A stretch of DNA of 30,135 nt from a virus. The DNA is taken from the IMG/VR virus record IMGVR_UViG_3300024520_000354, positions 1 to 30,135 of that record; one strand, written 5' to 3'. Numbering within the stretch: position 1 is the first letter of the stretch; every line of letters begins with the position of its first letter. Under the pieces are notes generated by a model, which made no database searches, was not told where the DNA came from, and was given only the letters and a program-made list of their open reading frames with translations. Positions 1-30,135 of this stretch are shown piece by piece. A program made the translations under genes and the position numbers.

Positions 1-6065: not shown

Positions 6066-6320
6066 GTGACCCCCTACCCACTCCCGCGATGCCAAGTCTG
6101 CGGCAAACGCGAACCACCCTGCCGACACGGCCGATACTGCTGGCCCTGCCAACACGCCATATGGCGAATCAGAGCCGACCCCGACCCAGACAAACCCCAG
6201 GAAGCCATCAACCGAGCCATCGCACGAATGCGACGCTGCTCCATCGCCATCCACGGCGACGACTATCTCGATCGTCTCGGACCCCCACCGAAACGGTTTC
6301 GAATCTGCAACTCTGGTTGA
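6066..6320 (+). CDS. Small zinc-ribbon protein
   Basis: An 84-aa basic protein. GTG 6066 overlaps the stop of the preceding 12-codon ORF. Residues 9-32 contain CQVCGKREPPCRHGRYCWPC, an arrangement typical of a four- to six-Cys zinc ribbon. The C-terminal helix is Arg-rich (AINRAIARMRRCS). Zinc-ribbon proteins of this size in phage replication regions often bind nucleic acids or RNA polymerase. The exact role here is unknown. It is the last gene before the packaging module. Confidence 0.6.
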   Translation: MTPYPLPRCQVCGKREPPCRHGRYCWPCQHAIWRIRADPDPDKPQEAINRAIARMRRCSIAIHGDDYLDRLGPPPKRFRICNSG

Positions 6321-6346
6321 CAGCACGCCGCTAAACGGCACAAGAT
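6317..6346 (+). promoter_or_regulatory. Candidate promoter ahead of packaging/head genes
   Basis: A perfect TTGACA (6317-6322) is followed after 18 bp by CAAGAT (6341-6346), which matches the -10 consensus at only three positions. It lies at the boundary between early/replication and late genes, where a late promoter is expected. The -35 is strong and the -10 weak, so an activator may be needed if it is used. Confidence 0.3.
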
Positions 6347-6370
6347 AGCCGCGTCGGTCTTCGCTGGAGC

Positions 6371-6399
6371 GGGGCGGGCTCCCACACAAAATCCGCCCC
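6371..6399 (+). terminator. GC-rich hairpin before terminase genes
   Basis: GGGGCGGG (6371-6378) pairs with TCCGCCCC (6392-6399), including one G-U pair, around a 13-nt loop. No T run follows, so intrinsic termination is uncertain. It sits downstream of the candidate promoter and 31 nt before the small terminase start, and could also be an attenuator or a packaging-related structure. Confidence 0.35.
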
Positions 6400-6430
6400 A
6401 CTTCGGGTTGATTATCCAGAGAGAACCGAT

Positions 6431-6730
6431 TTGCCACGTGGCGGACCAAGACCAAACTCGGGGCGCAAACCAGACCCGCAGCTGGTCGAGTTCCGAACGT
6501 ACTGGCGGGCCAAGTTCGATCAACCCCGGTGGCGCAAATGGCTGGCGATGAAGGCCATTCGGAATGAGCGAATCCTCGCAACGCTCCTTGCCCACGCCTA
6601 CGGCCAACCGCCGCAATCCGTCAAGCTCGAAGTCGCAGCGCCCAAAGCCGAACGCAGAGTCGAGCTTGCCGGTGGAGACCCTCGTACTCCCACCGCTACG
6701 GCCGTACCAGGACCCGGTACTCTCCAGTAG
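6431..6730 (+). CDS. Terminase small subunit-like protein
   Basis: A 99-aa protein starting at TTG 6431 with GAGAGAA upstream. The N-terminus PRGGPRPNSGRKPDPQ matches the 'RGGxRPGxGRK' signature that begins many phage small terminases. The following helices (residues 20-60) could form the DNA-binding part. The protein is short compared with typical TerS (about 140-180 aa). Its 3' part overlaps the 5' end of the large terminase gene in another frame by about 59 nt if GTG 6672 is the real TerL start. TerS recognises the packaging site and loads TerL. Assignment rests on the N-terminal motif and position. Confidence 0.55.
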   Translation: MPRGGPRPNSGRKPDPQLVEFRTYWRAKFDQPRWRKWLAMKAIRNERILATLLAHAYGQPPQSVKLEVAAPKAERRVELAGGDPRTPTATAVPGPGTLQ

Positions 6731-8063
6731 GGCGCAGGATGACGTCACGGTCTCAGCCCCGCAGCTCGGCAAGACCGTTACCGGTTGTCTCTGGCTACTC
6801 GCCGAAGCGTGGTCTCACGGCCCCGACGTTCGCCCGTGGTGGTTCGCGGCGCCCACGTACATGCAAGCCCGGCACGGTATGCGGAATATCGCCGACATGG
6901 CACGTAGCGCCGGGATACTCAAGTCTCAGACCAGCACGCCACCGCTGCAGATCACGCTCACCTGTGACGCTGTGATCGAGGGGCGCTCGTGGGACCGGCC
7001 CGAGGGTATGTACGGGCCGACTGTGCTCGGGATGGTCGTTGACGAGTTCGGCCAGTTGACCGACACGGCCTACTCCGCAATGTCGAGCAGACGCGCCGAG
7101 TCGATTACCGATGGGTTCGGCCAAGCCCGCTACCTGGGGAACGTCGGCGAGATAGGCGGGGCCGGCGAGCACATTTGGAACTGCGCCGACGCAGGGCACG
7201 ACGGATTTGCGTGCCGTCGCTGGACATGGCTCGACAGGGCAGAGGCTCATAGCTGCCCCTGTGACCTCCCGCCAATGCTGGGGACCGGTGACGCGCACGC
7301 GCCAAGCTGCGAACGAGGTGTCTATGTCCGATTCATCGAACGAGAAGCCGCGCGAATGTCCGACGTCCAGTTCCGCACCCTCTACGGAGCGGAATGGGCT
7401 GACTGGAACGAGCTCCCGGTATATAGCTTCGATCGAGCAGTCCATGCAGCGGTACCTATCGCGTACCAGCGGGGCCTCGAGCTCGACGTGTCGTGCGACT
7501 TCAACGTCGACCCGATGGCGTGGACGATCGGGCAGCACAAGCAGGACGAAGCCTGGGTCTTAGGCGAGATTGCGATACCGGGCGGCGCGACTACAGAGAT
7601 GGCGTGCAAGGAGCTGATCGGCCGCTACCCGGAGCCGCGGCAGCACGTCGCTATCTACGGCGACCCTTCAGGATCGGCCCGCAAGACCAGCGCATCGCAA
7701 ACCGATTACCAGATCATTCGCGAGATACTCGGCACGTACTACCACACCCTCACGGTGCACGTACCCGCCTCACATCCCGCTGTGGCTGATCGAGTGAACG
7801 CGTACAACGGGATGCTGAAGTCTGCGTCGGGCACCGTGCGTTACCACGTGGACCCGTCGGCCAAGGGACTGATCGAGGACTTGGCTCGAGTGTCGTGGCG
7901 CCAGGGTACGCGCGAGATCGACAAGCGCGACAAGCGGCGGACGCATTTCACCGATGCGGACGGTTACAGAATGGCGTATCTGTTCCCGGTACACGCCGAG
8001 ACTTACGTCCACGTGTCGGTGGGCGGCATGACTCCTGATCCGGTAGCCGGGGCGGTGTTCTAG
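6672..8063 (+). CDS. terL: Terminase large subunit
   Basis: A 463-aa packaging ATPase/nuclease. GTG 6672 is chosen because the protein family core (LPPLRPYQDPVL) begins here. An ATG at 6564 would add 36 residues that merely shadow the TerS frame. Visible motifs are a deviant Walker A SAPQLGKT (residues 28-35), Walker B VLGMVVDEF (118-126), and nuclease aspartates in DVSCDFNVDP (about 276), IYGDPSGS (331) and HFTDADGYR (428-430). The ATPase cuts and pumps DNA into the prohead with the portal. Unusually, residues 171-213 hold five Cys and several His between the two domains, a possible zinc-binding insertion. Confidence 0.9.
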   Translation: METLVLPPLRPYQDPVLSSRAQDDVTVSAPQLGKTVTGCLWLLAEAWSHGPDVRPWWFAAPTYMQARHGMRNIADMARSAGILKSQTSTPPLQITLTCDAVIEGRSWDRPEGMYGPTVLGMVVDEFGQLTDTAYSAMSSRRAESITDGFGQARYLGNVGEIGGAGEHIWNCADAGHDGFACRRWTWLDRAEAHSCPCDLPPMLGTGDAHAPSCERGVYVRFIEREAARMSDVQFRTLYGAEWADWNELPVYSFDRAVHAAVPIAYQRGLELDVSCDFNVDPMAWTIGQHKQDEAWVLGEIAIPGGATTEMACKELIGRYPEPRQHVAIYGDPSGSARKTSASQTDYQIIREILGTYYHTLTVHVPASHPAVADRVNAYNGMLKSASGTVRYHVDPSAKGLIEDLARVSWRQGTREIDKRDKRRTHFTDADGYRMAYLFPVHAETYVHVSVGGMTPDPVAGAVF

Positions 8064-9718
8064 TGGGCTGGCTCGACACGCTGCGTTCCCTTGCGCCCGT
8101 GACCCGTGGTCGCGTGGACGAGCTCGCCGCGGAGAACATGGTCCTTCGTGCACGCATCAGCGCCGCGCAGAACCGTAACGGCGTAGCGTCGGGTGTGCCG
8201 ATGGGCAGCCGCGGCGAGTTCGATTACGAGTTCAACGAGCTACTGACCGGCACGAAGGGAGTGGCGACGCTCGAACTGATGGAAGCGGACCCGCACATCA
8301 AGGGCGCGTTACGTTCGAACATGCTCCCGTTGCTCAGTGCGGATTGGGAGTACAAGGCCGCGAGTGACAAGCCCCGGGACAAGGAAGTCGCGGAGTTCTG
8401 CAACGCGAATCTGCTGCGGCGAAACAGCGATCAGTTCGGCTGCGAGTTCTGGTGCCAGACGTCCTGGGAGGGGCAGCGGCTAGTCGAGATCCTGCAAATG
8501 CTGCTGTACGGCTACTCGGTATTCCACAAGTCGACACGCACGGTCGGGACCAAGCGTGTGTTCGACCGTATCCAATGGCTCGAGCCGATCACGATCGACG
8601 GTTCCGAGCCGTGGAAGCTGGACGACTTCGACAACATCGTAGGTGTCAATCGGCGGCTGACCACACCGAATCAGGTATTCAAGTTCGACGAGTTCGTACC
8701 GGCCGACAAGATGGCGCTGTATGCGTGGGATATGCGAGGCGCGCGTTACGGTGGCCGGCCGTTCGTTCGGTCGATGTACGGCGCGTGGCTGCGTAAGGAC
8801 ACGAAGTTGCGCGCGGGCACGATCTGGGCCAGTAAGGCCGGGGCGCCGATGCCTATGGGCTCCTACCCCGAGAACTGGACCAAGCCGGTTATCGCAGCGT
8901 TCGAGACTGCGGTAAAGGCGTCACGAGGAACGGCGATGGCAGAAGCGTTCTTCGTCGGGCCGAAAAGTGCGGATGGGAACAAGGCCGAGATCAATTTCGC
9001 TGGTGCCGACCTGGACGTCGAGCGTGGGATGACGCAGCTGATCGAGATGGAGAATCAGGAGATCAGTCACGCCGCGGCTACGGGTTCGGAGATGCTCGGC
9101 GAGACAAAGACCGGCTCCCGTGCCGTTGGGGATACGCAGCAGAGCCGCGAGCGTCAGCAGATCGAAGCTGTGGCGCGTTGCGTTGCCGAGATCGAGATGC
9201 ACGGCATAGCGAACCTGCCGGGCTTGCGTGACGAGCTGATCGCGATGAATTACGCCGACGTGAAGGAAGGCCCGGAGCTTCAGTTCTCAGGCCTGACGCC
9301 GAACGAGGAGCTTGAGAACTTCGGGGAGATCGTGAAGGCCTGGACCGCTGGGATCATCCCCAAGACCGAGGAGTCGCGCAAGCAGATCGTGCAGCGACTT
9401 GGAATCGAGTTACCCGACGAGGCATTCGAGATCGAGGAGCCGCCGCCGCTACCCGCAACGGTCCCGCCTCAGTCCACCAGACCCGTAGACTCTACTCAAG
9501 ATCCACCTACCGAGCAGCCCGCCAGCATAGCGGCGGCGGCGAGTGACATCGACGCTTTCCGTTCACGCATCCAAGGGCTGCTGAAGCCAAGCAGGGAGGG
9601 CGCTCCCGGTAACGGGGGCAGGTTTCCCGACCGTGCTGGAGGCGAGTTTTACCGACCTGGCCGCGGTACAGGAGACGTTTCGGGTAGGCGAACGGGACGT
9701 GCTGGCGGTGCTACGTGA
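8063..9718 (+). CDS. Portal protein, Mu gp29 (DUF935) type
   Basis: A 551-aa protein starting at GTG 8063, overlapping the TerL stop. Residues 40-450 match the DUF935 portal family: ELMEADPHIKGALRSN, LYGYSVFHKS, DKMALYAWD, GRPFVRSMYGAW, and GSEMLGETKTGSRAVGDTQ near residue 360. The dodecameric portal forms the DNA gateway at one capsid vertex. A Pro/Thr-rich linker (455-490) follows. The last 30 residues or so are Gly/Arg-rich and overlap, in the +1 frame, an ORF that reads like the start of a MuF domain. The true C-terminus may therefore differ by frameshift at about 9626-9629. Confidence 0.88.
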   Translation: MGWLDTLRSLAPVTRGRVDELAAENMVLRARISAAQNRNGVASGVPMGSRGEFDYEFNELLTGTKGVATLELMEADPHIKGALRSNMLPLLSADWEYKAASDKPRDKEVAEFCNANLLRRNSDQFGCEFWCQTSWEGQRLVEILQMLLYGYSVFHKSTRTVGTKRVFDRIQWLEPITIDGSEPWKLDDFDNIVGVNRRLTTPNQVFKFDEFVPADKMALYAWDMRGARYGGRPFVRSMYGAWLRKDTKLRAGTIWASKAGAPMPMGSYPENWTKPVIAAFETAVKASRGTAMAEAFFVGPKSADGNKAEINFAGADLDVERGMTQLIEMENQEISHAAATGSEMLGETKTGSRAVGDTQQSRERQQIEAVARCVAEIEMHGIANLPGLRDELIAMNYADVKEGPELQFSGLTPNEELENFGEIVKAWTAGIIPKTEESRKQIVQRLGIELPDEAFEIEEPPPLPATVPPQSTRPVDSTQDPPTEQPASIAAAASDIDAFRSRIQGLLKPSREGAPGNGGRFPDRAGGEFYRPGRGTGDVSGRRTGRAGGAT

Positions 9719-9920
9719 GGTACGAACGGAAATGATTGCCGACCTGATGGGCCGGTTGCGTGCCGGCAAGATCACGACCGGGAACCTTCACGGGCAGCAG
9801 CGGTCTGCGTTCAGGCGTGCCGGCCGGTCGCGTAGTGCGCTGGTGCGTGTGTTTCGAGAGATTGGCGAGAAGGGAAGCGCCCACGTCGATGCTGAACTGG
9901 AGCGCCAGGATGCCACTTGA
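9633..9920 (+). CDS. MuF-like head protein, N-terminal part
   Basis: A 95-aa ORF, nominally from GTG 9633, with no ribosome binding site. It overlaps the portal 3' end by 86 nt in the +1 frame. Its sequence, with the helical start SFTDLAAVQETFRVGERDV and a basic region around FRRAGRSRS, resembles the helical N-terminal region of Mu gpF-like minor head proteins. In relatives this often follows or is fused to the portal. It may be expressed as a frameshifted extension of the portal (portal TTT CCC G at 9623-9629 read +1 as CCG), or the sequence may contain an indel. The next ORF continues the domain in yet another frame. Confidence 0.5.
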   Translation: MLEASFTDLAAVQETFRVGERDVLAVLREVRTEMIADLMGRLRAGKITTGNLHGQQRSAFRRAGRSRSALVRVFREIGEKGSAHVDAELERQDAT

Positions 9921-10365
9921 GCGGCACGTCGAAGCGTTCAACGACCAGGCCAAGGTACTGGCGACAGTCGATGTCGGTTCGATGTGGGACCGCATGCGCG
10001 GTGAGTTTCTCGACGAGTGGGCGCGGCTGGACCGCCAGGGGTTGTCCGCTGCGGAGATGGACAAGGAGCTGCTGGCGTTCATGGACGGACTGAGCGTGAA
10101 GCCCCAGGAGCACCTTGCCCGCACGTCGAGCGGCGTGGCGTACAACCAGGGGCGATCGGCTGAGATCCTGAGCGCCAACGTAGCGGGCAAGACGGAGTTT
10201 GTTGTGCGTTCGGAAGTACTCGACGCGAACACGTGCGAGGTATGCGCGAATCTCGACGGTGGAATTTACGAAGTGGACAGCCCGGCCTATCACGAGTTTC
10301 TGCCGCCTTCGAAGTGTCTCGGGGGAGACAACTGTCGGGGGTTCTACGTGGCGGTGGCGGCATGA
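9910..10365 (+). CDS. MuF-like minor head protein, C-terminal domain
   Basis: A 151-aa protein from ATG 9910, with GGAG at 9898-9901 as ribosome binding site, overlapping the previous ORF by 11 nt. It contains the helix SGVAYNQGRSAEILS and the conserved C-terminal MuF module: VLDANTCEVCANLDGGIYEV, then PPSKCLGGDNCRG. Its four cysteines are the zinc site typical of phage Mu gpF/SPP1 gp7 family domains. These minor head proteins are associated with the portal and connector. The usual single MuF protein is here split over two ORFs, which may be natural or an indel. Confidence 0.75.
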   Translation: MPLERHVEAFNDQAKVLATVDVGSMWDRMRGEFLDEWARLDRQGLSAAEMDKELLAFMDGLSVKPQEHLARTSSGVAYNQGRSAEILSANVAGKTEFVVRSEVLDANTCEVCANLDGGIYEVDSPAYHEFLPPSKCLGGDNCRGFYVAVAA

Positions 10366-10589
10366 AAACACCGAAGGAAATGCAGTCCGCGCTTGAGCAG
10401 GCCGCGTCGGATCTAACCGATGCGATTGACAGCGAAGCGAATCCAGGTATGGCCATAGCCAGAGGTCTCCGCACGATGCTCTACGTTATGGCCGCGCAGG
10501 CCGAACTAGCCGCACAGTTCGCAGAGGCACGCAAGAAAGCCGGGGCGCGTCTGTGGACACCGCCGCAGCCTCAAGGTGGGCCGTCATGA
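10362..10589 (+). CDS. Small hypothetical head-module protein
   Basis: A 75-aa protein starting at ATG 10362 (ATGA overlap with the MuF-like gene). It is predicted helical (residues 5-20 and 30-60), Ala-rich, with a proline-rich C-terminus. No motif was recognised. Position between MuF and the protease/scaffold suggests a head-assembly or regulatory role. It ends in an ATGA overlap with the protease gene. Confidence 0.6.
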   Translation: MKTPKEMQSALEQAASDLTDAIDSEANPGMAIARGLRTMLYVMAAQAELAAQFAEARKKAGARLWTPPQPQGGPS

Positions 10590-11767
10590 AGTTCGCAGCA
10601 GCAGACCCGATCAAGGCGCGAGTGATCGAGATGCGAGAGAACGGCACGTCGCTTGTGGAAGTCCCGGTCCTGACCGTACAGGACAAGGTCGACTTCTCCA
10701 AGACGCACGGCGGTGGCAAGAAGGACGGCAGCATCTCCGAGGACGAGCTGCGGCAGATGGCCGCGAACTTTGCGGAGTGGCCCCGTCCCGTGACGATTGG
10801 ATTCGACGGTATCGACGGCGGGCACGACAGGGACAAGGGCGGGCCGGCGATTGCGTTTGCCCGGTCGGCGCGATTTGATGACGGCGCGTTGCTTGTCGTG
10901 GCGGAGCTCGACCAGTTTGCCACGGAACTGATCGTCAGCCGCAAGGCGTTCCGTGCTACTTCAGTCGAGGCGCGTCTGAGCCCTGTACTCCCGACCGTAA
11001 CGATGAGCGGATGGGTACTGACCGGCTTCATCTTCACGAACAGCAACGCGGTAGATACGGTGTTCGACATCGCCGCGACCGGGGACGTAACGTCCGCAGA
11101 GAGTTTCCGTGCGCTAGTAGACTTCCAGTTGACAGAAGAACCAGCCCCAAACAAAGGGCAAGGAGGACCGCAGATGTCAGACGAAACTGCCCGGTTGGAG
11201 CTGGCCGAGAAGTCGATCGCGGCTCGCGAGGAGACCATTGCCGGTCTCGAGAAGAAACTGAGCGCCCAGGTGCGGGACGGGGCGGAGCTCTCGTTGAAGT
11301 ACGACGAGCTGCGGACCGTGAACGCTACGACCGAGCTGGAGCTGAGCGCGGCTCAGGCGAAGTGTAATCGGGTCGAGAAGGAGAACGCCGAGCTTCGCGC
11401 CAAGGAGACGCAGGAGAAGAACAAGGAGCAAGCCGCCGAGGTCCTGACACTCGCCGAGACGATGGTCGGCAACGGCTTCACCGCGGCTTTCTTCGAGGGC
11501 TGCGAAGCGAACCCGGTCGCCTGGCTGACGGCGAAAAGTCTCAGTATCGAAACGCTTCGAGAGTTGGCCGCGCAGAACTCCGTCAAGTCAGACAACACCG
11601 CCACGTCCGCTGGCCCGGGTAGTCCCCCCGCCGATGCCGACGCCGCTGTGAAACTGACCGCAGATGACGAGAAGGAACTCTCGCGCCTCGGTCTCGACCC
11701 CAAGTTCTCGGGTATCGAGAACGCAAACGACCTGGCCCGGATGAAGGCTGACGATTCGGGCAAGTAG
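10586..11767 (+). CDS. Capsid maturation protease/scaffold, Mu gpI-like
   Basis: A 393-aa protein starting at ATG 10586 (ATGA overlap). Residues 1-160 form the Mu gpI-type protease: NFAEWPRPVTIGFD, GGHDRDKGGPAIAF with His80, and FRATSVEARLSP with Ser126 as the likely catalytic pair. A linker rich in Pro/Glu precedes residues 205-290, which are strongly coiled-coil (repeating AEKS, LEKK, ELRA). The C-terminus is disordered and polar. In this family the protease cleaves the scaffold inside the prohead so that DNA can enter. An in-frame start at Met197 with an excellent ribosome binding site suggests a separate scaffold product. Confidence 0.85.
   Translation: MKFAAADPIKARVIEMRENGTSLVEVPVLTVQDKVDFSKTHGGGKKDGSISEDELRQMAANFAEWPRPVTIGFDGIDGGHDRDKGGPAIAFARSARFDDGALLVVAELDQFATELIVSRKAFRATSVEARLSPVLPTVTMSGWVLTGFIFTNSNAVDTVFDIAATGDVTSAESFRALVDFQLTEEPAPNKGQGGPQMSDETARLELAEKSIAAREETIAGLEKKLSAQVRDGAELSLKYDELRTVNATTELELSAAQAKCNRVEKENAELRAKETQEKNKEQAAEVLTLAETMVGNGFTAAFFEGCEANPVAWLTAKSLSIETLRELAAQNSVKSDNTATSAGPGSPPADADAAVKLTADDEKELSRLGLDPKFSGIENANDLARMKADDSGK
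11174..11767 (+). CDS. Nested scaffold protein (internal in-frame start)
   Basis: An internal ATG at 11174 is preceded by AGGAGG (11161-11166), 7 nt away, better than the ribosome binding sites of most neighbouring genes. It would make a 197-aa coiled-coil protein starting MSDETARLELAEKS, identical to the C-terminal half of the protease precursor. Phage Mu (gpI/gpZ) and lambda (gpC/Nu3) make their scaffolds exactly this way. The product would assemble the prohead and be removed by the protease. Confidence 0.6.
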   Translation: MSDETARLELAEKSIAAREETIAGLEKKLSAQVRDGAELSLKYDELRTVNATTELELSAAQAKCNRVEKENAELRAKETQEKNKEQAAEVLTLAETMVGNGFTAAFFEGCEANPVAWLTAKSLSIETLRELAAQNSVKSDNTATSAGPGSPPADADAAVKLTADDEKELSRLGLDPKFSGIENANDLARMKADDSGK

Positions 11768-11781
11768 AGGAGACAACAGAA

Positions 11782-12258
11782 ATGGCAGCTTTATCGGCGG
11801 ACACTCACGTTCCGGTTGTAGGATCGAACGTGACAAAGTACGCATTCAAGGCGGTGGGCGCGGACACGTTCTTTCGCGGTGCGCTGGTCTTCGGTGACGC
11901 GACGAACGGCAAGGCTCAAGTGACGACCCCGGCAGCGGGCGACGTGTTCCTGGGCGTTTGCGTCAAGCAGACTGTCGCAGCGGCCGCGGACGATCTCGTC
12001 GAGTGTTACATCACGGGCACGTTCGCGTTTGCGATGGCGACACCGGCAGAGGGCGACGTGGGCGACGTGATGGTCGTCGACGTGACGGGCACCGCAAGCG
12101 ACAATCAGGCCGACGCCGTGACGGGCGCGGACGCGACTCTCGCGGCAAACGACATCCTGATCGGGAAAATCTCGGCGATTTCGAACGAGGACACGACTCG
12201 AGCGATAGTCACGATCAATCCCGGTTGGATCTATTCCGCCACGCTCGGCTGGGTCTAG
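11782..12258 (+). CDS. Head decoration/stabilisation protein
   Basis: A 158-aa beta-rich, Ala/Asp/Thr-rich protein starting at ATG 11782, with AGAGGAGA upstream. Its position between protease/scaffold and major capsid is that of Mu-like and lambda gpD-like decoration proteins. The repeats AAGDVFLGVCVKQT and TPAEGDVGDVMVVDVTGTA are typical of capsid-fibre or decoration proteins with small beta domains ('A-x-G-D-x-[FV]-x-G-[VI]'). It probably coats or cements the capsid surface. Assignment is by composition and synteny. Confidence 0.65.
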   Translation: MAALSADTHVPVVGSNVTKYAFKAVGADTFFRGALVFGDATNGKAQVTTPAAGDVFLGVCVKQTVAAAADDLVECYITGTFAFAMATPAEGDVGDVMVVDVTGTASDNQADAVTGADATLAANDILIGKISAISNEDTTRAIVTINPGWIYSATLGWV

Positions 12259-12272
12259 GGGGTAACTGAACA

Positions 12273-13214
12273 ATGGCTACCCACGGAACCGAACTCCAGC
12301 GCGAGACGGCGAAACGCGCCTTCTGGCAGAACTTCGAAACCCAGCCCGACGTCATGGGCGGCTCCACATTCGAGACGACATCGAACTCGGACCAGGAGAC
12401 GTATCCCTACCTGTCGGCCGCGCCTTCGCCTATCGTGATGGAAGGTTCTCGTAAGCACAAGGACGTGCCCGAGATCAGCTACACGATTACGAACGTGAAG
12501 CGCGAGAGTACTGTCAACATCTCATACGAGATGATGAAGAACAACAAGCTCAACCAGATTGCCGCGCTGTCGAGCGAGCTCGGCGTGAAGGCGCAGCAGA
12601 ACAAGCAGGAGATTCTCGCGGATCTGCTGAACAACGGACACACCGCGACCGGACCGGACGATCAGTTCTTTTTCGACACTGACCACAGCGACCCGGGCGC
12701 GGACTTCACCACGGGTCAGGACAACGACCTGACACAGGTGATCGCGGACGTGAATATCGGTGTCGTTACCGATGCGGAATGGGCGACGATGATCCGGTCC
12801 ATGCGGGATGCGTTTCTCGGATTCCTCGACGGGCAGGGCGACCCGGTTGCCCCTAGCCCAGACACGGTGTTCGAGCTTCACGTGCCAGCTGGGTACGTGT
12901 CAATCGCGAAGCGTATCGAGATCGTAGACCAGCTGGCGGGGCCTGTCGGGAACGACCTGAAAGGGCTCTACCGGACGATCTTCAACCCGTGGCTTACGGC
13001 CAACACTGCCACGGTGGGACAGTTCTTCATGGTCAACCCGAGCGGAGTACGTAAGCCGCTGATCTACCAGACGAACGAATCCACTTCGTTCGAGACTGGC
13101 ATCGGCACGGATTTCGAGAAGGAAACCAAGGACAGCTGGATCGGAAGTTTCTCCTACGGTAACGGCGGCTACGGCGACTGGCGCTATGCCGTCCGGATGG
13201 GAACCACGACCTAG
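12273..13214 (+). CDS. Major capsid protein, Mu gpT-like
   Basis: A 313-aa protein starting at ATG 12273. It is of the right size and position for the Mu gpT-type HK97-fold capsid subunit. Supporting segments are YPYLSAAPSPIVMEGSRKHK, the helix STVNISYEMMKNNKLNQI, and QQNKQEILADLLNNG followed by FFDTDHSDPG. The Asn-Gly/DTDH segment and the C-terminal WRYAVRMG are usual for this family. Hundreds of copies form the icosahedral shell. A GC-rich hairpin lies immediately downstream and could stabilise or delimit its mRNA. Confidence 0.82.
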   Translation: MATHGTELQRETAKRAFWQNFETQPDVMGGSTFETTSNSDQETYPYLSAAPSPIVMEGSRKHKDVPEISYTITNVKRESTVNISYEMMKNNKLNQIAALSSELGVKAQQNKQEILADLLNNGHTATGPDDQFFFDTDHSDPGADFTTGQDNDLTQVIADVNIGVVTDAEWATMIRSMRDAFLGFLDGQGDPVAPSPDTVFELHVPAGYVSIAKRIEIVDQLAGPVGNDLKGLYRTIFNPWLTANTATVGQFFMVNPSGVRKPLIYQTNESTSFETGIGTDFEKETKDSWIGSFSYGNGGYGDWRYAVRMGTTT

Positions 13215-13233
13215 ATAGGGCACGGCACTGGAA

Positions 13234-13262
13234 GGGGGCGGGTCGGTGCGTGGCTCGCCCCC
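13234..13262 (+). terminator. GC-rich hairpin after the capsid gene
   Basis: GGGGGCGGG (13234-13242) pairs with CTCGCCCCC (13254-13262), nine pairs including one G-U, around an 11-nt loop. It begins 20 nt after the capsid stop. No T run follows, so it may be a partial terminator or a 3'-end stabiliser that keeps capsid mRNA abundant relative to downstream genes. Confidence 0.45.
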
Positions 13263-13280
13263 AACCGGATCGGAGACGAC

Positions 13281-13538
13281 ATGGCCGAGAAGATCATTGC
13301 AACGCTGACGTACACAGCGGGGCATCCGCCTGGGATTCGTGCGTTCCAGATTCATTTCCCCTGCGACGAGCCGACGGATGTCGAGTTGCCGCAGCACAAG
13401 ATCGACTGGCTGCGCGACCGCGGTTGCGAGATCGCGACCTCACGCCAGCAGATTGTTGACGACCCTGAGCCTGTCGGTAAGTCGAAGCCGAGGGCGACTA
13501 AGCCGAAACGCACCAAGCGCGTTACGTTCGGGAGCTAG
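13281..13538 (+). CDS. Small hypothetical head-module protein
   Basis: An 85-aa protein starting at ATG 13281, with GGAGACG upstream. The N-terminal half is a small alpha/beta domain (IIATLTYTAGHPPG, then HKIDWLRDRGCEI). The C-terminal 25 residues are a Lys/Arg/Pro tail. It lies between the major capsid and the connector, a place often held by a small capsid-associated or DNA-binding protein. Family not identified. Confidence 0.65.
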   Translation: MAEKIIATLTYTAGHPPGIRAFQIHFPCDEPTDVELPQHKIDWLRDRGCEIATSRQQIVDDPEPVGKSKPRATKPKRTKRVTFGS

Positions 13539-13542
13539 CAAC

Positions 13543-14049
13543 GTGGCGGTAGAAGGCGACAGCTATTGCGCAGAAGCGGACGTGATCGCGAAGGTCCAGT
13601 ACCTCAGCGACTTCACGGCCAGCACGGTACCGACCGAGGCGCAACTGCTCGTGTTCATGGCGTCGCGCGCGGCTATCCTGTACTCGACGCTGGTCTCGGT
13701 GATGGGCGAAGACGCCCCGGGTCCGGCTAGTTTCGCTACTGCAATCGACACGTCAAGCGATGCCGGGAAGGCGCTCGAATTCTCGCTGATTCACTTCAAC
13801 GCGGTCGGTGCGGCAATCGACGTGTTTGGAGCGTCGGGAGCTACGACAGAGCCGGCCAGGACAGAGCGGGTCACGGAGCTGTTCGCCGACTGGGAGGAGC
13901 ACAAGGAACGGCTGCCGATGCTTGCGAAATTGTACGTTGGATTCGCGACCCGCACCGCGACGCACGTGTCGACAGGCGAGATTACAGAGGCGGCTGCGGT
14001 CAACCGTACCGAGGAAGGGCTCCGCATCACTGGTGCGACGGAATTCTAG
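13543..14049 (+). CDS. Putative head-tail connector (adaptor) protein
   Basis: A 168-aa protein. GTG 13543 follows GGGAG at 13530-13534. The start SYCAEADVIAKVQYLSDFT resembles the 'Y-[CAT]-x-x-x-D-[VL]' opening of head-tail adaptor proteins that bind below the portal. The rest is helical. Position directly after capsid genes and before the gpG-like protein supports a connector role. Longer in-frame starts overlap the previous gene and lack a ribosome binding site. Confidence 0.55.
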   Translation: MAVEGDSYCAEADVIAKVQYLSDFTASTVPTEAQLLVFMASRAAILYSTLVSVMGEDAPGPASFATAIDTSSDAGKALEFSLIHFNAVGAAIDVFGASGATTEPARTERVTELFADWEEHKERLPMLAKLYVGFATRTATHVSTGEITEAAAVNRTEEGLRITGATEF

Positions 14050-14567
14050 TGAAGGCCCGATTCCATTCCGAGGTCAACCCGCGCGTGAAGGACATGGCGT
14101 CCCTGATGAAACTCACGCAGCGGGACATGAACGACATGGCGACCGCGGTAGACATTCAGTTCGCGAAGCACGAGAAGCGGTTGTTTGCTACCGAGGGCTC
14201 GAGCGGTGGCGCGAAGTGGCGGCCGTTGTCGGACAGCTACGCCAAGGCCAAGGCGCGGAAGTTCCCGGGGCGCAAGATTCTGCAACGTGTCGGCCGGCTA
14301 CGTAAGGGCCTGTCGAACGTCAACGATTCGGACCACGTCAAGACCACGAGACTGAAGCCACGCGCGACGATCGAAGTAGGGACGCGGAACATCGTCGGGG
14401 CGTACCAGCACGACATGGGCCGCGATCCGTTGCAGCAGACACGGCGGCAGGAGCGGCGGCTGTTCGAGAAGGTCGCGGAATACCTCGCGGAAGTGAAACT
14501 CGACCGGCTGCGGCGAGCGTTGGCAGCGTGGCGGTCGCGCCCCAGACCGCGGCGGGGGCTGGCGTGA
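14049..14567 (+). CDS. Virion morphogenesis protein, Mu gpG-like
   Basis: A 172-aa basic protein starting at GTG 14049, overlapping the previous TAG. It contains RLFATEGSSGGAKWRPLSDS followed by KILQRVGRLRKGLS and later GTRNIVGAYQHDMG. This is the signature of the phage virion morphogenesis (Mu gpG/P2 gpS) family, with 'W-x-P-L-[SKT]', 'L-x-x-T-G-x-L' and 'Y-A-x-x-H-x-x-G' blocks. Such proteins act in neck formation and tail completion. The C-terminal 40 residues are very Arg-rich. Confidence 0.75.
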   Translation: MKARFHSEVNPRVKDMASLMKLTQRDMNDMATAVDIQFAKHEKRLFATEGSSGGAKWRPLSDSYAKAKARKFPGRKILQRVGRLRKGLSNVNDSDHVKTTRLKPRATIEVGTRNIVGAYQHDMGRDPLQQTRRQERRLFEKVAEYLAEVKLDRLRRALAAWRSRPRPRRGLA

Positions 14568-14568
14568 G

Positions 14569-15561
14569 ATGGCAAACCTTATCAGCCCGTTCGAGAATGA
14601 GGACTGGACACTCGCGGGTACCGGTGGCGCCTACGTCTCGACGCCAACGCAACGCGGCTCGGCTACAGCCCTCAGGATGCGGCACAACACGATCGGCACC
14701 AACACCGAGGCGCAGTCGCCCGACATGGTCGTTACGGCCGGTAACGCGTTCGACGTTTCGTTCTGGCTGCAGTGGACCGACATCTCCCACGAGCAGTTCA
14801 AGATGCTCGTCAGCCACTACCCCAACGGCACGTCAATGTCGCGAGCTTCGATTGACCTCATACGGTCGACGCAGTTCGCAGCCGACGTGTGGCACCAGTT
14901 CAAGTACACCGTCACGTCGAACAGCACGAGCAATGCGCTTTACTTCGCGACTCAGCTCTCCAGCAACAGTTTCACCGGAAGTATCGACTGGTTCTGCGAC
15001 AATGTTTCGTTCTCGGATGCCGGCGTGGCAGTAAAACTCGCAGAACGTTCGGTCTCGGCGCTGGATACTCAGCTGAAGGCGCAACTGGGCACGGAGCTCG
15101 GCGCGATCGATACGGACCGGGCGGACGGGATCACGATGGCCGTCCCTGCGTCTGGCGACTATCACCAGTTCGACAAGCAAGTGACGGCTACGGGTGCTGG
15201 TACGCCCGAGGTGCATATCTTCGAGGACCAGGAGTACGAGTTCATCAATCCGAACCACGACGTGCAGCGCGGATCCTCGGCGTACTACAACCTGCCCGTG
15301 ACGCTGCGGCTTGTTTGGTGGAACCGTGACGATGATACGCGGTCCGATATGGAAACGCGTAAGCGGCGGTACCTGACGGGCATCTACAACGTGATCGTTG
15401 CGGACCATACCATCGGGTCTTCGGACGACGCGATCAAGAAGGTCCTCGTGGCAGACACGCAGGGTGCGGCGCGTGGGTCCGTGACACTAGACGACGGCGT
15501 AAACAAGCTCAAGGGCGTGGTGGAACTCGACGTCGTGGCGCAGTGCGGGGAGACGGCATGA
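14569..15561 (+). CDS. Tail terminator-like protein fused to N-terminal jelly-roll domain
   Basis: A 330-aa protein starting at ATG 14569, 1 nt after the previous stop. Residues 1-150 resemble a carbohydrate-binding (CBM4/9-like) jelly roll: NLISPFENEDWTLAGTGGAY at the N-terminus, then FDVSFWLQWTDIS and VWHQFKYTVTS, ending IDWFCDNVSFSD. Residues 155-330 (SALDTQLKAQL, then VWWNRDDDTRSDMETRKRRY and GVVELDVVAQC) have the size, position and alpha/beta character of a tail terminator or neck protein before the tail tube gene. The fusion is unusual. It could decorate the neck or bind glycans. Confidence 0.55.
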   Translation: MANLISPFENEDWTLAGTGGAYVSTPTQRGSATALRMRHNTIGTNTEAQSPDMVVTAGNAFDVSFWLQWTDISHEQFKMLVSHYPNGTSMSRASIDLIRSTQFAADVWHQFKYTVTSNSTSNALYFATQLSSNSFTGSIDWFCDNVSFSDAGVAVKLAERSVSALDTQLKAQLGTELGAIDTDRADGITMAVPASGDYHQFDKQVTATGAGTPEVHIFEDQEYEFINPNHDVQRGSSAYYNLPVTLRLVWWNRDDDTRSDMETRKRRYLTGIYNVIVADHTIGSSDDAIKKVLVADTQGAARGSVTLDDGVNKLKGVVELDVVAQCGETA

Positions 15562-15713
15562 AATACGGGAACTGGCAGGACGACGGGACGGGGAAACTCG
15601 TCCCCGGTATCAGCCCGCGCAAGGCGATCCACGAGAATACCGGGGCGGACAAACCGCGCGAGAAGCCCAGGCCCAAGCCGACCAGCAAAACGGCCGCGAA
15701 GCCGAAGGAGTAG
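15558..15713 (+). CDS. Small Lys/Pro-rich protein
   Basis: A 51-aa protein, ATG 15558 in an ATGA overlap, ending 3 nt before the tail tube start. After KYGNWQDDGTGKLVPGIS the C-terminal half is a Lys/Pro/Arg-rich, probably disordered tail (KPRPKPTSKTAAKPK). Its 3' end carries the GAAGGAG ribosome binding site of the next gene, so it is likely co-translated. No function is known; it may be a minor neck or DNA-contacting peptide. Confidence 0.55.
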   Translation: MKYGNWQDDGTGKLVPGISPRKAIHENTGADKPREKPRPKPTSKTAAKPKE

Positions 15714-15716
15714 CCC

Positions 15717-16706
15717 GTGGCACAGACGCAAATTCAGATCGGTATGGCGCAGGTGTTCGTTACCGAGGAGTCGCCGCTGAACACCTACACGGCCCAGACG
15801 GCCGGCGACGGATTCCTGGCGGAGAACATCGTCTACACGATCAATTCCGATATGGTCCCGCAATTACTCGTGCGCGGCGACCACGTCCCGGCCCCGGACG
15901 TTGTGGGCAAGGCAAGCGCCACGGTCACGTTTCGTATCCCGCTCAAGTATTCCGGCACGGCGGGCACGGCGCCGTCCTACGACCTGGCGCTGAAGGCGTG
16001 CGGGCTGGCAGTGACCAACGTCATCAGCACTTCGGACGAGTACCTGATTACGAACACGTTCGACAGTTTGGGCGGCAACCCGCACGAGTCGTATTCGGTG
16101 ACGATTCTCGAAGGCGGGGACCCGGCGGCAGACGCCTTATCGTACAAGGTTGTCGGCTGCTTCGGAAACGTGGTACTCACGGGCGAGGCGGGGATGCCCG
16201 GCTACCTCGATTTCACTTTCACCGGGGCCTACTCCGCGGTCACGGACGATGCGCTCGAGAGTGTCACCTACGACAACACCATCTCCCCGGCGTTCATGGG
16301 CGGCACGTTCGCCGCGGCTGGCGTGACGATCAACGCTGTCGACAACTTCGTGCTCGACTGGGGCAACGTAGTCGCGCTGCAGACCGACGTCAATTCGACG
16401 CACGGGTACTACGGGTCGCGGATCACGGGGCGTCGGCCGGTCGGTTCGTTCGATCTGGAGTCCACGATCGTCGCCACCGACGACGTGTACTTGAAATGGT
16501 CAGGCCAGAACGCCGTCACATCGCTGAACACCGGCCCGGTAGGCGGCACGGCCGGTAACAAATGGCAAGTCGCGCTGAACGACCTGACCGTCGGCCCGCC
16601 CGAGCAGATCGACAGCGAAGGGGTACGGCGGCTGAAGGTCCCGTTCCAGGTGTTCGGCCAGACGGCCGATACGATCTCGTCACTGGTCAGTCTGAAATTC
16701 ACGTAG
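15717..16706 (+). CDS. Major tail (tube) protein
   Basis: A 329-aa protein from GTG 15717, with GAAGGAG at 15704-15710. It is beta-rich: VTFRIPLKYSGTAGTAPSYD then LALKACGL, a common tail tube signature in which 'P-x-[YF]-x-x-L-[LM]-x-A-[CA]-G' recurs. Later YLDFTFTGAYSAVTDDA and KWQVALNDLTVG repeat the beta-barrel features. It precedes the chaperone and tape measure genes, the standard order for long non-contractile tails. No sheath gene lies beside it, arguing for a siphovirus. Confidence 0.75.
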   Translation: MAQTQIQIGMAQVFVTEESPLNTYTAQTAGDGFLAENIVYTINSDMVPQLLVRGDHVPAPDVVGKASATVTFRIPLKYSGTAGTAPSYDLALKACGLAVTNVISTSDEYLITNTFDSLGGNPHESYSVTILEGGDPAADALSYKVVGCFGNVVLTGEAGMPGYLDFTFTGAYSAVTDDALESVTYDNTISPAFMGGTFAAAGVTINAVDNFVLDWGNVVALQTDVNSTHGYYGSRITGRRPVGSFDLESTIVATDDVYLKWSGQNAVTSLNTGPVGGTAGNKWQVALNDLTVGPPEQIDSEGVRRLKVPFQVFGQTADTISSLVSLKFT

Positions 16707-16714
16707 GAGGCTTT

Positions 16715-17062
16715 GTGCCAAGTAGATCCGAAGTGCTGAAGATGGGCGAGCCGGTCTGGAGCGTCCCGGCAAACGGCGACCCGCTACGATGCCAGGTGAT
16801 CCCCGGGGCCGATTCGGGGCTGGCGTCCGCGTCGCTGTTCAACGTGATGACGCCCCCGGTCGTGGCTGAGTTCTGTAAATCGGTGTTCGTCGGATTCGAC
16901 GGGTACCCGGAGGAGCCCGGCGGGGACGACGTGGAGAACTCGCTGGAGGCACGCGTCGAGCTCTACACCCATTGGCCCCCGGCCCGCCGGATGATCGCGG
17001 AGACGATTGCCAAGACGATCAAGGACGCAGCGGCGGGGGAAGGCGACGCCGTCTCAGACTAG
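16715..17062 (+). CDS. Tail assembly chaperone (G-like)
   Basis: A 115-aa protein. GTG 16715 lies 4 nt after TAGGAGG (16704-16710); ATG 16742 is an alternative. It lies between tail tube and tape measure, where tail assembly chaperones always sit, and has the acidic mixed alpha/beta composition of that class. The next ORF is in the -1 frame and overlaps, as in lambda G/GT. A GGGGGAA run at 17035-17041, read G-GGG-GAA in this frame, is a candidate slip site near the end. Confidence 0.6.
   Translation: MPSRSEVLKMGEPVWSVPANGDPLRCQVIPGADSGLASASLFNVMTPPVVAEFCKSVFVGFDGYPEEPGGDDVENSLEARVELYTHWPPARRMIAETIAKTIKDAAAGEGDAVSD
17035..17041 (+). promoter_or_regulatory. Candidate -1 frameshift site
   Basis: GGGGGAA is read G-GGG-GAA in the chaperone frame. 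A one-base backward slip keeps GGG paired and would enter the -1 frame, which stays open to 17421. The GAA to GGA re-pairing is poorer than at the lambda GGGAAAG site, so this assignment is tentative. Confidence 0.35.
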
Positions 17063-17085
17063 CCAGGTACGCATTGCCGGCGCTG

Positions 17086-17421
17086 ATGACGGCGGAAACG
17101 ACTTGCACGGATGAGCAACCATGTCCTCGATTCTCACCATGCTCCGGGTGTCAGGCGCGCCAGATCCTCACGTCCGAGGACTGGTATCTGATCTCGTTCT
17201 ACAGGCTGGTGGCGGCACAGGTCGACGGTATGGGCGGCCGGCCGCGTCTCGAGGGCTACCGCGCGGCGCTGGACCTGTACGGGTATCCGAGGTCGCATCA
17301 CACGTGGCTGGCTGCCGGGGCGCAGATGCTCCACGGGCTGATGACGAAGCAGGACAAGGTCGCCTGGCAGCGCGAGACGGGCAAGCACTACGGGCAGATC
17401 CGGCCCGAGGACGTTAGCTAA
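17086..17421 (+). CDS. Tail assembly chaperone second frame (T-like)
   Basis: A 111-aa ORF if begun at ATG 17086, but that ATG has no evident ribosome binding site. The open frame extends back to 16972, so it may be made as a -1 frameshift extension of the preceding chaperone. It has four to five clustered cysteines at the N-terminus (CTDEQPCPRFSPCSGCQA) and then a helical domain, EDWYLISFYRLV and YRAALDLYGYPR, resembling GT-type C-terminal domains. In lambda, the frameshifted product binds the tape measure protein. Confidence 0.55.
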   Translation: MTAETTCTDEQPCPRFSPCSGCQARQILTSEDWYLISFYRLVAAQVDGMGGRPRLEGYRAALDLYGYPRSHHTWLAAGAQMLHGLMTKQDKVAWQRETGKHYGQIRPEDVS

Positions 17422-19130
17422 TGGCTACGCGAGCGGACGTCCTGCGCCTCAAGATAGACGTCCAGGGTAAGAATGCCGAAGCCGCAATGAAGCGGTTTGC
17501 GGGCGAGACGGAAAAGGCCAACAAGCGCGTCGCAGACAGTTCCAAAAAGGCAGCCTCGGGGATCGAGGCTACCCGCATTTCTATCGCTCGGCTGAGAAAC
17601 GCATCGTTGATCGCCTCGTTTGCTGTCGGGGCTACAGTCATCGCGATAGATAGGTTGGCCGATGCGGCGCAGCGTGTAACGGATCTCAGGAACTCGTTCG
17701 ACACTCTCGGGGATCGAATAAACGCAACAGCGGAGTTCCTGCCGCTGCTCCAGGAGGCGACCGACGGTGTCGTAACGAATCTGGAGTTGATGAAGCAGGC
17801 GAACAACGCGATAATTCTAGGACTCCCGCTGACAGAACGAAGTATGGCGCGGTTGACCGAGCAAGCTACAAAGCTGGGCCGCGCGGTTGGACTTACCGCA
17901 TCCAAGTCCGTCGAGTCTCTAATCGTGGGGATCGGCCGGCAGTCGCGGATGATGCTCGACAACTTGGGCATCGTCATCGATTCCGAGGCCGCCTATAGGA
18001 GATACGCAGAGTCCGTGGGATTGAGCACCGACGAGCTGACCGACGCGGACAGGAAGTTGGCATTCTTCAACGCGACTGTTGCCGCTACGGAATTGGCCGT
18101 AACGGGCTTGAGTCCTGAAGTGGACACCCTCGCAACCAGTTGGCAGAAGTTCAAAACGTCCGTAAAAAACGCTACGGACGCATTGCTCGATTGGATCAAT
18201 ACGCAGCGTCAAGCCAACACGACTGCCGACGATGCCGGTCAAGCGTTTGTCGGTACGCTCATCGAGAGGTTCTTCTCTACTGAAGAGTTAGCGCAACTGA
18301 GCGGCGAGGAAGTTGTCGCACTACGCGATGCCGTGGCGCGCATTGCCGACGACACTCTGCGTTCAGGCTCAATAGACGGCTTCAAGGGTCAGGGTGAGGG
18401 AGCGCTGCGACTGGTCGCTTTGAGCGAGGAGTTAGTAGCGTCAAATGATGCTCTTGAGGAAAGCCGCAAGAAGATTGCAGAGTTGACGGCTCGGATCGAG
18501 GAAATGGACAAGCTTCGACTTGCGTCAGAGAAGGAGATCCGAAAGGAAAGTCGAGCCACGGCCAAGGCGCTAGAAGAGCAAGCTGCACTGGCCCGCCAAG
18601 TCGCGGCCGAACACCAGGAGATCGAGGTCAGCGTTTCCGAGATCGAGCAGGGTGTGTCGTTGACCGTCGAGGAGATGGAGAAGTTCGTCGCCAAGGTACA
18701 GGAAGCCACGGACGCGCAGCTACTCTTTGCCGACGCGACCAAGACCGCAGCGTTTTCGCTTGGCGACACGATGGTCGACGCTGCGTTCGGTGCCGAGGTC
18801 GCGTGGGATGAGTTCTTCAAGAATCTTCTAAAGGACATCGCCCGTGCGATCGTGCAAATGCTGATCTTGAAGGCCCTTGAACAATCGTTCGGCAACACGC
18901 CATTCGGCGCGGCGTTTGGCTTCGGTGCTGGCGTGGCTAGCGGTGCCAGCGGCGGGGGCGGTGGTGGCGGTACAACTACGACAAGTATCCAGCCGGCCGG
19001 TACGACAACGATAACCAACTCATTCACCGGAACGATTGTTGACGAGGCGAGCGTGACACGTTTCTTCGAGAACCATCCCGAAGCGTTAGGCGCCGGCTTC
19101 ACCAACGCGCGTCGGCGCGGTACGATCTGA
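17421..19130 (+). CDS. Tail tape measure protein
   Basis: A 569-aa protein from ATG 17421, overlapping the previous TAA. The N-terminus (ADVLRLKIDVQGKNAEAAMK) and a hydrophobic segment near 60-76 are standard tape measure features. Long helical stretches follow, including QATKLGRAVGLTASKSVESL and a coiled coil around 335-420. A Gly-rich run of seven residues lies near 515. The tape measure fixes tail length; at about 1.5 angstrom per residue this one implies a tail shorter than about 90 nm. It lacks any visible peptidase motif. Confidence 0.85.
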   Translation: MATRADVLRLKIDVQGKNAEAAMKRFAGETEKANKRVADSSKKAASGIEATRISIARLRNASLIASFAVGATVIAIDRLADAAQRVTDLRNSFDTLGDRINATAEFLPLLQEATDGVVTNLELMKQANNAIILGLPLTERSMARLTEQATKLGRAVGLTASKSVESLIVGIGRQSRMMLDNLGIVIDSEAAYRRYAESVGLSTDELTDADRKLAFFNATVAATELAVTGLSPEVDTLATSWQKFKTSVKNATDALLDWINTQRQANTTADDAGQAFVGTLIERFFSTEELAQLSGEEVVALRDAVARIADDTLRSGSIDGFKGQGEGALRLVALSEELVASNDALEESRKKIAELTARIEEMDKLRLASEKEIRKESRATAKALEEQAALARQVAAEHQEIEVSVSEIEQGVSLTVEEMEKFVAKVQEATDAQLLFADATKTAAFSLGDTMVDAAFGAEVAWDEFFKNLLKDIARAIVQMLILKALEQSFGNTPFGAAFGFGAGVASGASGGGGGGGTTTTSIQPAGTTTITNSFTGTIVDEASVTRFFENHPEALGAGFTNARRRGTI

Positions 19131-19501
19131 TGGCTGCCGAGTGGCCCCCGACGTTCGCGGACAATCCGGGTTTCCCGAACCTGGGTTTCCGCACGGCATA
19201 CGAAGGGCCGCTGACGCTACGCACGCGATTCCCGGACGGGAAGGTCTACGTGCGGGAGATTTCGCCGCAGATCACGAGAACGTTCTTTGAGACGTGGGAG
19301 CTCGACCGGGCAGATATGACGGTCGCGCTGGAGTTCTACCGCGAGAAGGGCCTGTCGGTGAAGTTCTCGCGCCGCACGTTCGACCCCGAGGACTTCACTA
19401 ACGGTCAGACCACGGTCCTATTCGACTCGCCGCCGACGATAGAGCAGACCGGCCCGGACCGCTACAGTCTGGGTGTCGCGCATATCGAGACGGATCTGTA
19501 G
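19130..19501 (+). CDS. Minor tail/distal tail protein
   Basis: A 123-aa protein from ATG 19130, overlapping the previous TGA. It is beta-rich, with ITRTFFETWELDRADMTVAL and EFYREKGLSVKFSRRTFDPE. This resembles phage tail-tip proteins that sit between tape measure and hub. Position and size suit a distal tail or lambda gpM-like role. No catalytic motif. Confidence 0.6.
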   Translation: MAAEWPPTFADNPGFPNLGFRTAYEGPLTLRTRFPDGKVYVREISPQITRTFFETWELDRADMTVALEFYREKGLSVKFSRRTFDPEDFTNGQTTVLFDSPPTIEQTGPDRYSLGVAHIETDL

Positions 19502-19503
19502 TC

Positions 19504-22500
19504 GTGGCCCTCACGCTACCGACAGGCTTCCAGGCCGATCTGGAACTCAAGGGGCGCAGTTCGTTCGCGATCGTGTACGAGCTCGAACTGGCGGCCGGCA
19601 CGCTGTATCTGACTGGCGGCGGCGCGTTGACGTGGAACAGCAACGACTACACGCCGCTGGTCGTCTCGCAGTCTCCCGTGGTGCAGATCATGGGTACTCG
19701 TGTGCCCGAGGTTCGCGTATCGTTCACGAATGTCGAGAACACGCTCGAGCAGCATCTCACACCCGTCGACCTGATAACAGGCCGGCGCTTGCGCGTCAGG
19801 ATACTTTCCAGGGACGGGAACGGGGACCTACGCACGGGCTCGATACAGTTGCCCGTCGGGATCATGGAGCGGCCGAAGCGAGCGGACGCAAACACAATAG
19901 AGATCACTGCTATCGGTATCGGGCGCGGAGTGCTCGGTATGGTGCCGCCACGTGTCGCGTCGACCTGGTGCAACGTGCACGTGTTCGCCGACCTGGTGGA
20001 CTGCAACTACGTTTCGACGACAACGACAAGCGCAGTCTACAGCGGCGGGGGCGGGACGACTACTATACTCATAACCGATTCGGCGAAGTTCGTTGACGAG
20101 TTCGCGCGTCTCCCAAGCGGGTCGACAATCAAAGTTACAGTCGGGTCGAACACTGGACTCACGGCAACCGCCGCAGCCGATTCGCCCGATTCCATCACGG
20201 TCAACACGGAAGTCTCAGGGGGATCCGCCGAGGCCGTATCGTTCGATGAGTGTGACAGGACGTTCGCGGCGTGCCAGGCCCGCGAGCGTACTCACGAGTA
20301 CCAGGGCTTCCAGGGTGTCAACAGTCTGAACATCGACCTTATCCGAAACTTCGGTGAGAACTTCTCTCTGTTCGGCGAACCGTTCCCGCTGTCGGGCTTG
20401 CCCGGGTTCGTTCTGTTGCGCGATGCGAACGGGGCGCAGATTTCTACCGGCCGTCGTCCCGTGCCGATAGGCTTTGGTCGTCGGCTGATCCCGGGCGTAC
20501 TGGTCGAGCAGCTGCTAACCAAGTGGTCGAACCATACAAACAACATTCAGGTCTCACACTACGCGCTATCGGAAGGTCCGATCTCGGGCATACGCGCATG
20601 GTTCGCGGTGAAGCGTGACGAGCAGGGGCAGCCGCGGCAGAAGACCGAGGAGGGCGGGGACGAGCTGCTGACAGAGGGCGGCGACCAGTTAAAGATATTG
20701 GGCATCTTCCAACGCCTCGGGGGCATCGGTACAGACGACACGGAAACCGAGGCGGAGTACGTGGCCGATCCCGATACGTGGACGCGTAGCCAGAACCGCG
20801 ATTTTCTAAGCAACGTGCAGGACCCGAACTCACGGACCGCAATAGCTACCTTCGTGATGCCGCGGACGACAGGCGAGCCCGAGCCATACGACCGTGCCGA
20901 GTTCGATACGGAACTGCTCAAGGTCACGACATACGACTCGGGCGGCAGCGTTGCCGTCGCTTCGCAGTACAACCGGAACCCGATCTGGCACACCGTCGCG
21001 GTACTGACTTCCGATAGGTTCGGTCTGGGGCGACTGATCGAGGCGAGCGACATCGACTTTAGCGTGACGCAGCCGGCAGCGGCTTACTGCGACACGCAGA
21101 TAGACGGGCTTGTCGCCACGGTCGGAGTAGCTGCGGGTACCGTCACGTTGGAGGACGGCCGGGTTTACTGGGTCGACAAGTCGTCTGGTTTCCAGCCCGG
21201 GATGGAAGTCCTCTACAACGGGCCGAGCTACCCGAACGAGACCGACTTCGTGGTAGGTGTCCCGCACCCGCGGATGGTGATACTCGAGACCGACCGCACC
21301 AACGGCGATTCGGGCGACACGATCACGGCAAAGGTCGAGCGCTACACGCATAGTCGCTGGTTTACCGCGCAGAAGACAGCGGAGGAGGTCATTGCCAACA
21401 TCCTCTCGACGTGCGTCGGGTACATCACGTACAACGAATCGGGGCAGATACAGGTACGAGCGGAGCAGACGGGATCGAGCACGGCGACATACAAGGACAC
21501 GGGCGCCGACGACGGGTACCTCATCAAAGACTTCCGGTGGCTGACGCACGACGAGCGCTTCGACCCGGACATCAATCGCGTTTTCGTGCAGTGGCAGACG
21601 GTTCAGAACTTTATGCAAGAGGTTCTGTCGACAGACTTCGATCATCTCGAAGCGCCTCATATGCTGCAGTCGCGTGTGATCCCTCTGCCGGGCGTGGACA
21701 ACGTCGAGGTTGCGACACGTCTCGCCGACATCATCAGAAAGAAGCATCGCCTAGGCCCTTCCGCAACGTTCCTTGCCGGTCCGATAGCGTTGCAGCAGCA
21801 ACCGGGGGACATCATCACTCTGACTTCGGTTGTCGGCGGGTTCACGGCGAAAGAGATGCGCGTGCGGCGGATCGAGGCTATGGGCCTGGGAACAGACGAT
21901 GCGCTACTCGTGCGGCTGACGTGCGAGGACTACGACGCGGCCATTTACGGAGTGACCGACGAGGCGCCTATACCTCCCGACTACGACACGGGCATCCCGA
22001 CGATAACGCTCACGGCCGATGAGGTAGGTTCGCAGATCCGCCTCACGTGGGCGGTCGTACCGAACGGCGCCACGGTGATGGGGTATGTCGTCTACAAGTC
22101 TACCACGACGATGGGCACGTCCCCTGACGCTTCGGATGCGATCGGGTACCTATTCTTTTTCAATATCGCTCAGTCGTTCGTCTACGACATTCAGGCTGAC
22201 GACATTGGAGTCTCTGTCTTTTTCCAGGTCGCGGCGTTTGTCTCTGACGGGCATCGGCAACTTTCGAACGAACTGACCGTCACGCCCGGCCTACAGGATC
22301 CGACCGAGACGTCCGACACGCCCGGTATAAACAACGTCTACGACGGTGGTTTCGAGGAGAACCCTGGGACATGGACAGCGTCGGCGAGTCCGTTCGGTGC
22401 TGCGGTCAATCCGGAGCAGGACTACGCGCCGACGAACGCACCGACAACCGGTTCGGCCAGCGACGGGGCGTACACGAATCCGGCCAACGGCCGGGACGGC

Positions 22501-23409
22501 GACGCCACCACGCGCGCTACTGCCATACCGGCACAGGGGCAGAGTTTCGTGCACGCGTGGCGGTGGACGTCTGGGGGTGCGGGCGAAGTGGGCAAGTTGT
22601 CCGCCAGTAGTGCGGGCGCCCAGGCTATAACGGCGAACGAGTTCCAAAAGGGATTCTATTCGTCGGATGGTGGCACAACCTGGGTCGAGTTCCCCGTGCC
22701 GTTCGACATTCGTTCGGGCTCGTCGACGGCCGCAGACGTGATGATGCTCGAGGTCAACCGGACAGACCTGGAGGTCGCGGCGCAGACGACACGAAGCGCT
22801 GGCGGTCTGGCGATCACGGGCTCCATCGCTAAGGTCACCTGGGAACCCGTGACGGGTGTCGGCGCTTTCGTGACGGAGGGCCGCGGGTTCGTTGTCGGTG
22901 ACGGCGCGGCGGTGTATGGCGGCCTGCAGCGCCCGTGGCCTGGCTCGCAGGGGCGGTCGGGTTTCCTTTCGGCCGGGAAGACGTTCACGTCGCAGATTCG
23001 CGTGGCTTCTTTCGTGGCACCTACCGATCCGTTACGTGTGCAGCTGTTCGACGGCGCGAGTCAGACCTTTTTCGATCTGATCGGCACGGCTGGAATCCCA
23101 GCGACAACACTAGACGACGTGATCTCCACGCCGCCTGTCGGTACGTGGCGGGCGTTTGCCGGGAACTGGGCCGTCCCGGCTGGCGGACTACACGGCCCCT
23201 TCGAGATACACGTCCGCACGCTATCGACCGAGCCGATCTTTGTAGAGAATCTAATGGTCGAGGTCGGGGACCAGATACACAAGTGGGCGCCGCATCAGAA
23301 CGAGCGGACACGTTCGCCTGCACGAGGAGTGGCCGCGGAGTTCCTGCCGGCCGGCCCGTGGACGTCCGGGCTGATCCGTGTCGCTACAGTGACCTTCAAC
23401 CCGAATTAG
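19504..23409 (+). CDS. Tail tip hub: gpL-like + hub + Fn3 + C-terminal jelly rolls
   Basis: A 1301-aa protein from GTG 19504. Residues 1-285 resemble minor tail proteins of the lambda gpL/DUF2163 group: EVRVSFTNVENTLEQHL, TWCNVHVFADLVDCNY and FDECDRTFAACQARERTHEY. Cys156, Cys167, Cys250 and Cys257 match the gpL cysteines that hold an iron-sulfur cluster. A beta-rich insert (about 171-246) separates the pairs. Residues 285-820 resemble the hub region (DPDINRVFVQWQT, DYDAAIYG). An Fn3-like domain covers 825-929 (TWAVVPNGATVMGYVVYKST). Two jelly-roll, carbohydrate-binding-like modules complete it from 944. It would form the tail tip and contact the host. Confidence 0.7.
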   Translation: MALTLPTGFQADLELKGRSSFAIVYELELAAGTLYLTGGGALTWNSNDYTPLVVSQSPVVQIMGTRVPEVRVSFTNVENTLEQHLTPVDLITGRRLRVRILSRDGNGDLRTGSIQLPVGIMERPKRADANTIEITAIGIGRGVLGMVPPRVASTWCNVHVFADLVDCNYVSTTTTSAVYSGGGGTTTILITDSAKFVDEFARLPSGSTIKVTVGSNTGLTATAAADSPDSITVNTEVSGGSAEAVSFDECDRTFAACQARERTHEYQGFQGVNSLNIDLIRNFGENFSLFGEPFPLSGLPGFVLLRDANGAQISTGRRPVPIGFGRRLIPGVLVEQLLTKWSNHTNNIQVSHYALSEGPISGIRAWFAVKRDEQGQPRQKTEEGGDELLTEGGDQLKILGIFQRLGGIGTDDTETEAEYVADPDTWTRSQNRDFLSNVQDPNSRTAIATFVMPRTTGEPEPYDRAEFDTELLKVTTYDSGGSVAVASQYNRNPIWHTVAVLTSDRFGLGRLIEASDIDFSVTQPAAAYCDTQIDGLVATVGVAAGTVTLEDGRVYWVDKSSGFQPGMEVLYNGPSYPNETDFVVGVPHPRMVILETDRTNGDSGDTITAKVERYTHSRWFTAQKTAEEVIANILSTCVGYITYNESGQIQVRAEQTGSSTATYKDTGADDGYLIKDFRWLTHDERFDPDINRVFVQWQTVQNFMQEVLSTDFDHLEAPHMLQSRVIPLPGVDNVEVATRLADIIRKKHRLGPSATFLAGPIALQQQPGDIITLTSVVGGFTAKEMRVRRIEAMGLGTDDALLVRLTCEDYDAAIYGVTDEAPIPPDYDTGIPTITLTADEVGSQIRLTWAVVPNGATVMGYVVYKSTTTMGTSPDASDAIGYLFFFNIAQSFVYDIQADDIGVSVFFQVAAFVSDGHRQLSNELTVTPGLQDPTETSDTPGINNVYDGGFEENPGTWTASASPFGAAVNPEQDYAPTNAPTTGSASDGAYTNPANGRDGDATTRATAIPAQGQSFVHAWRWTSGGAGEVGKLSASSAGAQAITANEFQKGFYSSDGGTTWVEFPVPFDIRSGSSTAADVMMLEVNRTDLEVAAQTTRSAGGLAITGSIAKVTWEPVTGVGAFVTEGRGFVVGDGAAVYGGLQRPWPGSQGRSGFLSAGKTFTSQIRVASFVAPTDPLRVQLFDGASQTFFDLIGTAGIPATTLDDVISTPPVGTWRAFAGNWAVPAGGLHGPFEIHVRTLSTEPIFVENLMVEVGDQIHKWAPHQNERTRSPARGVAAEFLPAGPWTSGLIRVATVTFNPN

Positions 23410-23418
23410 GAGAAGCGA

Positions 23419-24822
23419 ATGAAGCTATCCAAATCGCAGCGCGTTGGGGCACTGGCCGCGGTGGTCGTCTTGGCTATCGGCGCGTATCTCTCATCGATCG
23501 TCTCAGCCCAGACGCCTTATGACGTTGTCCACTATGCAACGGCCCCGGGGACTATAGGAGAGTCCTGCGCGCCGCGTGCCGCGTGGGGTTTCGGTACGTT
23601 CGTTATCGAGGACGTTGCGGAGATTTGGCGTTGCAATTCGTCGGAGGTCTGGGAGCGGGTGCCGGTGATGACGGCCGGCCAGGGAACGGACGCGAACCAC
23701 GTGGTATGGCTACTGTCCCTCGACGTGAGCACGGATCAGGAGTTCTTCAATCCGGTCCAGAGGTTCGACGCGACCACTAATCTGATTATGAGTTACTCGG
23801 CGGGTTCGGCGTCAGGTGTTGGTACGGGGTACACGGAGGGTTTCGTGTTCAACACCGGGGGCGGCGGGCACGTGGACTCGATCCCCGGCTTGCAAATGCT
23901 CAAGATCGTGAAGGATAGTATCACCGTCGGATCGACGGGACGCAACGCAACCCTGAGTATCTTCGGCGGGCTGGTCACGACGGGCGGGTCGGTCAGCATC
24001 GCTGAGGACGGAACGCTAGTGCTGGACCTAGACGCGGTGACGGCTTCCACGACACATACACAGGCCGGCGCTACAGAATTGTCGTGCATTATCTGCAACG
24101 TCACTTCGGCGAATGCGGACGACACGATACGAATGCCTGACGATTCCGCGATGCGCTGGATATTCAACACGTCAGGCCAGACGATCGGCCTGTACCCGGC
24201 TGGCTCCTTTGCTATAGGAGACGGTAGTGCAGCGGCAAAGGTGGACATGCCCGACAACACCGCGGCCATGTGCGTACAGGTCAGCGGCTCGAAATACGAG
24301 TGCTACGACCTGGGCCGACGCTGGGACGTTGCGCCGCCCGTGATCGACTTGTACGCGCAGGAGATGGGAACTGGAGGGGGATGTACCGCGAGCGCCGTAC
24401 TTCAGATAGGAACGAACGGACCGGGGATGCACACGATCAACTGCGCGGATAGTGACACTGCGACAATATGGGGCTGCGTAGACATGCCCCAGGACTGGGA
24501 TGCCGGCACGATCACTTACCGGGCGTCCTACGTGCAGACCGCCGTGGACACGAGCCAGTTGCACTCCGACATCGCAGCGCAATGCCGGGGCACGACCGAG
24601 GCGATTGACGGTAACTGGGGCACTGAAATTGCGATAGACGACGCGAACGTGACAGGCTCCGACGGTCTCGACCGGACCACGTCGGCTGCGGTAACTCCCA
24701 ACGGCGCGTGCGCTGCTGGCGACCAGCTCTGTTTCCGTTACCAGATAGACGCCGCGGGCACGTCGACGGCCGTTGCTACTTTGTATTTCCTGGGATTCCA
24801 GATCGGTTACTCAACGAACTAG
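23419..24822 (+). CDS. Secreted/fibre-like protein with N-terminal signal peptide
   Basis: A 467-aa protein starting at ATG 23419, with TTAGGAGAAG upstream. Residues 1-31 are a clear Sec signal (basic KLSKSQR, hydrophobic core, SAQT cleavage region). The middle is beta-helical or beta-sandwich in composition (SITVGSTGRNATLSIFGGLV). The last 150 residues form a jelly-roll-like domain (ATIWGCVDMPQDWDAG, ending GFQIGYSTN). It sits directly after the tail hub, where receptor-binding fibres are usual, yet virion proteins are normally not exported. It could be a fibre carrying an N-terminal hydrophobic anchor or a truly secreted protein. Confidence 0.55.
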   Translation: MKLSKSQRVGALAAVVVLAIGAYLSSIVSAQTPYDVVHYATAPGTIGESCAPRAAWGFGTFVIEDVAEIWRCNSSEVWERVPVMTAGQGTDANHVVWLLSLDVSTDQEFFNPVQRFDATTNLIMSYSAGSASGVGTGYTEGFVFNTGGGGHVDSIPGLQMLKIVKDSITVGSTGRNATLSIFGGLVTTGGSVSIAEDGTLVLDLDAVTASTTHTQAGATELSCIICNVTSANADDTIRMPDDSAMRWIFNTSGQTIGLYPAGSFAIGDGSAAAKVDMPDNTAAMCVQVSGSKYECYDLGRRWDVAPPVIDLYAQEMGTGGGCTASAVLQIGTNGPGMHTINCADSDTATIWGCVDMPQDWDAGTITYRASYVQTAVDTSQLHSDIAAQCRGTTEAIDGNWGTEIAIDDANVTGSDGLDRTTSAAVTPNGACAAGDQLCFRYQIDAAGTSTAVATLYFLGFQIGYSTN

Positions 24823-24837
24823 AAAGGAGTCACGCTC

Positions 24838-25377
24838 ATGAGGATTATGGTTCTAGTTGTCGCGCTGTGGATGTCTAGCCCATCGTCAATTGTGGTGGGC
24901 GGTGACTTCCTCGTGATGTCCGTCAACTCGTCGGCGAAGCGCTATGACGAGGGGCAGGTTGCAATCGCCTACGTCTCCAGTATCGGCGCTGACTCGAGTA
25001 CCGCCCCGGAAGGGTCACAACTCCAGGCGGACATCTTCGCCGCCGAACGGGCCGATGCGGTTGTTACCCCGCTCGGGACCGACCCGACGGGTAGCGCCAA
25101 GTCGACGGCAATCGGGGCGATGGCGTCACGGGCCACGTGCAAGGCTTACGCCTCAGACCCCGCGGCAGACCTGACGGCCGCGCCGTCCTGCTTCGTGACA
25201 TGGAAGGATACGACCTTTACCGACTGCTCCACGCTGGTGAAGTGCAACACGCCCGGGGCTCAGTTGTGCAATCTCGTGTCAGCGGACCACACGAAACTGC
25301 AGCGCGACCTGGCGGGCACGATGTGCGGCTCGGATTGCCAGTCACCCGACCGTAGCCTGCGAATCAAGTGCCCGTAG
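24838..25377 (+). CDS. Putative secreted Cys-containing protein
   Basis: A 179-aa protein from ATG 24838, preceded by AAAGGAG. The first 22 residues (MRIMVLVVALWMSSPSSIVV) are hydrophobic with one Arg and may be a signal peptide, though the cleavage site is unclear. The remainder is Ala/Ser/Thr/Asp-rich, with about eight cysteines near the end (TDCSTLVKCNT, LCNLVS, CGSDC). These probably form disulfides. It shares an operon with the preceding secreted protein. Function unknown. Confidence 0.6.
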   Translation: MRIMVLVVALWMSSPSSIVVGGDFLVMSVNSSAKRYDEGQVAIAYVSSIGADSSTAPEGSQLQADIFAAERADAVVTPLGTDPTGSAKSTAIGAMASRATCKAYASDPAADLTAAPSCFVTWKDTTFTDCSTLVKCNTPGAQLCNLVSADHTKLQRDLAGTMCGSDCQSPDRSLRIKCP

Positions 25378-25414
25378 CGATTCCCAGAACTGCAACGGCG
25401 CAACGGGTAATAGA

Positions 25415-25738
25415 ATGACGGGAAGTTTTGCAGATTACGAGAAGCGGGCCGGCACTAAGGGCGGTGTCCGTTGGATGGATTGGGGAGTACGAGCGGCGCT
25501 GACGGGCTTGCTAGCGTGGTCAATCTGGGCCACGGTGGAGATCTACGACGGCAAGCGAGACGTCGCGATCATCCAGTCTAACCGGTTCACCGCGACGGAC
25601 GGGATGAGCCTCTACCAGTCGATTATGAAGGAAGCCCCGCGTCCCGAAGTGACGCAGCGTCTCGGCCGGATCGAAGGCGACATCAAGGAACTCGACCGAA
25701 AGATTGATGCGCTCTACAAACTGATGCTGGAAAAGTAA
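25415..25738 (+). CDS. Membrane protein with periplasmic coiled coil (spanin-like)
   Basis: A 107-aa protein from ATG 25415 with a weak ribosome binding site. It has a cytoplasmic basic N-terminus, one transmembrane helix (residues 24-42) and a C-terminal amphipathic coiled coil (QRLGRIEGDIKELDRKIDAL). This N-in, C-out topology with a coiled coil is that of i-spanins (Rz), and the position beside small membrane genes fits a lysis cassette. It is shorter than lambda Rz (153 aa). Other membrane-anchored coiled-coil proteins cannot be excluded. Confidence 0.5.
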   Translation: MTGSFADYEKRAGTKGGVRWMDWGVRAALTGLLAWSIWATVEIYDGKRDVAIIQSNRFTATDGMSLYQSIMKEAPRPEVTQRLGRIEGDIKELDRKIDALYKLMLEK

Positions 25739-25770
25739 CCAAACGGGGCCGCCCCCGATGGGAGGAACGT

Positions 25771-25956
25771 ATGAGCAAGAGAGCGATTGTTACGGCCGTT
25801 GCCGCTGCGCTACTCGCCGCGGCGCAGTCTCTCGGCTACATCGACGCAGCGACGTCCGCCACGCTTGGCGCGATGGTGATTGCCTGGGTCGGAGCCGATA
25901 CGCTGCGGCCGTCCGGTACGAAGGGGATCGCGGGCAATGGCGGCCCGAACACGTAA
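25771..25956 (+). CDS. Small two-helix membrane protein (holin-like)
   Basis: A 61-aa protein with GGGAGGAA ahead of ATG 25771. Two hydrophobic segments (about 5-20 and 27-46) are split by a polar turn GYIDAATS. Small phage proteins with this layout are often holins or holin-like, which make holes in the inner membrane at lysis time. The size is small for a class II holin (usually 65-95 aa). Its end overlaps the start of the next gene by 20 nt. Confidence 0.5.
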   Translation: MSKRAIVTAVAAALLAAAQSLGYIDAATSATLGAMVIAWVGADTLRPSGTKGIAGNGGPNT

Positions 25957-26203
25957 GGGCTCGTTCGACAGCTCGGGTGGGAAGTGGTTCCGCTGGGCCG
26001 TCGAGAACTGGAAGGTGATTGTACCGCTGGGGGCGCTCCTGTCCGCTGTGGCCGGCGCCGCTACGGTCTACAGCGTGGCGCCCCCGGTCTGCCCCGACTG
26101 CCCGCGGTGCTTTGAGTGCCCCGAGCCCGAGGCGGTAAAGGCCGAGTGTGTTCTGAGAATCGACCGGTGCCTGGACTGGATTAGCGACTCAAAGGGGGAT
26201 TAA
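25937..26203 (+). CDS. Small membrane protein with Cys-rich C-terminus
   Basis: An 88-aa protein. ATG 25937 follows a GCGGG/AAGGGG run. There is a basic cytoplasmic N-terminus, one transmembrane helix (27-46), then VCPDCPRCFEC, four cysteines at three-residue intervals, with two more Cys later. In an oxidising periplasm these could form disulfides; in the cytoplasm they could bind metal. It belongs to the same cluster as the holin-like gene and may be an antiholin or spanin partner. No lipobox is present. Confidence 0.5.
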   Translation: MAARTRKGSFDSSGGKWFRWAVENWKVIVPLGALLSAVAGAATVYSVAPPVCPDCPRCFECPEPEAVKAECVLRIDRCLDWISDSKGD

Positions 26204-26553
26204 TGGCCTACACGACAAAGACGGTAGAGGACGTTGACGTCGGCGGAACGGCCGCCACCTACACGGCTGTCCCCGGGACCGGGTCGGGAAACGGCTTCCA
26301 GATCGCGAACGACCCTGCCCACCGGACGATTGTTGACGTGGATGCCGCTGGCGGCGCGGTCGTCGTGACCCTGGTCACTCCCGGGACCGACGACGGGCTG
26401 GCGGTAGCCGACCGTACCGTGACGGTGGGCGCCGGGACGCACAAGTTCATCCCGCTGCGACGGAACTACAAGCAGAGCGACGGGAACAACTACCTGGACT
26501 TCGACGTCAGCGCCAGCGTTACCGTCGCGGCGATCAAAGTAACGGCCGAATAG
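26203..26553 (+). CDS. Small beta-sandwich (decoration-like) protein
   Basis: A 116-aa protein, ATG 26203 overlapping the previous TAA. The pattern FQIANDPAHRTIVDVDAAGG, then VVVTLVTPGTDDGLAVADRT and TVTVGAGTHKF, is the one seen in small phage structural proteins with a beta-sandwich fold ('NDGxTxLxVxN...DGLAVxDRTVTVxAG'), usually found among capsid or head-fibre genes. It is probably a virion decoration component expressed late. It is set apart from the head module here, beyond the lysis-like genes. Confidence 0.55.
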   Translation: MAYTTKTVEDVDVGGTAATYTAVPGTGSGNGFQIANDPAHRTIVDVDAAGGAVVVTLVTPGTDDGLAVADRTVTVGAGTHKFIPLRRNYKQSDGNNYLDFDVSASVTVAAIKVTAE

Positions 26554-26670
26554 ACCCCCGGCCGCTTGCGAGGCTTGCTCGTGCCAAGAGAGCGGCGCTT
26601 CAGGCTTGCCCCAGGACGTAGGAATCTCGCGTCGATTCTCGGGGCTTGTGGGGCGTTGCGGTTCCGGGAA

Positions 26671-26686
26671 TGTTCCACGTGGAACG
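26671..26686. promoter_or_regulatory. parS-like palindrome
   Basis: TGTTCCACGTGGAACG holds a perfect 14-bp palindrome (26672-26685). It equals 15 of 16 positions of a TGTTCCACGTGGAACA-type parS, and the core matches the parS form described for Pseudomonas. ParB proteins bind such sites to position chromosomes or plasmids. It lies in a 206-bp intergenic region upstream of a regulator. No parA or parB is seen in the window, so a host ParB, or one encoded outside the window, would have to bind. Also in this region, AGGCTTGC occurs twice, 31 bp apart (26571 and 26602). Confidence 0.65.
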
Positions 26687-26724
26687 TCCGTCATATTGGC
26701 CGGGTCGGTTTGCCCGATTCGCCC

Positions 26725-26753
26725 TTGACTTATGTCATACGTGGCGTCATACT
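26725..26753 (+). promoter_or_regulatory. Promoter of the ribbon-helix-helix gene (leaderless)
   Basis: TTGACT (26725-26730), a 17-bp spacer and CATACT (26748-26753) form a good sigma70-type promoter. Transcription would start about 7 nt downstream, at or next to the ATG at 26760, and no Shine-Dalgarno sequence is present. The mRNA is therefore expected to be leaderless. Confidence 0.6.
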
Positions 26754-26764
26754 TACTGTATGAC
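26734..26764. promoter_or_regulatory. Operator of three 7-bp half-sites at 12-bp spacing
   Basis: GTCATAC occurs at 26734-26740 and 26746-26752, and its inverse GTATGAC at 26758-26764. Start-to-start distances are exactly 12 bp. The middle copy overlaps the -10 element and the third the start codon. Ribbon-helix-helix repressors bind such repeated short sites cooperatively, so autoregulation by the gene at 26760 is likely. Confidence 0.6.
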
Positions 26765-26921
26765 AAAGCAGCTCGACTCCTACCGCGCATCCCCGACCCT
26801 GCTCAGACGAGTCAAGGCCGCGGCGAAACGTTCGCGGATCTCCAAGTCAGAATGGATCAGAAGGGCGCTGACCGACGCGCTACGCAACGGAACCAGAAAG
26901 GACCGGGAGGCCGGGACGTGA
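26760..26921 (+). CDS. Ribbon-helix-helix DNA-binding protein
   Basis: A 53-aa protein from ATG 26760. A short strand (LDSYRASP) is followed by two helices (TLLRRVKAAAKRSR, then ISKSEWIRRALTDALRNG). This is the Arc/MetJ/CopG pattern, in which a dimer inserts a beta ribbon into the DNA major groove, and the 'S-K-S-E-W-I-R-R-A-L' helix is typical. It is probably an autorepressor of the promoter on top of it. With the nearby parS-like site, a role in partition or maintenance (as for ParG/omega-type RHH proteins) is possible, but no ParA-like ATPase is adjacent. Confidence 0.75.
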   Translation: MTKQLDSYRASPTLLRRVKAAAKRSRISKSEWIRRALTDALRNGTRKDREAGT

Positions 26922-26977
26922 GCGTAGACCCCCGCCTTGACGTTCCGTCTCCCGGTCCTGTTTTAGAAGGAGAGAAC

Positions 26978-27172
26978 ATGCCTAGAATGGTTGACTGTTC
27001 CTACTGCGACCTGTCCTTTGACGGCGAGGACCGGCTGTACCTCCACGCTGAGGGCCGCTACTGCTCGGAGCAGTGCGCTCACCGTGACGGGGCGCCTGAT
27101 GACGGGCCGGTGAGCAACGTTCCGTTTGACATCGAACCGGAGCCGGAAAGCGGTTTCGAGGTGCTGAAATGA
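26978..27172 (+). CDS. Small zinc-finger protein
   Basis: A 64-aa protein. ATG 26978 follows AAGGAG. An in-frame GTG 26918 in a GTGA overlap would add 20 residues and is also possible. Residues 7-36 contain CSYCDLSFDGEDRLYLHAEG followed by RYCSEQC: two CxxC-like pairs and a His, a zinc finger resembling C2H2/TRASH-type folds. The tail is acidic. Probably a regulatory or protein-binding factor. Confidence 0.65.
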   Translation: MPRMVDCSYCDLSFDGEDRLYLHAEGRYCSEQCAHRDGAPDDGPVSNVPFDIEPEPESGFEVLK

Positions 27173-27309
27173 CGAAGTGGAACGTCAAATACTCGTGGCG
27201 CGGTGAGACTTTCAACGGCGGGCAGCACCCCACCAAGCGGGCCGCTATCGCCGAGTGGCGTCTATTCATCGCGGACGGCTGGCGGTGTTGGGTGGAGCCT
27301 GTGCGATGA
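27169..27309 (+). CDS. Small Trp-rich hypothetical protein
   Basis: A 46-aa protein in an ATGA overlap with the previous gene and another with the next. It reads KWNVKYSWRGETF, then a helix KRAAIAEWRLFIADGWRCWV. It has six tryptophans for its size and is basic. Function not known. The tight coupling on both sides supports it being translated. Confidence 0.55.
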   Translation: MTKWNVKYSWRGETFNGGQHPTKRAAIAEWRLFIADGWRCWVEPVR

Positions 27310-27599
27310 GCGAACCCGGAACCGGTAGTGAATTCGACGTGTCCGGATTGGAACTCGAAGCCGACGCGATACAGGAACGGCGCGACCACGGCATCCGCGC
27401 CGACGGCTCCACGTGGTCGCGAGAGGACGACCCGCGCATCGACAAGGTGGCCCGCGACTCGCTCAACAACATCCGCGAATCGATAGGCGATCCTGACCTG
27501 TGGGTAGCCGTTGTCCACGCGCTACGCTCCCGGTCCGACAAGCCGATGAGCCGAGACGAAGCGGACGCACTGTCCGAAGCGATGCGAGAGGCGCTGTGA
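27306..27599 (+). CDS. Hypothetical acidic protein
   Basis: A 97-aa protein from ATG 27306 (ATGA overlap). It is acidic and helical. An internal segment AIQERRDHGIRADGSTWSRE and the C-terminal helix MSRDEADALSEAMREAL may be interaction regions. I see no catalytic or metal-binding motif. Confidence 0.6.
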   Translation: MSEPGTGSEFDVSGLELEADAIQERRDHGIRADGSTWSREDDPRIDKVARDSLNNIRESIGDPDLWVAVVHALRSRSDKPMSRDEADALSEAMREAL

Positions 27600-27754
27600 T
27601 CTCACGGGACGACTCGTCGGTGACCGTTACCGTGACCCTCCCGGGATGGGTCGTCCGCGCTGTCCAGGTCTTTGGCGGGGCCGTTCTGGTCGTCGTCGTC
27701 GCCTACGTTGGAGTCTTTTTCATTCTTTCAATCGGTGCACTGCTCGGAAACTAA
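27596..27754 (+). CDS. Small single-helix membrane protein
   Basis: A 52-aa protein from GTG 27596 (GTGA overlap). A short polar N-terminus precedes a strongly hydrophobic helix (residues 22-48, rich in Val, Phe and Leu). It could be inserted in the inner membrane. Function unknown. It directly precedes a secreted protein, so the pair may act at the envelope. Confidence 0.55.
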   Translation: MISRDDSSVTVTVTLPGWVVRAVQVFGGAVLVVVVAYVGVFFILSIGALLGN

Positions 27755-27766
27755 ATGGAGGTCGCT

Positions 27767-28402
27767 ATGAATAGAGTCGCGTGGTTTGTTTGCCTGGTGT
27801 TCGTCTGCGTCTCGCCGTGCGTTTCCGGCTACGGAGATGATGAAGGGGAGGAGCGCCGCCCGTCGTTCCAGAACTTCAAGCAGTTTCGTGCTGTGTACGA
27901 AGGGGCACTACCTGGCGCCGGTCTGCACTGGGAACCGTGCCCTGGGAATCCGCGGCTGTATTGCATCGTGGACGACCCGGAGCCGGTGGGAGTACGCGAG
28001 CCGCGCTTTACGCAAGACGAGCTCGAGATCATCGAACGTGCCGCGCAGAGGGCAAACCCCGACTATCCGCGTATGGGTGCCGTGATCCCCGCGCTGGACA
28101 GGTACGTGCTGGACTTCACCCCCGCGGTCTTCTCTAACGGCCTCTCGCCGTGGAGTGCTTGCGACTCGGACCAGCAGTGTGCGGACGACACCGACCCGCT
28201 ATGCATGGAGCACAACGGTACTCACTCCGACCCGGACACCGCAGAGGTACAGACCAACCCGGAGACGGGCGACCAAGTGTGTAGCGCCGATTGCGAGGGC
28301 GGCGGGACTGCGGTGATTGCGTGTAATCGAACGATCATCGACGACCCTGATCCTACCGGCCACGACAGGGGAGGCAATCGTGATCTCGCTGACGATCATT
28401 GA
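27767..28402 (+). CDS. Secreted Cys-rich acidic protein
   Basis: A 211-aa protein. ATG 27767 follows TGGAGG with 6 nt spacing; an upstream in-frame ATG at 27755 has no better site. Residues 1-24 form a Sec signal (WFVCLVFVCVSPCVSG). The mature protein is Asp/Glu/Pro-rich with two Cys clusters (SACDSDQQCADDTDPLCMEH and VCSADCEGG). Such acidic, Cys-flanked loops can bind calcium, which is only a possibility here. Family not recognised. Confidence 0.65.
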   Translation: MNRVAWFVCLVFVCVSPCVSGYGDDEGEERRPSFQNFKQFRAVYEGALPGAGLHWEPCPGNPRLYCIVDDPEPVGVREPRFTQDELEIIERAAQRANPDYPRMGAVIPALDRYVLDFTPAVFSNGLSPWSACDSDQQCADDTDPLCMEHNGTHSDPDTAEVQTNPETGDQVCSADCEGGGTAVIACNRTIIDDPDPTGHDRGGNRDLADDH

Positions 28403-28457
28403 AGGACCGGACTTGACCTACGGACTGTAAACTAACGCACTTGTGGGAGGGTGCCGA

Positions 28458-28811
28458 ATGAACGAAGGAAAGACCGACTATCGGTCCATGTTCGACCGGA
28501 CGTTTCTAGCGTCGTTCGACTTGGAAGGCAAGGACCGAATCGTCACGATCTCGTCCGTGGAGGCGGGTGAGATCAAGGACGACAAGGGCAACGCCGAGCG
28601 CAAGCCGGTTATCAGTTTCGAAGGCAAGAAACTGAAACTGTGCTGTAACAAGACGAACTGCAAGGCCATCGCCGGGATGTACGGCAACGTTGTCGAGGCG
28701 TGGGTAGGCAAGCGGATCACGCTCTATGCGACCGTTGTCGCTGCGTTCGGTAGCGAATGGGAAGCGATTCGAGTACGGCCGACGAAACCGGCCGAGCGGG
28801 GGGCGGCGTGA
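28458..28811 (+). CDS. Conserved phage recombination-module protein
   Basis: A 117-aa protein. ATG 28458 follows GGGAGG. The pattern FLASFDLEGKDRIVTISSVE, then KPVISFEGKKLKLCCNKTNC and VGKRITLYATVV, is that of a small phage protein commonly found beside PD-(D/E)XK exonucleases ('GKxxxxxI..V..GE ... KPVIxFxGxxKxLxLNKTN ... WVGKRITLY'). An OB-like, single-strand-DNA-associated fold has been suggested for similar proteins. Its function is not proven. Confidence 0.65.
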   Translation: MNEGKTDYRSMFDRTFLASFDLEGKDRIVTISSVEAGEIKDDKGNAERKPVISFEGKKLKLCCNKTNCKAIAGMYGNVVEAWVGKRITLYATVVAAFGSEWEAIRVRPTKPAERGAA

Positions 28812-28975
28812 AGCACGTCAAGATATTTTGCGGCGAAGGTCAGGAAGAACTCCAATCGCGAATTGATTACTACAGCGACGAGTGCGAAGGGATCCCGATC
28901 GATGTAGCAGTGGCTCAGAGCGAAGATGAGCACGCCGTAAGAATAACCGTCGCCGTGCTGTACGAGATCATCTAA
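28808..28975 (+). CDS. Small hypothetical protein
   Basis: A 55-aa protein from GTG 28808 (GTGA overlap) ending at TAA overlapping ATG 28975. It is acidic, with a small alpha/beta layout (VKHVKIFCGEGQEEL, then AVRITVAVLYEII). It lies between two recombination-type genes and is probably co-translated with them. No motif recognised. Confidence 0.55.
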   Translation: MKHVKIFCGEGQEELQSRIDYYSDECEGIPIDVAVAQSEDEHAVRITVAVLYEII

Positions 28976-29730
28976 TGAACCCCCTACACTGGTCCCAGCT
29001 ATCAAAGTTACGCGAGAGCCCCGCACACTACCGCTACTACCTCGACAACCCGCAGCGCCCCACGACGGCAATGACGTTCTCGACGCTGGTACACGCGGCG
29101 CTGTTCGGACCGGGGCCGTACGGGCTGCCGGTCGTCTTTGACGGGTCGCGGCGTGGCAATGCGTGGAAGGCGTTCAAGGAAGACAACGTCGGCTCTGAGA
29201 TCGTCACCAGCGACGAGGTAGACCGGGCCTCCGACGTAGCCGCAGCGGTGAGCTCCGACCCCGTAGCCGGGCCGCTAGTCGAGAAGGGCGTAGCGGAGCG
29301 GACGATCCAGTGGAAGGTCGGCGATCGGGAGTGCGAGGGTACGCCCGACAACGTGCTAGCCGGCGCGACGATCGACTTGAAAGTCTCGCCCGTGAACAGC
29401 CCGGCACGGTTCCCGGCACACGCGGCGCGGATGGGCTGGCACGGTCAGCAAGCTTGGTACGCGAACGGGTTGAAGGCTAGCGGTTGGGTCGAGGTACCCG
29501 AGTGCAAGATCATCGCCGTTGCGCCTAAGCCCCCGTACTGCCCGGTAGTCTACGACCTGACGCCTGACGATCTCGAGATGGGCGCGAAGCTGTGGCGGTC
29601 GCTGTTCGAGCAGCTGCTCGTGTGCGAGGCGTCGGACGTCTGGCCCGGGTACGTGCAGACCGAGATTCCGTTGAACATCCCGGACGGTGACTTTGAGATC
29701 GTGATGGGCGGCGAAACAATCGAGATGTAA
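28975..29730 (+). CDS. RecE-like PD-(D/E)XK exonuclease
   Basis: A 251-aa protein from ATG 28975, overlapping the previous stop. It shows the RecE/Cas4-like nuclease layout: LRESPAHYRYYLDNP, MTFSTLVHAALFGP (His40), CEGTPDNVLAG (Asp125), IDLKVSP (Asp134, Lys136) and the HGQQAWY motif (Gln158, Tyr162). Such 5'-3' exonucleases resect double-stranded DNA for annealing-based recombination. No RecT/Redbeta/Erf homologue is seen next to it. The nearby conserved protein at 28458, or the pair at 3391-4613, may provide related functions. Confidence 0.75.
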   Translation: MNPLHWSQLSKLRESPAHYRYYLDNPQRPTTAMTFSTLVHAALFGPGPYGLPVVFDGSRRGNAWKAFKEDNVGSEIVTSDEVDRASDVAAAVSSDPVAGPLVEKGVAERTIQWKVGDRECEGTPDNVLAGATIDLKVSPVNSPARFPAHAARMGWHGQQAWYANGLKASGWVEVPECKIIAVAPKPPYCPVVYDLTPDDLEMGAKLWRSLFEQLLVCEASDVWPGYVQTEIPLNIPDGDFEIVMGGETIEM

Positions 29731-29747
29731 CCAAAGGAGTAAGGAGA

Positions 29748-29876
29748 ATGCCAATGTCGGACGAGACGAAACTGATGGACCAGATTGTTGCACGTGCTGA
29801 GAAACTCGGCCCCGATGCGTTGATGTACGTGATCGGCAAGCTGCACAAGATCCGCGACGAGCAGGAAAAGGACTGA
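29748..29876 (+). CDS. Small helical protein
   Basis: A 42-aa protein starting at ATG 29748 with AAGGAG directly upstream; a second in-frame ATG lies at 29754. Its sequence (KLMDQIVARAEKLG, then LMYVIGKLHKIRDEQEKD) is helical and amphipathic, perhaps a coiled coil. It closes the recombination operon. Function unknown. Confidence 0.55.
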   Translation: MPMSDETKLMDQIVARAEKLGPDALMYVIGKLHKIRDEQEKD

Positions 29877-30001
29877 AACATTCGGGCCGTAGCGGTTTAG
29901 CGGGCCGGGCGAGCGGATACTAAACGACTGCAATACCCGTCTGGAATTGCTCAGGAGATTGCGAGTGACGTCTATCGTAACCCATCGTGTGAGAGAAAGA
30001 T
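29877..30001 (+). other. Non-coding or mini-ORF stretch
   Basis: This gap contains no convincing gene. A GTTTAG/CTAAAC inverted repeat lies near 29896-29923. An AGGAG at 29953-29957 precedes GTG 29965, which opens a 21-aa ORF (29965-30030). A second mini-ORF starts at ATG 30000 (16 aa) and ends in an ATGA overlap with the next gene. Neither matches anything recognised. Confidence 0.4.
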
Positions 30002-30028
30002 GCGGGCAGTCTCGCCCCTGCCCGCTTT
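30002..30028 (+). terminator. Terminator-type hairpin
   Basis: GCGGGCAG (30002-30009) pairs perfectly with CTGCCCGC (30018-30025) around an 8-nt loop and is followed by TTT. The short T run makes it a moderate intrinsic terminator. Its loop and 3' arm (30010-30029) are identical to 104-123 near the other window end, where the 5' arm is missing. Confidence 0.55.
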
Positions 30029-30046
30029 GACTAGAAAGGAGAGCAG

Positions 30047-30135
30047 ATGACAGCAAAAGAATTACTAGAACTTGTAGCGTCGCTTGAGGGTTCCGTGACA
30101 ACCACAAACGGCAATCACGGACACTCGTACAAGGT
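30047..30135 (+). CDS. Hypothetical protein, 3' truncated by the window
   Basis: ATG 30047 follows AAAGGAG and opens a frame that runs to the window end (MTAKELLELVASLEGS, then polar residues and Gly-His). It begins in an ATGA overlap with a 16-codon mini-ORF at 30000. Only 29 codons are visible, too few to assign. The initial helix followed by a Thr/Asn/His-rich loop gives no family. Confidence 0.55.
   Translation, partial: MTAKELLELVASLEGSVTTTNGNHGHSYK

Follow-up and report, generated by a model that had tools for sequence, protein, structure and literature searches.

The question raised by the segment at positions 26725–26764 of this phage DNA is how the short gene that begins there is controlled, and what the repeated motifs laid over its start stand for. 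The DNA analysed, referred to here as the window, is the whole of virus record IMGVR_UViG_3300024520_000354, a linear stretch of 30,135 bp which is probably an incomplete genome and in which, from the open reading frames, all genes apparently run on the + strand. Small early-type genes occupy the left end of the window, the genes for terminase, portal, capsid and tail follow from about 6.5 to 26.5 kb, and a RecE-type exonuclease (28975–29730) together with further early-type genes lies 3' of the segment. The segment itself sits in a gap, since the last late gene ends at 26553 and the next set of genes begins only after it. No RNA families or tRNAs were found in the window.

Three copies of a single heptamer, found in the sequence and taken as putative operator boxes, mark this gap. 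Two of them read GTCATAC on the + strand, box 1 at 26734–26740, within the promoter spacer, and box 2 at 26746–26752, overlapping the -10 hexamer, while box 3 reads GTATGAC (that is, GTCATAC on the - strand) at 26758–26764 and is centred on the start codon. The sequence-only reading of this DNA had claimed two GTCATAC repeats and an inverted GTATGAC at exact 12-bp steps across the -10 and the start codon, and the coordinates bear this out, as the start-to-start distances are 12 and 12 bp, box 2 overlaps CATACT and box 3 covers the ATG. A fourth, imperfect box (GTCATAT, 26690–26696) is out of register and was left out of the count. In the 30-kb window neither GTCATAC nor GTATGAC occurs anywhere apart from these three places, and three single copies of a 7-mer are at the level given by chance (mean 2.55); it is their arrangement which stands out. 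This arrangement was assessed by looking for triples of any 7-mer, in any orientation, at an equal spacing of 8–25. When the whole window was shuffled, such triples turned up in 12 of 622 cases; shuffling the 237-bp gap region (26554–26790) gave them once in 15,000 trials, and dinucleotide shuffling of the 91 bp at the promoter (26700–26790) never in 40,000. Moreover, the remaining triples of the window are direct tandem repeats, and a single further triple of mixed orientation, with a spacing of 19, was found in 86 other loci, which total 831 kb and include one that overlaps the window. It is therefore very unlikely that the box arrangement arose by chance.

The internal symmetry of the boxes indicates how they are to be read. 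GTCATAC has the form GTNNNAC, which is symmetric at the box ends, and box 2 is the centre of an inverted repeat (I20) made by boxes 1 and 3, so that each box is better taken as the complete site of one dimer; the three half-sites proposed at first become, in this way, three dimer sites. The earlier description of the boxes as phased had to be given up as well. A step of 12 bp exceeds one helical turn, which makes the boxes rotate by about 50 degrees per step around the helix, and they are therefore evenly spaced without lying on one face of it.

The promoter in which the boxes are embedded is a sigma-70-like match formed by a -35 hexamer, TTGACT (26725–26730, + strand), and, 17 bp from it, a -10 hexamer, CATACT (26748–26753, + strand). 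It is the sole match of its kind in 26200–27300, where 0.1 would be expected; across the whole window sigma-70-like matches are no commoner than chance. Counting 7 bp past the -10, the predicted transcript start is 26760, the A of the ATG start codon (26760–26762, + strand), which agrees with the claim that this promoter places the start of the transcript on the ATG. The lack of a Shine-Dalgarno sequence, also claimed earlier, is confirmed by pairing with the 16S tail, which amounts to -1.5 kcal/mol for this gene against a background mean of -3.4 and a value of -8.8 for the next gene; many neighbouring genes do have a Shine-Dalgarno. Furthermore, third-position G+C is 0.77 from the ATG at 26760 onwards and 0.50 in the same frame upstream, a change which makes 26760 the likely start of translation. 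On a longer RNA, the AUG would be paired, as part of the 3' arm of a hairpin with a 7-bp stem (26746–26764; z -2.9 for the whole segment). As judged from these features of the DNA, the mRNA is probably leaderless, and the combination of autoregulation with leaderless transcription appears to be the most likely reading. The interpretation offered by the sequence-only reading is supported in part.

The gene itself (26760–26921, + strand) encodes a protein of 53 residues, MTKQLDSYRASPTLLRRVKAAAKRSRISKSEWIRRALTDALRNGTRKDREAGT, which is assigned by Pfam and PHROGs to the ribbon-helix-helix (RHH) proteins and is a putative autorepressor. As had been proposed from the DNA, it belongs to the RHH family: it scores 22.4 bits with Pfam PF01402 RHH_1, above the cut-off of 20.5 (E 1.1e-4), and matches phrog_7325 (CopG-like repressor) with an E of 4.4e-6. 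The single-chain AlphaFold model, of moderate confidence (pLDDT 68), has helices at residues 12–24 and 29–43, which would agree with the two helices of an RHH protein; its N-terminus is a helix and not a strand, although a chain modelled apart from its partner is not decisive on this point. Among the fold matches of the model the best are CopG chains (CopG E 3.6), with TacA1, MatP, CdbA and VapB also listed, and these matches are mostly RHH proteins, but with E above 1 for all of them. The PDB sequence matches were to designed repeat proteins and were set aside as not meaningful.

At its other end the gene is closed by a strong hairpin over the stop codon (26899–26965, + strand), detected by folding and overlooked in the earlier reading. 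Its arms (26899–26909 and 26949–26959) are a perfect 11 bp, and the fold reaches -41.7 kcal/mol (z -3.8, equalled in 0 of 200 shuffles); GTTTTA follows directly, with a short T run of four bases. Lying between the RHH gene and the one that follows, the hairpin probably acts as a terminator or attenuator, and it was missed by the terminator scan because its loop is longer than the 3–8 bases permitted there. With it the unit becomes self-contained, promoter, operator, gene and hairpin spanning about 240 bp. The next gene (26978–27172, + strand) encodes a 64-aa cysteine-rich, zinc-finger-like protein and is preceded by a strong Shine-Dalgarno, AGAAGGAG, so that the phage does use Shine-Dalgarno sites in this region. 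No toxin family match for this gene was found in Pfam or PHROGs. An RHH antitoxin with a toxin partner was thus rejected: a type II toxin-antitoxin pair has an adjacent, usually overlapping toxin gene, while here the next gene begins 56 bp past the stop codon, behind the strong hairpin, and has no toxin match in these two collections.

The explanation preferred for the whole, to which a probability of roughly two in three is given, is that the segment controls a small autorepressor gene placed where the late (structural) genes of an unclassified tailed phage give way to early-type genes, with a leaderless mRNA and with three RHH dimers side by side on the -10, the transcript start and the ATG. 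The RHH gene would be transcribed as a leaderless mRNA from TTGACT-17-CATACT, its product would dimerise through an N-terminal strand, and three such dimers would occupy the three boxes cooperatively, blocking RNA polymerase at -10/+1; this negative autoregulation would keep the level of the RHH protein low and constant. Read-through RNA from the late genes, in turn, would yield no RHH protein, because on it the start codon lies in the 7-bp hairpin and has no Shine-Dalgarno, and the short leaderless transcript alone would be translated. Since there is no other box in the contig, the only visible target of the RHH gene here is itself; its influence would extend to the early genes if transcription leaked through the hairpin or if further boxes stood in the part of the genome that is missing. 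In favour of an autorepressor count the boxes beyond chance, the RHH family, the promoter, the lack of a Shine-Dalgarno, the coding signal and both hairpins; against it count the lack of a relative with the same operator, the chance level of sigma-70-like matches window-wide and the T run of only four bases.

The gene might also be autoregulated and carry a leader, its transcript coming from an upstream promoter or from late read-through and its translation beginning at ATG 26670, at GTG 26679 or at 26760. The frame is indeed open upstream to 26646, the scan found no intrinsic terminator upstream of the promoter as far back as the last late gene, and the pairing energy upstream of ATG 26670 is somewhat better, at -5.3. 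Nevertheless, both the codon signal and third-position G+C fall upstream of 26760, an N-terminal extension would enclose a parS-like palindrome and the promoter within the gene, and the AUG would be hidden in the hairpin on any longer RNA, and we consider a leadered transcript unlikely. Another regulator, either a lost phage repressor or a host protein, might instead use the boxes as its operator and control the RHH gene, the RHH protein acting elsewhere. That the contig is linear and probably incomplete, and that the boxes are common to no RHH relative, would fit such a regulator, whereas the size of the boxes, their even spacing and their overlap with the promoter are like those of RHH autorepressors such as RelB, and the contig is without any further copy of the box; this possibility is rated as decidedly improbable. 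It seems even harder to accept, and we hold it to be very improbable, that the inverted repeat at 26746–26764 acts in the RNA, where its hairpin would hide the start codon of read-through transcripts, with the third repeat incidental: the 7-bp stem, whose 3' arm holds the AUG, and the z value of the whole segment are what would be expected, but box 1, at the same step, would be left unexplained, and a leaderless RNA from 26760 would hold only half of the stem. Finally, chance repeats over an ordinary small gene, suggested by the expected number of single 7-mer copies, are hardly credible in view of the local shuffles and of boxes placed over the -10 and the ATG of a gene for a DNA-binding protein.

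The autorepressor reading can be compared with several known regulators. The closest in layout is RelB, the RHH autorepressor of E. coli relBE, which binds half-sites of 12 bp whose spacing cannot be altered (PMC2812701). The likeness to RelB and relO consists of an RHH protein, its own promoter and adjacent 12-bp sites, all of this predicted in the present case. RelB differs in having its toxin partner as co-repressor and in recognising [A/T]TGT[A/C]A, while the phage switch has three boxes, another sequence and no adjacent toxin gene that could be recognised. With Arc and CopG the phage protein shares the minimal RHH size, and CopG is its best fold match, although it has no significant sequence match to either. 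The operators of Arc and CopG differ from the phage boxes in sequence and spacing, and YefM, whose operator is also of interest here, is not an RHH protein. CopG of pMV158 and Arc of P22 are RHH repressors of 45 and 53 residues (PMC4803016), CopG dimers dock side by side, as a chain, on their operator (PMC8251345), and the palindromes of the YefM operator stand 12 bp apart, one of them on the -10 (PMC4803016). As for the absence of a leader, the likeness to lambda cI and to PY54 cI and cro lies in a promoter so near to the gene that transcription would start on the AUG. These are HTH repressors with divergent promoters, in contrast with the single RHH gene, the one-directional genome and the predicted transcript start of the phage switch. 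The PY54 cI and cro mRNAs are leaderless, and that of lambda cI too (PMC4488713).

Searches of viral contigs, phages, plasmids and bacterial genomes found no relative with the same operator. The RHH protein gave no relatives in viral contigs, phages or bacterial genomes, and in Bifidobacterium plasmids no more than a weak match over 26 residues; not one of 84,980 bacterial and archaeal genomes has the exact box triple. A relaxed operator pattern had one viral match, which lies within AT-rich coding sequence, has no RHH gene with it and was taken as chance. The 80 loci collected around the alignment of the RecE-like exonuclease contained no RHH homologue, no 12-bp box triple and no parS site. 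For the rest of the phage, no near match to the last 8 kb of the window was found among 50,697 phage records, and a pattern-based search of 2.9 million viral contigs found no relatives of its terminase, its capsid or the protein at 28458.

Several observations on the window were made in passing. The phrog_21613 protein (28458–28811) is encoded a short distance upstream of the RecE-like exonuclease (28975–29730), and in Vibrio phage 1.029.O (L006) a phrog_21613 relative likewise precedes a YqaJ recombinase, which suggests a conserved recombination pair of phrog_21613 protein and exonuclease or recombinase. An identical 20-bp sequence, TCTCGCCCCTGCCCGCTTTG, stands at 103–122 and at 30011–30030, in gaps near both ends of the contig; its right-end copy belongs to a GCGGGCAG/CTGCCCGC hairpin and is perhaps a repeated terminator. 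The very start of the contig (1–98) is an array of GGTCGA/GTGGTCGAGGTC repeats, with periods of 6 and 12 and about 16 and 8 copies, which is possibly an assembly break point.

A second element of the gap is a parS-like site, TGTTCCACGTGGAACG, at 26671–26686, a palindromic sequence feature to which no strand is assigned. It contains a perfect 14-bp palindrome, GTTCCACGTGGAAC (26672–26685), from which it is 39 bp to the -35, 48 bp to the first box and 74 bp to the ATG, in keeping with the claim of a parS-like site about 50 bp upstream. P. aeruginosa parS1 is TGTTCCACGTGGAACC (PMC4368675). The phage site has 15 of its 16 bases in common with parS1 and is, by sequence, a 16-mer of the chromosomal type; it differs from P. 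aeruginosa parS1–4 in lying on a phage contig, in a single copy, and with no ParB recognised, a family search of the window genes near the segment having found no ParB gene.

The same 16-mer is widespread in viral DNA. It occurs in at least 120 viral contig stretches against 4 for a matched control palindrome, an excess of at least 30-fold over that control (loci L087–L166), and about 21 occurrences would be expected from the estimated 45 Gb. Among the matches listed there were 74 distinct contexts, 15 of them non-coding where 5.4 were expected (p 2.6e-4), an approximate statistic, given that genes were called by a greedy longest-ORF method which performs poorly around the RHH gene of the window, where it chose an antisense frame, and which was used for the other contigs only. 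In addition, 10 of 50 contigs with TGTTCCACGTGGAACG had further matches to GTTYCACGTGRAAC, 13 extra sites in total, and the reversed pattern gave zero. One viral contig (L150) carries two identical parS-like sites 24 bp apart at 11951–11990 and, about 320 bp from them, a third; obvious genes are few in this region. A gene with a ParB_N domain was present in 1 of the 50 contigs, compared with 4 of 50 exonuclease-related contigs fetched irrespective of parS; the contigs are fragments, possibly with host or plasmid sequence, and a missing ParB in them is no proof of its absence. None of the 50 other contigs with TGTTCCACGTGGAACG had an RHH gene above the family cut-off, so that the parS-like site is not tied to a switch of this kind, and the two need not be functionally linked.

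In this context, the nearest precedent found is that of the parS mimics of SGI1, a mobile element with partition sites for the ParB of another replicon (PMC10954446). The likeness is that of a mobile element bearing the partition sites of another replicon, and the difference is that SGI1 uses a plasmid ParB while the phage site matches the chromosomal type. No prior report of host-type parS sites in phages without ParB was found in the open-access literature. It might be speculated, as a tentative and rather unlikely proposal, that host ParB loads at the parS-like site and, whether it slides or spreads across the promoter or tethers the phage DNA to the machinery of segregation, acts jointly with the RHH repressor in setting the state of the early promoter, and that, more generally, many phages borrow host ParB through host-type parS sites for maintenance or sensing.

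If the autorepressor reading is true, the phage would have a very compact switch, with promoter, operator, a 53-residue repressor and a probable terminator in about 240 bp, and one in which translation would be tied to the regulated promoter, as only the leaderless RNA would expose the start codon. Such a switch would be useful to know, yet it stays within a well-known kind. The parS-like site is less expected than the switch and may merit more attention since, if phages commonly bear host-type partition sites without a ParB of their own, they may borrow the segregation protein of the host.
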